Under the pieces are notes generated by a model. That model saw only the letters and a program-made list of their open reading frames with translations, was not told where the DNA came from and made no database searches. A stretch of 64,000 bases of DNA from Anaerolineaceae bacterium (GTDB lineage Bacteria; Chloroflexota; Anaerolineae; Anaerolineales; Anaerolineaceae). The translations under genes were made by a program, and so were the position numbers. The stretch lies in contig JAENYZ010000003.1 in NCBI GenBank assembly GCA_016841525.1, positions 310,001 through 374,000 of the forward strand, read 5' to 3'. Positions 1-64,000 of the stretch are shown piece after piece; the first letter of the stretch is position 1; each line of letters begins with the position of its first letter.

Positions 1-281
1 GCTAATATGCCCCCAGTTAATCCCCGTAATAAAACATCTATCCAGGGAGGACTTGAACCTTTTCTAATCGTAACAAGCCCGGTGATAAATCCTGCCAGCC
101 CAATCAAAATTAATAAATTTTCCACCGGCAATTGAGATTCATCATTTAAGGCTTCTGGATTCCCCAGGACATCGCCAATGATATTTGCAGCAACGCTCGT
201 AAAACCAATTAGGATCAAAAATGTAAAAATGATAGCTGTGGTCAAACCTGTACGCAGGCCGTCTTTTATCGATGTGATCAT
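1..281 (-). CDS. livM: Branched-chain amino acid ABC transporter permease LivM, N-terminal part
   Basis: This is the first 93 codons of a membrane protein that runs off the left edge. The visible part has two hydrophobic stretches (about residues 13-32 and 55-70) separated by a polar loop. Its ATG shares one base with the TAA stop of livH (TAATG), so the two are translationally coupled. By position after livK and livH it should be the second permease of a LIV-type (HAAT) importer. The visible segment is not itself a diagnostic LivM domain, so the assignment rests mainly on operon order. The ATPase genes livG and livF would be expected beyond the window. Confidence 0.65.
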   Translation of the reverse strand, partial: MITSIKDGLRTGLTTAIIFTFLILIGFTSVAANIIGDVLGNPEALNDESQLPVENLLILIGLAGFITGLVTIRKGSSPPWIDVLLRGLTGGIL

Positions 282-1378
282 TAGACTTTGTCCTCCTTCA
301 ATGTTTCACCCAGCAAGCCCGATGGTCTAAAAATCAGCACCAAAATTAAAATTGTGAAAGCAATCACATCTTTAAGCTGAAAATCAATACCCAGAATTGC
401 TGGCCCGAGGGATTCCAGCAGTCCTAATAACATGCCCCCGACCATAGCGCCAGGAATATTCCCCACCCCGCCCAGAACTGCAGCAGTAAAAGCTTTGATT
501 CCCGGGATAAAACCAACATAGTGATTAAATAAGCCGTTGTGGATTCCCCACATGACGCCTGCTGCGCCTGCCAAAAAACCGCTGATAATAAAAGTTTTGC
601 TGATAACAGCATCAACATCAATTCCCATCAGGGCGGCTGCCTGTTTATTTTCAGCGACAGCTCTCATTGATTTTCCCAATCTTGTTTTCTTAACCAGGAT
701 TAAAAGGCCTGCCATTAAAAGCATTGAGAGAATAAACGAAAATGTCCCTGTATAAGTGAGCATTACTGATTTATCACCAACAGGGATCATCCAACCTGTA
801 CCACGCCATAATATATCTGGATTTGTATATTGACGTCGCTGTGGTCCGAACAATAATTGTGCTGCGTTTTGTAAAAAGATCGAAGCGCCAATAGCACTTA
901 TCAGGGGAATCAGGCGTTGTGCACCTCGTAACGGTCGGTAAGCAATTTTTTCAAGGAGATATCCAATCAGTGCGGAAACACTTGCGCCGACAAAAAATGT
1001 GATCACCAATGCGGCGACTGGATATGTATTTAATAAACTCATGTTTTGATTGCCACTTCCTGGCGCAGATATGGCAGCGAAGGCTTCCAAAACAAAATAC
1101 CCGGCGAAGGTTCCGAGCATCATCACCTCACCGTGTGCAAAATTAATCATAAATAAAATGCCATATACAAGTGTGTAGCCAATCGCAATTAGTGAGTAAA
1201 TCCCGCCAATCACCAAACCGGTAATTAAAAACCGCATCCAGGTATCTGGTCCATAAGACCCCTGGATGCTTGTTGTTTGCAATATACGCCAAAGCAGGTA
1301 AATGACAACAATTATCCCAGCAATGTATCGCAGCGCAGTACCCCATGTGATATTAAGATTTTGAAATTTCTTTATCAT
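281..1378 (-). CDS. livH: Branched-chain amino acid ABC transporter permease LivH
   Basis: A 365-residue inner-membrane permease of the LIV/HAAT family, which forms half of the channel that imports leucine, isoleucine, valine or related amides and amino acids. Many hydrophobic segments are visible. The family hallmarks are GYTLVYGILFMINFAHGE near residue 67 and GGVGNIPGAMVGG near residue 304 (cytoplasmic loop that meets the ATPase). The N-terminal 40 residues before the conserved core form an extra hydrophobic segment. It lies between livK (79 bp upstream) and livM (1-base overlap). Substrate specificity cannot be told from sequence, because the family also carries urea, amides and aromatic compounds. 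Confidence 0.9.
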   Translation of the reverse strand: MIKKFQNLNITWGTALRYIAGIIVVIYLLWRILQTTSIQGSYGPDTWMRFLITGLVIGGIYSLIAIGYTLVYGILFMINFAHGEVMMLGTFAGYFVLEAFAAISAPGSGNQNMSLLNTYPVAALVITFFVGASVSALIGYLLEKIAYRPLRGAQRLIPLISAIGASIFLQNAAQLLFGPQRRQYTNPDILWRGTGWMIPVGDKSVMLTYTGTFSFILSMLLMAGLLILVKKTRLGKSMRAVAENKQAAALMGIDVDAVISKTFIISGFLAGAAGVMWGIHNGLFNHYVGFIPGIKAFTAAVLGGVGNIPGAMVGGMLLGLLESLGPAILGIDFQLKDVIAFTILILVLIFRPSGLLGETLKEDKV

Positions 1379-1406
1379 AAATAATTTCCAAGGGTGATGC
1401 TTTGAT

Positions 1407-1435
1407 CGATGGGGAAGTAAATCACTTCCCCATCG
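1407..1435 (-). other. 12-bp stem-loop between livK and livH
   Basis: A perfect inverted repeat (CGATGGGGAAGT, 5-nt loop, ACTTCCCCATCG) fills part of the livK-livH gap. In the direction of transcription the T-run lies before the stem, not after it, so it is not a classic intrinsic terminator. By analogy with other binding-protein operons it probably protects the 3' end of a processed livK transcript and so raises binding protein over permease. That role is inferred. Confidence 0.6.
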
Positions 1436-1456
1436 AAAAAATAAAAGAAAATTACC

Positions 1457-2716
1457 TTATTCCAGTGGTAACCAGACGCCGTCAACCACCTGATAGAAGG
1501 TCGGTCCTGAAGCATTGCATTCGCCAACTTCATCGCACTTGACCAATCCGGTTAAGCCAACATAATCACTGTTTCGGACAGCCTCAACAAGGGCTCCGCG
1601 CGGCACAAAAAGATTGTCACCTTCTACAAATGCAACCTTCTCAATGGCTGCAATCAATACACCGCCTGTATCAAAAGATGACCATGAGAAAGCGCTGAGT
1701 TCACCAGCCTCAACACCAAACTGTTCAGCATATTGCTGATCAAAGGCCGATTTTTCCTCAGAATCAGGAGGTACCAAGGAAACGGCAATGGCACCCTCGC
1801 CGTTGACGCCGGTCTTATCCGTAAACTCAACACCGTAAGTGCCGTCACAACCGAAGAATAACGCGTCATCCAACCCAGCCTGGGACCACTGGTTCATCAT
1901 CACAATTGCTTCAGCAGCATAACCGCCGAAATAAACCGCCTCAGGTCCAGCTGAAGCAACAGCGGATAGGGGCGCAACGTAATCGGCCTCACCTGGTGTG
2001 ACAGCTTCATACGCTACAACCTCGCCCCCTAGTGCTTCAAATTCTGCCTGAACAACATCCGCAAGCCCCTGTCCATAAGAGCCGCCGTCATGCATGACCG
2101 CAATCTTTGTGAAACCGAGCTCGTTGAAGAGCAAATTAGCTGCGAACATTCCTTGATCGGCATCGGTAAAAGCAAGCCTGTTGAACACTTTAGAACCTTG
2201 GGCAGTCAGCCCCGGCTCAGTAGCGGAAGGCGACATCATTGGCAAACCGGCTTTTTCATAGATTGGCATGGCTGCCTCTGTTGAACCGGAGAATATATGA
2301 CCGGCAATTGCCACAACTGTTGGATCGGTGACCATCTTGTTGGCGACAGCAGCACCAGCTTCTGGTGCGCCACCAGTGTCCTCAGCTACCAGTTCATAAG
2401 TCCAACCCTCAAAACCATCATCTAATTGAAGTGCCAGTGAAACACCCTGACTGATGTCCGTGCCAAACATGGAATAATCACCCAGCAAAGGTGCGCCCAT
2501 ACCAATTTTTATGGTTTCCCCCTGGGGGATGACAGCACAACCAAATGCATCGTCCAAACAAGCCTGGGGTAAGCCATCCACTTCTTCAACTGGTCCAACC
2601 GGCTCATCCGTTTGTTCTTCTTCAACAGTTGTTGGCTCCTCAATGGGCTCTGGTGCACACGCAGATAAGCTTACTAAAAGCACAATCATCAATATCACAA
2701 AATTTTTGAATTTCAT
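1457..2716 (-). CDS. livK: Branched-chain amino acid ABC transporter substrate-binding lipoprotein
   Basis: A 419-residue type 1 periplasmic binding protein. Residues 1-20 form a lipoprotein signal peptide ending in a lipobox (LSAC, lipidated Cys20), followed by an acidic Glu/Thr/Pro-rich linker to about residue 50. The mature domain starts with the family pattern IKIGMGAPLLGDYSMFGTD and contains the typical VVAIAGHIFSGSTEAAMPIY segment of the Leu/Ile/Val-binding fold. The start has a strong ribosome site (GAGGAG, 5 nt before ATG). First gene of the livKHM operon. It would be anchored on the outer face of the membrane and deliver ligand to LivH/LivM. Confidence 0.92.
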   Translation of the reverse strand: MKFKNFVILMIVLLVSLSACAPEPIEEPTTVEEEQTDEPVGPVEEVDGLPQACLDDAFGCAVIPQGETIKIGMGAPLLGDYSMFGTDISQGVSLALQLDDGFEGWTYELVAEDTGGAPEAGAAVANKMVTDPTVVAIAGHIFSGSTEAAMPIYEKAGLPMMSPSATEPGLTAQGSKVFNRLAFTDADQGMFAANLLFNELGFTKIAVMHDGGSYGQGLADVVQAEFEALGGEVVAYEAVTPGEADYVAPLSAVASAGPEAVYFGGYAAEAIVMMNQWSQAGLDDALFFGCDGTYGVEFTDKTGVNGEGAIAVSLVPPDSEEKSAFDQQYAEQFGVEAGELSAFSWSSFDTGGVLIAAIEKVAFVEGDNLFVPRGALVEAVRNSDYVGLTGLVKCDEVGECNASGPTFYQVVDGVWLPLE

Positions 2717-2799
2717 TTACTTCTCCTCTGATAAACTTTTTAGTCGATGTTTACAAATAAACGTTTTATAAAGTGAGATAATTTTCAGCGAACCTCCTT
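2717..2799 (-). promoter_or_regulatory. livK leader with an unused Shine-Dalgarno and possible 23-codon leader ORF
   Basis: The complement reads AAGGAGG at 2799-2793, a perfect ribosome site with no ATG behind it. Four bases later a CTG (2788) opens a frame of 23 codons whose TAA stop directly abuts the livK ATG. The same 5' region holds TGCTATAAG, which resembles an extended -10 box. Either this is a CTG-started leader peptide coupled to livK, or the ribosome site is a decayed remnant. There is no run of Leu, Ile or Val codons, so classic attenuation is not supported. Confidence 0.25.
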
Positions 2800-2820
2800 A
2801 TAGCATGATTTAGAAAAATA

Positions 2821-2852
2821 AAAAAGCCACCTCTGGTTGGGTGGCTTTTTTT
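2821..2852 (-). terminator. Intrinsic terminator of the 36-residue membrane peptide gene
   Basis: GCCACC pairs with GGTGGC around an 8-nt loop, flanked by A and T runs on both sides, so it can terminate in both directions. It lies 22 bp after the stop of the small minus-strand ORF at 2874-2984 and before livK. Confidence 0.75.
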
Positions 2853-2873
2853 GATTAATCGATTTACTTCTGT

Positions 2874-2984
2874 CTACCTTTTGCCGTTATTATCCCAACC
2901 GAATACTGGTGCTTTACCATAATAAAAGTAATAAAGCACCCACATAATGATGATAATAACCATATAACCAAAGGATGTTGTCAT
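2874..2984 (-). CDS. Small membrane peptide, 36 residues, unknown function
   Basis: ATG at 2984, stop TAG at 2876-2874. The peptide has a short polar start (MTTSFGY), one hydrophobic segment rich in Ile, Trp and Tyr (about residues 8-24) and a polar C-terminus ending in GWDNNGKR, so it should span the membrane once. It has everything expected of a real transcription unit: AGGA 5 nt before the ATG, a TATAAT box at 3023-3018 and its own terminator at 2821-2852. I do not recognise the family. Position between two unrelated genes gives no functional clue. Confidence 0.6.
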   Translation of the reverse strand: MTTSFGYMVIIIIMWVLYYFYYGKAPVFGWDNNGKR

Positions 2985-3017
2985 TATTATCCTAACAGTT
3001 GGGCAATTGTCTAAGAT

Positions 3018-3023
3018 ATTATA
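3018..3023 (-). promoter_or_regulatory. -10 box for the 36-residue peptide gene
   Basis: TATAAT on the complement, 33 nt before the start codon. A TTGATT element lies 19 nt further upstream, which is a long spacing for a -35 box, so only the -10 is convincing. Confidence 0.5.
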
Positions 3024-3149
3024 TTTGAAATTGATTAAGATAAATCAAAAATAATTCACTTTTTTGTAAACAATTGATTAACAGAGGTTAATTATTCAAA
3101 TTAAAATTACTGCTAATCTCTCAATTATTGGCAAAGCTTAAGCTTTGCA

Positions 3150-3188
3150 TAAAAAATATCCCGGAAGACTGAGAGTCTTCCGGGATAT
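3150..3188 (-). terminator. Intrinsic terminator of the eRF1-like gene
   Basis: A perfect 15-bp stem (ATATCCCGGAAGACT at 3156-3170 with its complement at 3174-3188), 3-nt loop, followed on the minus strand by six T. It lies 22 bp after the stop of the gene at 3211. Confidence 0.9.
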
Positions 3189-3210
3189 AGATATTGATGG
3201 TTTTTATTTT

Positions 3211-4308
3211 TTAATAACGCAAAATTGCTGCAATATTGCCTGCTTCTTTCAAAGGTTCAACATCTTCTAATACTTTCACTTCAGCATTATTCTTTAATGT
3301 ATCTTGCACAGCCAGTTCAACTGCGGTGTCAATTCTCTCAAATGTATCACCGCAGAATGGGCAGGTGTCTAATTCCTGCGTTGTCAGCAGTCCACAGCCT
3401 TTGCAGCGGTAGCCTTCCTGCTCAAATTCCTGGCTTACCAGCAAAATTCTAACCCGACCCTCATGAATTGCATTCATTGTATCGATTAGGCCGATCACAC
3501 CATTGCTGCCTTTAGCAGCCAGGGTAACAGCCTGGTCCACCAAAAATTCGTTTACTTTCTTTTGGGCTGCCAGGGCTTCTTTTGTTGTTTGTTCTAAAAC
3601 CTCGGAATGACTTGCAAGCATGCTCATTGGAAATTCACCCACAATAAGCGACTGCCACGATTTTGGCAGTTCATCTTTGAATCGGGCAATATTATCATCC
3701 GTTCCACCGATCATGATCCGTCGGATGTGGTGATGTTCAAAAAAATCCGTTGCTTCACTGATTACTTCTTTGATATTTTTCTCAATGATGTTTTCGACAT
3801 TACCGCTGGCATCTGCGCCGCCCATACGCCCATGCATGGCATTGCCGCCGCCTCGTTTTGTTTGTTTCACCTCATCACCGGTGACACCATCCATCTCACC
3901 TAATTCACCTAAATTAAATGAGAACAATCGGGCACCTTCTTTATCTACCAAAACAACCCCCCATCCAGTAAAGGTGTCTAATAAATTGACTAATGGACGG
4001 ATCGTCGGATGTTTTCCAACATAAACCTTATCCGGTAAGGACACATTGAATTGATAGGTTTTGAAAAAATTGGCTGCTTGATCTGAAAATATTGCCAAGC
4101 CCTTTGCAGCCCAATCATACTCAAGATTCACATAATGTTCGATTGCTTGAACATCTTCTGGGAGGTCAATCGCTTTCAATAAGTTTCGTAGCCGAAGTTT
4201 TGATGCTTCGGTATTCATATTGGTAGGATCCGTACTCAGGTAAAGACTGACAACCTGATTCTCTGCGGAATAGTCCATAAGCGCCTGCAGGTCTTTTTCG
4301 GAAAACAT
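3211..4308 (-). CDS. eRF1-like protein (bacterial archaeo-eukaryotic release factor family)
   Basis: 365 residues from the chosen start. An ATG four codons upstream (4320) has no ribosome site; instead its own codons form GGAGG, which sits 5 nt before the ATG at 4308. The fold follows eRF1/Vms1: an N-terminal domain, a central domain with a Gly-rich loop RGGGN (residues 152-156) where true release factors carry GGQ, and a C-terminal L7Ae-like domain with a four-Cys zinc knuckle (Cys302, 305, 316, 319; CX2C-X10-CX2C). In the family the Gly-rich loop reaches the peptidyl transferase centre to release nascent chains or cleave peptidyl-tRNA. The catalytic Gln appears to be Asn here, so activity is uncertain. 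Likely a ribosome rescue or quality-control factor. Single-gene unit with its own terminator. Confidence 0.7.
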   Translation of the reverse strand: MFSEKDLQALMDYSAENQVVSLYLSTDPTNMNTEASKLRLRNLLKAIDLPEDVQAIEHYVNLEYDWAAKGLAIFSDQAANFFKTYQFNVSLPDKVYVGKHPTIRPLVNLLDTFTGWGVVLVDKEGARLFSFNLGELGEMDGVTGDEVKQTKRGGGNAMHGRMGGADASGNVENIIEKNIKEVISEATDFFEHHHIRRIMIGGTDDNIARFKDELPKSWQSLIVGEFPMSMLASHSEVLEQTTKEALAAQKKVNEFLVDQAVTLAAKGSNGVIGLIDTMNAIHEGRVRILLVSQEFEQEGYRCKGCGLLTTQELDTCPFCGDTFERIDTAVELAVQDTLKNNAEVKVLEDVEPLKEAGNIAAILRY

Positions 4309-4436
4309 ATTTGCCTCCATTGATATTGTGAAATTTTTAAGGTGAGTGCCTGATCCACAAGATCAAGCTTAATATAATTTTATCTTAAACCAAAATCTTT
4401 ATCAAAAGTTGGAGGAACACTGACATTATTAATTAG

Positions 4437-4468
4437 AAAAAACGCCGCAGTCCAAAAACTGCGGCGTT
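4437..4468 (-). terminator. Intrinsic terminator of the HtrA-like gene
   Basis: AACGCCGCAGT (4441-4451) pairs perfectly with 4458-4468 around a 6-nt loop. The minus-strand transcript then runs into TTTTTT. It lies 8 bp after the stop codon. Confidence 0.9.
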
Positions 4469-4476
4469 ATCAACGA

Positions 4477-5676
4477 TTATCGTACGGATGCAGGTCTTTC
4501 ACCCAGCACCACGGTGAAATCCATTTCCTCACCATCTCTCAAGACGGTTAAGGTGATCTCATCACCCGGTTTTTTGTTGAGCATCATATAACTCAACATA
4601 TCGCTGAACTGGAGCATTTCACGCCCATCGACTCCAATGATCAGGTCGCCGCCAGCGAACATACCCTGTACCTGTGTGGGTTGATTGCCAGCCCTGATGC
4701 CCGCCTGATCAGCAGGTCCACCCGGAACAATTTCAGCTACGTAAGCGCCTGTCGCCTGGGATAAGCCTAAAAATTCAGCCTGTGTCAAGGATAATGATGA
4801 AAGCGCAGATAAACCCAAATAAGGGTAATTGTAAGTGCCGCCATCTTTAAGTGCGGGCAGAACAAGGTTTAAAATGTTGGATGAGACAGCAAAACCGATA
4901 CCTGTATTAGCGGCGCCGCCTTCCAGGGTACTCCCGCTTGTTTGAATAGCACGGTTGATCCCAACCACTTCGCCATTCAAATTCAATAAAGGACCACCTG
5001 AATTGCCGGGGTTGATTGTGGCATCCGTTTGGATCAAATCACCTGCTGAAAAATAGGAGCCCGATTCTGTTTGCCGAATGGACTCAAGTGTGCGTCCGCG
5101 AGCAGAGACGATGCCCGTTGTCATTGTGCCGCTTAATCCATAGGGGTTCCCGATGGCAATCACAGTTTGCCCGACGAGTACTCGGTCAGAATCTCCAAGG
5201 GTTAAGGGATAAAGTTCATCCGGGTCAACGTCAACCTGAATAACTGCCAGGTCGGAATCCAAGTCTTCGCCAATGACCTCGCCAAATACTTTCAAGCCGC
5301 TTTGGAAATGGACTTCCACTTCCTCGGCGCCATCAACCACATGGTAGTTGGTCACAATATGACCTTCTTTGTCGATGACAAACCCCGAACCAAGTCCCCC
5401 GCCAAATTGAGAGTAAACCTGGATAGATACCACACCCGGGCTGACCGTGTCATAAAGGTTGACCAGTGCGTCTTCCATTAAGACCTTGTTTGGTATCAAT
5501 ACCTCCGTCATTTCAGTAACTTCTGTTTCCGGTTGGACTTCAACAGCCTCTTCTGGACCAATAGGCGTTTGTTCCAATTGCCTTGTGAAGAAGGGCAGGC
5601 TTGGGATAGAACAGGCCATCATTGCCAAAATCAAAACACTAATAATAATCCATAGTCGAAATTTTCGTGATCTCAT
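4477..5676 (-). CDS. HtrA/DegP-type serine protease, membrane-anchored lipoprotein
   Basis: 399 residues. N-terminal signal with lipobox AMMAC (Cys22), then a 45-residue acidic linker, a trypsin-like domain and one C-terminal PDZ domain (about residues 290-390). The catalytic triad is visible: His112 (IVTNYHVVDG), Asp142 (DSDLAVIQ) and Ser226 (INPGNSGGPL). HtrA proteases degrade or refold damaged exported proteins, and the PDZ domain binds exposed C-termini. One PDZ domain matches the DegS/HtrA surface type rather than DegP, which has two. Monocistronic with its own terminator. Confidence 0.92.
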   Translation of the reverse strand: MRSRKFRLWIIISVLILAMMACSIPSLPFFTRQLEQTPIGPEEAVEVQPETEVTEMTEVLIPNKVLMEDALVNLYDTVSPGVVSIQVYSQFGGGLGSGFVIDKEGHIVTNYHVVDGAEEVEVHFQSGLKVFGEVIGEDLDSDLAVIQVDVDPDELYPLTLGDSDRVLVGQTVIAIGNPYGLSGTMTTGIVSARGRTLESIRQTESGSYFSAGDLIQTDATINPGNSGGPLLNLNGEVVGINRAIQTSGSTLEGGAANTGIGFAVSSNILNLVLPALKDGGTYNYPYLGLSALSSLSLTQAEFLGLSQATGAYVAEIVPGGPADQAGIRAGNQPTQVQGMFAGGDLIIGVDGREMLQFSDMLSYMMLNKKPGDEITLTVLRDGEEMDFTVVLGERPASVR

Positions 5677-5884
5677 GTCTTTTTCCTTTCTTTTTCAATA
5701 CACCATCTTAGCCCAAAATCGTTAGATGAGTATTAACAATCAGGTTCATGGTTCGAAAGGCGTTTTAAGGCTGAAGTATCTAAAATTGTCTTTCGGTTTT
5801 CAATAAGGTTAAGTTTATACAATTTGTTTAATTTTTCAAATATGTGTCAATGGTTTGATTAAATTCGCCCACCTGAGGCTAACC

Positions 5885-5913
5885 TTGACGCTAAAATCGG
5901 ATTATGCTACTAT
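5885..5913 (+). promoter_or_regulatory. Sigma-70 type promoter of the LysM lipoprotein gene
   Basis: TTGACG (5885-5890), 17-nt spacer, TACTAT (5908-5913). Predicted start of transcription about 50 nt before the gene's ATG. Confidence 0.7.
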
Positions 5914-5969
5914 CCTATTAACATCATATTCAGAAAATTTATATCTTTTCAAAAGAAGGAGATGCAGCA

Positions 5970-6569
5970 ATGACCAAAAGAATAGGAGTTGTCATTGTCA
6001 GCCTTGTGCTTTTCTCCCTGGTACTTTCCGGGTGTAAGATGCCCGCTTCACAGGCGCCAGAAACACCAACCGGTGAGATTAAAACCACCCCCATTGTCAT
6101 TCAAACCGATGCTCCTGCAATGGTGACGCAAACAGAAGTGGCAAAAAATGCAGAGGCGACATCCGGAGTACCTGGAACAGATCCTACAAGTACGCCTGAA
6201 CCTACAAGGGTTATTGCTGTTCCCACCGTTACTAGGCCTGCGGAATACACCCTGCAAGAAGGTGAATATATCTATTGTATTGCCAGGCGTTTTAACGTTG
6301 ATCCTGCTGATATTCTGGAAGCAAATGGGCTTGGTGAAAATGATCTCCTAAGTCCGGGTGATACTCTGGTTATTCCGCAAACTGGTACCTGGGAAGGTGC
6401 GGGACGTGTTCGTAATCCACACCCGGATACATACACTGTTGATCCAGGCGACAATATTTACTCTGTTGCCTGTTATTATGGTGACGTCTCTCCTGAGGCG
6501 ATCATTGCTGTCAACGAATTAGAAGAACCCTATGACCTTACTCCCGGGCAAACACTGCAAATTCCTTAA
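5970..6569 (+). CDS. Lipoprotein with two LysM domains
   Basis: 199 residues. Signal peptide with lipobox VLSGC (Cys22), a Thr/Pro/Ala-rich linker to about residue 85, then two LysM motifs (about residues 92-137 and 152-199; the second starts DTYTVDPGDNIYSVACYYG). LysM modules bind N-acetylglucosamine in peptidoglycan or chitin, so this is probably a cell-envelope attachment protein. There is no catalytic domain. Ribosome site AAGGAG, 8 nt before ATG. A similar architecture, with a membrane helix instead of a lipobox, occurs at 41610-42338. Confidence 0.85.
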   Translation: MTKRIGVVIVSLVLFSLVLSGCKMPASQAPETPTGEIKTTPIVIQTDAPAMVTQTEVAKNAEATSGVPGTDPTSTPEPTRVIAVPTVTRPAEYTLQEGEYIYCIARRFNVDPADILEANGLGENDLLSPGDTLVIPQTGTWEGAGRVRNPHPDTYTVDPGDNIYSVACYYGDVSPEAIIAVNELEEPYDLTPGQTLQIP

Positions 6570-6600
6570 AGCCAGGAGCTAACTAAATTCAATGCTACAT

Positions 6601-6640
6601 GCTGCGCTTATCAATATAATGTGAGCGCAGCTTATTATTT
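6601..6640 (+). terminator. Possible terminator after the LysM gene
   Basis: GCTGCGCT (6601-6608) pairs with AGCGCAGC (6624-6631) around a 15-nt loop, followed by TTATTATTT. The T-tract is interrupted and the loop large, so termination may be partial. Confidence 0.45.
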
Positions 6641-6654
6641 AAATGAGGTTTAAA

Positions 6655-7185
6655 ATGGACAATCGAATCATCAAGAAAGAACATCATTATCGAGGACATG
6701 CATTTGATGTTTCCAAGGTTTATGTCAAATTACCTGATGGTCGTGAGCGAGGTTATGACTTGGTGGAACATGGAGATTCGGTAACGATTGTGCCAGTTTC
6801 TACGGATGGTCTACTATACTTTGTGACCCAGCACAGAATAGGCGCCGGTCAAGAACTTTTGGAGCTGCCTGCCGGGGTGCTCGACAAAGATGAGGAGCCA
6901 ATTAAGGCTGCTAATCGAGAATTGCAGGAAGAAATAGGCAAAGCTGCTGGCGAACTCCAGGAATTGGGTGGGTTTTATCTTGCCCCTGGCTATACCGATG
7001 AATACATGCTTGTTTACCTTGCCACGATTTTGTATGAGTCACCCCTTGACCCCGATGACGACGAATTTTTACAAATCGTCACTATGCCAGTTGAGGAAGC
7101 TTATCAAAAGGCTTATTCCGGTGAAATATCCGACGGCAAAACATTGGCTTCCTTATTGCTTGCAAAACCCTTTCTCATTCCTTAA
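6655..7185 (+). CDS. NUDIX hydrolase, ADP-ribose pyrophosphatase-like
   Basis: 176 residues. The frame is open from an ATG at 6643, but that codon is part of the ribosome site (ATGAGG) for the ATG at 6655, which I take as the start. The NUDIX box is complete: Gly, five residues, Glu, seven residues, REL, QEEIG (about residues 81-102), which binds the divalent metals. The surrounding sequence (GQELLELPAGVLD before the box and LAPGYTDE after it) is typical of ADP-ribose/NDP-sugar pyrophosphatases of the NudF type, which split ADP-ribose to AMP and ribose 5-phosphate. Confidence 0.85.
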   Translation: MDNRIIKKEHHYRGHAFDVSKVYVKLPDGRERGYDLVEHGDSVTIVPVSTDGLLYFVTQHRIGAGQELLELPAGVLDKDEEPIKAANRELQEEIGKAAGELQELGGFYLAPGYTDEYMLVYLATILYESPLDPDDDEFLQIVTMPVEEAYQKAYSGEISDGKTLASLLLAKPFLIP

Positions 7186-7299
7186 TTCTTTTTGCAAAAA
7201 TACCTTATCCGAAGGTCTGATGTTGCTGTTATGTCTTCAAAAGTATGCAGACATGACATGATTCAACAGCGAATGTGAAAAAAATAACATAAATAATCC

Positions 7300-7317
7300 C
7301 CTGAATCAGGTTATACT
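7300..7317 (+). promoter_or_regulatory. Possible nifJ promoter with adjacent palindrome
   Basis: TATACT (7312-7317) is a fair -10 box, and directly before it lies the 11-bp palindrome CCTGAATCAGG (7300-7310). No good -35 is visible, so an activator site is possible. It would give a leader of about 85 nt. Confidence 0.35.
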
Positions 7318-7410
7318 TAATGGTTGGATAAGGCCAAATAGATCAAACTGGAATTATCCCAATTTTTGCACATCACTATTTGTTCTACAAATAATTAAAG
7401 GAGAATATTA

Positions 7411-10400
7411 ATGAAACGTCAAATGGTAATGACTGATGCCAACGAAGCAACGGCCTGGGTCGCTTACCGGTTGAACGAGATTATCGCGATCTACCCGATC
7501 ACGCCCTCGTCTCCGATGGGTGAGTATGCCGATGCTTGGTCGGCACAAGGTATTCCTAATATCTGGGGAACTGTCCCCGATGTTACAGAAATGCAAGCCG
7601 AGGGTGGCGCAGCAGGCGCAGTCCATGGTGCGCTGCAAGCTGGCGGCCTGACCACAACCTTCACCGCTTCCCAGGGATTGCTGTTGATGATCCCCAATAT
7701 GTACAAAATTGCCGGCGAACTGACCGCAGCAGTGTTCAATGTCAGTGCCCGTTCTGTGGCAGCCCAGGCGCTTTCAATTTTTGGCGACCACACAGATGTG
7801 ACTGCTGCACGCGCCACCGGCTTTGCAATGCTTGCAAGCGGCTCCGTCCAACAAGCACAGGATATGGCACTTATCGCCCAGGCAGCGACCCTTCGCAGCC
7901 GTGTGCCTTTCCTTCACTTTTTTGACGGCTTCCGAAACTCCCATGAGATTTCAAAGATCGAACGCCTGGATGAGGCAGATCTTGCTGCATTGATCGATGA
8001 TGATTTAATTGCACAGCATCGTGCACGTGCGCTTTCCCCAGATCATCCAGTATTGCGCGGTACCGCCCAAAACCCTGATGTTTTCTTCCAGGGTCGTGAA
8101 ACAGTTAACTCTTTCTATGATAAGACCCCTGAAATTGTCCAGGACGTAATGGACCAATTTGCAGAGCAGGTTGGGCGCTCCTATCACCTCTTTGATTATA
8201 TTGGTGCCCCAGATGCTGAGAGAGTGATCGTATTAATGGCTTCCGGAACAGAAACAGCAGAAGAAACCGTGAAACATCTTGCAGCAAAGGGTGAGAAAGT
8301 AGGTGTGCTATCTGTTCGCCTGTATCGACCTTTCTCTGTACAGCACATGATGGAAGCTTTACCCAAGACTGTTAAGGTCATTGCCGCGCTTGACCGTACA
8401 AAAGAACCAGGCGCCAGCGGTGAACCCCTCTATTTGGATATTGTCAACGCTGTCGATGAGGGTATGGAATTGGGCATTGCACCTTTTGACAAGAAACCAA
8501 AGGTGATTGGCGGCCGTTACGGCCTTTCGTCAAAAGAATTTACACCTGCGATGGTCAAAGGTGTCTTTGATGAAATGAGCAAAGAAAAGCCCAAGAAGCA
8601 CTTTACCGTCGGCATTTATGACGATGTTACCCACACCAACCTGGATTGGGACCCAAGCTTTGAAATTTTGGGTAAAGACGTTGTCCAGGCGATGTTCTTT
8701 GGCCTCGGCGCAGATGGCACCGTCAGTGCGAATAAGAACTCGATCAAGATCATTGGTGAAGATACTAACAATCATGCCCAGGGTTACTTCCAGTATGATT
8801 CGAAGAAATCCGGCGCAGTCACAGTTTCTCACCTGCGCTTCGGACCCGACCCCATTCGGGCGCCGTATCTTATTGCGGAGGGAGAGGCAGATTTCCTTGC
8901 CTGCCATCAATTCTCCTTCTTAGAGAAATTTGACATGCTCAAGTATGCCCGACCCGGTGGCATCTTCTTGCTCAACAGTATTTACGAACCTGAAGAAGTT
9001 TGGGAACACCTCCCGGCAAAAGTTCAGGAAGCATTGATCAAAAAAGATATTCAATTCTATGCCATTGATGCTTACAAAGTTGCTGAAAAGACCAATATGG
9101 GTCAGCGCATCAATACCATTATGCAGACTTGTTTCTTTGCGATCTCCGGTATCCTGCCGAGAGAACAGGCAATTAAAGAAATTAAGAAATCGATCAAAAA
9201 GACCTATGGTAAGCGCGGTGAAGCCGTCGTTAAACAAAATTATGCTGCTGTAGACAGCGCAGTAGAGAATATGGTCAAGATTAGCGTGCCTGACAAGGTC
9301 ACCAGTGAAATCCCTATGCTGCCGGCAGTTCCCGATGCGGCACCTGAATATGTGCGTGATGTGCTGGGAAAGATTATTGACCGGCGCGGCGACGATGTCA
9401 AAGTGAGCGAGATGCCCGTTGACGGCAGCTTCCCCACAGGGACCACCCAGTGGGAAAAACGCAATGTTGCCCTTGAAATCCCTGTTTGGGAGCCGGATCT
9501 GTGCATTCAATGCGGTAAATGTGCTTTTGTTTGCCCGCACGCCACTATTCGCACCCTTGTCTATGAAGACTCCTATCTTGAAAACGCGCCGGAGACCTTC
9601 AAGCATACCAATGCCAAGTTCCGTGAATTCCGTGATGGTTGGTCCTTCACTGTCCAGGTAGCGCCAGAAGACTGCACCGGATGCGGCATGTGTGTTGAGA
9701 ACTGCCCCGCCAAGGATCGAGAGAACCCGAGCAGGAAAGCGATTAATATGGCACCACAGCCCCCAATCCGAGAGCAAGAAGCGGTAAATTGGGACTTCTT
9801 CAAGTCGCTGCCCTATCCAGATCGCAAAAGCTTTACCCCGCACACCGTTAAGAATTCACAGCTTCTTGAGCCTTTGTTTGAGTTCTCAGGTGCCTGTGCA
9901 GGCTGTGGTGAAACACCTTATATCAAACTTGTGACCCAGTTATTTGGCGATCGCATGGTGATTGCAAATGCGACGGGTTGTTCCTCAATTTACGGCGGCA
10001 ACCTGCCCACAACACCTTATACCTTCAATGCAGATGGCCGCGGCCCTGCATGGTCAAACTCCTTGTTTGAAGATAACGCAGAGTTTGGTCTGGGTATGCG
10101 GTTGACAATTGACAAATTTGTTGAATTTGCCAATGAATTGTTAACCAAGATGTCTGATGAGGTTGGAGCAGATCTGGCAGATTCGATTTTGAACGCCAGC
10201 CAGAAGACGGAAGAAGAATTAGAAGCACAGCGAGACCGTGTGAAACAGCTCAAAGCAAAACTTGAAACGCTAAACACACCTGCCGCCCGTAACCTGCTGT
10301 CCCTTGCCGATTACCTTGTACGCAAGAGCGTATGGATATTCGGCGGTGATGGATGGGCATATGATATTGGCTACGGTGGTTTGGATCACGTTCTTGCTTC

Positions 10401-10992
10401 CGGGCGCGACATTAACGTGCTCGTGCTTGACACAGAGGTTTATTCCAACACCGGCGGTCAGTCCTCCAAGGCGACTCCTCGTGCTGCAGTGGCAAAATTC
10501 GCTGCTAATGGGAAAGACCTGCCTAAGAAAGACCTGGGCATGATGGCGATGTCCTATGGTTACGTTTACGTTGCTCGTATCGCCATGGGTGCCAGCGACC
10601 GGCAGACCCTGCAAGCAATCCGTGAAGCGGAAGCTTATAAAGGGCCATCGCTGATCATTGCATATTCACATTGTATTGCCCACGGCATCAACATGAAGCT
10701 TGGGTTGCAGCAGCAGGATCTGGCAGTCAAATCTGGTGTTTGGCCGATATACCGGTACAATCCCGAATTGGCTGCAGTGGGTGAGAACCCCCTGTCCATT
10801 GACTCGAAGGAACCCACGGTTCCCGTTGAGGAATATGCCTACAATGAAACCCGATACCGGATGCTCTTGCAGAGCAATGAGGAACGGGCTGAAATGTTGA
10901 TGCAAAAAGCCAAGAAAGACGCCTCCAGCCGCTGGACGCTTTACCAGCAAATGGCAGACATGCATTACGACAAGCCCGAGAGCAAAGAATAA
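7411..10992 (+). CDS. nifJ: Pyruvate:ferredoxin (flavodoxin) oxidoreductase
   Basis: 1193 residues, the normal length for the one-chain fused enzyme. It oxidises pyruvate with CoA to acetyl-CoA and CO2 and reduces ferredoxin, the central step of anaerobic sugar fermentation. Domains in order: pyruvate-binding domain (YPITPSSPMGE near residue 29), the gamma-type domain, a two-[4Fe-4S] ferredoxin insert (CIQCGKCAFVCP from residue 698 and CTGCGMCVENCP about 55 residues later), the proximal cluster Cys pair CAGCGE, and the thiamine diphosphate site starting GDGWAYDIG near residue 979 and ending in NTGGQSSKATP. Ribosome site AAGGAG, 8 nt before ATG. Followed by a strong terminator. Confidence 0.97.
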   Translation: MKRQMVMTDANEATAWVAYRLNEIIAIYPITPSSPMGEYADAWSAQGIPNIWGTVPDVTEMQAEGGAAGAVHGALQAGGLTTTFTASQGLLLMIPNMYKIAGELTAAVFNVSARSVAAQALSIFGDHTDVTAARATGFAMLASGSVQQAQDMALIAQAATLRSRVPFLHFFDGFRNSHEISKIERLDEADLAALIDDDLIAQHRARALSPDHPVLRGTAQNPDVFFQGRETVNSFYDKTPEIVQDVMDQFAEQVGRSYHLFDYIGAPDAERVIVLMASGTETAEETVKHLAAKGEKVGVLSVRLYRPFSVQHMMEALPKTVKVIAALDRTKEPGASGEPLYLDIVNAVDEGMELGIAPFDKKPKVIGGRYGLSSKEFTPAMVKGVFDEMSKEKPKKHFTVGIYDDVTHTNLDWDPSFEILGKDVVQAMFFGLGADGTVSANKNSIKIIGEDTNNHAQGYFQYDSKKSGAVTVSHLRFGPDPIRAPYLIAEGEADFLACHQFSFLEKFDMLKYARPGGIFLLNSIYEPEEVWEHLPAKVQEALIKKDIQFYAIDAYKVAEKTNMGQRINTIMQTCFFAISGILPREQAIKEIKKSIKKTYGKRGEAVVKQNYAAVDSAVENMVKISVPDKVTSEIPMLPAVPDAAPEYVRDVLGKIIDRRGDDVKVSEMPVDGSFPTGTTQWEKRNVALEIPVWEPDLCIQCGKCAFVCPHATIRTLVYEDSYLENAPETFKHTNAKFREFRDGWSFTVQVAPEDCTGCGMCVENCPAKDRENPSRKAINMAPQPPIREQEAVNWDFFKSLPYPDRKSFTPHTVKNSQLLEPLFEFSGACAGCGETPYIKLVTQLFGDRMVIANATGCSSIYGGNLPTTPYTFNADGRGPAWSNSLFEDNAEFGLGMRLTIDKFVEFANELLTKMSDEVGADLADSILNASQKTEEELEAQRDRVKQLKAKLETLNTPAARNLLSLADYLVRKSVWIFGGDGWAYDIGYGGLDHVLASGRDINVLVLDTEVYSNTGGQSSKATPRAAVAKFAANGKDLPKKDLGMMAMSYGYVYVARIAMGASDRQTLQAIREAEAYKGPSLIIAYSHCIAHGINMKLGLQQQDLAVKSGVWPIYRYNPELAAVGENPLSIDSKEPTVPVEEYAYNETRYRMLLQSNEERAEMLMQKAKKDASSRWTLYQQMADMHYDKPESKE

Positions 10993-11022
10993 AGTTTTGA
11001 ATTAGGTAATTTAGACAAGTAT

Positions 11023-11061
11023 AATAATGGTGATGGACAGCAGTTCATCGCCATTATTTTT
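11023..11061 (+). terminator. Intrinsic terminator of nifJ
   Basis: A 13-bp stem (11023-11035 with 11046-11058, one G-U pair), 10-nt loop, then five T. Confidence 0.88.
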
Positions 11062-11108
11062 AGGAATTAAATTTAGATTTACTCAATAATATCAATGATG
11101 GAGGAATA

Positions 11109-12113
11109 ATGATTGATCTAAAAACCAAATACCTTGGACTTGAATTAAAGAACCCCTTGGTTGCATCAGCATCAGCGCTTTCAAAAAAGACATCCTATGT
11201 TAAGCAAATGGAAGATGCTGGCATCAGCGCAGTGGTGATGTACTCGCTGTTTGAAGAACAAATTACACATGACAGCCTGGCATTTAATTATTATATGGAG
11301 CGCGGTACAGATCGCTTTGCTGAAAGTCTGGATTATTTCCCGGACCTCGACAGGTACAATGTAGGACCTGATCAGTACCTGGAACAAATTCAACGCAATA
11401 AAGAGGCTGTGGATATCCCGGTCATTGCCAGCTTGAACGGCGTTTCAAATACGGGTTGGATCAAGTACGCTCAAAAAATGGCGGAAGCTGGGGCAGATGC
11501 GCTGGAATTGAATACGTATTACATTTCGGCCAACCCTGATGTCACGTCACAACAGCTTGAAGATAATTATTTTGAACTTGTCAAAGCGGTCTGTGAGAAC
11601 GTCGATATCCCTGTATCCGTGAAGTTAAGCCCGTTTTTCTCGACTTTGCCAAACCTGATTCGCCGACTTGGAGACGCTGGTGCTGAGGGCTTTGTGCTTT
11701 TCAATCGCTTTATTCAACCCGACCTGAATATTGAAAAACTGGAAGTGGACACCACTTTGCATCTCTCCACTTCTGAAGAATTACTCCTGCCCTTACGTTG
11801 GGTCGCATTATTATATGGACGCACTGGTGCTAATTTAGCTTTGACGAGCGGCGTGCACAACGGTGTCGATTTGGTTAAATCCGTGATGGCTGGTGCTGAT
11901 GTCGCCATGGTTGCCTCTGAATTCGTGGCTAAGGGTGTAGGCCGTGCGACGGAAATGCTGGCGGAGATGGAAAATTGGATGACGGCTTATGAATATGATT
12001 CTGTTGCGAAAATGCGCGGCAGCATGAGCCAGAAGAATGTAAGCAACCCCGCCGCATTTGAACGGGCAAATTATATGAAAGCCCTGCAGTCTTACGATAA
12101 TAAACTGCCGTAA
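11109..12113 (+). CDS. Dihydroorotate dehydrogenase-like flavoprotein
   Basis: 334 residues with a class 1 dihydroorotate dehydrogenase-type TIM barrel: MIDLKTKYLGLELKNPL at the start, the conserved barrel segments ADALELNTYY and VKLSPFFSTL, and the FMN phosphate-binding region SGVHNGVDLVKSVMAGAD. I do not think it is the pyrimidine enzyme PyrD. The barrel core carries an unusual C-terminal tail (about residues 290-334), and no pyrimidine gene is near. Proteins of this type are, from memory, often encoded next to nifJ, so a redox role tied to pyruvate oxidation is plausible. Ribosome site GGAGG, 5 nt before ATG. Own terminator at 12181. Confidence 0.75.
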   Translation: MIDLKTKYLGLELKNPLVASASALSKKTSYVKQMEDAGISAVVMYSLFEEQITHDSLAFNYYMERGTDRFAESLDYFPDLDRYNVGPDQYLEQIQRNKEAVDIPVIASLNGVSNTGWIKYAQKMAEAGADALELNTYYISANPDVTSQQLEDNYFELVKAVCENVDIPVSVKLSPFFSTLPNLIRRLGDAGAEGFVLFNRFIQPDLNIEKLEVDTTLHLSTSEELLLPLRWVALLYGRTGANLALTSGVHNGVDLVKSVMAGADVAMVASEFVAKGVGRATEMLAEMENWMTAYEYDSVAKMRGSMSQKNVSNPAAFERANYMKALQSYDNKLP

Positions 12114-12180
12114 GCCTGGTAAAAAACAGAGGCTGATTTTCTAAACTGCACAAAATTATTAGCCTAAAAATAAGCAGGAA

Positions 12181-12221
12181 AAAAGGACTGAGTTCTGAAT
12201 TAATGAGGGCTCAGTCCTTTT
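12181..12221 (+). terminator. Intrinsic terminator after the DHOD-like gene
   Basis: AAAAGGACTGAG (12181-12192) pairs with CTCAGTCCTTTT (12210-12221) around a 17-nt loop. The arms themselves end in A and T runs. Confidence 0.75.
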
Positions 12222-12285
12222 CGTTTAAGCTTGATTCCTTTGTGGCTAAATGCTTTCGATGAGAATCAAGATTCAAACAATTATC

Positions 12286-12411
12286 TTGGAGTGAGGGGCT
12301 TTAGCCCGAATATCTTTAGATAAGAAGTTGTTCACAGAATCGCAAAAGTGTTTTCTATCTTTCTTAAAAATTTCTTGTTTATATCTTTATCGGCCTGAAG
12401 GCCTCGCTCCA
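12286..12411 (+). repeat. Inverted-repeat element of about 126 bp
   Basis: The left end reads TTGGAGTGAGGGGCTTTAGC and the complement of the right end reads CTGGAGCGAGGCCTTCAGGC. The arms are imperfect terminal inverted repeats of about 25-30 bp, each containing its own small hairpin (GGGCTTTAGCCC; GGCCTGAAGGCC). No ORF inside. It looks like a non-autonomous MITE- or REP-type element. With the terminator just before it, it accounts for most of the gap 12114-12511. Confidence 0.55.
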
Positions 12412-12511
12412 GAATGACAACAAATCTTTAGTCCCTGCATCAATCAGGAAATAAATAAAATGAAAATGCGACTATGCAAATTTGCTCACTAGAATTTAGA
12501 AAAAGAAACTT

Positions 12512-13786
12512 TCAAGCTTGGATTTTCTTCTTCCCTCGTAAAAAGAAAGCATAATACATTCCAATGGCGAGGATATATAAAGAAATGGTCCCGATAAATG
12601 GGGGGCCGAAACCGTAATTAACCTGCATCCACCCGCTGGCAACCGGGCTGAAGGCGCGTCCAAAGCTGTGTACCATGCTGTTCAGGCTGGCGACCATGGC
12701 GCGCGATTCTGAATCGACCTGCTCCATCACAAAAGTCTGGTAAACCGGTGAGCTCATGTTCATCAGGGTCAACCGCACAAAATAAGCCAGGGCGCTTAAG
12801 CCGTACACCGGCGAAAAGCCTAAAAGCACCAGGAAAGGTATCGAAATAGCCTGGGAATAAACAACTACTTTCATTTTGCCATAGCGATCTGCAAAGGCGG
12901 GTGCGAGGATCAGACCGACGCCCATTGCCAATGAACCCCAGGCGAACATCGTGCCAATCACAGGATCGGGCTGCTTGTGGACATTACTGAAGAAAATATT
13001 CATAAAGGGCATGATTAAGCCCGCCCCGATCGAGGTGATAAACATCGGCAGCAATAATTTTGTCAGCATCCCGGGATTTTCACGTGCATAGCTGATCGGT
13101 GCGAATGCGGATTGTTGTTCAAAAGGAATTTTATTGCGTTTGAGCATCAAGCGCGGGATGACGGCGACGATCACCAATACCCCGGAAACACCTATCGCCC
13201 ATGCATAGGCTTGTGAACTGACCGCACTCACATTCAGAGAATCGCCAAACCAGGTGGGCAGAAAGCCGCCAACCCAGTCACCGACTGAAAAAGCTGCCAT
13301 GCGCAGCCCTGAGCTGATGCTGAACAGGTAGGTTCTTTCGATTTCACCGCTGTTTTCCATCAGGAATGGGCCGCTTGTGACGCCTCCAAGGCTTGAGCCG
13401 ACCCCCATCAAGATGTTCGTGATAATTAGAATGGGAACTGATGGGGCTGTCACCATTAACAAGATTGAAGCGCCAATGACAAGCCCGGAAATGATCAGGG
13501 ATAATTTCCTTCCAAGTACATCTGCCAAATACCCCATTGGCAGCGCAGCAATCAACACGGACATACTGCTTACAGTCGACAGCAAGCCCATAAAAGTTTC
13601 GTCATAACCCAGGCTGCGCAGAAAAAAGTTAAATAAGATGCGGTGAATTCCGAACCCCGCACCGTAAATCATGATGCTGATCAGGTATTTTCGGGCATTT
13701 GGGCTGAATGCACGCACGCGTTCAATGTAAGTTTTGACAACGCCGGCGTTTTCGGCATTGATTTCTTCTTGTTGTAGAGATGCCAA
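12512..13786 (-). CDS. Major facilitator superfamily transporter
   Basis: 424 residues with about twelve hydrophobic segments and the MFS loop 2-3 motif in the form GYLADVLGRKLSLI (about residue 84). Probably an exporter, but the substrate is unknown. The start is TTG at 13786, preceded by AGGGG lying inside the last codons of the upstream regulator; the stop of the regulator and this start are 2 bp apart, so the two form one operon with coupled translation. Context with an ArsR-type repressor suggests a drug or metabolite efflux pump under local control. Confidence 0.85.
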   Translation of the reverse strand: MASLQQEEINAENAGVVKTYIERVRAFSPNARKYLISIMIYGAGFGIHRILFNFFLRSLGYDETFMGLLSTVSSMSVLIAALPMGYLADVLGRKLSLIISGLVIGASILLMVTAPSVPILIITNILMGVGSSLGGVTSGPFLMENSGEIERTYLFSISSGLRMAAFSVGDWVGGFLPTWFGDSLNVSAVSSQAYAWAIGVSGVLVIVAVIPRLMLKRNKIPFEQQSAFAPISYARENPGMLTKLLLPMFITSIGAGLIMPFMNIFFSNVHKQPDPVIGTMFAWGSLAMGVGLILAPAFADRYGKMKVVVYSQAISIPFLVLLGFSPVYGLSALAYFVRLTLMNMSSPVYQTFVMEQVDSESRAMVASLNSMVHSFGRAFSPVASGWMQVNYGFGPPFIGTISLYILAIGMYYAFFLRGKKKIQA

Positions 13787-13788
13787 AA

Positions 13789-14847
13789 TTATTCCCCTGG
13801 TAAGTATTCCTCTAAGTTTTTCATGGTTGACTTCAAACCCTCTTGACGGATCGCATAACGTCTTTCTGCTCGAGGTGATACGGTGACAAAAACCAATCCT
13901 GCCAGACGCAAATTTTGAAGATGATGGATCACCGTCGGTGGCCTCAAGCGCAAGATTTTTGCCAATTCACCCGGTGTTGAAGGACCTTCCAGCAAATAAC
14001 GTAATATTCGCAGTCTTGTGGGGTCAGCAAGGGCTTTTAGCGAATTCAATAATTCTTCAGGTACAAGCTCACCCGGCACCAAAGTCTTTCCTTTGGGGCG
14101 CGCACCAAACAGGATGATACCTTTGTCGTCATCCAGGCGATTGTAAAACATAAAAGGCGCACTCCAAAATGAAGGTGCCATAATCAGTTCAGAAACCTCT
14201 GAAATCCAGTCCATCCGAACACCTTCTGACAATGCCTCTATCAGGCTTAAGGGATCTTTTTCCTCTGCCAGTGCCTGTGCTTGTTCCAGGGCTTTATCCT
14301 GGGCTGGGGTGATTCGGGGTTCTTCTTCGAGGAAGAAGTTGTTGACATATGTTTTTAATGCTTCAAGGAAGTTTTCGCCAAATGTTTCACGATCAGACCA
14401 GGCATCAAAAATCGCCCGTCCAAATGATTTTGTGTACCTATCTGGATTGTACATGGTTTCTTTTATTCTTGTTTCAAGGTTAGCTGTTAACCGCTGTTTG
14501 CCATCCAATGAGAGCAAACACTCGCGATAGGCGTCTATTCTTGGATGGTTCCGGTTGCCAAAAGTCATGGCGGTCAGGCGGTCCTGTGGCGCAAGCTTTT
14601 CTAAAGCTGTAATCGCCGCCTTTGAATCTTTTGGTTCGGGAAGACTGTAAAGCCATGGCAAGGGCACGCCCAAAAAATCCTGGGAATGCTCTAAAACGTC
14701 TCGCATAGGGATTGGCATGCGAGAGCGCACGCCTGCTGCCCATGAAGGGCGTAGGCCGAATTCATCCGGGCGATGAAGAATGTATAGGCTGACAAAAAGA
14801 TCGTAAGCGCTCCCTTTGTCCCAGGAAATTGCAGGTTTTTGATTCAT
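13789..14847 (-). CDS. ArsR-type winged-helix transcriptional regulator with large N-terminal domain
   Basis: 352 residues. The last 90 residues are a clear ArsR/SmtB helix-turn-helix (LKALADPTRLRILRYLLEG, then TPGELAKILRLRPPTVIHHL). The first 250 residues are an uncharacterised domain without ArsR metal-site Cys clusters, so the signal is probably not a metal. Directly upstream of the MFS gene in one operon. A palindrome at 14929-14950, in the presumed promoter region, is a good autoregulatory operator candidate. Confidence 0.8.
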   Translation of the reverse strand: MNQKPAISWDKGSAYDLFVSLYILHRPDEFGLRPSWAAGVRSRMPIPMRDVLEHSQDFLGVPLPWLYSLPEPKDSKAAITALEKLAPQDRLTAMTFGNRNHPRIDAYRECLLSLDGKQRLTANLETRIKETMYNPDRYTKSFGRAIFDAWSDRETFGENFLEALKTYVNNFFLEEEPRITPAQDKALEQAQALAEEKDPLSLIEALSEGVRMDWISEVSELIMAPSFWSAPFMFYNRLDDDKGIILFGARPKGKTLVPGELVPEELLNSLKALADPTRLRILRYLLEGPSTPGELAKILRLRPPTVIHHLQNLRLAGLVFVTVSPRAERRYAIRQEGLKSTMKNLEEYLPGE

Positions 14848-14928
14848 GATTTCACCTCACTTCGTTGAAGTAATTTGAATTTTATTGTGTTTCGATAATG
14901 TTTTTAGGGTAGATAAATACCTAATATT

Positions 14929-14950
14929 TTATTAGATATTAGTCTAATAA
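14929..14950 (-). promoter_or_regulatory. Candidate operator of the ArsR-type regulator
   Basis: TTATTAGA - 6 bp - TCTAATAA, a perfect 8+8 inverted repeat, about 80 bp before the regulator start. A further related half site (CTAATATTTTATTA) lies beside it. Spacing and symmetry suit a dimeric winged-helix repressor. Confidence 0.45.
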
Positions 14951-15013
14951 ATGATGTTTGTCAAGGGGAAATGTGGGTAAAAGACCAGGACGATAAAATG
15001 ATAATCAGGTCTC

Positions 15014-15042
15014 TTAACAATCATGTCTTAGGGTGTTAGAAT
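15014..15042 (+). promoter_or_regulatory. Promoter of the LCP gene
   Basis: TTAACA (15014-15019), 17-nt spacer, TAGAAT (15037-15042). Transcription would start about 30 nt before the ATG at 15079. Confidence 0.6.
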
Positions 15043-15078
15043 CATTAGGCCTAAATCGCGTTGAAATGGAGCGCATTT

Positions 15079-16488
15079 ATGAAACTATTTGAAAAATTTA
15101 AGAACAACTTTCCTAAGGATTGGATAACGCGTTCTATATTAGCTGTTGTCGTTCTTCTCAGTGTGGTGGGTGCATTTTTCCTGTCTGAAGCAGTGGGCGG
15201 CTATGTTGCCAGAACCACAGCTTTTTCGCTGCCGGGTGATCCGCTTGTAAAGGAGCCAGAAGTTGAAGGCACCCCCGGTGAGAATTCGGAAATGGAACCG
15301 GTGCAAAATCCCCAGATTGACCTGCCAGACCCCGACCCCTGGGACGGCACTAGCCGCGTAAATATCTTGCTGCTGGGGCTGGATATACGCGATGAAGAAG
15401 ACTTTGATGAAGCACCTCGATCTGACACAATGATCTTGTTATCGATGGATCCCCTCAATAATACTGCGGCTGCGATTGCAATCCCGCGTGATTTATGGAT
15501 ACCAATCCCTGGTTTCAGCTACCAGAAAATAAATGTTGCTTATCGGTTTGGCGAGTTATATGACATCCCCGGCGGGGGTCCAGCTTTAGCATCACAGACG
15601 GTTGAGTCATTGCTTGGTGTTCCGATTGATTTCTACGCACAAATTGATTTTCAAGCCTTTGTTGATTTTATTAACCACATTGAAGGCCTCAGGTTTACTT
15701 TTGAAGAGCCGATTACCCTCGACCGTCGCGGCAAATGGAATACGGTAACGCTTGACCCCGGCACATACGCACTGGATGGCGAGTATGTTCTGGCGTATGC
15801 GCGAGATCGTCACACAGCTGGCGATGATTTTGACCGCTCAAGCCGTCAAATGGAAGTCATCCTTAAAATCCGTGAACGCATCTTAGAGTTTAATATGCTG
15901 CCGACTCTTGTAAAAAATTCACCAGCGATTTATGATGATCTTTCCACAGGAATTCGTACTAATATGAGCCTTAACCAGGCGGTCCAACTTGCCTGGAAAG
16001 CAATGGAGATTCCACGTGAGAATATTGAGATGGTGGTTATCGGTCCGGAATACATAACCCTTGAAAAATCACCGGACGGACTTGATATCCTCCGACCAAT
16101 CCCTGACAAAATTCGTTTGCTGCGGGACCAAGTGTTGAGTTCGGGCGGCGTTTTGAGCCCGGTCTCCGATGAGGAGCTATTGACATTGGTGACAGAAGAA
16201 TCAGCCCGGATTACTTTATTGAACGGAAGCTACCAGGGTGATCTGGCAGAAGTCACAGCCCAGTGGTTCCAGGAGCAAGGCGTGAATGTTCTGGGGACTG
16301 GCTATGCCAACCCCACATCCGTTTCAACGGTGACCATGCAGGGATCAACGTCTTATGCTTTGCGGTGGATTTCAGAGACTTTTGGCATGACATCCGGACA
16401 AATCAGGCACGATTTTTTACCAAATGGAGAGATGGATATCATACTGATACTGGGTGATGACTGGGCGTCGAATAACCCAATGCCTTAA
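15079..16488 (+). CDS. LytR-CpsA-Psr (LCP) family cell-wall glycopolymer transferase
   Basis: 469 residues. The frame opens with TTG at 15061, but GGAG at 15068-15071 lies 7 nt before the ATG at 15079, which I use. One N-terminal membrane helix (about residues 15-40), a Pro-rich acidic linker, the LCP domain (about residues 90-290, with SDTMILLSMDP, AIPRDLWIPIPG and the Arg pair in YARDRHTAGDDFDRSSRQ), then a LytR_C domain (about residues 375-465). LCP enzymes transfer glycopolymers from a lipid carrier to the wall. In a monoderm-like Chloroflexota envelope this would act outside the membrane. Confidence 0.88.
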   Translation: MKLFEKFKNNFPKDWITRSILAVVVLLSVVGAFFLSEAVGGYVARTTAFSLPGDPLVKEPEVEGTPGENSEMEPVQNPQIDLPDPDPWDGTSRVNILLLGLDIRDEEDFDEAPRSDTMILLSMDPLNNTAAAIAIPRDLWIPIPGFSYQKINVAYRFGELYDIPGGGPALASQTVESLLGVPIDFYAQIDFQAFVDFINHIEGLRFTFEEPITLDRRGKWNTVTLDPGTYALDGEYVLAYARDRHTAGDDFDRSSRQMEVILKIRERILEFNMLPTLVKNSPAIYDDLSTGIRTNMSLNQAVQLAWKAMEIPRENIEMVVIGPEYITLEKSPDGLDILRPIPDKIRLLRDQVLSSGGVLSPVSDEELLTLVTEESARITLLNGSYQGDLAEVTAQWFQEQGVNVLGTGYANPTSVSTVTMQGSTSYALRWISETFGMTSGQIRHDFLPNGEMDIILILGDDWASNNPMP

Positions 16489-16525
16489 TTGGGGCCTTCT
16501 CTTGAAATTTAATACTTCAATACAT

Positions 16526-16942
16526 TTACAAGCGTTTCTTCAGAAAAAAGCGTGAATGTCCGGATGGAAATTCTTCTAATTTACCAAATAATTGATAACC
16601 CAGCTTTTTGTAAAAACCTGGTGCCTGAAAACAAAAGGTATCCAGGTATGCATACTCTGCACCACGCTTACGCCCCTCATCCTCAGCCATTTCTAAAAGT
16701 TGGCGACCATAGCCCTGCCCCCGCAAATTCTCTGGCAGCCACATCAGGTTGATGTAAAGCCAGTTCCAATATGTCATCCCTATGACACCACCTAGAATTT
16801 CCCCATCTGAGTCTTCAAGCACAAAGCATAAATTTTTTCCATGGTCATCACCAGCTTTCCCGGTATTATAGGCTGTAATCCCACCGCCAATCACGTCCCA
16901 CGCTGGTTCTTGAAGGTATTTGATGTTAATCTTCTTATCCAT
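16526..16942 (-). CDS. GNAT-family N-acetyltransferase
   Basis: 138 residues with the acetyl-CoA loop RGQGYG (about residues 74-79) and the C-terminal pattern APGFYKKLGYQ. It is clearly related to the protein at 54599-55051: both share the layout of an ILGG strand, the RGxGxG loop, then FGKLGYKIGGKLE-type ends. Substrate unknown. Convergent with the LCP gene. Ribosome site AGGAGA, 4 nt before ATG. Confidence 0.8.
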   Translation of the reverse strand: MDKKINIKYLQEPAWDVIGGGITAYNTGKAGDDHGKNLCFVLEDSDGEILGGVIGMTYWNWLYINLMWLPENLRGQGYGRQLLEMAEDEGRKRGAEYAYLDTFCFQAPGFYKKLGYQLFGKLEEFPSGHSRFFLKKRL

Positions 16943-17131
16943 ATATTCTCCTGAGGTCGCCTAATACATGATTAATACTGTTGAAGCATAAGAATCATTA
17001 TCTAACAAGTTAACTTTATAATAGCCTTTTGATAATTGCAAATTCCTGTTTCATACAAACAAAATTTCTGTTTGTCGGATGTGTAGATTGAAATTACCAA
17101 ATTTGTCCTAAAATTATCGGATTTCTATTAT

Positions 17132-17159
17132 TTGCATTAAAAATCTTAAAGGTTATAAT
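17132..17159 (+). promoter_or_regulatory. Promoter of the C39-TPR gene, predicted leaderless
   Basis: TTGCAT (17132-17137), 16-nt spacer, TATAAT (17154-17159). Only 6 nt separate the -10 box from the ATG, so the predicted first transcribed base is the A of the start codon. Confidence 0.65.
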
Positions 17160-17165
17160 CCGTTT

Positions 17166-18476
17166 ATGCCTAAAAAGAAACTGAACAAGATCTTGATGAT
17201 CTTTTTAATCGCTTTCGGTGCATTCGCGCTGATGCTTGCGATTTATTTCCTGCCGCCTGTACACGACCGTTTATCCTGGCGGATAGCAAATTTACGTTCC
17301 AGTATTTTCTATTATTTCAACCCGCCGGACGAAGTGGCATTTTCACCAGCGCAGCAGGCTGAGATGGAAGCCATTGTTCGCCAGACGGAAACAGCCATGG
17401 CGCCAACGCCGACTTCAACGCTTGAACCGAGTATCACGCCCACTAACTTTATCAGCCCAACGCCGACTCAAACCCCGTCTCCAACTGCGACGCCTACACC
17501 GCTTCCTGATTCGGTTCGCCTGGAAGGGGTGGTGCATGAATACCAGAAGTTCAACAACTGCGGCCCTGCCAACCTGTCGATGGCCCTTTCTTATTGGGGT
17601 TGGGAGGGTGACCAGCGGGATACTGCTGCCTGGCTCAAGCCCATGCAGGAAGACCGCAATGTGATGCCCTATGAGATGGCAGATTATGTTCGGACGCAAA
17701 CGAGTTTTGGCGTTGTTGTTCGCTCTGGCGGCGATTTAGAAATCGTTAAGCGATTCGTCGCGGCTGGCTTTCCGGTAATTCTTGAGAAGGGGTTTGAAGA
17801 AGAAGTCGAGCAAAAAGCCTGGATGGGTCATTATGGATTGATTACTGCATATGATGAGGAAAAAGAGACCTTTTTAATTCAGGACTCCTACGTCGGGGAA
17901 AATTACAGCAACCCCTATGAAAAGGTAGAACGTCATTGGCGAGCCTTTAATTATCTTTACATGGTAATTTACCCACCTGAATGGGAACAAGAAGTATTTA
18001 ATATCCTGGGTCCGCACCTGGATGAAACCTACAATTACCAGCATGCTGCTCAAAAGGCGGTCGAAGAAACCTATCAACTTTCAGGGCGGGAATTGTTCTT
18101 TGCGTGGTTCAATTACGGCACCAGTTTGATGAATTTGGGGGATTATTACGGCTCAGCGAAGGCATATGACCAGGCATATGAGGTCTATGCCGACCTTTTG
18201 CCCAAACCATGGCGGATTACCTGGTATCAGACCGGCCCCTACTTTGCCTATTACTACACTGGACGCTACCAGGACGTCATTGATTTGGCCGATATCACCA
18301 TCAGCTATGTTTCCAACCAGCCTGCCATTGAGGAAAGCTGGGTATGGCGAGGGCGTGCGAAGGTTGCCCTGGGTGACATTGAAGGTGGGATTGAGGATTT
18401 TCGCGAAGCACTAAAGTGGCACCCTGATTGGTGGGTGGCTGAGGCAGAACTGCAGAGTTTGGGTGTAACACCATAG
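17166..18476 (+). CDS. Membrane-anchored C39-like cysteine peptidase domain protein with TPR repeats
   Basis: 436 residues. N-terminal membrane helix (about 8-31), a Thr/Pro-rich spacer (residues 80-115), a C39-type papain-fold domain (about 122-265), then tetratricopeptide-like helices (about 285-430). Candidate catalytic residues are Cys132 (NNCGPANLSMAL), His222 (MGHYGLITAYD) and Asp240 (IQDSY), so the triad looks intact. Some relatives process leader peptides, others cleave wall or host proteins; the target here is unknown. No Shine-Dalgarno sequence; probably leaderless. Confidence 0.75.
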   Translation: MPKKKLNKILMIFLIAFGAFALMLAIYFLPPVHDRLSWRIANLRSSIFYYFNPPDEVAFSPAQQAEMEAIVRQTETAMAPTPTSTLEPSITPTNFISPTPTQTPSPTATPTPLPDSVRLEGVVHEYQKFNNCGPANLSMALSYWGWEGDQRDTAAWLKPMQEDRNVMPYEMADYVRTQTSFGVVVRSGGDLEIVKRFVAAGFPVILEKGFEEEVEQKAWMGHYGLITAYDEEKETFLIQDSYVGENYSNPYEKVERHWRAFNYLYMVIYPPEWEQEVFNILGPHLDETYNYQHAAQKAVEETYQLSGRELFFAWFNYGTSLMNLGDYYGSAKAYDQAYEVYADLLPKPWRITWYQTGPYFAYYYTGRYQDVIDLADITISYVSNQPAIEESWVWRGRAKVALGDIEGGIEDFREALKWHPDWWVAEAELQSLGVTP

Positions 18477-18521
18477 TTCTAGGTATTGATTAATCACAAG
18501 CTTTTCATTTATACTATCGCT

Positions 18522-18855
18522 TGTAGGGTGGGTTGGATGAAATGATTTGGTTTATTTTGGAGCTTTAGGAATGTAGTTGTGTTTAGGAATACAAACGAAC
18601 CGGATGACCAACCCACCATTTTTTAATTCCCGAAGCGTTTGTGGTTGTTGGTGGGTTGTCACGGATTATTTGTATGGCAGTTGTGCGGGTGGAATACCAA
18701 GGATGTTACTTATGAATCTGATTATCCCAACCCACCCTACGAAAGATTTGTTTGTGATTGTTGGTGGGTTGTCACGGATTATTTGTAAGGCGGTTGTGCG
18801 GGGGACATATCATGGATGTTATTGAGAAGATGATTAACCCAATCCACCCTTCAAA
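18522..18855 (+). repeat. Cluster of three palindromic GGTGGGTTG repeats
   Basis: Three units of about 100 bp lie in tandem. Each begins with GGTGGGTTG (18522, about 18648 and 18763) and ends with the complement CCAACCCACC (about 18608-18618, 18727-18737) or a near match (18838-18850), so each is an inverted-repeat unit. Units two and three are close direct copies with a 113-bp period; they share GTTGTCACGGATTATTTGTA and similar 3' halves. This kind of GTAGGGTGGGTT repeat is a common bacterial intergenic element. It fills most of the gap 18477-18999. No gene inside. Confidence 0.75.
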
Positions 18856-18921
18856 ATGTGCATTTTCGTCAGGTGCGAGGGGATTATAATCCGTAGATAC
18901 CCCCAATTCTTTGCTTGTTAT

Positions 18922-18950
18922 TTGCAAATCATAGAAAATATAAATATAAT
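18922..18950 (+). promoter_or_regulatory. Promoter of sodN
   Basis: TTGCAA (18922-18927), 17-nt spacer, TATAAT (18945-18950). Leader of about 43 nt to the ATG. Confidence 0.7.
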
Positions 18951-18999
18951 AATTAATATGAAGTATATCTAATTAATTGACCGAATTTGGAGGAAAAAT

Positions 19000-19503
19000 A
19001 TGTTACATAAAATTATAAAAGGTCTTGACCAACACGCTCAAATCGAATCCGTCGATGCCCACTGCGATATTCCCTGCGGCATTTACGACCCACATCACGC
19101 CCAGATTGGTGCGCTGACTGTGATCCGCATGGTGGATTTGATTGATCAGCATGTTAAAGAGCACGGAAAGATTGAAACAGCAGAATTCTTCAACAGCATG
19201 GCGCGCTATATCGCCGTCAAAGAGGAACATGCCGAATTAGTCAAACACGAAATCCGGGTTATTTGGGGTGACTTTATCAAAGAAAACCATACTGAGCAAT
19301 TCCCACAGCTCCACGGTCTGGTGCATAAAATCATGGCTTTAGGGTCAAAAGCACGCCAAACCGTTGATCGTGAAACAGCGATGCTCTTGCTGGATGCTGT
19401 CAATGAATTTGCGGAAATCTTCTGGCAAATCAAAGGGAAGGGGACCAAACGGGTCAAATCCCCCTATTCTGTCAGTGAAGATATGGTTGTCCCTGAACTC
19501 TAA
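19000..19503 (+). CDS. sodN: Nickel superoxide dismutase precursor
   Basis: 167 residues. A 20-residue leader precedes the nickel hook HCDIPCGIYD (residues 21-30). After the leader is removed the mature chain starts with His21, and His1, Cys2 and Cys6 (His21, Cys22, Cys26 here) bind nickel, as known for the Streptomyces enzyme. The rest is the four-helix bundle, which assembles into a hexamer. It converts superoxide to oxygen and hydrogen peroxide in the cytoplasm. Strong ribosome site (GGAGG, 6 nt before ATG) and promoter. The maturation protease gene follows after 4 bp. Confidence 0.95.
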   Translation: MLHKIIKGLDQHAQIESVDAHCDIPCGIYDPHHAQIGALTVIRMVDLIDQHVKEHGKIETAEFFNSMARYIAVKEEHAELVKHEIRVIWGDFIKENHTEQFPQLHGLVHKIMALGSKARQTVDRETAMLLLDAVNEFAEIFWQIKGKGTKRVKSPYSVSEDMVVPEL

Positions 19504-19507
19504 ATAA

Positions 19508-19804
19508 ATGTTTCGTCTGCTTAAGGTGCTCGGCCGCAGCCTCCATCCTGACTTTCAAGATGGCGACTATGTTTTAACGGCTAAAGCCCCTTTCCCTTCT
19601 GGTAAAATCAAGGCTGGCGATGTGATCGTTTTTCGCCAGCCAGTTCACGGTTTCTTGATCAAACGCGTCTCCAGGGTTCTTGATGCTGGGCAGACCTTTG
19701 AAGTCAGGGGTACCCAGGTCGACAGCACAGACAGCAGGAATTTTGGACCGGTGCCTTTGTCACGTGTCTCGGGAAAAGTGATCTGGCATATACGGCAAAA
19801 ATAA
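19508..19804 (+). CDS. sodX: Nickel-type superoxide dismutase maturation protease
   Basis: 98 residues of the S24/S26 signal-peptidase-like fold. The Ser-Lys dyad is Ser11 (GRSLHPDFQDGDYVL) and Lys52 (GFLIKRV). There is no membrane helix, as expected for a cytoplasmic protease. The tight coupling to sodN and the size match the NiSOD maturation protease family, which removes the SodN leader to expose the nickel-binding His. Confidence 0.92.
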   Translation: MFRLLKVLGRSLHPDFQDGDYVLTAKAPFPSGKIKAGDVIVFRQPVHGFLIKRVSRVLDAGQTFEVRGTQVDSTDSRNFGPVPLSRVSGKVIWHIRQK

Positions 19805-19828
19805 CTTTTAAAAGAGAGCCGGACCAGA

Positions 19829-20713
19829 TTGAAAGCAGATCTCCTATTACTCATAACGGCCGCCATTTGGGGCTTTGCCTTTGTCGCTCAGCGCATGGGC
19901 ATGGACTCCATGGGGCCGTTTACATTTAACGCCATTCGTTTCAGCCTGGGTGCGCTTATTCTGCTGCCCCTGTCCCTTATTCAAACCAGGCGCGGGAACC
20001 ATCACAGGCTGAAGTCTGTTTTCAAAAACTATCGTTGGCCTATTGTGGTAACAGGATTGATCTTGTTTGGCGGCGCATCCTTACAGCAGATTGGTTTGGT
20101 AGGTACGACGGCTGGAAAAGCCGGGTTTATCACCGGTCTTTATGTGATCCTGGTGCCGCTTTTGGCTTTGTTCTGGGGGAGTCAGACGCATATTGCGCAC
20201 TGGGCTGGGGCAGTTCTTGCTGTTGTGGGCTTGTATTTGCTCTCAGTCAAGACGGGTTTTCAATTGTCGCCTTATGACCTGGTGGTCTTTGCAGGTGCCT
20301 TTGTTTGGGCGGGGCATGTTCACCTGATTGACCGTTATTCCGATAAGGTTGGCCCCATACAACTTTCGATATTCCAATTCGCGATTTGCGGCGTTCTGAG
20401 CGCAATCGCCGCAGTTCTGTTTGAGAATGTCACTACCGTTGGCATTGCGGACGGACTCTGGCCGCTTCTCTATGGGGGCTTTTTATCTGTAGGGCTGGCT
20501 TATACGCTGCAGGTGGTGGCACAGAGAAAAGCAAACCCATCCCACGCGGTGATCATCCTCTCCCTGGAAGGCGCTTTTGCTGCGCTTGGCGGCTGGTTGG
20601 TTTTGAATGAAATACTCACCCCCCGTGACCTGCTGGGTTCCGTCCTGATTCTTGGGGGGATGTTAATTTCACAAATTTTAGGGAAGGCTAATAAACATAA
20701 CACAGTTCCCTGA
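19829..20713 (+). CDS. EamA/DMT-family membrane transporter
   Basis: 294 residues, about ten hydrophobic helices in two EamA repeats (each with the xWGxxF and P-x(7)-R type segments, for example IWGFAFVAQRMGMDSMGPF at the start). Drug/metabolite transporter superfamily, probably an exporter of amino acids or metabolites; substrate unknown. The start is TTG at 19829, since the first ATG would cut into helix 1. The ribosome site (GAGAG) is weak. 24 bp after sodX, so it may be co-transcribed with the sod genes. Confidence 0.8.
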   Translation: MKADLLLLITAAIWGFAFVAQRMGMDSMGPFTFNAIRFSLGALILLPLSLIQTRRGNHHRLKSVFKNYRWPIVVTGLILFGGASLQQIGLVGTTAGKAGFITGLYVILVPLLALFWGSQTHIAHWAGAVLAVVGLYLLSVKTGFQLSPYDLVVFAGAFVWAGHVHLIDRYSDKVGPIQLSIFQFAICGVLSAIAAVLFENVTTVGIADGLWPLLYGGFLSVGLAYTLQVVAQRKANPSHAVIILSLEGAFAALGGWLVLNEILTPRDLLGSVLILGGMLISQILGKANKHNTVP

Positions 20714-20954
20714 AATAATTTTTCCATGCTTCCGTATTATGAATGTCAATCCATAATTAATCTACACAAATTAACAGATTTATTGCTTATGAGAAATTCG
20801 AGATGACTTCCAAATTAAATTTTAATCCAATACAAAATTATAAATTTTATGGATAAATTTAAAAAATCTATTCTGAACGTAATATGTGTCATAAACTCCC
20901 CTTTGACTTGCAACGTTTATAAAAAAGACCCTTCCGTTATTATTAATTGACTTA

Positions 20955-22502
20955 TTACATACTATTAACGGGAGACAACATGTCCCTATATTCGGTAGGT
21001 GTCTTGTCAGTAATTTTTTTAAACACTTGACTAAAATACCGATAATCTGAAAAACCAGACTCTTGGGCAACCTCGTAAATTTTCATAGGGGTACTTGATA
21101 ATAATTGTTGTGCTTTCAATACCCGAATCTGGTTTTTATAATTTGTGAATGCTATTCCCATGTCCTTCTTAAACTTGTGGCTTAAGTAGGAGGAAGAGAC
21201 ATGTATTTGATCGGCTATCCAACCTAATGAAATATCAAAGGAAATGTAATCAATAGAAAGAATTATGGTTTTCAATATTAAATCATCAATTTCTATATAA
21301 TTCCTTTGAAAATACTCATGGATTACTTTGAAGTGATTGTCAACAGTTTCAAATTCATCTTCAATTGTCTGAAAATTGGTAGTAAAGATTCCAGGTTTAG
21401 GTCTTGAAATATTGTCAGGAATTCTAATTTGTACTGAACAACTCAATAATTCAAGTTTATTTCTGAAATAAACAGTAGATGAGATGTTCATACTTTCCTT
21501 GAGGGTATTTAGATATAAGGATTGTAAAATCTCTCTAAATGATGTATAAGATTTTTTTAACAAACTATTGCCTAATTTTGAAAGTATCATTGTTGAGTTT
21601 TCTGTCTCATGCACATTTTTTTTCCTGCTTAAGGATCCCGGTTTTATTAGACTAAGATCCTTAGCAAAATAGCCAAGTTTGTAAAATTTTCGAAAATCGG
21701 AATAATTTATCTTTAATTCATTTAAGTGAATGCCATTACTGAAGAAAAGAGAGAAATGTATTTTAGTTTCGTTTAGTAGAACTAATCTTACTTGATTTAA
21801 TAATTCTTCATAAATTATTTCAGAAGTTTTTTTAATTGTGTTTGGAATCTCATTCACCAAAATGCAAATTACACCATCCTGCATGAGTAAAACTTCACCT
21901 CCCTGGTACTCATGTAAAATGTTTCTAATTTTATTTAATGAATCAACTGATATTTTCTCTAATCTTTGAGCTGGTCTTGGCAATAACAAATTAATAACCG
22001 GAGTAAGTTTCCAAGAATAATTGTCCCGTAATTTGAAAAGTTTTTCAGTTGAAAAATCTCCATTTCCCAGCAATTTTGTTAGTGTGTTGAAATATTTTTC
22101 ATCTTGTTGTTGATTTGGTGGGTTTGATTGTTTTTGTATAAAGGCGAATGCATCATTCAATTTTTCTATGAAAATCGTATCATCGAAGTATGTTTTACTT
22201 AAAGTAGCTATAATTCGATGAATATTATCTAACCTTGATTCTCTTATTTCGCTTAATAGAATTACTACAAAATCCTTTGTAATTCCCTCCATCAATTCAA
22301 TATACTTTTCTATACCGATTATAGTTATTGAGATATCAATGATTATTATTTGAGGTTTAAATTTTTTAAACTGTTCTAAGCCCAGTGCGCTATTATATTC
22401 AACACCAATTAATTGAACATCCCCATATGTTGAAGCAATCAGTTGATGAATATGTTCACCAAAATGCAAGCTTTTTACGAGTATAAGAATTTTTGTTTTC
22501 AT
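20955..22502 (-). CDS. AraC-family regulator with a degenerate receiver-like N-terminus
   Basis: 515 residues. The C-terminal 100 residues are a typical AraC double helix-turn-helix (signature SGFSDYRYFSQVFKK, then TPTEYRD). Residues 1-125 resemble a response-regulator receiver with Asp56 in IIIIDISI, but the acidic pair near residue 10 is replaced by Lys-Ser and the conserved Lys is not evident, so phosphorylation is doubtful. The middle 270 residues are unrecognised. No histidine kinase is near. It is AT-rich like the catabolic genes that follow and faces away from them across a 732-bp gap, so it is the best candidate for their regulator. Confidence 0.8.
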   Translation of the reverse strand: MKTKILILVKSLHFGEHIHQLIASTYGDVQLIGVEYNSALGLEQFKKFKPQIIIIDISITIIGIEKYIELMEGITKDFVVILLSEIRESRLDNIHRIIATLSKTYFDDTIFIEKLNDAFAFIQKQSNPPNQQQDEKYFNTLTKLLGNGDFSTEKLFKLRDNYSWKLTPVINLLLPRPAQRLEKISVDSLNKIRNILHEYQGGEVLLMQDGVICILVNEIPNTIKKTSEIIYEELLNQVRLVLLNETKIHFSLFFSNGIHLNELKINYSDFRKFYKLGYFAKDLSLIKPGSLSRKKNVHETENSTMILSKLGNSLLKKSYTSFREILQSLYLNTLKESMNISSTVYFRNKLELLSCSVQIRIPDNISRPKPGIFTTNFQTIEDEFETVDNHFKVIHEYFQRNYIEIDDLILKTIILSIDYISFDISLGWIADQIHVSSSYLSHKFKKDMGIAFTNYKNQIRVLKAQQLLSSTPMKIYEVAQESGFSDYRYFSQVFKKITDKTPTEYRDMLSPVNSM

Positions 22503-23234
22503 TATTTAATTTCTATTAGTTTATGTATTACTACACACACAACGAGTAAGGGGAGACATTAAGTAATCTCAGTTGAATCTGCAACGGTTAAGATTACTAT
22601 ATGTGTAATGTATTACTTCTGAATCTGATTCCATAGACATTATACATCTTAAAATTTTATCTTTTTATTTCTTCAATGATCACTTTAAAGAGATTCGACG
22701 AATTTCCATCATTAAATAATTCAAAATCAACTAATTTATGGCATTTCAAATCTTACCTCACTAAAGTTAAAATTTTTATTTTATTATTTGTTGGGTGAAT
22801 GGAATGTGGGTATAGCATTAAATAAAACCATAAATCTAAAAATTTTTGATAGTTATATGATTTAGCCCTACAAAAAAAGATTCTCATAAAAAAAACAAAC
22901 AAAGATTTCAATGAGAACCAATCTGTATGTAATTTTTTCCATCAAACAAATATTTATAATGGATTTATCAATGGAATTTACCTAAAAACATTAAATTCAT
23001 GAATCACCCATATAAAGATATCACGACCAATTTGTAGTACTACGCCAATAATAACTTATACAATTCTCTGGAGGTGCTAAATATAACATAAAAAATTACA
23101 CAATTTACCATCAGGTTATATTGCGCTATTAAGACCAATCAGAAAGAATAGTTTGAGGCTGAAAAAACAGATTGGACCTTAATAAAAAGTCAAATCAGTT
23201 GAAGTTATGTAGAAATTAAAAATAAGGAGTTTTT
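22503..23234 (+). other. Long AT-rich intergenic region before the aquaglyceroporin gene
   Basis: 732 bp with no credible ORF. Most of it shows nothing I recognise. Near the 3' end an imperfect inverted repeat (TATTAAGACCAATCAG at 23127-23142; CAGATTGGACCTTAATA at 23168-23184) lies 50 bp before the gene. The left arm is preceded by GCGCTATT, related to sites at 25657-25704 and 33804-33821. A GGAGGTG at about 23072 has no start codon behind it. Confidence 0.4.
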
Positions 23235-24113
23235 ATGAACAGTTCATTAAAAAGACAACTTTTAGGTGAGTTTATTGGCTGTGTGTTTCTCACTGGATTA
23301 GGTCTTCAGGCATTGGCAATTGCAATAACTACGGGAGCTTTAGATTTCATTGGATCCTTAATCATTTTCGTCTTTGCCGTTTGCTTTGCTGTAATATATG
23401 TTGCCCCCTTATCTGGAGCTCACTTAAACCCAGCCATAACAATTTCATTGGCAGTATTTGCTGGTTTCCCGAAAAAGAGGATAATACCCTTCATAATTAT
23501 CCAGGTTGCTGGCTGCTTTGTTGGAGCATTAATAGTTTATTTCTTCTGGAGTGGTCCTATAAAAGCATATGAAGCAGCAAATGCCATAGTGAGAGGTGCT
23601 CCAGGGTCTGAAGTAACTGCAATGATCTTTGCTTGTTTTTCCCCGCATCCTTTTATTTCGCAGGCTTCTGGTTGGGGTACTTCTGTAGTGCCAACATGGA
23701 AAGCAATTTTAGTCGAAGTTTTGGGGACTGGCATGCTTGCTCTTTCAGTATTTAGTTTCAATGACCCCGATAATGATCTTGGCCCTAAGAAAGGTATGTT
23801 TGGGTTTATGATCGGCTTAGTGCTCTTGATTTACGTCGCTATAGCTGCACCATTAACCATGGGCGCAGTAAATCCTGCCAGGGATTTTGGACCTCGATTA
23901 GCAGCTTATCTGCTTGGATGGGGAGAGATAGTTCTTCCCGGTTTACCATCAGGCGCTGGCGGTCCATTCTATATATACTGGATTGGACCAATTATTGGAG
24001 CATTAGCTGGTGGTGCACTTTGGTTTAAAGTGATTAAACCGAATGTCATTAAAGAAAAGTTGGCAGCTGCACAATCGATTATTGAAACAGATGCCATCGA
24101 AGAAACAATTTAA
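23235..24113 (+). CDS. MIP-family channel, aquaglyceroporin type
   Basis: 292 residues with six predicted membrane helices and both pore motifs: HLNPAITISLAVF (first NPA) and GAVNPARDFGPRLAAYL (second NPA). Asp directly after NPAR is typical of glycerol facilitators rather than water channels, so it should pass small polyols. It has a long loop between the halves (about residues 115-150). Ribosome site AAGGAG, 5 nt before ATG. 43 bp before the dipeptidase and upstream of the RLP operon, which supports uptake of an uncharged polyol used by that operon. Confidence 0.88.
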   Translation: MNSSLKRQLLGEFIGCVFLTGLGLQALAIAITTGALDFIGSLIIFVFAVCFAVIYVAPLSGAHLNPAITISLAVFAGFPKKRIIPFIIIQVAGCFVGALIVYFFWSGPIKAYEAANAIVRGAPGSEVTAMIFACFSPHPFISQASGWGTSVVPTWKAILVEVLGTGMLALSVFSFNDPDNDLGPKKGMFGFMIGLVLLIYVAIAAPLTMGAVNPARDFGPRLAAYLLGWGEIVLPGLPSGAGGPFYIYWIGPIIGALAGGALWFKVIKPNVIKEKLAAAQSIIETDAIEETI

Positions 24114-24156
24114 AAAAACCAAAAAAAAATAGAAAACAAGTTAAAGGAGAAAAATC

Positions 24157-25626
24157 ATGAGTGGTGTATTAGAAGGACTTGAACCAAAAAAAGTAATGAA
24201 CTATTTTGAAGAAATTAGTAACACCCAGAGAGGTTCTGGATTTGAAAAGCCGATGAGCGATTATCTTGTGGCATTTGCTGAAGAGAGAGGCTTTGAAGTA
24301 TGGCAGGACGATGTTTATAACATTTGTATGAAAGCGCCTGGTACAGCTGGTGGCGAAAATGCAAAACCCGTTATTCTGCACGGCCACATGGATATGGTTT
24401 GGAATGTTGCAGATGGTGTGGAGCATGACTTTTTAAAGGACAAATTGGATCTATATATTGAAGATGGTTGGATCAAAGCTCGTGGGACAACATTGGGTGC
24501 TGATAATGGGATCGGTGTTGCATATATGCTTGCCCTAATGGATTCGCCAGATATACCCCATCCCCCATTGGAGTGTGTCATTACAGTTATGGAGGAATTA
24601 GGGAAAAAGGGTGCTGATGTTTATGACATGAGCCATTTGACCGGAAAAAGAATGATTGATTTTAACTGGATTGATGATAAACAACTTCTGGTTGGGTGTG
24701 CGGGCGATCTATCCGTAAAAATCACAGTTCCACCTAACTGGGAAAGTGCGCCTGCAGGGTTACTTCCGATGACTCTTAAGTTATCTAACATGAAAGGTGG
24801 CCACTGTGAATGGGATATCCACCTTGAGCGTGGAAATGCTATTGGTTTGATGGCAAGAGCCTTGAGTGAATTATCAGAAACAGTTGATTACCGTCTTGCA
24901 AGTTTTAATGGTGGCGTTCAGAATAATGTAATTCCAGCAGTGGCAGATGCTCAAATCTTAGTTGCCCCTGAAGCTCAGGAAAAAGTCACAGAGGTTGTTA
25001 ACCAACTTGCTGAAACTTATAAGAGTGAATTTGATGTTGCAGACCCCGACATACTTTTGACAGTTACGTCAGGTGGCAAGTATCCCGAAAATGTGTTCTC
25101 TGAATCTACCACAAAGAGTCTTTTGGGTTTGGTGTTTACACTTCCTAACAGTGTGACTACGAAAAACCTGAAGAATCCTGGATATACTGAATGCTCTCTC
25201 AATCTGGGCATTCTGCGAACAGAAGAAAGCCAAGTCTGGATGATCACGACAATTACAAGTGCTGTAACTTCTCGTAAACATGCTGTCAGAGATCAGATTT
25301 TCACCCTAGTAGATTTCGTGGGTAATGGAGCTAAAGCTGAGCAATTTGGTGTCGATGCGCCAGAATTTGCTCACAATCCCGAATCTGAACTGGCAAAAAT
25401 TGCTCAAAAAGCATACATTGAAAGCTGGGGAGAGCCGCCAAAATTGGAAAATAACTTCTGTAGTCTACAACTTGGGCTCTTTACTCAGGCGTTGGGTCTC
25501 GATTGTGTAGGTGTTGGCACATTGATTAATGATGTACATTCCCCAAAAGAAAGAATGAATGTTGAGTCAGTTGAAAAAGTTTGGAAGATGATTAAGAACT
25601 TCATGAAACACCTATGCGAAGAATAA
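24157..25626 (+). CDS. M20-family aminoacyl-histidine dipeptidase (PepD-like)
   Basis: 489 residues. Metal ligands of the M20 fold are visible: HGHMDMVW (about residues 75-82), LGADNGIGVAY (Asp ligand) and the catalytic Glu pair in VMEELGKKGA; a C-terminal NDVHSPKERMN His closes the site. The dimerisation insert lies between. Members split Xaa-His or other dipeptides in the cytoplasm. The Glu pair is preceded by Met, where PepD usually has Asp. Its link to the sugar-type genes around it is unclear; it could hydrolyse an amide- or peptide-linked substrate. Ribosome site AAAGGAG, 9 nt before ATG. Confidence 0.82.
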   Translation: MSGVLEGLEPKKVMNYFEEISNTQRGSGFEKPMSDYLVAFAEERGFEVWQDDVYNICMKAPGTAGGENAKPVILHGHMDMVWNVADGVEHDFLKDKLDLYIEDGWIKARGTTLGADNGIGVAYMLALMDSPDIPHPPLECVITVMEELGKKGADVYDMSHLTGKRMIDFNWIDDKQLLVGCAGDLSVKITVPPNWESAPAGLLPMTLKLSNMKGGHCEWDIHLERGNAIGLMARALSELSETVDYRLASFNGGVQNNVIPAVADAQILVAPEAQEKVTEVVNQLAETYKSEFDVADPDILLTVTSGGKYPENVFSESTTKSLLGLVFTLPNSVTTKNLKNPGYTECSLNLGILRTEESQVWMITTITSAVTSRKHAVRDQIFTLVDFVGNGAKAEQFGVDAPEFAHNPESELAKIAQKAYIESWGEPPKLENNFCSLQLGLFTQALGLDCVGVGTLINDVHSPKERMNVESVEKVWKMIKNFMKHLCEE

Positions 25627-25656
25627 CCATCATTACGTTAGTCGAGTAGCTTTTAT

Positions 25657-25704
25657 GTAATAGCGCGACTCAATAAATTGGTACACAATTGATCGCGCTA
25701 TTAC
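25657..25704 (+). promoter_or_regulatory. Long inverted repeat upstream of the RLP operon, candidate operator
   Basis: GTAATAGCGCGA (25657-25668) and its exact complement (25693-25704) flank TCAAT/ATTGA, giving a 17-bp interrupted palindrome. No T-run follows, so it is not a typical terminator. It lies 67 bp before the RLP start, in the 144-bp gap. Each half reads AATAGCGCGA followed by (C)TCAAT, which resembles the sequence at 33804-33821. Confidence 0.55.
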
Positions 25705-25770
25705 AATAATTAATTAAATTTCATCGACATAAAAAAATATTAAATCAAAATTAGCCGGTTGGAGGACAGA

Positions 25771-27006
25771 ATGAAATTTGAAACATTGACTTTACCCGAA
25801 AATGTCAGAGAAGAATACTTGATCGCAACATATTATATGAAATCCGATTCTGAACCAGATCTATTTGATTGGGTCAAACTTGTTGCTGCTGATCAAAGTG
25901 CAGGAACTTGGACACATGTCGAAGGAGAGACACCAGAAGTAGTCGAGAAATATGGCGCTAAGGTGATTGGAATTTATTCTATGGCTCAAGAAAGAGCATG
26001 CGTGGCACGAATAGCATTTCCTATAGCTAACTTCCCAAAATATTTGCCAATGATCATGAGTACAGTCGCGGGTAATGTGTTAGGTCAGGATGGGATCAGA
26101 TTATTGGATATTGAATTCCCCGATTCATTGATTGAAGATTTTCCTGGGCCTATTATGGGAATTGAAGGAATACGTGAACTATTGAATGTTCCTGAACGGC
26201 CGATAGTAGGTGCAATTTTAAAGCCTTGTATTGGTGTAACACCTGAAGTTAGCGCTGAAGGCGCTGCAAAAGCTGCTTTAGGGGGTGCGGAAATCATTAA
26301 AGATGATGAATTACAGAGCGATCCAGATTATTCCCCTATGATAGAACGAGTTCGCACGGTTATGAAATATTTGCGAGAAATTGGGAAGGATAAAAGTGTT
26401 TTATATGCTGTGAACATCACAGGCGAACGTGTCCTTGATAGGGCTAAACGAGCTATCGATGCCGGTGCGAATGCAATTATGGTCAACTACCAAACCCTTG
26501 GATGGGGGGTTGTCGAGGACATGGTTAGGGCATTAAAGCGCGAAAATGTAACCATTCCAATATTTGGTCATTGTGCAGGTATGGGTGCATATTATAGATC
26601 TCCTGTAAATGGAATTTCAACCGCACTTTCTTTAGGAAAACTTCCAAGAATGATTGGAATGGACATGTCACTTGTATATCCTGATAGCGGCCGATTTGGA
26701 ATCAAAACAAACGAGCTTGTAGAAGTACATAACATGTTAACTTCCCCAATGGGCAATCTTAAACGTTCATTTACTACTATAGCAGGTGGTGTGCACCCCG
26801 GTACGATTGAATATTTGATGGATTTACTCGGCAATGAAACCATCCTTATGGCTGGTGGTGGGATTTATGGCCATCCCATGGGGCCAACTGCAGGTGCTCG
26901 TGCAATCCTCCAAGCAATTGAGGCAGTTGATGCAGGATTTTCAGTAGAAGAAGCTGCAAAATCAAATAAAGAATTAGATGCTGCACTTAGATACTGGTCG
27001 AAATAA
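25771..27006 (+). CDS. RuBisCO-like protein (form IV type), probable decarboxylase, enolase or hydrolase
   Basis: 411 residues; start at the ATG 5 nt after GGAGG, not at the TTG four codons upstream. It has the RuBisCO large-chain fold. Retained site residues: the carbamylated Lys and metal ligands in IIKDDE (Lys177, Asp179, Glu180), Lys151 in AILKPC, His267 in FGHC, Thr46-Trp47, and the phosphate-binding AGGGIYGHP. Changed ones, in spinach numbering: Lys177 to Cys153, Arg295 to Cys268, Ser379 to Ala338, Glu60 to Asp41, and no VGKLEG loop 6. It therefore should not fix CO2. Known relatives act on a phosphorylated beta-keto or diketo sugar by enolisation, decarboxylation or C-C hydrolysis. First gene of the seven-gene operon. 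No methionine-salvage genes are near, so the MtnW role is unlikely. Confidence 0.85.
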   Translation: MKFETLTLPENVREEYLIATYYMKSDSEPDLFDWVKLVAADQSAGTWTHVEGETPEVVEKYGAKVIGIYSMAQERACVARIAFPIANFPKYLPMIMSTVAGNVLGQDGIRLLDIEFPDSLIEDFPGPIMGIEGIRELLNVPERPIVGAILKPCIGVTPEVSAEGAAKAALGGAEIIKDDELQSDPDYSPMIERVRTVMKYLREIGKDKSVLYAVNITGERVLDRAKRAIDAGANAIMVNYQTLGWGVVEDMVRALKRENVTIPIFGHCAGMGAYYRSPVNGISTALSLGKLPRMIGMDMSLVYPDSGRFGIKTNELVEVHNMLTSPMGNLKRSFTTIAGGVHPGTIEYLMDLLGNETILMAGGGIYGHPMGPTAGARAILQAIEAVDAGFSVEEAAKSNKELDAALRYWSK

Positions 27007-27029
27007 TTATACAAGAGGAGAAAATTGTT

Positions 27030-28022
27030 ATGGAAAAGCAGACCCTCATTGAAATGTTTCGGATTATGGTCCGAATCAGAGAATTTGAAAGCGAAGCGAT
27101 TGAATTGGCGAAAAGGAATGAAACCAGGGCTGCTGTACATACTTATATAGGTCAAGAAGCTATTGCAGCTGGTGTATGTGCACATATGTCAAACCAAGAT
27201 TTAATCACTTCTACTCACAGGGGACATGGACATTGTATTGCTAAAGGCGCGGATTTAGAAAGAATGTTTGGAGAGTTGTTGGGAAGAGATGGTGGATATT
27301 GTAAAGGAAAGGGCGGTTCCATGCATATAGCAGACCTTTCTACCGGGAATTTGGGGGCAAATGGCATTGTTGGTGGAGGAATTCCATTGGCAGTTGGAGC
27401 AGCGCTTAGTTTGAAAATAAGCAAAAGTAAAAATTACGTTGTTAGCTTTTTTGGAGATGGCGCAACAAATCAAGGTTCGTTCCATGAATCGTTGAACCTT
27501 GCATCAATTTGGGCTTTACCGGTCATATTTATCTGTGAGAACAATGAATATGCGATTTCAACCAACGTAAGTAAATCAATAAATATTGAAAATATTTCAG
27601 AAAGAGCAACTGCATACGGTATTTTGGGAAAGAGTGTGGATGGTAATAATGTAGTTTCGGTTTATGATGACATGCAAATGGCTGTTGAACATGTGCAATC
27701 AGGCAAAGGTCCAGTCCTCCTTGAAATGAAAACGTATCGGATAAAGGGCCATTATTTTGGCGATAATCAAAATTATCGTACCAGGGAAGAAGTTGATTTG
27801 TGGAAACAAAAAGATCCCATCAATACATGTGAGACAAAGCTGCAAAACGATTATGGTTTATCTTCTGAAATTATTTCTAAAATCAAAAAAGAAGAAACTA
27901 AAAAGGTTCTTGATGCTTCTACAAGAGCAAAATTAATGAGTGAACCTGAAATAGATGATTTAACCGAAGATCTCTATGATCTTAGCTTTCACAACATCAA
28001 ATGGATAAGTCTTCAAAAATAG
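27030..28022 (+). CDS. Acetoin/2-oxoacid dehydrogenase E1 component, alpha subunit
   Basis: 330 residues, the normal size for AcoA/PdhA-type E1 alpha. The thiamine diphosphate motif starts GDGATNQG (residues 142-149) and ends ENNEYAIST. The segment STHRGHGHCIAKG and the KGKGGSMHIAD loop are typical of acetoin dehydrogenase and pyruvate E1 alpha. With the beta subunit it would decarboxylate a 2-oxoacid, or cleave an alpha-hydroxyketone or diketone, and pass the acyl group to a lipoyl carrier. 23 bp after the RLP gene, with ribosome site GAGGAG. Confidence 0.9.
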   Translation: MEKQTLIEMFRIMVRIREFESEAIELAKRNETRAAVHTYIGQEAIAAGVCAHMSNQDLITSTHRGHGHCIAKGADLERMFGELLGRDGGYCKGKGGSMHIADLSTGNLGANGIVGGGIPLAVGAALSLKISKSKNYVVSFFGDGATNQGSFHESLNLASIWALPVIFICENNEYAISTNVSKSINIENISERATAYGILGKSVDGNNVVSVYDDMQMAVEHVQSGKGPVLLEMKTYRIKGHYFGDNQNYRTREEVDLWKQKDPINTCETKLQNDYGLSSEIISKIKKEETKKVLDASTRAKLMSEPEIDDLTEDLYDLSFHNIKWISLQK

Positions 28023-28040
28023 TTAGATAAAGGTGATTCT

Positions 28041-29033
28041 ATGAGAAATATATCAATGCGTGAAGCAATAAATGAAGCTTTGCATATAGCATTTAACAGT
28101 GACGAAAATATTTTTATGATAGGTGAGGATATAGCAACCTATGGTGGGCAATTAAGATGTAGCTATGGTTTGGTGGAAAGATTTGGACCAGAGCGGGTAA
28201 GAGATACGCCTATTTCAGAAATGGCCATTGTAGGTGCAGGTGTTGGTGCTGCTATAGCAGGTAAACGTCCTATTGTTGAGTTATCTTATATTGATTTCTT
28301 AGGGTCATGTTTTGATCAGGTTTTAAACCAGGCTGCAAAAATTCGTTATATGTATGGAGGTTATGTAAATGTTCCTCTTGTGATACGCACGCAATGTGGT
28401 GCTGGTTTGGGCAATGCAGCACAACATTCACAATCCTTAGAAGCAATTCTTGCTCATATTCCTGGAATCCGAGTTGTAATACCCTCCAATGCTTACGATG
28501 CAAAAGGGTTATTATTACATGCGATTCGAGATAATAACCCGGTTGTATTTATTGAACACAAAGCACTTTATAAGAAAAAATGTCACGTTCCTGAGGATCC
28601 TTACGAAATCGACTATACCTCAGACATAAAAAGAAAAGGCGATGATGTGACAATAATTACTTATTCGGCTATGGTAGATCGTTCTTTACAAGCGGCAGAG
28701 CAACTTAATAGTGAATTTGGCATAGACGCTGAAGTAATAGATGTGCGTGTTCTGGAACCTTTAGATTTACAACCTTTGATCGGGTCAGCACAAAAAACGG
28801 GTCGGGTTGTTATTGTACATGAAGCATGTAAAAAGGGAGGTTTTGGAGGTGAGTTAGCAGCCCAGATTCAGGAACATGTGTTTGATAGGCTTAAAGGTCC
28901 AATCTTACGTGTAGCGGCGCCAGATGTACCAGTTCCATTTGCAGATAATCTTGAACGGCAATATGTTCCAGATATTTCAAAAATCATTGAAGCAGTTACT
29001 GAAGTCATGAATTTTCATAGGAGCGAAGTGTAA
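28041..29033 (+). CDS. Acetoin/2-oxoacid dehydrogenase E1 component, beta subunit
   Basis: 330 residues of the transketolase-like pyrimidine-binding and C-terminal domain pair. Typical points are MIGEDIATYGG (activating Glu near residue 29), the loop GNAAQHSQSLEA, and the C-terminal VHEACKKGGFGGEL and RVAAPDVPVPFA. 18 bp after the alpha subunit. Partner for the E1 alpha above in an alpha2-beta2 enzyme. Confidence 0.92.
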   Translation: MRNISMREAINEALHIAFNSDENIFMIGEDIATYGGQLRCSYGLVERFGPERVRDTPISEMAIVGAGVGAAIAGKRPIVELSYIDFLGSCFDQVLNQAAKIRYMYGGYVNVPLVIRTQCGAGLGNAAQHSQSLEAILAHIPGIRVVIPSNAYDAKGLLLHAIRDNNPVVFIEHKALYKKKCHVPEDPYEIDYTSDIKRKGDDVTIITYSAMVDRSLQAAEQLNSEFGIDAEVIDVRVLEPLDLQPLIGSAQKTGRVVIVHEACKKGGFGGELAAQIQEHVFDRLKGPILRVAAPDVPVPFADNLERQYVPDISKIIEAVTEVMNFHRSEV

Positions 29034-29035
29034 TT

Positions 29036-30088
29036 ATGAAACTATTAATAACCACATATTTAGATGAACGATATTTGCCAATTTTAAACGAAATGTTTGA
29101 AACAATAGAATATGCAGGAATGATGCAAACTGGACGAGTGCTAACAGAGGACGAGCTCATCCAAGCTGGTTCTGATGCAGATTGCATATTATTAGAATTT
29201 GATCCATTAACTCGCTATGTACTCCAAAATTGCAAAAATCTAAAACTAATTGCCTCAGTTCGGGGTGGGGCACGGGCTAACATTGATGTGAGGGCAGCGA
29301 CCGAAATGAGAATTCCTATCATCAATGTTCCTGGCAGAAACAAAGATACTGTTGCTGATTTTACAATGGGCTTATTAATTGCATTAAGTAGAGGAATAGC
29401 AAAAGGTCACCATCTGATTATGAACAATGTTATTACTGATAATAAAACCTTTAGCGAAAATGGGTTTTGCGAGACTGATATTAACTGGGTGGGTTCGACG
29501 GAAGAAAAGTTTGCATATCTTCAATTCAAAGGGCCTACACTTAATGGGAAGCTATTAGGGCTAATTGGTTATGGTGCTATTGGTCGCGAAACTGCAAAAA
29601 GAGCCTTAGCATTTGATATGAAAGTTCTAGCATTTGATCCATATGTTAATCCAGAGACAGTAAACGAAAATGTCACCTTTGTTGATCTTCCCGAATTAAT
29701 GAAAATCTCCGATTTTATTTCAATTCATGTACCCATTACTAAAAGTACGATAGGATTGGTAAATTCAGAATTACTCTCATTAATGAAGTCTGACGCCTAT
29801 ATCATCAACACTGCCAGAGCAGTTGTTATGGATTATGACAAACTAATTGACATGCTACAGCAAGGGCAAATAGCAGGTGCAGCATTAGATGTATTTCCTG
29901 TTGAACCTTTACCAGAAAATCACCCCTTGTTGGAACTCGATAACGTTGTTTTGACTCCCCACATTGGTGGGTGTAGTTTTGATCCATACGAACGATCTTA
30001 TAGAATGTTGACCGAAGATATGAAGAGATTTATGAATGGAGAACAACCGGAGCATATATACAATCCAGATGCCTTAATTACCAAATAG
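29036..30088 (+). CDS. NAD-dependent D-2-hydroxyacid dehydrogenase (PGDH-like)
   Basis: 350 residues. NAD motif GYGAIG (from Gly178). The catalytic set is Arg261 (NTARAV), Glu290 (DVFPVEPLP) and His309 (TPHIGG). Closest in style to 3-phosphoglycerate dehydrogenase-like enzymes without the regulatory ACT domain. It would interconvert a 2-hydroxyacid, perhaps phosphorylated, and the 2-oxoacid, a natural supplier of substrate for the E1 genes just upstream. Only 2 bp after E1 beta. A 25-residue insert around residues 130-155 is unusual and may shape the substrate pocket. Confidence 0.85.
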   Translation: MKLLITTYLDERYLPILNEMFETIEYAGMMQTGRVLTEDELIQAGSDADCILLEFDPLTRYVLQNCKNLKLIASVRGGARANIDVRAATEMRIPIINVPGRNKDTVADFTMGLLIALSRGIAKGHHLIMNNVITDNKTFSENGFCETDINWVGSTEEKFAYLQFKGPTLNGKLLGLIGYGAIGRETAKRALAFDMKVLAFDPYVNPETVNENVTFVDLPELMKISDFISIHVPITKSTIGLVNSELLSLMKSDAYIINTARAVVMDYDKLIDMLQQGQIAGAALDVFPVEPLPENHPLLELDNVVLTPHIGGCSFDPYERSYRMLTEDMKRFMNGEQPEHIYNPDALITK

Positions 30089-30130
30089 CTTTGATTAATG
30101 TCAGAAAATACTATTAAAAGATTGATTTTT

Positions 30131-31669
30131 ATGAATGCTTTATTCTTAGGAATAGATATTGGAACAACAGAAGTTAAATCGGCTCTGTTTGATGAAATGG
30201 GAAGAGAACTTCGTCTTGTTAAGAAGACCATGCAACCCATATATTCACCAAATGGGCGTGCGACACTTAACATGGAAGAATTATGGGATTGTGTAGCACA
30301 AATAATTAAGCAAACAATTGAAGGAGCAGAGACGTTTGGCGAGATCAAGGCTATTGGCGTTACTGCTATGGGTGATGGGTTATGGATGCTCGATGAAGAC
30401 GGAAAACCCATATCAGATGCTACTTTGTGGGTGGATGGTCGGGCAGTTGATTATATTAATCAATGGAAAAATGAAGGCATTATCCAGGATAGTGGTCGGG
30501 TTGTATTCGCAGGCTCACCTTTGCCATTGAGTGCATGGTTCTTTGACCACCAATCTGATTTAATGAAGCGGTGTGCTCAAATATTATTCTGTAAAGATTG
30601 GATCAAGTATTGTTTAACTGGAATAGCAGCAACTGAACAAACCGACCTTTCTGACGCATCTCTTATTGATGTGTGGAATCGGAAATTTTCAATTGATTTA
30701 GTAACAAAGTATGGCGTCCCACAAATTGCAAATCTGCTTCCGCCCATAAAAACCTCCACAACAATAATGGGAGAGGTTACAAAATCAGCATCTCTGAAAA
30801 CAGGAATACCGGCAGGAATTCCTGTTGTTAATGGGGCTATCGATGTGGTTTCTTCAGCAATTGGTACAGGTGTAATTGATCCCTTGCAAGCATGTACTGT
30901 GGTGGGAACCACAGTTTATAATGCAGTCGTGGTTGATTCAATTACAGAAACTGACCTTACCAAAGAGAATTCTCCATCCATAATTTGTCATGCTGATGAA
31001 AACTTATGGATGTTAACGATGGGAACTATGTTAGGAACGCCCAATCTTGACTGGTTTATTAAAGAATTTTACTCAACCTCAGGAAATTTATCTTCATTTA
31101 CTGAATTAGAAAATTCGATGAAGAAAATTGGCCCCGGTGCAGGTGGAATCATTTTTCATCCCTACCTCGGTCAAGGAGGTGAACGAGCACCCTTTGTCAA
31201 TCCGAGTGCTGCAGCTCAATTCTTTGGAATTAAAAGTCATCATACGAAAAGCCACATGCTCCGTGCTGTTTATGAAGGAATTGGTTATTCCATGAAGGAT
31301 TGCTATAAACATCTGCCAGTACAACCCAAGAATATCCGTATTGTTGGGGGAGGAAGTGCAAGTGCGTTCTGGTGTGATATTTTTGCCAATTGTATAGGCA
31401 TGCCTATTCAAGTAACTCATGGCAATCAAATTGGCGCATTGGGTGCTGCAATTCTAGCCGCAGTTGGGGTTAATCATTATTCGAATCTTCATCAAGCGAC
31501 TGATAATATGGTTCGTATAAAAAACACTTATGAACCAGATTCGGCAAAAATAAAAATTTATGAAGAAAACTATGCTATATATAAGCATTTATATGAAAGT
31601 CTGTGGGAAGTTTGGGATGAACATCATAAACTTTGGAGAGGAACAAACGAAAGGATAACAATAGAATGA
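30131..31669 (+). CDS. FGGY-family carbohydrate or polyol kinase
   Basis: 512 residues from the ATG at 30131, which puts the phosphate-binding strand LFLGIDIGTTEVKSALFD at residues 4-21 as usual for the family; an ATG at 30098 would add 11 residues, and neither has a strong ribosome site. Two actin-like ATPase domains. Candidate catalytic base Asp238 (NGAIDVVSSAIG). The substrate loop GVTAMGDGLWMLDEDG with WVDGRA resembles erythritol- or xylulose-type kinases, from memory, so a C4-C5 polyol or ketose is likely. ATP-dependent phosphorylation would trap the substrate entering by the MIP channel. The stop overlaps the lipoyl carrier start (ATGA). Confidence 0.85.
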   Translation: MNALFLGIDIGTTEVKSALFDEMGRELRLVKKTMQPIYSPNGRATLNMEELWDCVAQIIKQTIEGAETFGEIKAIGVTAMGDGLWMLDEDGKPISDATLWVDGRAVDYINQWKNEGIIQDSGRVVFAGSPLPLSAWFFDHQSDLMKRCAQILFCKDWIKYCLTGIAATEQTDLSDASLIDVWNRKFSIDLVTKYGVPQIANLLPPIKTSTTIMGEVTKSASLKTGIPAGIPVVNGAIDVVSSAIGTGVIDPLQACTVVGTTVYNAVVVDSITETDLTKENSPSIICHADENLWMLTMGTMLGTPNLDWFIKEFYSTSGNLSSFTELENSMKKIGPGAGGIIFHPYLGQGGERAPFVNPSAAAQFFGIKSHHTKSHMLRAVYEGIGYSMKDCYKHLPVQPKNIRIVGGGSASAFWCDIFANCIGMPIQVTHGNQIGALGAAILAAVGVNHYSNLHQATDNMVRIKNTYEPDSAKIKIYEENYAIYKHLYESLWEVWDEHHKLWRGTNERITIE

Positions 31670-31908
31670 AAAAAGAAGTGATTATGCCTAAAGTAGGACT
31701 TGACATGGAAGAAGGTTCCATCCTGACATGGTGGAAAAAGGTTGGTGACCATGTCGAAAAAAGTGAAGTTCTTATGGAAATTGAGACTGATAAAGCCGTT
31801 ACTGAAATCGAATCTTCAATTTCTGGTACTTTAGTAGAAATCGTTGTGCCTGAAAATGAACTTGTTGAAATTGGCACTATCGTCGCTTGGATTGAAACAG
31901 ATGAATGA
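31666..31908 (+). CDS. Free-standing lipoyl carrier domain protein
   Basis: 80 residues, exactly one biotinyl/lipoyl domain. The lipoylation site is Lys43 in EIETDKAVTEIES at the beta-turn, with the typical opening MPKVGLDMEEGSILTWWKKVGD. In ordinary dehydrogenase complexes this domain is fused to the E2 acyltransferase; here it is a separate gene. Start ATG overlaps the kinase stop, with AAAGGA 9 nt before it. Its stop lies 8 bp inside the next gene. It would shuttle acyl groups between the E1 and E2 encoded beside it. Confidence 0.92.
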   Translation: MKKEVIMPKVGLDMEEGSILTWWKKVGDHVEKSEVLMEIETDKAVTEIESSISGTLVEIVVPENELVEIGTIVAWIETDE

Positions 31909-32569
31909 AAGGGTAATTAAACTTTCAGGCTTACAAAAAGCCATGAGCCGTCAAATGATTTCCAGTTGGACAGAAGTACCACAGTTTCACTTAGAAACAG
32001 AGATAAATTGTGCTGGATTTGTAAATTTACGGAAAGAACTTCCATACCACCCGTCCTTTACAGCAATTTTCACAAAAATTATTGGTGACTGTCTTGTGGG
32101 TCATCCCTATCTTAATGCATCTTGGGTTGATGATCACATTATCACATATGATTCTGTAAATATTGCAGTTGCTATGGATACACAACGTGGGCTTTTAGCA
32201 CCTGTAATTTCGGAGGTAGCAAATAAATCTCTCGAGGAAGTAAATTTAGCCATAGAAAGTTACAAGCAAAAATCACATAAAGGCAATTTTACGAGTGAAG
32301 AACTCACGGGCGGAACTTTCACTATCAGTAATCTTGGTATGTATCCAATCAGGTCATTTTCTGCAATTATTAATGCGCCTCAAGTTGCTATTCTAGCTGT
32401 TCCACAAATGTATAATATTCCTTCAATAATGGAGAACGGAACAATAGGGATTAAGAAGATTATGAGACCTGTCCTATCTTTAGATCATAGAGTTGTTGAT
32501 GGGGCTACAGGTGCAAAATTTATAAGTGATTTTGTTGAGCTCATTGAAAAACCAGAAAAGATAATTTAA
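31901..32569 (+). CDS. Acyltransferase (E2) catalytic domain without lipoyl or subunit-binding domain
   Basis: 222 residues from the ATG at 31901, which overlaps the lipoyl carrier by 8 bp; a longer open frame upstream is only the alternative frame of that carrier. The protein begins at the catalytic domain itself (VIKLSGLQKAMSRQMISSWTE) and has the chloramphenicol-acetyltransferase-like active site DHRVVDG with His196 and Asp200. It transfers the acyl group from lipoate to CoA. No lipoyl and no peripheral subunit-binding domain is present, so the usual docking of E1 and E3 must be different. No E3 gene is in the window. Last gene of the operon, convergent with the alcohol dehydrogenase 14 bp away. 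Confidence 0.9.
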   Translation: MNERVIKLSGLQKAMSRQMISSWTEVPQFHLETEINCAGFVNLRKELPYHPSFTAIFTKIIGDCLVGHPYLNASWVDDHIITYDSVNIAVAMDTQRGLLAPVISEVANKSLEEVNLAIESYKQKSHKGNFTSEELTGGTFTISNLGMYPIRSFSAIINAPQVAILAVPQMYNIPSIMENGTIGIKKIMRPVLSLDHRVVDGATGAKFISDFVELIEKPEKII

Positions 32570-32583
32570 TCATCTTATTCAAA

Positions 32584-33609
32584 TTAGCCATTAATCCTGA
32601 TTAATATATGTGGATATTGACCAGATTCGGTTGCTTTATACGCATACGTTGCTTCTTCCATGGAATAAACATGAGAAATTAGGGGCTCCAATATAAGCTT
32701 ATCCATAACATTTTGAATACGGGGAAGCATATAAGGAGCCATATGAAATGGAACTAATTTTGCTTCTTTTATAAACAATTCCGAAGTATTAATTGGAAAT
32801 CGGCGGTTTAGTCCATAAAAACTCGAATAAGCCAATGTGCCCTGTCTGGCAAGTAAAGCAGCAGCGATTGAAAGCATCTCCAGATTTCCACTGGCTTCGT
32901 AAATAACATCGTATCCCAATAAATTAGTTGTGTTTAAAGCCATGGATGAAATATTTTCTTGATCAGGATCAATACAGATTTCTGCTCCAAGTTGCATGGC
33001 TAACTTCCGATTAGCTTCAACGGGTTCAATTATAGTAATTTGCCTTGCACCGCACATTTTGGCTAATTGTAATAATATGAGTCCAGGAACAGTTCCACCA
33101 ATAATTAAAACACTATCTCCAAGATGTAAACCAGATCTTTCTATTCCTCGTAATGAATGCCCTATAGGATCGGTTAGGCATGCCTCCTCCATTGAAACGG
33201 AATCAGGTATTCTAATCAATTGGCGGGAATGCCAAACAATATATTCAGACATTGTGCTTTGTGTTGGTTTAAGATTTAAACAGTGGCTTTCTCTACCTGT
33301 GCGGCAATAAAAACAATGTCCACACTGATTCCAAGCATATCCACTAACACGCATTCCCTCCTTAAATCCCGATTCTTGGGCAGATTCTCCAAGCTCTACG
33401 ATCGTTCCAGCCATTTCATGACCATTCCCTGGGAAGAGAATTGGACCCCATCCCAACATATCATCATCTTGCCTAAAGTACGGCATTTCATCTGGACAAA
33501 TTCCAGCAAACGCAACTTTTATTTTTACATCATTTGGCCCATTAATTTCTGGTTCCTTAATTTCAATTATTTCTGTTTCCCTTCGCCCAGTAATTATTAT
33601 TGATTTCAT
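32584..33609 (-). CDS. Zinc-dependent medium-chain alcohol/polyol dehydrogenase
   Basis: 341 residues. Catalytic zinc ligands Cys38 (GICPDE) and His64-Glu65 (GNGHEMAG). Structural zinc Cys96, 99, 102 and 110 (CGHCFYC...C). NAD(P)-binding Rossmann motif near residue 165 (VLIIGGTVPGLI) with Gly-Gly-Thr in place of the usual GxGxxG. Family of threonine, sorbitol and butanediol dehydrogenases; would oxidise a secondary alcohol. On the opposite strand but compositionally like the operon, and its upstream region carries an AATAGC-type site shared with it. Confidence 0.88.
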   Translation of the reverse strand: MKSIIITGRRETEIIEIKEPEINGPNDVKIKVAFAGICPDEMPYFRQDDDMLGWGPILFPGNGHEMAGTIVELGESAQESGFKEGMRVSGYAWNQCGHCFYCRTGRESHCLNLKPTQSTMSEYIVWHSRQLIRIPDSVSMEEACLTDPIGHSLRGIERSGLHLGDSVLIIGGTVPGLILLQLAKMCGARQITIIEPVEANRKLAMQLGAEICIDPDQENISSMALNTTNLLGYDVIYEASGNLEMLSIAAALLARQGTLAYSSFYGLNRRFPINTSELFIKEAKLVPFHMAPYMLPRIQNVMDKLILEPLISHVYSMEEATYAYKATESGQYPHILIRING

Positions 33610-34178
33610 CTTTGTTATACTCCTAGATTATTACTAATATTTACTACCAATCAATGATGCTAAGAGCTTTTAATTTTCAATGTTTATCATTTCCGATATG
33701 TAAATATTTTGCAAACTCTTTACAAACGACAATTAAATCGAAAACAATTAAATATCGACTTTCAAAAAACGCATAAAGATTTAAGTTTGATGGAAACTCG
33801 GTCCTGATTGGTCATGCTATTGATTAACCATTATACACAATTTCTTTCAACAATAGTAAAAACTATATATTCAAATTTTTGCATAATAAAATAATATTGA
33901 TACTGGTTAATCTGTCAACGAAAATGAAATCAATTATATTCCTTCAATTTGGCATTTTGCCCCTCTTTTCATTCAAATCCAGTGAGGTATTCCTTCAGGG
34001 TAATAATTTCCTTGCCTTTCAATTGTTGGAAACAGACATTGCAATTGACCAAGCAGTTTTCAGTAGAAAAATGATTTTTACTCTAAAATATTTCTACGCC
34101 TTCTGAATGAGTTGATGATTTTTGATGATAAGATTTTTAAATAATATTACACAAACATTTATATCAATTTAAGGAAAA
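33610..34178 (+). other. AT-rich intergenic region, end of the low-GC block
   Basis: 569 bp between divergent genes. The only pattern I can support is at 33804-33821: the complement reads AATAGCATGACCAATCAG, about 195 bp before the alcohol dehydrogenase start. GACCAATCAG recurs exactly at 23133-23142, and AATAGCxxGAC recurs at 25659. A 75-codon open frame here (33879-34106) has no ribosome site and unlikely composition, so I do not call it. Confidence 0.4.
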
Positions 34179-36668
34179 ATGAATACATCTAATAAGATTC
34201 GAAAATTTGTTTGGATACTAGCGGTACCAAAACCAGTAAATCGACGGGTGAGGCCAATGAGTATCACCCCGAAATTCCTTTGGGACATGCTCCCCGGGAT
34301 GCTCCGAATTCGGCGGTGGGCAAGAAAACAACGCCGGCAAGGATGCAAGCCCTTATTTGACCTGGTGATGGGCGATTTTAAAGTGACGCCGGATAAGGGC
34401 GTGCCATTGGGCGGCTTGGGCTGCGGCAGCATTACCCGGGGATGCTTTGGCGATTTTAACCGCTGGGCACTCAAGCCAGGTGATTACAGTTACCGCACTG
34501 TGGCAGCAGACCAATTTTCGCTCAGAGTCAGCCGAGAGGGCACCAAGCCCCAGGCAATTGTTCTTAATCCAAATCAGACAAAAGAAAAAACGCTTCAAGA
34601 TTGGGGTTGGGGACTTGATCCTGCCAGGGTGACTTACCGGGCGCTGTTTCCACGAGCCTGGCATGATTACCAGGATCCGCTGCCCGGGCTTAAACTTTCC
34701 TGCAGGCAGGTTTCACCGGTGATTCCCCATAATTACCGCGAGTCAAGTTTCCCTGTAAGCACCTTTGTCTGGCAGGTTGAAAATACAGAACTTACTAAGG
34801 CAGACGTCTCCCTGATGTTTACCTTTCAAAACGGCACAGGCGGGATGAACGACAGAAAGGGAGGGCACACCAATCATCCGATTAATGAAGAAGGCGAGCC
34901 AGGTGAAATCTTCGGGATAGAATTGCGGCACAAGCACCGCCATCCCAAGCCCCTATCTCCGGGTGAAAAGCTTTCTGAACAAAGCTATTATGAAGATCTG
35001 CTGAGCTTTGGGATTGGCGCTTTGGTTGCAGAAGAAGTCCATGTCAGCCGCCAGACCTGGCAAATCACGAAAGCAGGTGGGAAAAATCTTTGGCAGTCCT
35101 TTCTCAATAACGGCGAACTTTCCAATCATGTGGATCAAAGCCCATCACAGGCAGATACAGCGATTGGTGCTGCTGTTTGTGCGCAAGTGTCCATCCCGCC
35201 AGGTGAGAGCCGGGAAATTGTGTTTGGCCTGGTCTGGGATATGCCGGTGGCTCGCTTTCCAGTGGGGACGAGATGGCGAAGACGTTATACAAAATTTTAT
35301 GGGGACCGGGGCGATGCGGCACCAAGCTTACTAAAAGATGCTTTAACGCAGTACCCTGACTGGGAAAAAGCGATCGATGCCTGGCAGATGCCCATACTGG
35401 AAAATGAAGAATTGCCCTTATGGTATCGGCAGATGCTTTTCAACGAGACTTACTACCTGGTGGATGGGGGAACGATTTGGACAGCTGGGAAAGTGGATGG
35501 CGATAATGTCGTTCCGGACCCCATCCCTGAGCCGGCGATTGGGCATTTTGCGTATTTAGAGAGCCATGAGTACCGCATGTATAACACCTATGATGTGCAT
35601 TTCTACGCCTCCTTTGCCCTGGCAATGTTATGGCCTGAGCTTGAACTGGGTCTGCAGCGAGATTTTGCACATGCGCTCAATATGGCAGATGATGAAATTG
35701 TCACCTATTTTTTCTCGGGAAGCAAAGCGCCAAGAAAGGTAACAGGTCTGATTCCACATGACCTTGGGTCATCCCTGGAGGAACCCTGGGCGAAGATCAA
35801 TGCTTATAACGCCCAGGATGTTTCACGCTGGAAAGATCTCAACCCGAAATTTGTTTTGCAGATTGCAAGGGATTACGCGCTGACCAAGGACCGGGAGTTT
35901 TTGCAGGACCTTTGGCCTGCAGTCCGTACTGCGATTGCGCACATGTACAGGTTCGATAAAGATGGGGACGGCATGATCGAGAACGACGGTTTTCCGGATC
36001 AGACCTATGACGTCTGGACGGCTGAAGGTCCCAGTGCTTACGCTGGCGGTTTATGGCTGGCGTGTTTGCAAGCAGCTGCCTGGTTGGCAGATGTTCTGGG
36101 ATACCAGGAGCAAGCAGCAGTGTATCGGAAGGATTTTGAACGAGCACAAAAGGTCTATGAAAGGCTGTTATGGAATGGGGAATATTACAATTACGACGCC
36201 AGCACCAGCATGCACCATGACAGCATCATGGCAGACCAGCTGGCTGGGCACTGGTACAGCCAGGCTAGTGGTTTGGGCGGTGTGGTACCCAAAGACAATG
36301 CACGATCGGCACTTGTAAGCATATTTGACTTGAATGTAATGGGTTATGAAGACGGCCGATTGGGAGCGATGAACGGCATGCGCCCGGATGGCGAGCTGGA
36401 CAAAACATGTATGCAATCAATGGAAATCTGGACGGGCACCACCTTTGCCCTGGCAGCGGCGATGCTGCAAGCTGGCTTGAAAGAGGAAGCATTCAAAACT
36501 GCTGAAGGGATTTTCAACATGGTCTATGAGGACTATGGTTTATGGTTTCAGACGCCAGAAGCTTTAAGTGCCCATGAAAGCGTCCGTGCCATCAGTTATA
36601 TGCGTCCGCTTGCTATCTGGGCAATTCAATGGGAATTGGAGGGATTGAGCGACAGAACACTTACATGA
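34179..36668 (+). CDS. GH116-family glycoside hydrolase (beta-glucosidase/glucosylceramidase-like)
   Basis: 829 residues, no signal peptide, so probably cytoplasmic. The N-terminal beta domain has GGLGCGSITRGCFGDF (about residue 74). The C-terminal (alpha/alpha)6 barrel has LESHEYRMYNTYDVHFYAS and DQTYDVWTAEG, which hold the expected nucleophile Glu and acid/base Asp by analogy with the Thermoanaerobacterium GH116 enzyme. It likely splits beta-glucosides or beta-xylosides. Two starts are possible: ATG 34179 (AAGGA before it) or ATG 34257 (GAGG 3 nt before it). Base composition jumps from AT-rich to GC-richer close to the second. The 3' end overlaps the convergent gene by 8 bp. Confidence 0.82.
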   Translation: MNTSNKIRKFVWILAVPKPVNRRVRPMSITPKFLWDMLPGMLRIRRWARKQRRQGCKPLFDLVMGDFKVTPDKGVPLGGLGCGSITRGCFGDFNRWALKPGDYSYRTVAADQFSLRVSREGTKPQAIVLNPNQTKEKTLQDWGWGLDPARVTYRALFPRAWHDYQDPLPGLKLSCRQVSPVIPHNYRESSFPVSTFVWQVENTELTKADVSLMFTFQNGTGGMNDRKGGHTNHPINEEGEPGEIFGIELRHKHRHPKPLSPGEKLSEQSYYEDLLSFGIGALVAEEVHVSRQTWQITKAGGKNLWQSFLNNGELSNHVDQSPSQADTAIGAAVCAQVSIPPGESREIVFGLVWDMPVARFPVGTRWRRRYTKFYGDRGDAAPSLLKDALTQYPDWEKAIDAWQMPILENEELPLWYRQMLFNETYYLVDGGTIWTAGKVDGDNVVPDPIPEPAIGHFAYLESHEYRMYNTYDVHFYASFALAMLWPELELGLQRDFAHALNMADDEIVTYFFSGSKAPRKVTGLIPHDLGSSLEEPWAKINAYNAQDVSRWKDLNPKFVLQIARDYALTKDREFLQDLWPAVRTAIAHMYRFDKDGDGMIENDGFPDQTYDVWTAEGPSAYAGGLWLACLQAAAWLADVLGYQEQAAVYRKDFERAQKVYERLLWNGEYYNYDASTSMHHDSIMADQLAGHWYSQASGLGGVVPKDNARSALVSIFDLNVMGYEDGRLGAMNGMRPDGELDKTCMQSMEIWTGTTFALAAAMLQAGLKEEAFKTAEGIFNMVYEDYGLWFQTPEALSAHESVRAISYMRPLAIWAIQWELEGLSDRTLT

Positions 36669-37317
36669 CCAGTTTGTGGGTTTGTTTTTCTTGTTGATAA
36701 AAAGCGACTGCCCGGTCATAGTAATCGGATAAAACCCGGGTGAGTTTTGAGTTATTTTGAAAAGCAAGGTAATAGGTTCTGATTTTAGCAATCATTTCAG
36801 GGCTTAAGCTGATTGAAAGCATATCCAGGTCTTGAATTACCGGGGGTTTACGCAGGTAGTTCGCCAATAAATTGTGCCAGCGCTGGATCATCCCTTCACT
36901 GGCACCATAGGTACCTTCTTCAGGAAGCGGGCTGCCAAAATAATCTGCGATACGATCCCATCCTTCGATTCGATCGTATAGAAATTTGTCTTGAAGAATT
37001 TTCATCGTATGGATCATGGGTTGATCGTGCGGAATTTCCTCAAAGATATGGGCATTCTTTTCCAGAATTAAGGCGTTCCACATTTCATCGACATAGCTGT
37101 GAAACAGCAAACCAGCCCGGAAAGAAGGCTGCGATTGAATCTCAGATAATGGTAGATGTTTGATGTGGGTACTTTTTCTATTCAACCTGGCTGGATAACG
37201 GATATCCGGAAAGCAAGTGCCAATTATGAATTCTTTGCGGTCTAAATGGGAGAAGAAACCATCATAAAAAATTTCAGCAGTGAGGACGTGTGTGACTGGC
37301 CAGGGCATGTTCACCAT
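36661..37317 (-). CDS. Putative metal-dependent phospholipase C-like protein, uncertain
   Basis: 218 residues. The pattern PVTHVLTAEI at the start, CFPDIRY near residue 36 and FHSYVDEMW near residue 72 resembles the zinc-dependent phospholipase C/D fold (His, Asp, HxxxD ligands) found in many bacterial proteins of unknown role. No signal peptide. The start could also be the ATG three codons downstream; neither has a clear ribosome site. Function not established. Confidence 0.5.
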   Translation of the reverse strand: MVNMPWPVTHVLTAEIFYDGFFSHLDRKEFIIGTCFPDIRYPARLNRKSTHIKHLPLSEIQSQPSFRAGLLFHSYVDEMWNALILEKNAHIFEEIPHDQPMIHTMKILQDKFLYDRIEGWDRIADYFGSPLPEEGTYGASEGMIQRWHNLLANYLRKPPVIQDLDMLSISLSPEMIAKIRTYYLAFQNNSKLTRVLSDYYDRAVAFYQQEKQTHKLVM

Positions 37318-37416
37318 TCTACTCGTGATATGCGTGTAAATGCAAGACCAATCTTAAAAAATATGTTGTTCTTGAATATAATTGATCTGAGATAAATGAA
37401 GCAAAGTAAAGAAACA

Positions 37417-37544
37417 AAACCTTGAAAATTTCTATCCCCGCCGCAAGCGGACGGGGCATTACGAAATTTTCTCCTTCGGATCAGGTTTTGCCTTATTCAT
37501 GGAACCCACGCAGCAAGCTGCGGGGTATTCTGCTCCGCAGAATA
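37417..37544 (+). repeat. Three consecutive hairpins upstream of rsmG
   Basis: First, AAAACCT and GAAAATTTC repeated as complements enclose CCCCG-CCG-CAAG-CGG-A-CGGGG (37436-37456). Second, CCC-A-CGCAG-CAAG-CTGCG-GGG (37505-37524). Third, TATTCTGC-TCC-GCAGAATA (37526-37544), which ends directly at the rsmG ribosome site. They look like inserted palindromic repeats rather than one terminator, and the last may hinder or tune rsmG translation. Confidence 0.6.
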
Positions 37545-37552
37545 AAGGAATT

Positions 37553-38287
37553 ATGGAAAACATGCATGATCTGCAGCCATTTGCCGACAGCGTCAGGATG
37601 ATCGTCGGGTATGAACTCTCACAAGAACAACTGCGGGCATTAAAGGTATACGAAGACGAGCTTTTAGCCTGGAATCAGAACATCAGCCTGACAGCTATTC
37701 GTGACCCAGAAGGTGTGCGAACAAAACATTTCTTAGATTCACTCACCATATTACGTGCCTGGGACAGGCAAACCCCACCTGAGCGAATTATTGATGTCGG
37801 CACGGGGGCAGGCTTCCCGGGTCTGGTTCTAAAATTGGTCTGGCCAAAAGCGCAGCTAACCCTGGTGGAATCTGTTCATAAGAAAGCGGATTTTTGCTGG
37901 CATATGACAGAACGCCTGAATATGGAAGGTGTGATTATCCTCCCTGAACGAGCTGAGGAAGTTGGGCAGGATCCGGCACATCGTCACAGCTATGACCTGG
38001 CAGTCGCCAGGGCAGTTGCAAGGATGCCTATCTTAATGGAATACTTACTGCCCCTGGTACATCGAAATGGGATCGTGATGGCGATGAAAGGCGAAGCAGC
38101 ACCTGCCGAAACCCATGAGGCAAATAAAGCGATCAACGTGCTTGGTGGAAAACTACATAAGCTGATCAATATCCAATTGCCGGGTGTGGTTGAAGAACGT
38201 TATATCGTCGTCATACATAAAATTGCCCGAACACCGGAAGAATATCCCAGGCGGGTGGGGATGCCAGCAAAAAACCCTATTGAGTGA
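37553..38287 (+). CDS. rsmG: 16S rRNA (guanine527-N7)-methyltransferase RsmG
   Basis: 244 residues from the ATG at 37553, chosen because AAGGA precedes it and because an upstream ATG (37499) would translate the hairpin repeats. S-adenosylmethionine motif IIDVGTGAGFPGLVLKL, then LVESVHKKADF, and the RsmG segments DLAVARAVARM and NISLTAIRDPEG. It methylates N7 of G527 in the 530 loop of 16S rRNA; loss gives low-level streptomycin resistance in other bacteria. Confidence 0.93.
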   Translation: MENMHDLQPFADSVRMIVGYELSQEQLRALKVYEDELLAWNQNISLTAIRDPEGVRTKHFLDSLTILRAWDRQTPPERIIDVGTGAGFPGLVLKLVWPKAQLTLVESVHKKADFCWHMTERLNMEGVIILPERAEEVGQDPAHRHSYDLAVARAVARMPILMEYLLPLVHRNGIVMAMKGEAAPAETHEANKAINVLGGKLHKLINIQLPGVVEERYIVVIHKIARTPEEYPRRVGMPAKNPIE

Positions 38288-38329
38288 GACTTTTTATCGG
38301 TATTGTATATGTAGTAAACTTATTAAACA

Positions 38330-39724
38330 ATGGATGAACAATTTAAAAGAAATAATGATAATCAAGAAGAAATTTTACACTGCTTAACACTGATACAATC
38401 CAGAAACCCAAGGGATCGATCTTATGCAGTGAAGCGTTTGGGGGAATTAAAAGCACGGCAGGATATCCTGATGTCGATGATGGATGATCCCAATGGGTTT
38501 GTCCGATCGGCGTCTGCAGAAGCACTTGGCAGGTCTGTTGAACTGCCTGCGCCAGAAGTTGTTTCTCGCTTGCTGGCTGCCATAGACGATCCAAATAATT
38601 ATGTTTGTGCAGCAGCCGTTAATTCACTGGGCTTATTGAAAGTTACAGAAGCTGTTCACCAGGTTGAAACCTGTTTAGAAGATGTCCACCCGATTGTTGT
38701 CCAGGCGGCTATCCTGGCAATTGCCCGGATTGATCCCTCGCGCATCAAGGATCGCCTTATAGAATTTCTTAAATCTGATGAGTACCTGATCCACCTGGCA
38801 GCAGCCCGAGCCTGCGGTTGGCTCACCCACGTACCCTGCGGTCCGTACATTCTTCGATCTTTGCAGGATTTTATGGCGCTTGAGGATCAGCAAGACTTAA
38901 AGCTGCCCAAACTTTATATTGAGGTCTTATCGCGATTACAAATAAAAGAAGCTATCCCCACTTTGGTCGAGATCGCTGAACACGAAGTGGGATTGCGAGG
39001 TGTGGCTGTTGAAGCCCTGGTAGAGATGAATGCAGAAGAGGCAGCTTCAATACTTTCACCGTTATTGAGTGATCCAAGTAATCGTTTGCGGCGCAACTTG
39101 ATTGAAATGATGATGCAGGCGGATTATGATACCGCCTTGCCGTTGGTACGACCTTTGCTCAAGGACAGCGCTATTACTGTACGGGAAACAGCCCTGGCAG
39201 CAGTTTCAAAATGGGGGGACAAAGTTTCTGCAGAAGACGTCCGGCAGATTGCCTTTAATGACCCCAATCCTTTTGTGCGGCCGCAAGCGGTGCTAACCCT
39301 GACAAAGTTGTTAGGGCAGGACGCGCTGCCAGACCTGGTGGATCTTTCAGAGGATCTAAATCTGCACGTTCGTCGAGCGGCAGCGCAGAGCATGGCGGAA
39401 TTGGATTACCTGACTTCAGAGGCGAAATCGGCATTACTCAGGCTGGCTAAAGATGAGGACACCGCTGAATTCACAAGAGAAGCCCTGGAAGTTCATGACC
39501 TCAGTGCAATTCGTCCCCTGCCGCCAGTAGAACAAAAACTGAATGCCCCCTTTCCTGAAAAATTGCATTCCAAAAGCGGTTCATTATTGACATTGCTTGA
39601 GTCCTGGCAGGAATCCCTGCCGAATTTGCAGCGTGATTTTGACCTTGAAGAACTTTCAGAAGTCGACCAGGCGCTTTCGACCTTGATCGTTCAATTGCGA
39701 AGATTAAATGATAGGTCCGAATAA
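38330..39724 (+). CDS. HEAT-repeat protein
   Basis: 464 residues made almost wholly of HEAT/PBS-lyase-type helical repeats (about ten, residues 25-390; repeated pattern DPNxxVRxxAxxAL), followed by a C-terminal helical segment that may form a coiled coil (425-464). No catalytic motif, no signal peptide. Probably a protein-protein scaffold in the cytoplasm. Starts 42 bp after rsmG. No Shine-Dalgarno sequence; a weak TAAACT lies 9 nt before the ATG, so this transcript may also be nearly leaderless. Confidence 0.8.
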   Translation: MDEQFKRNNDNQEEILHCLTLIQSRNPRDRSYAVKRLGELKARQDILMSMMDDPNGFVRSASAEALGRSVELPAPEVVSRLLAAIDDPNNYVCAAAVNSLGLLKVTEAVHQVETCLEDVHPIVVQAAILAIARIDPSRIKDRLIEFLKSDEYLIHLAAARACGWLTHVPCGPYILRSLQDFMALEDQQDLKLPKLYIEVLSRLQIKEAIPTLVEIAEHEVGLRGVAVEALVEMNAEEAASILSPLLSDPSNRLRRNLIEMMMQADYDTALPLVRPLLKDSAITVRETALAAVSKWGDKVSAEDVRQIAFNDPNPFVRPQAVLTLTKLLGQDALPDLVDLSEDLNLHVRRAAAQSMAELDYLTSEAKSALLRLAKDEDTAEFTREALEVHDLSAIRPLPPVEQKLNAPFPEKLHSKSGSLLTLLESWQESLPNLQRDFDLEELSEVDQALSTLIVQLRRLNDRSE

Positions 39725-39842
39725 AATTTTGACAATGGAAAAATTTTAACTAAAAACCGCCTAAGAAATGCTAAGAGCGATTTTTGTTTTAAGACACTAG
39801 CAGGTAAGATGCTGTCTCCAAAAAGCGTCCTGTCAGGAAAAC

Positions 39843-40058
39843 TTAAAAGCCAAACTTCTTAAGCACCTCTTGCAGATCTTCGGTGTTATCCACCCATACT
39901 TCACTGTAGCCGCAATTTGCGCAGCAATAACGCGTGACTGGGATTGGTTTGAAAGAGGAAGGCGGTTTGGCGCCGCTCAGACTGCTGGGGGCTTGAATGT
40001 CCCCGGGGAAGCGCACAATCTCAGAAGAACGGCATTTTGGGCATCGTAAATTCTTCAT
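39843..40058 (-). CDS. Small zinc-ribbon protein
   Basis: 71 residues with two CxxC knuckles (RCPKCRS near residue 5 and YCCANCGYSE near residue 44) that would bind one zinc, joined by a Ser/Pro-rich loop of about 35 residues, and a short helical tail. Such proteins are usually nucleic-acid or protein adaptors. Function unknown. Ribosome site AAAGGTGA, 8 nt before ATG. No partner gene in the operon sense. Confidence 0.65.
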   Translation of the reverse strand: MKNLRCPKCRSSEIVRFPGDIQAPSSLSGAKPPSSFKPIPVTRYCCANCGYSEVWVDNTEDLQEVLKKFGF

Positions 40059-40160
40059 CTAAAAATCACCTTTTATTCTTGATGATGTTATTTTCTATTC
40101 TCTTATCGATATTACCGGGATTAAGCTCTCAAAAACTCACAAATTGCGGTTTTATCTGCC

Positions 40161-41504
40161 TTAAGGCAGCCATTTTGGACGGGTTCCATTGTCAATGATC
40201 ATTTTGTTTTCCCCAGATTGCCACAGCCAGATTGAAGTCTTAGAACTTCCGAGATCATATCGTTGATAAACCAACCGATCCCCCCAGGGATCCCATTCAT
40301 AAGCCGTAAAGGTTGCCGTTGGGTCATCGGTGATTTGCCGATTAACCAGACCATCCAGGCGTAAAACCCACAAGGCTTTACTGATACTTGCGTTCACCGG
40401 TCGCAAACTCACTGCTACTGACTCGCCATCAGGGGACCAGCGGGGCTGGCTGAAATCGGTATCACTCAAACCGACATCTAAAACCGTATTAAGGGCGTTC
40501 GTTTCTAAATCCAGAACAAATACCTGCACAAAGGGTTCATTTTCAGCTGGGGCAAGATCGGTAAAGATGATCCTGGTGCCTTCAGGTGACCAATCGCCTG
40601 ATCCCGGCAGGGCGCTCGGGACGATGGATTCCTGCGATGTCTCCATGTCTAAAATCCGGATGCCGCGGTTGGTGGTGTCATAAGAAGCAAAATGCTTACC
40701 GTCCGTGGAAAAAGAAGGTGTGTGTCCGAATGCCCAATCGCTTTGATAGAGCTGCGCGGTACTGCCGGTTTCGATATCCAAGGTCCATATTTGAGATGGC
40801 AGGTAGCTGTTGGTCTGCTCCTGGAAAAGCTCACGGGAGTAGGCAATGGTTTGCCGATCCATTGACCAGTCAGGCTCGCTGCAAACATCCATTTCGCAAT
40901 TAAGCAGCAAGTGTTGATCCTCACCATCGCGATCCATTAACCACAAATCGTGTCCTCCAGAATCGTTTTGAACAGTGAAAGCGATGCTTGTGCCAGTAGG
41001 GTCGGGAGAGAACTCAAAAAGCTTGTTATCAGTAAAGCTTAATTGCTTTTTTTCGTTCCCGTCAGCAGAGGCTCGCCAAATTTCGCCGCCTTCGTCTGAG
41101 GGCACGAAATACAGAAGGTCGGGTTCACGGACATTGAAGTTCCAGGTGTGATCCACAGAAATTAATTGCCCGCTTGAAGTTTCAATCTCGCCCTCAACAC
41201 GAGCGAAATATTCGGTATTTCTGTTAAAAGCTTGAAGGGGACGGAACCACAGGGAGTTATCCTGCCAAAAAGTCTCACCGGGCGTTTCCGGGGAAATTGT
41301 AAATGCATCCTCAGCAATTTCTCTGGTCACTTCCTGTGAGAATGTGATACCAACCCAGCCAAATGCCGAAATATTTTCAGAGTCCTTTGGGGTGACCGAT
41401 TCAATGATCTTTCCCTCACTTAATATTCCACATCCAGCAAGGGCGAAAACCAAAAGAAGGATGAATGCTTTGAGGAAAATGTGCTTCTTGTTGAAATTTC
41501 TCAT
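40161..41504 (-). CDS. Lipoprotein with Ig-like domain and TolB/WD40-like beta-propeller
   Basis: 447 residues from the ATG at 41504 (a TTG three codons upstream is also open). Lipobox ALAGC (Cys25 in this numbering). An N-terminal Big_5-type Ig domain (about residues 35-125, with the NRNTEYFARVEG end) precedes a propeller of PD40/TolB-like blades (repeated SPDGTxIxF/SxDGKHFA and WSPDGESVAV patterns). Probably a surface-exposed binding or scaffolding protein. No enzyme motif seen. Confidence 0.75.
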   Translation of the reverse strand: MRNFNKKHIFLKAFILLLVFALAGCGILSEGKIIESVTPKDSENISAFGWVGITFSQEVTREIAEDAFTISPETPGETFWQDNSLWFRPLQAFNRNTEYFARVEGEIETSSGQLISVDHTWNFNVREPDLLYFVPSDEGGEIWRASADGNEKKQLSFTDNKLFEFSPDPTGTSIAFTVQNDSGGHDLWLMDRDGEDQHLLLNCEMDVCSEPDWSMDRQTIAYSRELFQEQTNSYLPSQIWTLDIETGSTAQLYQSDWAFGHTPSFSTDGKHFASYDTTNRGIRILDMETSQESIVPSALPGSGDWSPEGTRIIFTDLAPAENEPFVQVFVLDLETNALNTVLDVGLSDTDFSQPRWSPDGESVAVSLRPVNASISKALWVLRLDGLVNRQITDDPTATFTAYEWDPWGDRLVYQRYDLGSSKTSIWLWQSGENKMIIDNGTRPKWLP

Positions 41505-41539
41505 TTTCTGCAATTCAGATTTGAAGATGGAAATACAAA

Positions 41540-41578
41540 CGGCGGCCTGAAGAACAAGATTCCTTTCTCAGGCCGCCG
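41540..41578 (-). terminator. Terminator after the LysM membrane protein gene
   Basis: An 11-bp perfect stem (41540-41550 with 41568-41578) containing GGCGGCCTGA, 17-nt loop. On the minus strand it is followed by TTTGTATTT. It separates the LysM gene from the propeller lipoprotein gene downstream. Confidence 0.7.
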
Positions 41579-41609
41579 CAAATTCTTACTCTAGATGTGC
41601 CAAATGCGA

Positions 41610-42338
41610 TTAAGGCTCCGGTGTTTCCGTTGGCTCAGGGGTGTTGGTCGCTGTGGGCACAGGTGTGACGAGGTTGACCGGGATGATCAGGATATCACCC
41701 ACAAAGATGTCGTTATTATCCTCAATTTCTTCCAGGTCGTTTTCCACTCGGTATTCGTTGGTGGCTTCAATGATCGCTTCCTCAGTTGTGTTGAAGGCAA
41801 CGGCAAGGGCGAAAAGGCTGTCACCAGTCCTAACCCGGTATTCAATTTCTGTGCCGGGTCGGATATCTGTTGGCAAAGGTGTGGCTGTTGGCAGTTCCTG
41901 ATCCGGTGCTGGAATGAGAATGGTCTGCCCGACAGTGATGAAACAGCCGCCGGTCAGGTTGTTGAGCACCAGAAGCACCTCAACATCCACTTCGAATTGT
42001 TCAGCAATGGTTGTACAGTTATCACCTTCCTGAACCTGGTATTCAAAGGGGCCAGAAGGTGTGCTGGTCATCGTCTGTGTGGGCGTATTGGTGACCGTTG
42101 GCGTGTTGGTTGCAGTAGCTGTTGGCGTCACCGGAGTTGGTGTGGCAGTTTCTGTGGGGGTTGGTGTTTTTGAGGAGAACAGTGAGATCTGTCCGCCCCC
42201 ACCACCGGTCAGGTAAACAACCAGCAGAACAATGCCAGCTATCGCTAGAAGTATGGCAATCCCACCAATGATATATGGGCCGCGTTTTTGCTTTTTCCGA
42301 TAGGATGATATCACGTTCTTTGCATCTTTTTCGCTCAT
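41610..42338 (-). CDS. Membrane-anchored protein with two LysM domains
   Basis: 242 residues. Short cytoplasmic start with basic residues, one membrane helix (about 22-45), a long Thr/Pro repeat linker (57-95), then two LysM modules (about 98-142, FEYQVQEGDNCTTIAEQF; and 165-222, IEYRVRTGDSLFALAVAF) and a Thr/Pro/Glu tail. The modules should bind peptidoglycan or a related glycan outside the membrane. Ribosome site AAAGGAAA before ATG. Confidence 0.82.
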   Translation of the reverse strand: MSEKDAKNVISSYRKKQKRGPYIIGGIAILLAIAGIVLLVVYLTGGGGGQISLFSSKTPTPTETATPTPVTPTATATNTPTVTNTPTQTMTSTPSGPFEYQVQEGDNCTTIAEQFEVDVEVLLVLNNLTGGCFITVGQTILIPAPDQELPTATPLPTDIRPGTEIEYRVRTGDSLFALAVAFNTTEEAIIEATNEYRVENDLEEIEDNNDIFVGDILIIPVNLVTPVPTATNTPEPTETPEP

Positions 42339-42450
42339 AGTATTTCCTTTTCACTCAAGGAACACCAGGAATTAATCCTGGTTTGTTCCCCCCCTATTAA
42401 TTTGCTTGGCTCTATTTTATCCGAAAATCGAATTATGGTCGAGTCCTACG

Positions 42451-42481
42451 ATTCTTTCAAATAGAAAAAATTTGAAAGAAT
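42451..42481 (-). other. 12-bp stem-loop after uvrA
   Basis: ATTCTTTCAAAT (42451-42462) and its exact complement (42470-42481) around a 7-nt loop, 41 bp beyond the uvrA stop. The T-rich part is in the loop and none follows, so it may be a transcript 3' end stabiliser or a weak terminator. Confidence 0.45.
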
Positions 42482-42521
42482 TATTTATTTTCGTTGAGTG
42501 TCATTTAATAGATGCCTTTAA

Positions 42522-45437
42522 TCATGATTGCATCTTGTGACAGTCTAACATTTGCTTCATGAACTGACCTGTGAAGGAGTGGGGTACCTCGCAAATTTCC
42601 TCAGGCTCACCGATAGCAATAATTTCGCCGCCAGCATCCCCCCCTTCAGGACCCAGGTCAATGATCCAATCCGAAACTTTGATGATATCGAGGTTGTGTT
42701 CGATGATCACAACGGTATTGCCTTCATCCACCAGCCGCTGGAGGACATCAATTAAGCGATGCACATCTGCGGCATGCAAACCTACGGAGGGTTCATCCAA
42801 AACATACAGGGTGCTTCCTGTTGATTGACGTGAGAGCTCCTTCGAAAGCTTAACACGCTGAGCTTCGCCGCCTGAAAGTGTGGTGGCGGATTGTCCAAGG
42901 CGGACGTAACCGAGTCCGACATCCTGGAGCGTTTTCAGCCTTCGGGTAATCTTGGGGAAAGAATCAAAGAATTCTGCCGCGGTGTCTATGGTCATATCCA
43001 GCACATCGGCAATGGTCTTCTCTTTGAATTTGATTTGCAGGGTTTCCCGGTTATACCGGGCACCATGGCACACATCGCAGGGCACGTATACATCGGGGAG
43101 GAACTGCATCTCAATTTGAAGCTGTCCCTGTCCGGAGCAAGCTTCACAGCGTCCGCCCTTAACATTGAAACTGAAACGTCCCTTCTTATACCCGCGCATC
43201 TTGCTCTCTGGCAGTTCAGCATAAAGATCACGAACATAATCAAATACGCCAGTATAGGTACCCGGGTTAGAGCGAGGTGTTCGACCGATGGGGGATTGAT
43301 CGATATTGATGACCTTGTCAATGTTTTCAATGCCTTCAATCGCGTCATAATCACCTGGTTTGGTACGGGCACGATGCAATTCGCGAGACAGGCTGCGATA
43401 TAGGGTGTCGATCAGTAAAGAAGATTTGCCTGAGCCGGACACACCGGTCATACAAACAAATTTCCCAAGTGGGATATCCAGTGTAACATTTTTGAGGTTG
43501 TTCTCCCTGGCACCTTTAAGAATCAGGTGTTCGCCGTTTCCATCCCGCCGTTTTTCAGGGATTGGAACGTACAGCCTGCCAGATAAATAAGCGCCGGTCA
43601 GAGAGTCAGGATTTTTAATAATGTCATCAGGGGTCCCTTCGGCAACAATTTCGCCGCCGAGATCACCTGCACCCGGCCCTAAATCGACAATCCAATCTGC
43701 TCGCCGGATGGTTTCCTCATCATGCTCAACGACCATGACGGTGTTGCCCAGGTCGCGCAGTCCTTCCAATGTCGTCAGCAAGCGGCCGTTATCGCGCGGG
43801 TGAAGTCCAATTGAGGGCTCATCCAGGACATAAAGAACGCCCATCAGCCTTGCGCCAATCTGGGTCGCCAAACGGATGCGCTGCGCTTCGCCGCCGGATA
43901 ATGAACCGGCGGACCGCTGCAAGGTCAGGTAATCCAGGCCAACATTTACGAGGAAGCCCAATCGCGCACTAATTTCCTTGAGTATGCGTTCTGCAATAAG
44001 CTGATCACGAGGTGAAAGCGGCGTTGACTCACCAGACAGCCTGTCGATCCATTCCAGGCTTTTGCGAACAGGCCAGGTGGTAACCTCGATGATATTTTTA
44101 TCTTCAACGGTCACTGCCAGGGCTTCTTTACGCAGCCGTAAACCGCCGCAGGTTTGGCAGGGCTGATCGCTCATAAACTCTGAGATTTTTCCCCGCACGT
44201 ATTCCGAATTTGTCTCTCGGTAGCGGCGTTCCATGTTGTTAACTACACCTTCAAAGGAAGCTCGGAAGGAGCTCTTTCGTCCATTGCGGCCGGTGAATTC
44301 GACTTTCAATTCCTTACCGCCTGTACCATACAGGATCTTATTTAACTTTTTCTCAGGGATGGATTCGACCGGTGCTTCAAGATCAATTTTGTGTTCCCTG
44401 GCAACAGCTTCCAGCATCTGCCAGTAGTAACCGCCGTCATTCTTGGGTCCGTTCCAGGCATCATCCACAATCGCGCCGTTCAGGAGTGAAACCGAGGGGT
44501 CCGGTATCAGCAGGTCTGGATCGATCTCCTGGCGGCTTCCAAGTCCCTGGCAGGTCGGGCAAGCGCCGTGAGGGGTGTTGAAGGAGAATGTGCGGGGTTC
44601 AATTTCAGTAATGATGCTGCCGTGCTCCGGGCAAGCAAGGTATTCTGAAAATTGGATATCTCGCGGCGAGTCTTCGGAAAGGACCTGTACTGTGACGTAG
44701 CCATCCCCAAATTTCAGTGCTGTCTCAACGGAGTCTGTCAATCGAGTCCGGGCTGATTTGGCATCCGCTTCGTTTTCCGGCTCTCGCAAAATGATTCGGT
44801 CAACAACCGCTTCAATGGTGTGCTTCTTATAGCGATCGAGGTCAAAATCCTCTTCCAGGCTTGTTGTTTCGCCATCCACCCGGACCCTGACAAAGCCAGC
44901 TTTGCGAATTTCATCAAAAACAGCCTGGTAGGTCCCTTTACGTTCCCGCACAAGGGGAGAAAGGATTTGCAACCGGCTGTCTTTCGGCAGTTTCTCGATA
45001 AAATCCACGATCTCCTGCGCTGATTGCTTTTGAACCACACGCCCGCAGATCGGGCAGTGGGGAATGCCTACACGGGCATACAAGAGGCGCATGTAATCAT
45101 AGACCTCTGTCACCGTACCAACGGTGGACCGGGGATTGTGTGAAGTGCCTTTTTGGTCGATGGATACAGAGGGAGAGAGCCCCTCGATAGTATCCACATC
45201 GGGCTTATCCATTTGGCCTAAGAATTGGCGGGCATAAGAGGACAGGGATTCAACATAGCGCCGCTGTCCTTCTGCAAAAATTGTATCGAATGCCAGGGAG
45301 CTTTTCCCTGAGCCTGATAAACCCGTTATCACCACCAGCTTATCGCGGGGGATTTCAACGGTTATGTTTTTTAAATTATGTTCGCGTGCGCCAACCACAC
45401 GCAGGTTATCACGTGCCATCATCATATTTTCACTCAT
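42522..45437 (-). CDS. uvrA: Excinuclease ABC subunit A
   Basis: 971 residues, about 30 longer than the E. coli protein. Two ABC ATPase modules: Walker [16 protein letters not shown] (about residue 36) and [15 protein letters not shown] (about residue 665); signatures [12 protein letters not shown] and [12 protein letters not shown]. Zinc-binding Cys pairs are in [22 protein letters not shown] and [14 protein letters not shown]. It recognises bulky DNA lesions and loads UvrB for nucleotide excision repair. Start at 45437 is supported by a TATAAT 7 nt upstream (leaderless); the ATG run at codons 5-7 is the alternative. Confidence 0.97.
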
Positions 45438-45444
45438 TCTATCA

Positions 45445-45450
45445 ATTATA
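45445..45450 (-). promoter_or_regulatory. Extended -10 promoter of uvrA, predicted leaderless
   Basis: The complement reads TGTGCTATAAT, an extended -10 element, followed by 7 nt and then ATG. Transcription should begin at or one base before the start codon. No SOS-type palindrome is obvious. Confidence 0.65.
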
Positions 45451-45570
45451 GCACAAACGTTTTATTTATTTGTTTTCTGAATTAAGCGCAACTTGGTATT
45501 ATACCCGCGAGGCGCTTCAGGTGTGAATGATCGTATTCCCATCACCGCACCACTGATGAAGAGAATTTTT

Positions 45571-45599
45571 AATTCACTATTCACCACGCACTATTCACA
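45571..45599 (+). repeat. Short TTCACTATTCACC-type repeat
   Basis: Two imperfect units of ATTCACTATTCACCACGC. Its complement (GTGAATAGTG...GTGAATAGTG) belongs to the same low-complexity family as the run at 54374-54440. Confidence 0.4.
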
Positions 45600-45658
45600 A
45601 TCTTTTCCAAAATCAGATTTATAATTAACGCATTAATCAGCAATACAAGGAGCCTTTT

Positions 45659-46975
45659 ATGGAACAAAAAGAGAAAAAACGTGCCCAATTTGCCTGGGTT
45701 ATGTATGACTGGGCAAACTCCGCTTTTGTCACAACGATCACAGCAGCCGTTTTACCAGTCTATTATTCGAGCGTGGCTGCGGTTAATTTACCGGCGAATC
45801 TGCGCACTGCTTATTGGGGGTACACCTCCACGATCGCGCTGTTGATCGTCGCATTTTTGGGGCCTGTTCTGGGTGCTATGGCAGATTTCAGCGGGGCAAA
45901 AAAGAAGTTCTTAACACGTTTTGTTATTATGGGTGTTACAGGCGCTGGCCTTTTGTTCTTTGTCAAAGAGGGTAACTGGCTGATGGCTTCCTTATTCTAC
46001 ATTTTAGGCAATGTGGGTTTTTCTGGTGCCAATGTGTTTTACGATTCGCTGCTCCCCCATATTGCTGAAGAGGATGAGCGTGATCAACTTTCTTCCAAAG
46101 GCTTTGCTTTTGGTTACCTCGGCGGCGGCATTTTATTAGCCATCAACCTGGTAATGATCATGACTGCCCCGGATGCCGAAGCGACCGCGTTAATGAGCCG
46201 GATCAGCTTTTTGATGGTGGCAGTCTGGTGGATCGTTTTCACCATTCCGCTGTGGATATGGGTGAAAGAGCCGATACGCCGCATCCTGAAAGGTGAAGAA
46301 GATTTCAACCCCGTTCAGGCAAGTTTCAACCGGTTGGCAAATACCTTTGGAAAAGTGCGCAAATATAAGGAATTGTTTAAATTTATTGTCGCTTTCTGGT
46401 TATACAACAGCGGCATCGGCACAATTATCACCATGGCGACCATCTACGGCACGGAATTGGAATTCAGCTCCATGACCACCATCGGCACCTTATTGATGGT
46501 TCAGTTTGTAGGGATTCCATTTGCCTTTTTGTTTGGTTGGATGGGTAAAAAGTTTGGTACCAAGAAATCGATCCTGATCAGCCTGGCCGTTTATTGTGTG
46601 ATCTCGATTGGCGGTTATTTTATGGTGGAGGAAATTCACTTCTGGATTTTGGGCTTTGGTGTTGCCATGGTCCAGGGCGGCAGCCAGGCGCTTTCCCGCT
46701 CGCTTTTCAGTCGTATGCTTCCAAAGAGCCAGTCAGCTGAATTTTACAGTTTCTTCAGCGTCAGCGAAAAGGTTGCCGGGAGTTTTGGTCCCTTCCTGTT
46801 TGGTGTTGTCAGCACGGTCATGGGCGGCAGCCGCCTTTCGATCATCTCACTCATCGTGTTCTTTATTGTTGGCGGATTCCTGCTGACACGTGTCGATGAG
46901 AAGGAGGGTATGCGGGTTGCCAGAGAAGAAGAAGCCCGATTGGTTGCTGCGTCAGCATTGGGCGTTGAGGACTAA
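45659..46975 (+). CDS. UMF1-family MFS transporter (Atg22-like)
   Basis: 438 residues, about twelve helices. The opening YDWANSAFVTTITAAVLPVYY is the hallmark of the UMF1/Atg22 group of the major facilitator superfamily. Fungal Atg22 exports amino acids from the vacuole; the bacterial substrate is unknown. Ribosome site AAGGAG, 8 nt before ATG. Single gene with a strong terminator. Confidence 0.88.
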   Translation: MEQKEKKRAQFAWVMYDWANSAFVTTITAAVLPVYYSSVAAVNLPANLRTAYWGYTSTIALLIVAFLGPVLGAMADFSGAKKKFLTRFVIMGVTGAGLLFFVKEGNWLMASLFYILGNVGFSGANVFYDSLLPHIAEEDERDQLSSKGFAFGYLGGGILLAINLVMIMTAPDAEATALMSRISFLMVAVWWIVFTIPLWIWVKEPIRRILKGEEDFNPVQASFNRLANTFGKVRKYKELFKFIVAFWLYNSGIGTIITMATIYGTELEFSSMTTIGTLLMVQFVGIPFAFLFGWMGKKFGTKKSILISLAVYCVISIGGYFMVEEIHFWILGFGVAMVQGGSQALSRSLFSRMLPKSQSAEFYSFFSVSEKVAGSFGPFLFGVVSTVMGGSRLSIISLIVFFIVGGFLLTRVDEKEGMRVAREEEARLVAASALGVED

Positions 46976-47001
46976 ACCTTGTAAAAGTATGATCATAAAT
47001 T

Positions 47002-47052
47002 AATCTCCCCTTTTTCTTGTGCATTCTAAAAGGATTCAGGGGAGATTTTTTT
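47002..47052 (+). terminator. Intrinsic terminator of the UMF1 gene
   Basis: AATCTCCCC (47002-47010) pairs with GGGGAGATT (47039-47047); the loop can extend the stem by AAAGG/CCTTT pairs. Followed by a run of T. Confidence 0.85.
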
Positions 47053-47159
47053 ATTCTTTAAATCATAAATTCCAATATAAATTTTAATAATCTATACATG
47101 ATCTTTAAAAAAGATATAATTAATCATATAACTATCCTTATTCAGGAGTGCAAACATCA

Positions 47160-48224
47160 ATGAAAAAATTTAAAGTCGCTGTGTTAGCGAACCTAAAAAG
47201 CAACGCCCCTCATTGGGACGGCATGCCCGCGGACCAGTGGGATGACCTGGATAGTGAAAAGACAATAAATGCCATTGTAGAAGCGATTCGATCAGGTGGA
47301 CACACCTGTGAATTCCTCGAAGGGGACATCACGGTTGTGGATACCGTGCGAATATTTCAACCCGATATCTGCTTTAATATTTGCGAAAGCCATTTTGGCG
47401 ACGCCCGGGAAGCCCAGGTGCCGGCAATATTAGAGAAATTACGGATCCCTTATACCGGTTCGAAGGTGCTGTGCCTGGCATTGGGGTTGGATAAACCCAT
47501 GACAAAGCGTGTATTAACCTACCACGACCTGCCCACACCGGACTTTCAGACATTTGAGCGCGTGGATGAACCTCTTGATGAAAAGATGCAATTTCCGCTG
47601 TTCGTTAAACCCAGCCGCGAAGGCACAGGGATGGGTGTTTCGGCTCAATCCATTGTAAATAATGAGGTTGAATTGCGTGAGCAGGTGAGCCTCATTATTG
47701 AGCGCTATCAGCAGGCAGCATTGGTGGAAACCTTTATTGAAGGTCGCGAGGTTACGGTTGGAATGGTGGGCAACCTGGTCGGACCCGTTGCTCGGCGCTT
47801 ACCTCATGATGAAGATTTGCCGCGCATTCAAGCCGGCTTGCGCTTTTTCCCACCCATGGAGGTGGATTTGACCCCTTACCTTGAAACAGATGCGGTTTAT
47901 GCCAACCGTTTGAAGGTTGCCCTGGCGGATCAACTCACTTATTTATGCCCGGCACCTTTAGATGATGATATGGTGGATGAGCTGAACTGGCTGGCAGCAG
48001 CAGTATTCCGGGTTACCGGGGCTTTGGATGTTGCCCGCGTTGACTTCCGTTTGAATGCAAAAGAAGATTGGAAGCCCTACATCCTTGAGATCAATCCTTT
48101 GCCCGGTTTGTCCCCGGGAATATCAGATATTGTGATCGAGGCTGCCGCTGAAGGTGTGGGTCATACTGAGCTGGTCAATATGATTTTAGAAACCGCCTTG
48201 CGACGTTACAGGATGATTGAGTAG
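47160..48224 (+). CDS. ATP-grasp ligase, D-alanine-D-alanine ligase-like
   Basis: 354 residues from the ATG at 47160 (AGGAG 11 nt upstream; the GTG at 47148 overlaps that site). ATP-grasp core with FPLFVKPSREGTGMGVS (ATP-binding lysine and glycine loop), ETFIEGREVTVGMVGN and the metal-binding end ILEINPLPGLSPGISD. This matches the Ddl pattern, including the final NPLPGLxP. However, the N-terminal domain and the FNICESHFGDAREAQ segment differ from textbook Ddl and the role could be another peptide-forming ligase. A TATAAT at 47115-47120 may be its promoter. Confidence 0.78.
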   Translation: MKKFKVAVLANLKSNAPHWDGMPADQWDDLDSEKTINAIVEAIRSGGHTCEFLEGDITVVDTVRIFQPDICFNICESHFGDAREAQVPAILEKLRIPYTGSKVLCLALGLDKPMTKRVLTYHDLPTPDFQTFERVDEPLDEKMQFPLFVKPSREGTGMGVSAQSIVNNEVELREQVSLIIERYQQAALVETFIEGREVTVGMVGNLVGPVARRLPHDEDLPRIQAGLRFFPPMEVDLTPYLETDAVYANRLKVALADQLTYLCPAPLDDDMVDELNWLAAAVFRVTGALDVARVDFRLNAKEDWKPYILEINPLPGLSPGISDIVIEAAAEGVGHTELVNMILETALRRYRMIE

Positions 48225-48227
48225 ATT

Positions 48228-48300
48228 AGGAATTAGGAAATTGGGTATTAGGAAAACAGGTATCAGGCAATCAGGTATTGGGTATTAGGCAATCAGGAAT
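48228..48300 (+). repeat. Low-complexity GGTATTAGG/AATCAGG repeat run
   Basis: Irregular copies of GGTATTAGG and CAATCAGG every 8-18 bp directly after the ligase gene. No coding potential. Confidence 0.5.
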
Positions 48301-48346
48301 TGTGTCCCGTCCTGATTTTGAATTATTTGACTAATTGGAGTGCGTT

Positions 48347-48384
48347 GTAGGTCACATATGGCGCCCCCAAGGCGCTTACGTGAC
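48347..48384 (+). repeat. Dispersed GTAGGTCA...GTGAC palindrome, copy 1
   Basis: GTAGGTCACATATGGCGCC on the left and GGCGCTTACGTGAC on the right form an imperfect palindrome with inner GGCGCC pairing. Related copies are at 48518-48555 and 57619-57655. Confidence 0.6.
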
Positions 48385-48432
48385 AGATTTGACACCATAA
48401 TATATCCAGAGTCTTCCAATGGTGGGAGTGAT

Positions 48433-48471
48433 GTTAGCCCCCCTAACCCCCCGCAGGCGGGGGGGAATTGG
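48433..48471 (+). repeat. CCCCCTAACCCCCC hairpin repeat
   Basis: CCCCCCG (48447-48453), loop CAGG, CGGGGGG (48458-48464), preceded by TTAGCCCCCCTAA. It matches the style of a widespread bacterial intergenic hairpin repeat. Confidence 0.6.
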
Positions 48472-48517
48472 CATTTTGCAATTGGGAATCAGGATAAGCT
48501 TCAAAGCTGTAAAATTC

Positions 48518-48555
48518 GTATGTCATGTATGGCGCTTCCAAGGCGCCTACGTGAC
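48518..48555 (+). repeat. Dispersed GTAGGTCA...GTGAC palindrome, copy 2
   Basis: GTATGTCATGTATGGCGC on the left and AGGCGCCTACGTGAC on the right. Same plan as copy 1, 170 bp away, so the whole gap 48225-48574 is repeat material. Confidence 0.6.
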
Positions 48556-48574
48556 GTTTTTAATTTTGATTTTA

Positions 48575-49267
48575 CTAAAATTTTCTCCACCACAAACCTG
48601 TGCATTCAGGGACGATCACCCCACCTTCTGCTTCCCACATAGGCATTGGCGTCTCTCCAAAGAAGAAACCCGTCAGCGCTTCAGCCTCCGCCTGATCTTT
48701 AAATAAATAATCGGTTCGAATCCAGGAGGATTCATAGCCGTGGGAGTCAAGGTATGCCAGGTAATTTTTCAACACTTCCGGCTTGTGAGGTGTTTCAAAG
48801 CCTGTTCCGAGGGATTCTATCAATATTACAATGCCGCCGGGGCGAATGACACGGGCAAGTTCTAATGTCGCTTGCTCAAGCGCAGATTCCCAGCGGTCAC
48901 CCGCGTCAATAGCTGCATAACAAAAACTCCAACCGGCAATGATCACGTCAGCAATCTCGTTTATAAAGGGCAAATCCGTGTGTGATTCCAGGCTCAAAAC
49001 CCAGTTATCTAATCCCAACTGTTCTAATCTTTGTTTACCAAACTTAAGCATGTTGTATGAGCCATCAGCGACGATCAATTGTTTTACCAACGGAGCAATC
49101 TGGCAAGAGATTCGGCAGGTACCCGCGCCCAATTCGAGCACATCTTTCCCCTGCAAACTTGTTATCTTCAGTATTGCCGGCAGCAGATTAGCCTGGTAAT
49201 CTTCACGATCTACCAGGGCATGGTAGCGCTGTGCTTGACTGCGATAAATATTGTTAAGTTCAGGCAA
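48575..49267 (-). CDS. Class I SAM-dependent methyltransferase
   Basis: 230 residues. Motif I is VLELGAGTCRISCQIA (about residues 43-58), with the later acidic and LARVIRPGGIVILIES segments of the family. Substrate unknown. The start is TTG at 49267, 14 bp after the VOC gene stop and with AAAGG upstream. Last gene of the minus-strand run that starts at rpoD. Confidence 0.75.
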   Translation of the reverse strand: MPELNNIYRSQAQRYHALVDREDYQANLLPAILKITSLQGKDVLELGAGTCRISCQIAPLVKQLIVADGSYNMLKFGKQRLEQLGLDNWVLSLESHTDLPFINEIADVIIAGWSFCYAAIDAGDRWESALEQATLELARVIRPGGIVILIESLGTGFETPHKPEVLKNYLAYLDSHGYESSWIRTDYLFKDQAEAEALTGFFFGETPMPMWEAEGGVIVPECTGLWWRKF

Positions 49268-49281
49268 TAATGGAAGACCTT

Positions 49282-49647
49282 TTATTCTCGGATGGCAAAT
49301 CGATGTCCGTCAGGGTCTTTACCCTCTGAAATGGGGGCACCATCTTCAAGCGGTCGGATTTCTCTCATATTGATGCCCGCCTCAATGATCTGCTCCCTTG
49401 CCTCGACGATATCTTCAACAGTGAAGACGATCTCGTGATCGTCCTGCGGATTCTCATCAGCACCGCCGTGGAGCGCCAGGGTCGCATCGCCCACTTCCAG
49501 TTCGACCCACATCTGGTTCGAATAATCTGCAAGGTCTTGAGGGTAGCGAATTGAGAGTCCCAGGACGTCCCTGTAAAACCGCACTTCTTCCGCCATATTC
49601 TTAACATACAGGATTATTTGGATGTTGGGTTTGACTGATACTGACAT
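49282..49647 (-). CDS. VOC-superfamily (glyoxalase/bleomycin-resistance fold) protein
   Basis: 121 residues with the paired beta-alpha-beta-beta-beta layout: NIQIILYVKNMAEEVRFYRDVLGL at the start, and DPDGHRFAIRE at the end with the usual final metal-type region. Could be a lyase, a dioxygenase-like enzyme or a binding protein; the family does not tell. Ribosome site GGAG, 8 nt before ATG. Confidence 0.78.
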   Translation of the reverse strand: MSVSVKPNIQIILYVKNMAEEVRFYRDVLGLSIRYPQDLADYSNQMWVELEVGDATLALHGGADENPQDDHEIVFTVEDIVEAREQIIEAGINMREIRPLEDGAPISEGKDPDGHRFAIRE

Positions 49648-49676
49648 TATTCCATCTCCAATACAGTTATAGAAAT

Positions 49677-50015
49677 TTAATAAGCTTCCTCAGGACCAGC
49701 CCATCCAAAACGACTGAAATCAATCCGGTCATTTTCATCAAAGTGAACGCCCTCATCTTCTAAAATTGAACGCTGCATGGCGTTGCCGATTCCGTCCCCG
49801 TGGATGCTGATTTTGCCTTTGGCGTTGACCACTCGCTGCCAGGGAACATCCGGTGCGCCCCCGCGTTTTAGGGCAGCCATGGCATAACCGACCATGCGCG
49901 CCGTACAGCCGCCAACCAGCTCGGCGATACGTCCATAGCTTGTCACCCTGCCAGGTGGTATCTGCCGTACCATGGCATAAATCCGTTGGTAAAGTTTTTG
50001 ATCATCAGTCATCAT
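49677..50015 (-). CDS. Alkyltransferase-like DNA-binding protein (ATL)
   Basis: 112 residues from the ATG at 50015, which follows GAGAAG; the open frame begins with GTG two codons earlier. It matches the DNA-binding domain of O6-alkylguanine-DNA alkyltransferase (PPGRVTSYGRIAELVG; helix-turn-helix and Arg finger). The catalytic PCHRV motif is PWQRV, with Trp59 in place of the acceptor Cys. In known ATL proteins this means binding of O6-alkylguanine without repair, flagging lesions for nucleotide excision repair. The upstream gene stop lies 3 bp before the ATG. Confidence 0.85.
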   Translation of the reverse strand: MMTDDQKLYQRIYAMVRQIPPGRVTSYGRIAELVGGCTARMVGYAMAALKRGGAPDVPWQRVVNAKGKISIHGDGIGNAMQRSILEDEGVHFDENDRIDFSRFGWAGPEEAY

Positions 50016-50017
50016 TT

Positions 50018-50851
50018 TCACTTCTCTTTGGATGCTTTAAGCGAAAAAAGGATGGGTAATTCAACCGGCATACCCGGAAAAGTAAACAAGCCGTCTTTTC
50101 TTTTACTCATACCGGGGTAAACCGGGTCATCGATTCCACCAAACTCATTGAAGAAATCTATGTGTAAACCTGCCCGAATAATGGCATTGATAACGTCACT
50201 GACCGTCCACTGCCATTCGTAGGTCGGGTTTTTTGCATAATAAGAGGGGTCCATGTAATCGGTGGTCTCCTCCCCCAAAAAATAAGGATCCTGGTTGTGA
50301 AAATAAGGCAGTTGAAAAGTCCATTGGGACTCACCATCAAAAGAGAAATCAAAAGTCGTAAGCAGGGGATGACCCTCCATAATGTAGAAAAAACCGCCAG
50401 GTTTAAGAAAATGTGCGATGATATTTGCCCAGGCATCCAGGTCGTTCAGCCAGCACAACACCCCAATCGAGGTGAAGACAATGTCATATTCTCCTTGTAA
50501 AATTTCTGGCAGGGTGTAAATATCAGCGCAGATGAAATGAGCAGGAAGGTTTGCTTTTTTTGCCATATCTTGAGCAGCCTCTATCGCTTTTGGGGAAAAA
50601 TCTACCCCGGTTACCTGTGCGCCAAGGCGAGCCCATGCCAGCGTATCCAGGCCAAAATGACACTGCAGGTGTAACAATGATAAGTCGTTTACATCCCCTA
50701 CCTCTTTAAGCATTTGTTTGGGGAGCCAGGGTGCACCTTCCAAGAACTGGTCAGGATTATAGGATTTAAGATGCAGTGGAGTGACTTCATCCCAAAAATC
50801 ACGATTTCCTTTGCGAGCTTCATCAGGGGGAGTCGTATTATCAATTTGCAT
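50018..50851 (-). CDS. Class I SAM-dependent methyltransferase
   Basis: 277 residues. A Rossmann-type methyltransferase with LLHLQCHFGLDTLAWARLGA as motif I, followed by GVDFSPKAIEAA and YDIVFTSIGVLCWL. The C-terminal part (about 195-277) is a family-specific lid. Substrate unknown. Ribosome site GGAG, 10 nt before ATG, overlapping the end of rpoD region; 20 bp after the rpoD stop. Confidence 0.78.
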   Translation of the reverse strand: MQIDNTTPPDEARKGNRDFWDEVTPLHLKSYNPDQFLEGAPWLPKQMLKEVGDVNDLSLLHLQCHFGLDTLAWARLGAQVTGVDFSPKAIEAAQDMAKKANLPAHFICADIYTLPEILQGEYDIVFTSIGVLCWLNDLDAWANIIAHFLKPGGFFYIMEGHPLLTTFDFSFDGESQWTFQLPYFHNQDPYFLGEETTDYMDPSYYAKNPTYEWQWTVSDVINAIIRAGLHIDFFNEFGGIDDPVYPGMSKRKDGLFTFPGMPVELPILFSLKASKEK

Positions 50852-50871
50852 GTTGGGGTTTCTCCATTAAT

Positions 50872-52335
50872 TCAGGAAAGGAATTCTCGCAAATCGCTGC
50901 TACGGCTGGGATGCCGTAATTTACGCAAAGCTTTTGATTCAATCTGGCGGATTCTTTCACGGGTAACCTCGAAATACTGACTGACCTCCTCCAGGGTGTG
51001 GTCTTTTCCGTCAACCAGACCAAAACGCAGTTCTAAAACCTGCCGCTCCCTTTCCGTTAACGCGGAAAGCGATGCCCGGATTTGATCTCTTAGGAGTTCT
51101 CGCGCTGCAGCATCCATGGGAACAGTCGCATCGCTGTCCTCAATGAAATCGCCCAGAGTGCTGTTATCCTCATCACCGACAGGTCGCTCCAGGGAGATGG
51201 GTTCTTCGGAAACCTTCAAAATATTCGTGACCTTATCCGCTGCCTCTTCCCATGCTGCTTCAAGATTGGGTGTAAGAGGCATATTCTCTTTTTGTGCTCG
51301 CCGGATTGCTTCTATTACATCTGTTTCCAAGAATTCCGTATGCAGCGCAATTTCTTCTATGCTTGGTTCACGTCCTAATTTTTGGGTTAATTCCCTTTGA
51401 ATGCGGATCACACGTGAGATCGATTCGTACATGTGCACCGGGATGCGGATGGTTCTGGCGTTTTCTGCAATGTATCGACTGATCGACTGCCGAATCCACC
51501 AGGTAGCATAGGTGCTGAATTTAAAGCCCATGGTGGGGTCAAATTTTTCTACAGCACGCAAAAGGCCGATATTCCCCTCCTGGATCAGGTCGAGAAATGA
51601 TATACCCCGGTTCATGTAACGCTTAGCAACACTGACCACCAGGCGCAAATTCGCCCGGGTCAGCGCCTGGTTTGCTTCATTACTTAACAGCTCAATATCA
51701 CTAAAATTGGATTCAATGGTTTGAGACTCTGGCAAATTTTCCATGAAGAAGCGAACATCGGGTATTTGCGCCTTCGTTTGGAGTTTTGTCGATAAAACTT
51801 CCGCTAATGATGGGGGCAGCAAATAGAAACAGAGAAACACCTTAAAAATTTTCTCAACGATTTCTTTCTTTTTGTCTTCTTTCTGCCAGTATTCGCTTTC
51901 AAGAAAAGCGCGCAAATAAGAGGGATCATCTATTTGCCAGGTTTGTCGCAGCATTTGTGTTTCGCTAAGGCAGCGTGAATAATCTGGCAGGATGATTTTT
52001 TGTTTTTTTGCCGTTTTTTGCAGTTCTTCACAAAGGATTGTGATTTGAAGACAAATTTCCACCATCAAGGCTTTTGGCATGGTTTCGCCGGTTTGAACAG
52101 CCTTTAATTTGAGCTTTTTAGCAAGGTTTTGTGCTTTTAACCTGGCAGCAAGCCAGAATTCTTGGTCCGTAGTGAGCAGTTCAATGCGCCCAATTTCAAG
52201 AAGATATAGCCTGACAGGGTCATTGCCGCTGCTCAGGATGGCATGAATCGCTGCAGCATTGGATTCAGAGGTTTCTCTTTCTTTATCCTGTGCAGTACTT
52301 GATCGTGCTTCTTCTTCTGGTTTCGTATCTGCCAT
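50872..52335 (-). CDS. rpoD: Primary RNA polymerase sigma factor RpoD/SigA
   Basis: 487 residues. Region 1.2 ([18 protein letters not shown]), region 2 with [19 protein letters not shown] (recognition of the -10 box), region 3 ([18 protein letters not shown]), and region 4.2 helix-turn-helix ending [18 protein letters not shown]. There is a non-conserved stretch of about 120 residues between 1.2 and 2.1. Gene order dnaG-rpoD with an 80-bp gap is the classic macromolecular-synthesis arrangement. No clear ribosome site at the ATG. Confidence 0.95.
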
Positions 52336-52415
52336 GTATCGTGTTCTTTATTATCTCAGGCTGTCAATTATTGGCGTTTGAATTCTGCATTTGTAGTTAA
52401 TTTCAACAACGCATC

Positions 52416-54323
52416 TCAGGTCAGACGGTTCCCTTGTTGTAAAGCCTGGTCCAATCTTGCCCTGGCTTTTACATATTCTAAAGCAATTTTGCTGATATCA
52501 ACAGCCCCTTCTTCCTCCTCATCTCGTTCCTGTGATTGTAAAAACACCAGTTGGTCCAGCCCTTCGTCAATCCGAATTCGCCGCAGACGGATGAACATAT
52601 TCAATAAGGATTCCAGGATCGGTGCATTGGGCTGGAACCGCCAATTTGGAAAATCTTCCTCCTGATTACCTTCAAGGATGAGGTCTCTGATCGGTTCTGA
52701 GAGTCGCTGCTGGATGTAGTCTATAGGATTTTCAGCATCCTGCTCCAGGGCTAGTTTCACCAGTTTGAAGGTCTCTTTAAAATCCGTGTGTGTGAAGTCG
52801 TCTTCTTGTAAGCTTGCCAGTTCATAGGTTCGAAAGGTCCGATCGACAAAATGCACCAGGCTCGGGTCGACAAGCAGTGCTTTTATGCAAGCGCCTTCTA
52901 ATTTGCGATGGGTATTATCTGTCGGGCTTGCGGGCATTTGTGGCAGCTGCTGACGCGGACGGTAGGATCGCCTGCGGCTGGGTGCACCGCCCGATGACTG
53001 CCGCACCAATGCGCGTTCATCCACCTGCAAAAGGCGTGCCAGGCGCTGACGATAGGCTTCTCGCTCAACGCTGCCCTTGACATCTTCAATCAGGGGCAGT
53101 ACCTTGTTGGCAATTTCCTCTTTGACCTTTGGGTCGTCAACATCAGCACGAGATGCCAGGGTTTCCATCACATGGGTGACCACGGGTTTTGCTTCTGCTA
53201 CCAGCTGTTCCCAACGGTCAGGATCCTCCAGTGCAATTTCGTCCGGGTCAAGCCCGTCAGGGAGGGTGGTCACGCGGATGTCGGCTTTTAAACGCCCTTC
53301 GATCTGCATCAGACCGCGCGAGTCAAAGATCGGATCCCCTTCTCGTTCCAGGGTCTCCCGGGCTGTTTGCAGACCGCGCAATGTTGCTTTCTGACCGGCG
53401 GCATCCGGGTCGAGTGCCAGCACGATCCTGCGAGAATAGCGTTTGATCAGACGAAACTGGTCTTCAGTCAGGGCAGTACCCATCGGGGATACGCAGTTCT
53501 TGAAACCTGCCTGGTAGGGGCCAATGACATCGAGGTAGCCCTCAACAATCACCACCTGGTCCTTTACCCTTATATCCCGGCGGGCCATATCCAAACCGTA
53601 CAGCATTCGACCTTTATCAAACAAGGCTGTTTTCGGCGAATTCAAATACTTGGGTACATCATCCGGCCGCAATACACGCCCGCCAAAGCCAGCCATTCGG
53701 CCGCGATCATCGCGAATAGGGATCACCAGGCGGTGGCGGAAACGGTCATAAACACCGCCGGAATCACGTTCAGAAACCAGCCCCGCATCATTCAATTCCT
53801 GGATCGAGACTGAGCGGGAGGTCAGGTGATTGGTCAGCGCGTCCCATGAATCCGGAGCGAAACCCAGGGCAAAGGTGTCAATGGTCTCATCGGTTAGTTT
53901 TCTGCCATAGAGATAATCCAGGGCTTGTTTTCCGGCTTCAGTGTTTCGCAGTTGATGCTGGAAAAAGGTCACCGCCATACTGAGCACTTCCCGCAGGCGT
54001 TCATTCTCCTCAACTTTTTCCTGCTCCTCGGGCGTGTATTCGTGCAGTGTGACCCCGGCGCGCTCTGCCAGCCTGCGTAATGTCTCCTGAAAATCCCAGC
54101 CCTCGCGCTTCATCACAAAGTTGAAGAGATCGCCGCCCTCATTGCATTGACCAAAACAGCGCCAGGTTTGCGTGTCCGGGAAGACCACAAAAGCAGGGGT
54201 TTTGGTATTCGCGTGGAAAGGGCAGAAACCGGTGTAATTTTTGCCGGAATGGCGCAATTTAACCGTCTCTGAGACGATATCCACAATATCCAAACGCGCT
54301 TTGATGTCATCAACAGCAGTCAT
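52416..54323 (-). CDS. dnaG: DNA primase DnaG
   Basis: 635 residues. N-terminal zinc domain (Cys34, His37, Cys56, Cys60), RNA-polymerase core, Toprim domain with VVIVEGYLDVIG and LALDPDAAG (acidic metal ligands near residues 265-320), and a long C-terminal helicase-binding region. It makes RNA primers for replication. The zinc knuckle has three residues between the last two Cys (CFGQC), one more than the usual CxxC. ATG at 54323 follows TATAAT by 7 nt and has no Shine-Dalgarno, so the message is probably leaderless. Confidence 0.96.
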   Translation of the reverse strand: MTAVDDIKARLDIVDIVSETVKLRHSGKNYTGFCPFHANTKTPAFVVFPDTQTWRCFGQCNEGGDLFNFVMKREGWDFQETLRRLAERAGVTLHEYTPEEQEKVEENERLREVLSMAVTFFQHQLRNTEAGKQALDYLYGRKLTDETIDTFALGFAPDSWDALTNHLTSRSVSIQELNDAGLVSERDSGGVYDRFRHRLVIPIRDDRGRMAGFGGRVLRPDDVPKYLNSPKTALFDKGRMLYGLDMARRDIRVKDQVVIVEGYLDVIGPYQAGFKNCVSPMGTALTEDQFRLIKRYSRRIVLALDPDAAGQKATLRGLQTARETLEREGDPIFDSRGLMQIEGRLKADIRVTTLPDGLDPDEIALEDPDRWEQLVAEAKPVVTHVMETLASRADVDDPKVKEEIANKVLPLIEDVKGSVEREAYRQRLARLLQVDERALVRQSSGGAPSRRRSYRPRQQLPQMPASPTDNTHRKLEGACIKALLVDPSLVHFVDRTFRTYELASLQEDDFTHTDFKETFKLVKLALEQDAENPIDYIQQRLSEPIRDLILEGNQEEDFPNWRFQPNAPILESLLNMFIRLRRIRIDEGLDQLVFLQSQERDEEEEGAVDISKIALEYVKARARLDQALQQGNRLT

Positions 54324-54330
54324 AGCTTAA

Positions 54331-54336
54331 ATTATA
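54331..54336 (-). promoter_or_regulatory. -10 box of dnaG, predicted leaderless
   Basis: TATAAT on the complement, 7 nt before the ATG. No convincing -35 box is seen. Confidence 0.6.
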
Positions 54337-54373
54337 CGAGATAATTGGGTTTGGTGGATTGGGAATGGGGATT

Positions 54374-54440
54374 TGTGAGTGGAGAATGGTGAGTGGTGAG
54401 TGGAGATTTGGTGAATGGTGAATTGTGAGTGGTGAATGGT
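54374..54440 (+). repeat. Low-complexity GTGAGTGG/GTGAATGG repeat run
   Basis: About eight irregular copies of GTGAGTGGAGAATG-type units. The rest of the gap 54324-54598 shows nothing I can name. Confidence 0.55.
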
Positions 54441-54598
54441 AAAAAGAAAACCTGGATTTTCGGGCAGTTTCTAAATATAACCAGGAGAATAATTGAAACA
54501 ATAATCTTGTGTTTATATGTGCGAGTGAGGATCAGGGCATTCTTTTAAGGTTTATCCGGTGGAATTTTCCTTTACCAGGATATATATAAAAACTTTGT

Positions 54599-55051
54599 TC
54601 ATTCGAGATTTTTAGTAAGCCAGAAATAAATGATTCCGGGGGGCAGGTCTTCAAGTTTTCCGCCAATTTTATAGCCCAATTTACCAAAAAAGCCGAGATT
54701 AATCTCGCAGGTTTCAATGCGGATTTTCTCACAGTTCAGTTCCCGGGCTTTTTCTTCGATCATCATCAGCATTTGCCTGCCCAGTCCGCAGCCCCGCGCA
54801 CTTTTTTCTAATGCCATTAAGCTAATTTCAAGCCAATCTTGATGGATTTGAAGAATAGTACCACCCAGAATTTCCCCTTCTGAATCTCTTACCTGCAGCG
54901 ATAATTTTTCAGTCTTATCTTCATCTGGTTTTTGCAAAAGTAGATGACGATATTTGTTGACAATCCTGTGAAGTTTGTTCAGCAAGATATCATCCGGGTC
55001 GCCTTGCACCCAAACCAACTCCACTGATTTTAAAATATCATCCGGCATCAT
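54599..55051 (-). CDS. GNAT-family N-acetyltransferase
   Basis: 150 residues from the ATG at 55051 (AAAGG 6 nt upstream; TTG two codons earlier is also open). Acetyl-CoA loop RGCGLG (about residues 86-91) and C-terminal FGKLGYKIGGKLEDLPPG. A paralogue-like relative of the protein at 16526-16942, about 38 kb away. Substrate unknown. Confidence 0.78.
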   Translation of the reverse strand: MMPDDILKSVELVWVQGDPDDILLNKLHRIVNKYRHLLLQKPDEDKTEKLSLQVRDSEGEILGGTILQIHQDWLEISLMALEKSARGCGLGRQMLMMIEEKARELNCEKIRIETCEINLGFFGKLGYKIGGKLEDLPPGIIYFWLTKNLE

Positions 55052-55167
55052 TAACAACCTTTCTTGGAAGCACTAAAGCTAATTAAAGCATAAATTTGTG
55101 TCAGGGTCAACGAGAAAGAAAGCCGATGAGAGATGCACTTGAAATCGGATAACCTGAGTGAGGGTGA

Positions 55168-56151
55168 TTACCAGCGTTGATGAACTTCTTCTCGAATATA
55201 TTTGTTATAATTTGCCCTGATTTTCTCCATGGTTTTGGGGTCTAAGGCTGGCAAGTCCGAAGCAGCCGCATTTTCCCTGGCTTGCCGGGGATTCTTTGCG
55301 CCGGGAATCGCCAGGCTGACCGCGTCAAACATCAAAATCCAGCGAAGGGCAAATTGTGCCATCGTGTAACCTTTTGGAAGAAGGGGATTCAGTTCGTCCA
55401 CCGCATCCAAACCGATTGAAAAGGGAACACCTGAGAAGGTCTCACCAACATCAAAGGCTTCCCCGTGGCGGTTGTATTTTCGGTGATCGCTGTCTTCAAA
55501 GGTTGTTTTCTTTGACATCTTGCCCGTCAGCAGCCCGCTTGCCAAGGGCACCCTGGCTAAAATTGCCACCTTTTTTTGCTGTGCAAGTGAAAAGAATAAT
55601 TCTGATGGGCGCTGGCGAAAAATATTGAAAATGATTTGCACACTCTTCACGTTGGGATATTCCATCACTTTGATGGCTTCTTCTACCTTTTCAACGCTGA
55701 CGCCATAGTGCTGAATTTTGCCGGCTTTAACCAGGTCATCAAGATAGCCAAAGACTTCAGGCATGTAATAGACTTCTGTTGGGGGGCAGTGCAATTGCAT
55801 CAGGTCTAATGTTTCAACATTAAGGTTCTTCAGGCTGCGCTCAATGAAGGCATTCAGATTCTCCCTGCTGAAACCTTCAGCCACAAAGGGGTTTAAACGT
55901 CTGCCTGCTTTTGTGGCGACATAGATCTGATCCGGGAATTCCTTAACCACTTTCCCGACCAACTTTTCACTGCGTCCGTCCCCGTATACATCTGCTGTGT
56001 CGATAAAGTTGACGCCGTATTCAATTGCCGTCCTGAGTGCTGCAAGGGCATCTTCCTGGTCAACATGCCCCCAATCTCCGCCAATTGCCCAGGCGCCAAA
56101 GCCTATTTCAGAAACATCCCAACCAGTTCTTCCAAATTGGCGATAGTTCAT
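55168..56151 (-). CDS. Aldo/keto reductase
   Basis: 327 residues. TIM-barrel reductase with the catalytic set Asp52 (FIDTADVYGDGRSE), Tyr57, Lys (VATKAG) and a His (MQLHCP). The NADP-binding end is LAIPGAKNPRQAREN. It reduces an aldehyde or ketone with NADPH. Substrate unknown. Ribosome site AGGAGG before ATG. Confidence 0.88.
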   Translation of the reverse strand: MNYRQFGRTGWDVSEIGFGAWAIGGDWGHVDQEDALAALRTAIEYGVNFIDTADVYGDGRSEKLVGKVVKEFPDQIYVATKAGRRLNPFVAEGFSRENLNAFIERSLKNLNVETLDLMQLHCPPTEVYYMPEVFGYLDDLVKAGKIQHYGVSVEKVEEAIKVMEYPNVKSVQIIFNIFRQRPSELFFSLAQQKKVAILARVPLASGLLTGKMSKKTTFEDSDHRKYNRHGEAFDVGETFSGVPFSIGLDAVDELNPLLPKGYTMAQFALRWILMFDAVSLAIPGAKNPRQARENAAASDLPALDPKTMEKIRANYNKYIREEVHQRW

Positions 56152-56244
56152 AAAAAACCTCCTGCTTGTTTTAAGTTTCTGTTAATTATAAGGATACCAG
56201 AAATTTGTTCGCCAACTCGATTTCATTACACAAGCCAGGAACGA

Positions 56245-56748
56245 TTATGACCCAGTAGATACCTTTAAGAAAGGATCAGCTAAGGCATTGTGATTAACCA
56301 GGTAATCTTTTACGCTTCCCCATTCCTCCACCCGATTCAGAGAAGCTTGCTTTGCATGGAAGTGAACCAAAAGCGGCGCATTCTGAAAATTCGTTTGACG
56401 ATGAAGAAAATCGCCATCGCCGTTGATAATCGCTTCGAGCGCCATGGGCAGGTGGCCTTTGAAGATGGCATATCTCCATTTTGCCGGTCCAAGGACCAGA
56501 CCGCCGCTGACGTGACAGTGAAAGTGAAGTGCTAGTCCATCCTCATCTTTCCACTGTCCCAAAACCTCATCGCGCATCAACCGTGTGTACCAGCCGGAAA
56601 TCTGTGCCAGGTCATATTGAGGCGCGATGGTGAGGAACAGGTCGCCGGTGCGGTCCGAATGGGTCAGGGTGTAACAGCGCGGTAATTTCACCCCTTCCAT
56701 TTCCGGTGAAAAAGTAACATGTAATTTTTCAGGCTTATAACTGGACAA
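56245..56748 (-). CDS. Staygreen (SGR) family protein, Mg-dechelatase-like
   Basis: 167 residues, essentially one whole Staygreen domain: KLHVTFSPEMEG, YTLTHSDRTGDLFLTI, QISGWYTRLMRDEVLGQW, HCHVSGGLVLGPAKWRY and LLVHFHA are all recognisable from plant SGR/NYE proteins. Plant SGR removes magnesium from chlorophyll a. Bacterial homologues, including one from an Anaerolineae genome, have been reported (from memory) to have the same activity although the hosts are not phototrophs. His30, Asp32 and Asp60 are the residues I would expect to be catalytic. No plant-type transit peptide or Cys-rich tail. The start is TTG at 56748 with GGAAG 4 nt before it. The natural role here is unknown. Confidence 0.88.
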   Translation of the reverse strand: MSSYKPEKLHVTFSPEMEGVKLPRCYTLTHSDRTGDLFLTIAPQYDLAQISGWYTRLMRDEVLGQWKDEDGLALHFHCHVSGGLVLGPAKWRYAIFKGHLPMALEAIINGDGDFLHRQTNFQNAPLLVHFHAKQASLNRVEEWGSVKDYLVNHNALADPFLKVSTGS

Positions 56749-56903
56749 TACGCTTCCGTTCTAAAAAACCTAGGTATATCTATCCCGATTATATCAGTAG
56801 AAAATCTTTGGGTTTGAAATGACAACCACTGTATAATGGGGAAAAGCCGGAAAATCTTTCCTTCAAAGATAGCGTAATAAAAAAAGAATGGAGGTTCCAT
56901 ACC

Positions 56904-57602
56904 ATGGCTAAAAGCGAGAAAATATTAACCCCCAAAACATTGATCATGGTGATCTTTTTTATAATAATCGTCCCAATGCTGCCCCTGATCATCTCCTGGC
57001 AGTGGGTTTGGTGGGAAGCCTGGGTTTATGCGGCTGTCAGTATTTTTTGCTTTGTCATCAGCCGCTATCTTGCGGGGCGAAAGGACCCGGGTTTGATAGT
57101 CGAACGAGGGAAATTCCTCCAGCATCAAAACCCGGAGCCCTGGGATAAAATCCTTTCACCCTTGTTAGGATTGGCGGGAGGTTTGATCCCCCTTACGGCA
57201 GGTTTGGATGCCAGGTTTGGGACTTCGCCTGAATTTGGTTTGGGATTAAAAATCCTTGCAATAGCCTTACTTTTGCTGGGTTATGTTATTGGTTCTTATG
57301 CCCTGATCGCGAACAAATTCTTTTCGGGGATGGTGCGCATTCAAGCAGAGCGTGGACACCATGTGATTGACACAGGCCCATACCGCTGGGTGCGCCACCC
57401 GGGGTATCTTGGGGCTTTGATCACTTACCCGGTGATACCTTTATTACTCGAATCGTGGTGGACCTTTATCCCAGTGATATTTACGATCATCATTATTGTC
57501 CTCCGCACAAAGAAGGAAGACGATGCGCTGCAAGAGAAGCTAGAAGGGTACAGGGAATATGTGCAGCGAGTACCTTACCGGCTGGTCCCGGGTGTGTGGT
57601 GA
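56904..57602 (+). CDS. Isoprenylcysteine carboxyl methyltransferase-like membrane protein
   Basis: 232 residues with about five membrane helices. The C-terminal half has the ICMT/PEMT signature: HHVIDTGPYRWVRHPGYLGAL, then the acidic RTKKEDDALQEKL and YREYVQRVPYRLVP. Such enzymes methylate membrane-associated lipids or small thiols with S-adenosylmethionine. True substrate unknown. Ribosome site GGAGG, 9 nt before ATG. Confidence 0.85.
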   Translation: MAKSEKILTPKTLIMVIFFIIIVPMLPLIISWQWVWWEAWVYAAVSIFCFVISRYLAGRKDPGLIVERGKFLQHQNPEPWDKILSPLLGLAGGLIPLTAGLDARFGTSPEFGLGLKILAIALLLLGYVIGSYALIANKFFSGMVRIQAERGHHVIDTGPYRWVRHPGYLGALITYPVIPLLLESWWTFIPVIFTIIIIVLRTKKEDDALQEKLEGYREYVQRVPYRLVPGVW

Positions 57603-57618
57603 AAGAGATTGATTAAAT

Positions 57619-57655
57619 GTAGGTCAGGTATGGTTGCGCCAGCGACATACCTGAC
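57619..57655 (+). repeat. Dispersed GTAGGTCA...TGAC palindrome, copy 3
   Basis: GTAGGTCAGGTATGGTTGCG on the left and GCGACATACCTGAC on the right. Same plan as 48347-48384 and 48518-48555 with a diverged centre. Confidence 0.5.
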
Positions 57656-57712
57656 ATCACTGAATTGATTTCCAAAAAATCGGAACTTAAGGAACCGACA
57701 CTACAAGGCTTT

Positions 57713-58258
57713 TCACAATCTTAATAATGCCAGCGCCATGACAGTCTGCCAGGGGAGGACTTTGAAAGCGCCACGTGCAACGGCTGCCTCAAGCTCTGCC
57801 CGGGAAAGGAAAAGCATCTCCTGCTCTTCCAGATCATCCGCATCAGGCTCAGTCACAGGGTAAGCATCACGTGCCAGGAAAAAGTAGGCGACGCCATTGC
57901 CGCGATTAGCATCAACAGCAAACTGCCCGAGATTTTCCCAATGGGGTGCTTCGTATCCCGTCTCTTCCATCAGTTCACGTTTTGCAGCCGCCAGGGGTTC
58001 CTCACCCTTTTCAATATAACCCCCAACCGGAGCCAATGTACTGCCCTGGACGCTGTATTTTGCCTGTCTAAAGATTAAAAAATTTCCTTCAGTTGTAATT
58101 ACGACCACATTGGCAAAATCAGGCGTGATCAACCAGGGCCAATTTTCAACAATCTTGCCATCCGGTAAGCCGACCTGGTGTTTTTCGACTTTCAAAAAGG
58201 GGGACATATCCAGTATCAATTCTCTGGAAAGTGTTTTCATCAGCTTTGTATTATTCAT
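57713..58258 (-). CDS. NUDIX hydrolase
   Basis: 181 residues. The open frame extends 25 codons further upstream, but that part lies inside the CYTH gene; the ATG at 58258 follows AGAAAGAACAAG and begins 10 bp after the CYTH stop. Complete NUDIX box: Gly, YIEKG, Glu, seven residues, RELMEETG (about residues 88-109). Substrate unknown, probably a nucleoside diphosphate derivative. Last gene of a four-gene minus-strand operon. Confidence 0.85.
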   Translation of the reverse strand: MNNTKLMKTLSRELILDMSPFLKVEKHQVGLPDGKIVENWPWLITPDFANVVVITTEGNFLIFRQAKYSVQGSTLAPVGGYIEKGEEPLAAAKRELMEETGYEAPHWENLGQFAVDANRGNGVAYFFLARDAYPVTEPDADDLEEQEMLFLSRAELEAAVARGAFKVLPWQTVMALALLRL

Positions 58259-58268
58259 CTTGTTCTTT

Positions 58269-58877
58269 CTATTTATCTGCTGGCTGGACGCCCAAATCCT
58301 GTGCTGAAATGTGCAATCCTTTAAAATTCTCAAAAGTCAGGTCCATAAAATCAAAGCCCATCCTGGACTTGAGCGCCTCAAAAAGGCCGAGGTAATTGAT
58401 CGCCATTCCCTTTGAAAAGTTCAGGCCAAGCATCATTGAGACGCCTTCAATTAACGTGTTGTTGGGGGCTTCTATTTCTATAAAATTTCCAAAGGGCATT
58501 TCGTCCAGGACCACCACAACATCCCCCAGTTTGTAAATACTGCGGTATTTCTCATAAGTAACCACCACACGATAGCCGAGGGCTTCAAATAGCTTCTGGA
58601 CCATACGGACATCATCTGCCTCAAACTCTATCTCTGTTCGAGCGATCACGCCGCCTTCCACACGCGCATTCGCCTTGTAGGTTACGCTTACCCTGGCATC
58701 CTTTCGAATGCGCAGTAACTGCCCCTGGTGCGCTAATTCATGATCGCCGATGTCCAAGCGCAGGTTATGTTCCAGGGTTCGGGGTCGAATCAATTCCGCA
58801 CCGCATAAGCGCACCCGCTCTGCAATTTTTTCTAAATCTTCAATGTAGAATTTAATTTCTCGTTCTTGCATTTCCAT
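58269..58877 (-). CDS. CYTH-domain protein (class IV adenylate cyclase / thiamine triphosphatase fold)
   Basis: 202 residues from the ATG at 58877; a TTG 11 codons upstream overlaps the preceding gene. The metal-triphosphate tunnel motif appears as EREIKFYI (ExExK type) at the start, followed by acidic and basic strands such as LRIRKDARVSVTYKA and VVVLDEMPFGNFIEIE. CYTH enzymes hydrolyse or cyclise organic triphosphates or bind polyphosphate. The exact substrate cannot be told. Confidence 0.82.
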   Translation of the reverse strand: MEMQEREIKFYIEDLEKIAERVRLCGAELIRPRTLEHNLRLDIGDHELAHQGQLLRIRKDARVSVTYKANARVEGGVIARTEIEFEADDVRMVQKLFEALGYRVVVTYEKYRSIYKLGDVVVVLDEMPFGNFIEIEAPNNTLIEGVSMMLGLNFSKGMAINYLGLFEALKSRMGFDFMDLTFENFKGLHISAQDLGVQPADK

Positions 58878-58893
58878 AAAATTAGTTTCCTTG

Positions 58894-59346
58894 CTAATAT
58901 TCCTTTTCAAAATACTGCTGCACCCGTTTCAAACGCAGCACACCAAAAACCAGGCTCAACCACAAGATGGTGAGCAGCAGCATGAAAGGCCAATTTCGTT
59001 TGGCATTTGGGTCCTGCCATAAAAATAAACGCTCAAACCAGTATACCCCCGGGTAAATGAGGGCAGTGATGCAAATCAACCTTGGTGTCCAGCGTGCCCG
59101 GATAATCAGTCCCCACACCACTGGGAGGCCAGCCACGCCCCAAATTAATCCAGCGCCGATCAGGTAGCGATGCATGCTTGGTGACACCAATGACAAGATC
59201 AGGCCCTGACCCTGCAGTGCAGCAGAAAAGCGCAGCCATCCCAGGATGATCCACAGCAGGTAGACCCACAGAATGATCTTTAGAGAAAAAGGCCGACGTT
59301 CCTTGATGGGTTGGGTTTTATCCTGTTGGGGTCTCTTTTCGTTCAT
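58894..59346 (-). CDS. Hypothetical membrane protein
   Basis: 150 residues. A polar basic N-terminus of about 20 residues, then four hydrophobic segments (about 24-40, 62-82, 88-105, 118-136) and a charged tail. I do not recognise the family. Ribosome site AAGGA overlaps the stop of the upstream gene (6 bp gap), so it is translated as part of that operon. Confidence 0.65.
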   Translation of the reverse strand: MNEKRPQQDKTQPIKERRPFSLKIILWVYLLWIILGWLRFSAALQGQGLILSLVSPSMHRYLIGAGLIWGVAGLPVVWGLIIRARWTPRLICITALIYPGVYWFERLFLWQDPNAKRNWPFMLLLTILWLSLVFGVLRLKRVQQYFEKEY

Positions 59347-59352
59347 GAATCC

Positions 59353-61035
59353 TTAAGATGCGTCCTGGTCAGTTAATTTTGTGTCGATTGTCGAGAAATC
59401 CACATCGCTGAGATAGCCCAGGCGCGCCAGAGCGGAGGCAACTTTATCCACTGCCCCTGGCTCGATGATGGCTGCTGTCGGTCCCAGGGGATCGCTGATG
59501 AAACGTCCTGCTGGCGATTCGCGCAAAGCCCTCAGGATTTTCGGATCTTCCACCCGCAGGATCATGGCAGGATGAATCTTTACCTGGCCGTGATTTTTAT
59601 CCCACTGGTGGAGGGCTTTGGTCAAACTTGGCGGCGGTGCTTCGCCGTACTTATTAAGAACTGTCTCAAGATGCGATGGCTTCAAACCCTGTTCCGATAC
59701 CGCCTGTAAAGACCGGGGTGTGACTTGATAGGTATAAATCCCCTCATGCTCCCCAAGCCACTGGCAAAATCGCGACACCTGGTAGCGGCCTATCCGCGGC
59801 GTCAGGGTGCCGGCTGTGATGGTCGCATCTGAGTAAGCTTTGATGGCTTGATCTTCGTTTAGCTCATTCGGGGTTGGTTTGCCCATGAGCAGGTCTGAAG
59901 CCCAATCTGAAAAGCGGAAAGCCTTAACCGGAGCATCGATGGACGGCGATGCGAGGTCCATCAATCCCAGCCAATGCATGGGACCAGTGATCATAAACCG
60001 AATTAAGGCGCCTTCCACAGCATTCCAATGCTTGAAACCTGCAAGAGACTCGTTTGTTTGAGCATCCCGAATCAACCAGGAGTCAAAATCTCCTGCCGGG
60101 CGTTGAAAATCGGGTTTGCGTTCATAGATTGCCTCAACAAAGGAATCCAGGTTCCACCATTTTTTCTCCGGTACCTCACCCAAAACATCTAAAAGGAAAT
60201 CGCGCGTCCCTTTTGGGTCGTTGTGCCAGGCGCCTTCACAAACCAGGCTCGGAACAAGGTGCAATTCATTAAACAGGGGAGACTCACGCCAACCGCGCAC
60301 AAGCCAGGTAAGCGCTTTTCCGCGAGGCATTTCTAGGAAAGGACGGGCATCTTCAGCAACGGGCTGTTCGCTGGAGGTAATAAGTTTCATAGCCGAAAGA
60401 AGTGCATAAACCACTTCGAAGGGCGGCTGCCAGTCTTCTACATCAGGGGATCGTTTGGGGTCTTCCATGCGTAAAGCTGCCAGCAGGGTGCAGGTATGGT
60501 CCAGAACGCGGTCATTAGCACGCCAAATATGAGCCTTCTCCCCGGGCGATGCAGCCCTCCCTGGCGGCTCTGGTCCGGTGGGTAAAGGGGGCGGCAGCAT
60601 GCTTAATAAATCATCCGGAATATAGGCGCATTCCTGAAGCTCTCCCCCTCGCATCAAGAAATCTCGGCCGATCAAACCCCGGTACCAGAGCACCTCTGTG
60701 GATGAAATCGGTTCAAGATAGGGTTTCTCCCGGTCACGCTTACCGGGACCAACCTCGCGCAGCTGTCCAAATTTACGGGTGAATCGAGCCCATGCCATCC
60801 ATCCGTCGTTGAGAATCAGGGCATCCAACGCCTGCCGCGCACCGTCAGGTAAGGTATCAACAATCTCAAGAGCCAGTTCTGGGTTAAGCAATGTGCGCGT
60901 TAATTTTGGGAGCCCACTGCGGGCATCCGGCGCAGAAAAATCCACGCCCCACAATGAGGCAATGATTTGCAAAAATCCCAGGTCATGGTTTCTTAATCGG
61001 TGTTCTAAATCAGGCATCGCAATGTGAGTATACAT
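59353..61035 (-). CDS. Helicase-associated-domain (XPB/Ssl2-like) protein
   Basis: 560 residues from the ATG at 61035. No start has a clear ribosome site; ATG 61017 is an alternative. The C-terminal third (about 440-545: YQVTPRSLQAVSEQG, PAMILRVEDPKILRALRES, AAIIEPGAVDKVASALARLGY) resembles the helicase C-terminal-like domain found in bacterial proteins related to XPB. No Walker motifs, so it is not an active helicase alone. The middle is winged-helix-like and unrecognised. First gene of the operon with the membrane, CYTH and NUDIX proteins. A role in nucleic-acid binding is a guess. Confidence 0.55.
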   Translation of the reverse strand: MYTHIAMPDLEHRLRNHDLGFLQIIASLWGVDFSAPDARSGLPKLTRTLLNPELALEIVDTLPDGARQALDALILNDGWMAWARFTRKFGQLREVGPGKRDREKPYLEPISSTEVLWYRGLIGRDFLMRGGELQECAYIPDDLLSMLPPPLPTGPEPPGRAASPGEKAHIWRANDRVLDHTCTLLAALRMEDPKRSPDVEDWQPPFEVVYALLSAMKLITSSEQPVAEDARPFLEMPRGKALTWLVRGWRESPLFNELHLVPSLVCEGAWHNDPKGTRDFLLDVLGEVPEKKWWNLDSFVEAIYERKPDFQRPAGDFDSWLIRDAQTNESLAGFKHWNAVEGALIRFMITGPMHWLGLMDLASPSIDAPVKAFRFSDWASDLLMGKPTPNELNEDQAIKAYSDATITAGTLTPRIGRYQVSRFCQWLGEHEGIYTYQVTPRSLQAVSEQGLKPSHLETVLNKYGEAPPPSLTKALHQWDKNHGQVKIHPAMILRVEDPKILRALRESPAGRFISDPLGPTAAIIEPGAVDKVASALARLGYLSDVDFSTIDTKLTDQDAS

Positions 61036-61134
61036 CAATTTTTGAGATCGTCAAAATAAAAGGCGCAAAAGGCAGATCGTGAGTGAAATTTCGCAGACTC
61101 TACTTTTGGAAGAGAATAAAGAAGCTTTATTGTT

Positions 61135-61210
61135 TGTCACTGTGAGCGAAGCATGGCAGTCTCGATTTTTTGCACAATTTTTAGATTGCTTCGTTTTACT
61201 CACAATGACA
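61135..61210 (+). repeat. Imperfect inverted-repeat element with TGTCA ends
   Basis: The left end reads TGTCACTGTGAGCGAAGCA and the complement of the right end reads TGTCATTGTGAGTAAAACG followed by AAGCA. This is the common bacterial TGTCATTGCGAGCGAAGC-type repeat, slightly degraded. It lies in the gap 61039-61354 before the fasciclin gene; the rest of that gap shows no clear feature. Confidence 0.65.
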
Positions 61211-61354
61211 TAATCCTCATTTTCTTTCTTGATACAGGTAAAAAATGGTCAATTTATACAAACGTTGTACAAACCCTTCTAGAATTCCTTCCAATGTCAT
61301 ATGATAAAACCATTGAACGACAAATAAAACTAATCAAATAATAAGGAGTAAGAA

Positions 61355-62728
61355 ATGTTCAAAAATAAATGGTTTTTCGCATTATCCACAATACTGGTTC
61401 TGACAATGGTCCTTGCTGCATGTGCACCTGCGTCAACACCAGAACCCACACAAGAGCCCGAAGTGGTTCCCACAGAAGAGCCCATGGAAGAAACTCAAAC
61501 GATTGTTGACATCGCAGTTGCAGACGGTCGCTTCCAGACTCTGGTTGCAGCCCTGGGTGCAGCCGACCTGGTTGGAACCCTTTCAGGTGAAGGCCCATTC
61601 ACCGTCTTCGCCCCAACGGACGAAGCCTTTGCAAAACTCCCTGAGGGCACAGTCGAAGCATTATTAAATGACATTCCCGCCCTGACCGATATCCTTCTGT
61701 ACCATGTTGTCTCGGGTGAGGTTTTAGCAGAACAGGTTGTGACATTGGAAGAAGCCCAGACTGCATTGGGCGAAAATGTCAGCATTCGTGTTGAAGATGG
61801 CAATGTCTATATCAATGACTCGATGGTGATCATCACCGACATTGTGGCTGACAACGGTGTTATCCACGTGATTGACAGCGTCTTATTGCCCCCTGCTGAG
61901 GAAGAATCTCTGGGTTCAATAGTTGATATCGCTGTTGCTGATGGTCGTTTCCAGACCCTGGTTGCTGCTGTACAGGCTGCCGGGCTGGCAGAAACCCTTT
62001 CAGGTGAAGGCCCGTTTACTGTCTTTGCCCCCACAGATGATGCCTTTGCCAAACTCCCTGAGGGCACGGTCGAAGCATTACTTGCAGACATCCCAACACT
62101 GACCGATATCCTTCTGTACCATGTTCTTTCAGGTGAGGTTTTAGCTGAAGAAGTGATCTCATTGAACAGTGCCAAAGCCCTGAACGAGAAATTTGTAGAG
62201 ATCGAAGTTATGGACGGCATGGTATATGTCAACGACGCCCAGGTGATCATCACTGACATCCAGGCTGACAATGGCGTTATTCATGTGATTGATACCGTTC
62301 TGCTTCCTGCAGAATCCCAGGGTTCAATTGTTGATATTGCAGTTGCTGATGGTCGTTTCCAGACACTGGTTGCCGCCGTACAGGCTGCTGGCCTAGCAGA
62401 AACTTTGTCCAGTGAAGGTTTGTTTACCGTCTTTGCCCCAACTGACGATGCCTTTGCCAAACTCCCTGAGGGCACGGTAGAAGCATTACTTGCAGATATC
62501 CCTGCGCTCACTGACATCCTTCTGTACCACGTTGTACCCGGGAAAGTAATGGCGGAAGAAGTCCTTGCTTTAGAAGAAGCGGGCACTCTTTTGGGTGAGA
62601 ACGTGAGCATCCGTGTTGAAGATGGTAATGTCTATATCAATGATGCAATGGTGATCATCACCGATATTGTGGCAGACAACGGCGTTATCCATGTGATTGA
62701 CACAGTTTTACTGCCTCCGGCAAATTAA
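61355..62728 (+). CDS. Lipoprotein with three fasciclin (FAS1) domains
   Basis: 457 residues. Signal with lipobox VLAAC (Cys23), a short Pro/Glu linker, then three FAS1 domains (about 48-183, 188-323, 325-457). Each has the FAS1 H1 box ([17 protein letters not shown]), the YH motif (DILLYHV) and the H2 box ([13 protein letters not shown]). The three are nearly identical copies, so the gene grew by recent tandem duplication. FAS1 domains mediate cell adhesion and surface contact. Strong ribosome site AAGGAG before ATG. Confidence 0.92.
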
Positions 62729-62762
62729 ATTAATTACGATTTTTCTAACCAAATAACCGATG

Positions 62763-62790
62763 GGCGAGGTTCAATTAGGACCTCGCCTTT
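62763..62790 (+). terminator. Intrinsic terminator of the fasciclin gene
   Basis: GGCGAGGT (62763-62770) pairs with ACCTCGCC (62780-62787), 9-nt loop, then TTTT. Confidence 0.82.
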
Positions 62791-62994
62791 TCGATTTAAT
62801 TTGCCATGAAGCGTTCACGAAAATGATGATTTCAAATAGATTCTTTTTGAAAACATTTTCCCAAATAGGTCTCAAGGTCTACTGTTAAGGAATAGGCGCT
62901 TAACGCTTGATGATCTGTTCGTTTGGAGGCTTTCTCCCGAACCTGGGCTTTCCTTTACAAACCCCCATAAATTGGATAAAATAGGTAATAACAG

Positions 62995-63025
62995 TATTTT
63001 CTATCTTTATGGTAGAAAATATAAT
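62995..63025 (+). promoter_or_regulatory. Promoter and candidate operator of the Rrf2-type gene
   Basis: TATTTTCTA (62995-63003), 9-bp spacer, TAGAAAATA (63013-63021): a perfect 9+9 inverted repeat. Its right arm overlaps the -10 box TATAAT (63020-63025), about 40 nt before the gene. A repressor bound here would block RNA polymerase, so autoregulation by the Rrf2 protein is likely. Confidence 0.6.
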
Positions 63026-63065
63026 CCAAGAGATCATTTGTCGTTTATAGAAGAGAGTTTTTGAT

Positions 63066-63488
63066 ATGCAAATTACACGTCAGGCAGATTATGCACTACG
63101 CGCCATGCTTTATCTGGCAAGGGAATATCCCAAGAAGGATGAGCGTGCTGCCACCAGTAAGATCGCAGAGGAGCAGGAAATCCCGGCTTCCTTTTTGGCA
63201 AAAATTATTTCCCAGCTTTCAATAGCAGGCTTAATTCAAACCTCGCGCGGTGCTAAAGGCGGTGTGAGACTGGCACGCAAACCAGAAGAAATCTCCCTGC
63301 TGGATGTTGTTGAAGCTATTGACGGACCGATCAGCCTTAACGAGTGCGTTGACGATCCATCAGTATGTTCCTTCGGGGATAATTGCCCCATCCACGATGT
63401 TTGGTGCGAAGCTAAAGCGCAGTTGGTGCGAAAGCTGCGGGATGCTACTTTTGATAAGCTACTTGAAAAGGAAAACGCTAAAGTTTAA
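63066..63488 (+). CDS. Rrf2/IscR-family transcriptional regulator
   Basis: 140 residues. An N-terminal winged helix (MQITRQADYALRAMLYLA; PASFLAKIISQL; SRGAKGGVRLA) and a C-terminal Cys cluster: Cys94, 101, 107 and 114 (CX6CX5CX6C). IscR uses three Cys in a similar loop to hold [2Fe-2S]; NsrR uses three as well. It therefore probably senses Fe-S status, nitric oxide or redox. Start follows GAAGAGAG. Confidence 0.88.
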   Translation: MQITRQADYALRAMLYLAREYPKKDERAATSKIAEEQEIPASFLAKIISQLSIAGLIQTSRGAKGGVRLARKPEEISLLDVVEAIDGPISLNECVDDPSVCSFGDNCPIHDVWCEAKAQLVRKLRDATFDKLLEKENAKV

Positions 63489-63612
63489 GCTTGTTTGAAA
63501 TAATTTTTTAAGCGGCTGTTTTATGATGCCCTTTTGAATCATTCTTGATCAATAAAATCCCACCGTCATTGGTGGGAATTTGTTAACCAATTCTTTTATT
63601 CTAGAAACGCCT

Positions 63613-63900
63613 ATGGAACCCTTATTAATTGCGATTGTCCTCCTTCTTGTAATTGTCATTGGTTATGTCCTCAGCCGTCCTTTTGATAATCCACCAGAAC
63701 CACCAACACCCCCATCTCGTAAACCCGATCATAAAAGCGCCTATGACACTTTGCTTGATGAGATAAAATCCTTACAGGATGCGCTGAACGTCGGGGGTGA
63801 TGTTGATGATATTGAGGAACAAATCAGAGCAAAAAAACAGGAAGCTGCGAATCTCTTACGTCAAGAGAATGCCTCTTTAGATGATCGATCAAAATCCTGA
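63613..63900 (+). CDS. Small single-pass membrane protein, CcmI-like
   Basis: 95 residues from the ATG at 63613; the frame opens with TTG at 63580, but this would put a polar stretch before the helix. One membrane helix (about residues 3-21), a Pro-rich stretch, then a charged helical tail (TLLDEIKSLQDALN, EEQIRAKKQEAANLLRQE) that resembles the N-terminal part of cytochrome c maturation factor CcmI. The ABC transporter gene follows 35 bp downstream, as in ccm clusters. The assignment is tentative. Confidence 0.45.
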   Translation: MEPLLIAIVLLLVIVIGYVLSRPFDNPPEPPTPPSRKPDHKSAYDTLLDEIKSLQDALNVGGDVDDIEEQIRAKKQEAANLLRQENASLDDRSKS

Positions 63901-63935
63901 GGGGCTATATTTAATTGGTCAATAATTTAAACATT

Positions 63936-64000
63936 ATGTCTGCAAACCCTGAAAAATCTTCCGGCCAAATTGTGGTTAAGAACCTTTTGAAAAGGTATCA
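63936..64000 (+). CDS. ABC transporter ATP-binding protein, first 21 codons
   Basis: Starts ATG at 63936 and continues past the edge. The visible part ends QIVVKNLLKRY, the typical first strand of an ABC ATPase. It could be CcmA (heme exporter) given the CcmI-like neighbour, but Walker motifs are outside the window. Confidence 0.5.
   Translation, partial: MSANPEKSSGQIVVKNLLKRY

Follow-up and report, generated by a model that had tools for sequence, protein, structure and literature searches.

Two overlapping genes at positions 31666 to 32569 of the window, the whole 64,000-nucleotide stretch of Anaerolineaceae DNA that was analysed, encode an 80-residue lipoyl protein directly beside a 222-residue dihydrolipoyl acyltransferase (E2) that consists of the catalytic domain only. 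The pair probably functions as a genetically divided E2 in a system of the 2-oxoacid-dehydrogenase type, in which the lipoyl group would be supplied in trans. This reading is based on the domains, motifs and frames of the two genes, the absence of a subunit-binding domain (PSBD), the presence of E1 alpha and beta in the same gene run, the recurrence of the arrangement, selection on related pairs, and genes for LipA, a lipoyl ligase and LpdA in the genome. A precedent for lipoyl action in trans is given by OdhA (PMC10415282). The split is a recurrent, little-described variant and no one-off, as at least 14 genomes sampled from the phylum carry it, along with named proteobacteria and haloarchaea. 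We infer the activity, lipoylation, action in trans, coupling and substrate class of the system from sequence. The pair and its neighbourhood comprise the following features:

20955 to 22502, reverse strand: AraC-type regulator (PF12833), divergent, possibly the regulator of the cluster
23235 to 24113, forward strand: MIP/aquaglyceroporin-type channel (PF00230, E 6.8e-37), upstream
24157 to 25626, forward strand: M20 family peptidase, upstream
25759 to 27006, forward strand: RuBisCO-like protein, about 410 aa (PF00016/PF02788), likely ATG at 25771
27030 to 28022, forward strand: E1 alpha subunit (ThDP-dependent), 330 aa (PF00676, E 1.7e-83)
28041 to 29033, forward strand: E1 beta subunit, 330 aa (PF02779/PF02780)
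29036 to 30088, forward strand: D-2-hydroxyacid dehydrogenase family protein, 350 aa (PF02826, E 4.7e-55)
30098 to 31669, forward strand: FGGY carbohydrate kinase, up to 523 aa (PF00370/PF02782)
31666 to 31908, forward strand: stand-alone lipoyl protein, 80 aa, ATG at 31666, stop to 31908 (PF00364)
31901 to 31908, forward strand: start/stop overlap ATGAATGA, 8 bp, read from the sequence
31901 to 32569, forward strand: catalytic-domain-only E2 (dihydrolipoyl acyltransferase), 222 aa, ATG at 31901 (PF00198)
32584 to 33609, reverse strand: zinc alcohol/polyol dehydrogenase (PF08240/PF00107), convergent, possibly a pathway member

The lipoyl and E2 genes are read in different frames, and each protein is filled by a single domain. 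Biotin_lipoyl (PF00364, E 9.8e-20) covers residues 3-75 of the lipoyl protein, nearly the entire chain, while 2-oxoacid_dh (PF00198, E 9.9e-65) spans residues 3-221 of the E2 and positions 4-230 of the 232 in the model; Pfam detects no other domain in the E2. The predicted lipoylation site, Lys43, lies within an (E)DK-type motif, ETDKA (codon 31792-31794), and the alignment places H196 and D200 of the E2 within DHRVVDG, which corresponds to the HxxxDG active site. A genome-wide profile search places no PSBD (PF02817) in this locus, even with the threshold relaxed to E <= 0.1. The architecture of a classical multidomain E2 is thus lacking twice over, with the lipoyl domain on a separate ORF and no PSBD on the E2 chain; the E2 catalytic domain is also not fused to E1, as it is in OdhA/KGD. 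The initial annotation, which described two genes with an 8-bp overlap, no PSBD, and an intact Lys43 and His196/Asp200, holds on all of these points. A single-sequence AlphaFold model of the 222-residue E2, built without an alignment, has a pLDDT of 34, too low for interpretation.

From the RuBisCO-like protein through E1 alpha, E1 beta, the 2-hydroxyacid dehydrogenase, the FGGY kinase and the lipoyl protein to the E2, the genes follow one another on the forward strand, either slightly overlapping or spaced by 2-23 bp. The start of the lipoyl gene overlaps the stop of the kinase gene by 4 bp, and the 8-bp overlap that follows is consistent with translational coupling of the lipoyl and E2 genes. 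E1 alpha and E1 beta (27030-29033) are thereby encoded alongside the E2. E1 beta scores above the cut-off of NF006667 (357.7 against 321 bits), whereas E1 alpha scores below that of TIGR03182 (349.7 against 393.85 bits), its nearest models being of the pyruvate type; the FGGY kinase also stays below its cut-off (TIGR01312, 298 against 380 bits). The C-terminal region of E1 beta displays no pattern that distinguishes the partners of split E2s from those of full-length E2s, and scans for promoters and terminators yield nothing above chance.

The GC content of the operon run is 0.387, compared with 0.44-0.49 across most of the remaining window, and on this ground the operon was probably acquired by transfer. 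Among the sampled genomes, the cluster occurs in one genome of the genus. GC falls to 0.35-0.40 over window positions 20000-32600, as in an acquired island.

The cluster contains no E3 gene. An LpdA-type gene adjoins a canonical E2 elsewhere in the genome (contig C9, L043), and the genes for LipA (above its cut-off) and an LplA/LipB-type ligase sit together on contig C3. The machinery that a lipoyl carrier needs is thus encoded. Apart from the split pair, the genome has three E2s, each an ordinary lipoyl-PSBD-catalytic chain, and all four PSBD matches found genome-wide (E <= 0.1) fall within them. One E2 of canonical type in this genome (L046, G000 contig C7:19.7-23.2 kb) carries two tandem PSBDs and is preceded by a fused E1 alpha-beta gene of 696 aa, with genes for a ribulose-phosphate 3-epimerase and a MocA-type oxidoreductase alongside.

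A short lipoyl ORF adjoining a catalytic-only E2 (about 230-271 aa) is found in 13 other sampled genomes of the phylum: G046, G116 (two loci), G273, G371, G364, G125, G344, G384, G401, G204, G324, G310 and G139, corresponding to loci L061, L108, L110 and L139-L149. The exact lipoyl start is uncertain at four loci: in G344 and G384 the ORF reaches the end of the contig, while in G401 and at one of the G116 loci the longest ORF exceeds the lipoyl domain. Contigs cut at their ends (L060, L081, L109, L111, L113) are excluded from the catalytic-only count. The overlap recurs as well, being the same 8 bp in L108 (G116) and 4 bp in L140 and in Halobaculum lipolyticum (L099). In the latter and in H. 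roseum (L103), the genes for E1 alpha, E1 beta, lipoyl protein and E2 are consecutive, and in Shinella (L054) an 80-aa lipoyl gene and a 225-aa E2 gene are separated by two genes, with an FGGY kinase present. Matches from C. difficile, Natrinema, Paracoccus, Niveispirillum and a Rhodococcus plasmid were set aside, their E2 chains being at least 348 aa long. Separate-lipoyl clusters outside the window likewise have sugar genes close by, with mandelate-racemase-type enzymes in L110, L139 and L140.

L108:628-6359 is one cluster in which a single catalytic-only E2 is accompanied by two E1 systems, one of them fused, and by two free-standing lipoyl genes. A stand-alone lipoyl gene in Rhizobium (L102:9001-11661) is followed by an alpha/beta hydrolase instead of an E2 and then by a broken-up FGGY kinase, and a Clostridioides difficile plasmid (L057:5617-8560) encodes an E2 chain with no lipoyl match and carries the lipoyl domain on the LpdA chain. 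In a clade of catalytic-only E2s (L058:6256-6957, L059:9464-10168, L062:42-737), RPPE replaces NPPQ; no lipoyl gene is seen near these three, and two of them adjoin amidohydrolase and SDR genes. The split pairs of L141, L144, L145 and L146 come from small genomes of about 1.1-1.2 Mb and are preceded by two conserved genes of about 430 aa, which, searched in L146, have no Pfam match at 1e-5. No E1 homologue is seen in the fragments of these four loci.

For the close relatives L141, L145 and L146, dN/dS lies between 0.02 and 0.08 in the lipoyl gene and between 0.04 and 0.12 in the E2 gene, which places the separated genes of these loci under purifying selection; L139 and L110 are too alike for a useful estimate. 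On a quick tree of 80 catalytic domains, in which the window sequence forms a long branch, the 11 catalytic-only sequences require five label changes, and their placement in one clade is rejected (p-AU 0.017), from which it follows that catalytic-only E2s probably arose more than once. A clade of the window, L108 and L110 is allowed (p 0.435). The nearest sequence to the window E2 is a full-length E2 (L118), at 39% identity, the maximum among those sampled.

The initial annotation held that E2 is a single three-domain chain in known complexes. This does not stand, since RefSeq annotates lipoyl and catalytic-only E2 as distinct genes (Shinella and Halobaculum records), human E2o has no PSBD (PMC8146983), and OdhA uses a lipoyl domain in trans (PMC10415282). 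The Halobaculum plasmids NZ_CP126155 and NZ_CP082288 resemble the window in that a lipoyl gene (90 and 103 aa) directly precedes a catalytic-type E2 gene (267 and 259 aa), both following E1 alpha and beta; they differ in being archaeal, in the absence of a kinase or RuBisCO-like gene from the run, and in the position of their E2s elsewhere in the tree. The plasmid pcSHIWSC3 of Shinella sp. WSC3-e shares E1 alpha/beta, an 80-aa lipoyl protein, a 225-aa catalytic E2 and an FGGY kinase; unlike the window, it has two genes between lipoyl and E2, no RuBisCO-like protein, and genes for an aldolase, a GlpD-like protein and an ABC transporter. The actinobacterial OdhA/KGD with AceF is alike in combining an E2 catalytic domain devoid of its own lipoyl domain with lipoyl supplied in trans, but OdhA is fused to E1o and draws on the lipoyl domain of full-length E2p (PMC10415282), whereas in the window a single operon encodes the carrier and the catalyst as two small proteins. 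Single-domain lipoyl proteins are treated as a recognised class in archaea in a survey that, in the accessible part, sorts by domain and does not contain the pairing of a lipoyl protein with a catalytic-only E2 (PMC3904984). The lipoyl protein is not a member of the GcvH family; its match to GCV_H is partial (37 residues) and just below the cut-off (22.1 against 22.2 bits), and Biotin_lipoyl scores far better. GcvH is itself a free lipoyl carrier. The 2-oxoacid dehydrogenase operons of Haloferax volcanii (Wanner and Soppa 2002; van Ooyen and Soppa 2007) reportedly encode an unattached lipoic-acid-binding domain as a gene of its own. Among the open-access papers searched, whether for split E2s, for free-standing lipoyl proteins or for the sugar pathway, none describes a lipoyl/catalytic-only pair. 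The split E2 is new in its RuBisCO-like/FGGY pathway setting and little described; it is not categorically new.

The textbook example of substrate channelling is the large E2 core with its tethered lipoyl arms, and a split of arm from catalyst that recurs in nature makes it possible to test cleanly whether activity requires the tether or just gains efficiency from it. Split E2s also test whether loss of the tether accompanies loss of the large core. The earlier proposal that the usual giant core may fail to assemble is no consequence of the split. E2 cores are made of catalytic domains; truncated E2p that lacks the lipoyl and E1-binding domains still gives a 60-mer core, and human E2o assembles as a 24-mer with no PSBD (PMC8146983). 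The split could accordingly be structurally neutral, the catalytic-only E2 building a 24- or 60-mer with E1 and the lipoyl protein docked by contacts other than a PSBD. What abolishes the large E2 core in Actinobacteria is an altered C-terminal 3-10 helix (PMC10415282). As a crude proxy, a hydrophobic end following the last proline was scored; it is present in 56 of 69 full-length E2s and in 3 of 11 catalytic-only E2s (Fisher p 7e-4, with sequences that are not phylogenetically independent). Most other catalytic-only E2s lack the hydrophobic end, which counts against a large core, whereas the window E2 is among the three that retain it; its version, PEKII, falls short of the usual PxxLLL in length. 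In general, splitting may thus be accompanied by loss of the large core, but the window protein gives no sign of such a loss. A core-forming E2 at this locus is therefore a plausible outcome, somewhat short of an even prospect.

In the favoured reading of a split E2, E1 alpha/beta would act on a substrate specific to the operon, generate the ThDP-bound acyl carbanion and reductively acylate lipoyl-Lys43 of the free 80-aa protein. This protein would hand over its acyl group in trans, and the catalytic-only E2 would pass it to CoA. In this acyltransferase family the active site lies between subunits, so the E2 is expected to be trimeric or larger. The lipoamide dehydrogenase encoded elsewhere in the genome would reoxidise the carrier, LipA and the LplA/LipB-type ligase would lipoylate it, and the overlapping genes would ensure co-translation of carrier and catalyst. 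A more specific version, in which a non-scaffolded lipoyl shuttle diffuses between E1 and a trimeric E2 like an ACP or GcvH, serves a RuBisCO-like-protein/FGGY-kinase sugar or polyol pathway and has evolved repeatedly, is tentative and, taken as a whole, rather unlikely.

The operon is envisaged as a catabolic island, probably acquired, that handles a compound derived from a polyol or sugar, and marks an uncharacterised catabolic pathway joining a RuBisCO-like protein to an acyl-CoA-forming complex. The 2-hydroxyacid dehydrogenase points to a 2-oxoacid substrate, while the kinase, the RuBisCO-like protein and the channel point to a polyol or sugar. E1 could instead cleave an alpha-hydroxyketone or ketose in the manner of acetoin dehydrogenase or transketolase, giving acyl-CoA and an aldehyde. 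Such cleavage would suit the FGGY kinase, RuBisCO-like protein and MIP channel of the cluster and the FGGY kinase genes in the separate-lipoyl clusters of Shinella and Rhizobium, the former with an aldolase in addition. The top family match of the lipoyl protein is likewise the NCBIfam acetoin-dehydrogenase E2 model, but this match covers the lipoyl part only and lies far below the cut-off (78 against 307 bits), so that by this model the locus does not qualify as an acetoin dehydrogenase; the 2-hydroxyacid dehydrogenase would yield a 2-oxoacid, and the nearest models of E1 alpha, though below cut-off, are pyruvate-type. Ketose cleavage is thus conceivable and somewhat doubtful. The RuBisCO-like protein scores below cut-off with the MtnW-like, OiaX and RuBisCO models of NCBIfam, the best being MtnW-like (292 against 409). 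Three homologues at 38-42% identity occur among 300 genomes of the phylum, two of them adjoining an FGGY kinase, and no split E2 lies beside any of the three. The protein retains the KDDE metal-site motif, and its loop-6 lysine seems to be replaced (AGGVHPG).

The pair might otherwise be an extra part of a canonical complex, an OdhA/AceF-like hybrid borrowing its PSBD for E1 or E3. The three canonical lipoyl-PSBD-E2 proteins of the genome and the OdhA/AceF precedent (PMC10415282) would allow this, but the cluster has its own E1 alpha/beta and lipoyl carrier, so borrowing would be required only for E3, and such a hybrid is improbable.

Decay of a full-length E2 into a remnant is very unlikely, and the statement in the initial annotation that the pair is not decaying is borne out: the window E2 does sit on a long branch with no close relative in the sampled set, but both domains are complete, their motifs are intact, each gene has its own start codon, the upstream E1 genes are intact, and related split pairs are under purifying selection.

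A false indel that broke a fused E2 gene could yield adjacent frames with an 8-bp overlap, yet such an error is hardly credible, given that a contig of a different MAG assembly, JAENZK010000180.1 (L042), aligns over all of its 9440 bp to window 23994-33433, gapless and at 99.98% with two mismatches, and carries the same frames (independence of the two samples is not proven), and that other genomes show the same layout. The outcome that would have refuted the initial annotation, a corrected frame with an intervening PSBD, is excluded by the sequence: neither a linker nor a PSBD would fit in any repaired frame, as the two domains overlap. A search for a close homologue with back-translated patterns found nothing but this DNA again, in another MAG. 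JAENZK010000180.1 is binned in a Bacillota MAG labelled Alkalihalobacillus macyae, where it is most likely mis-binned.
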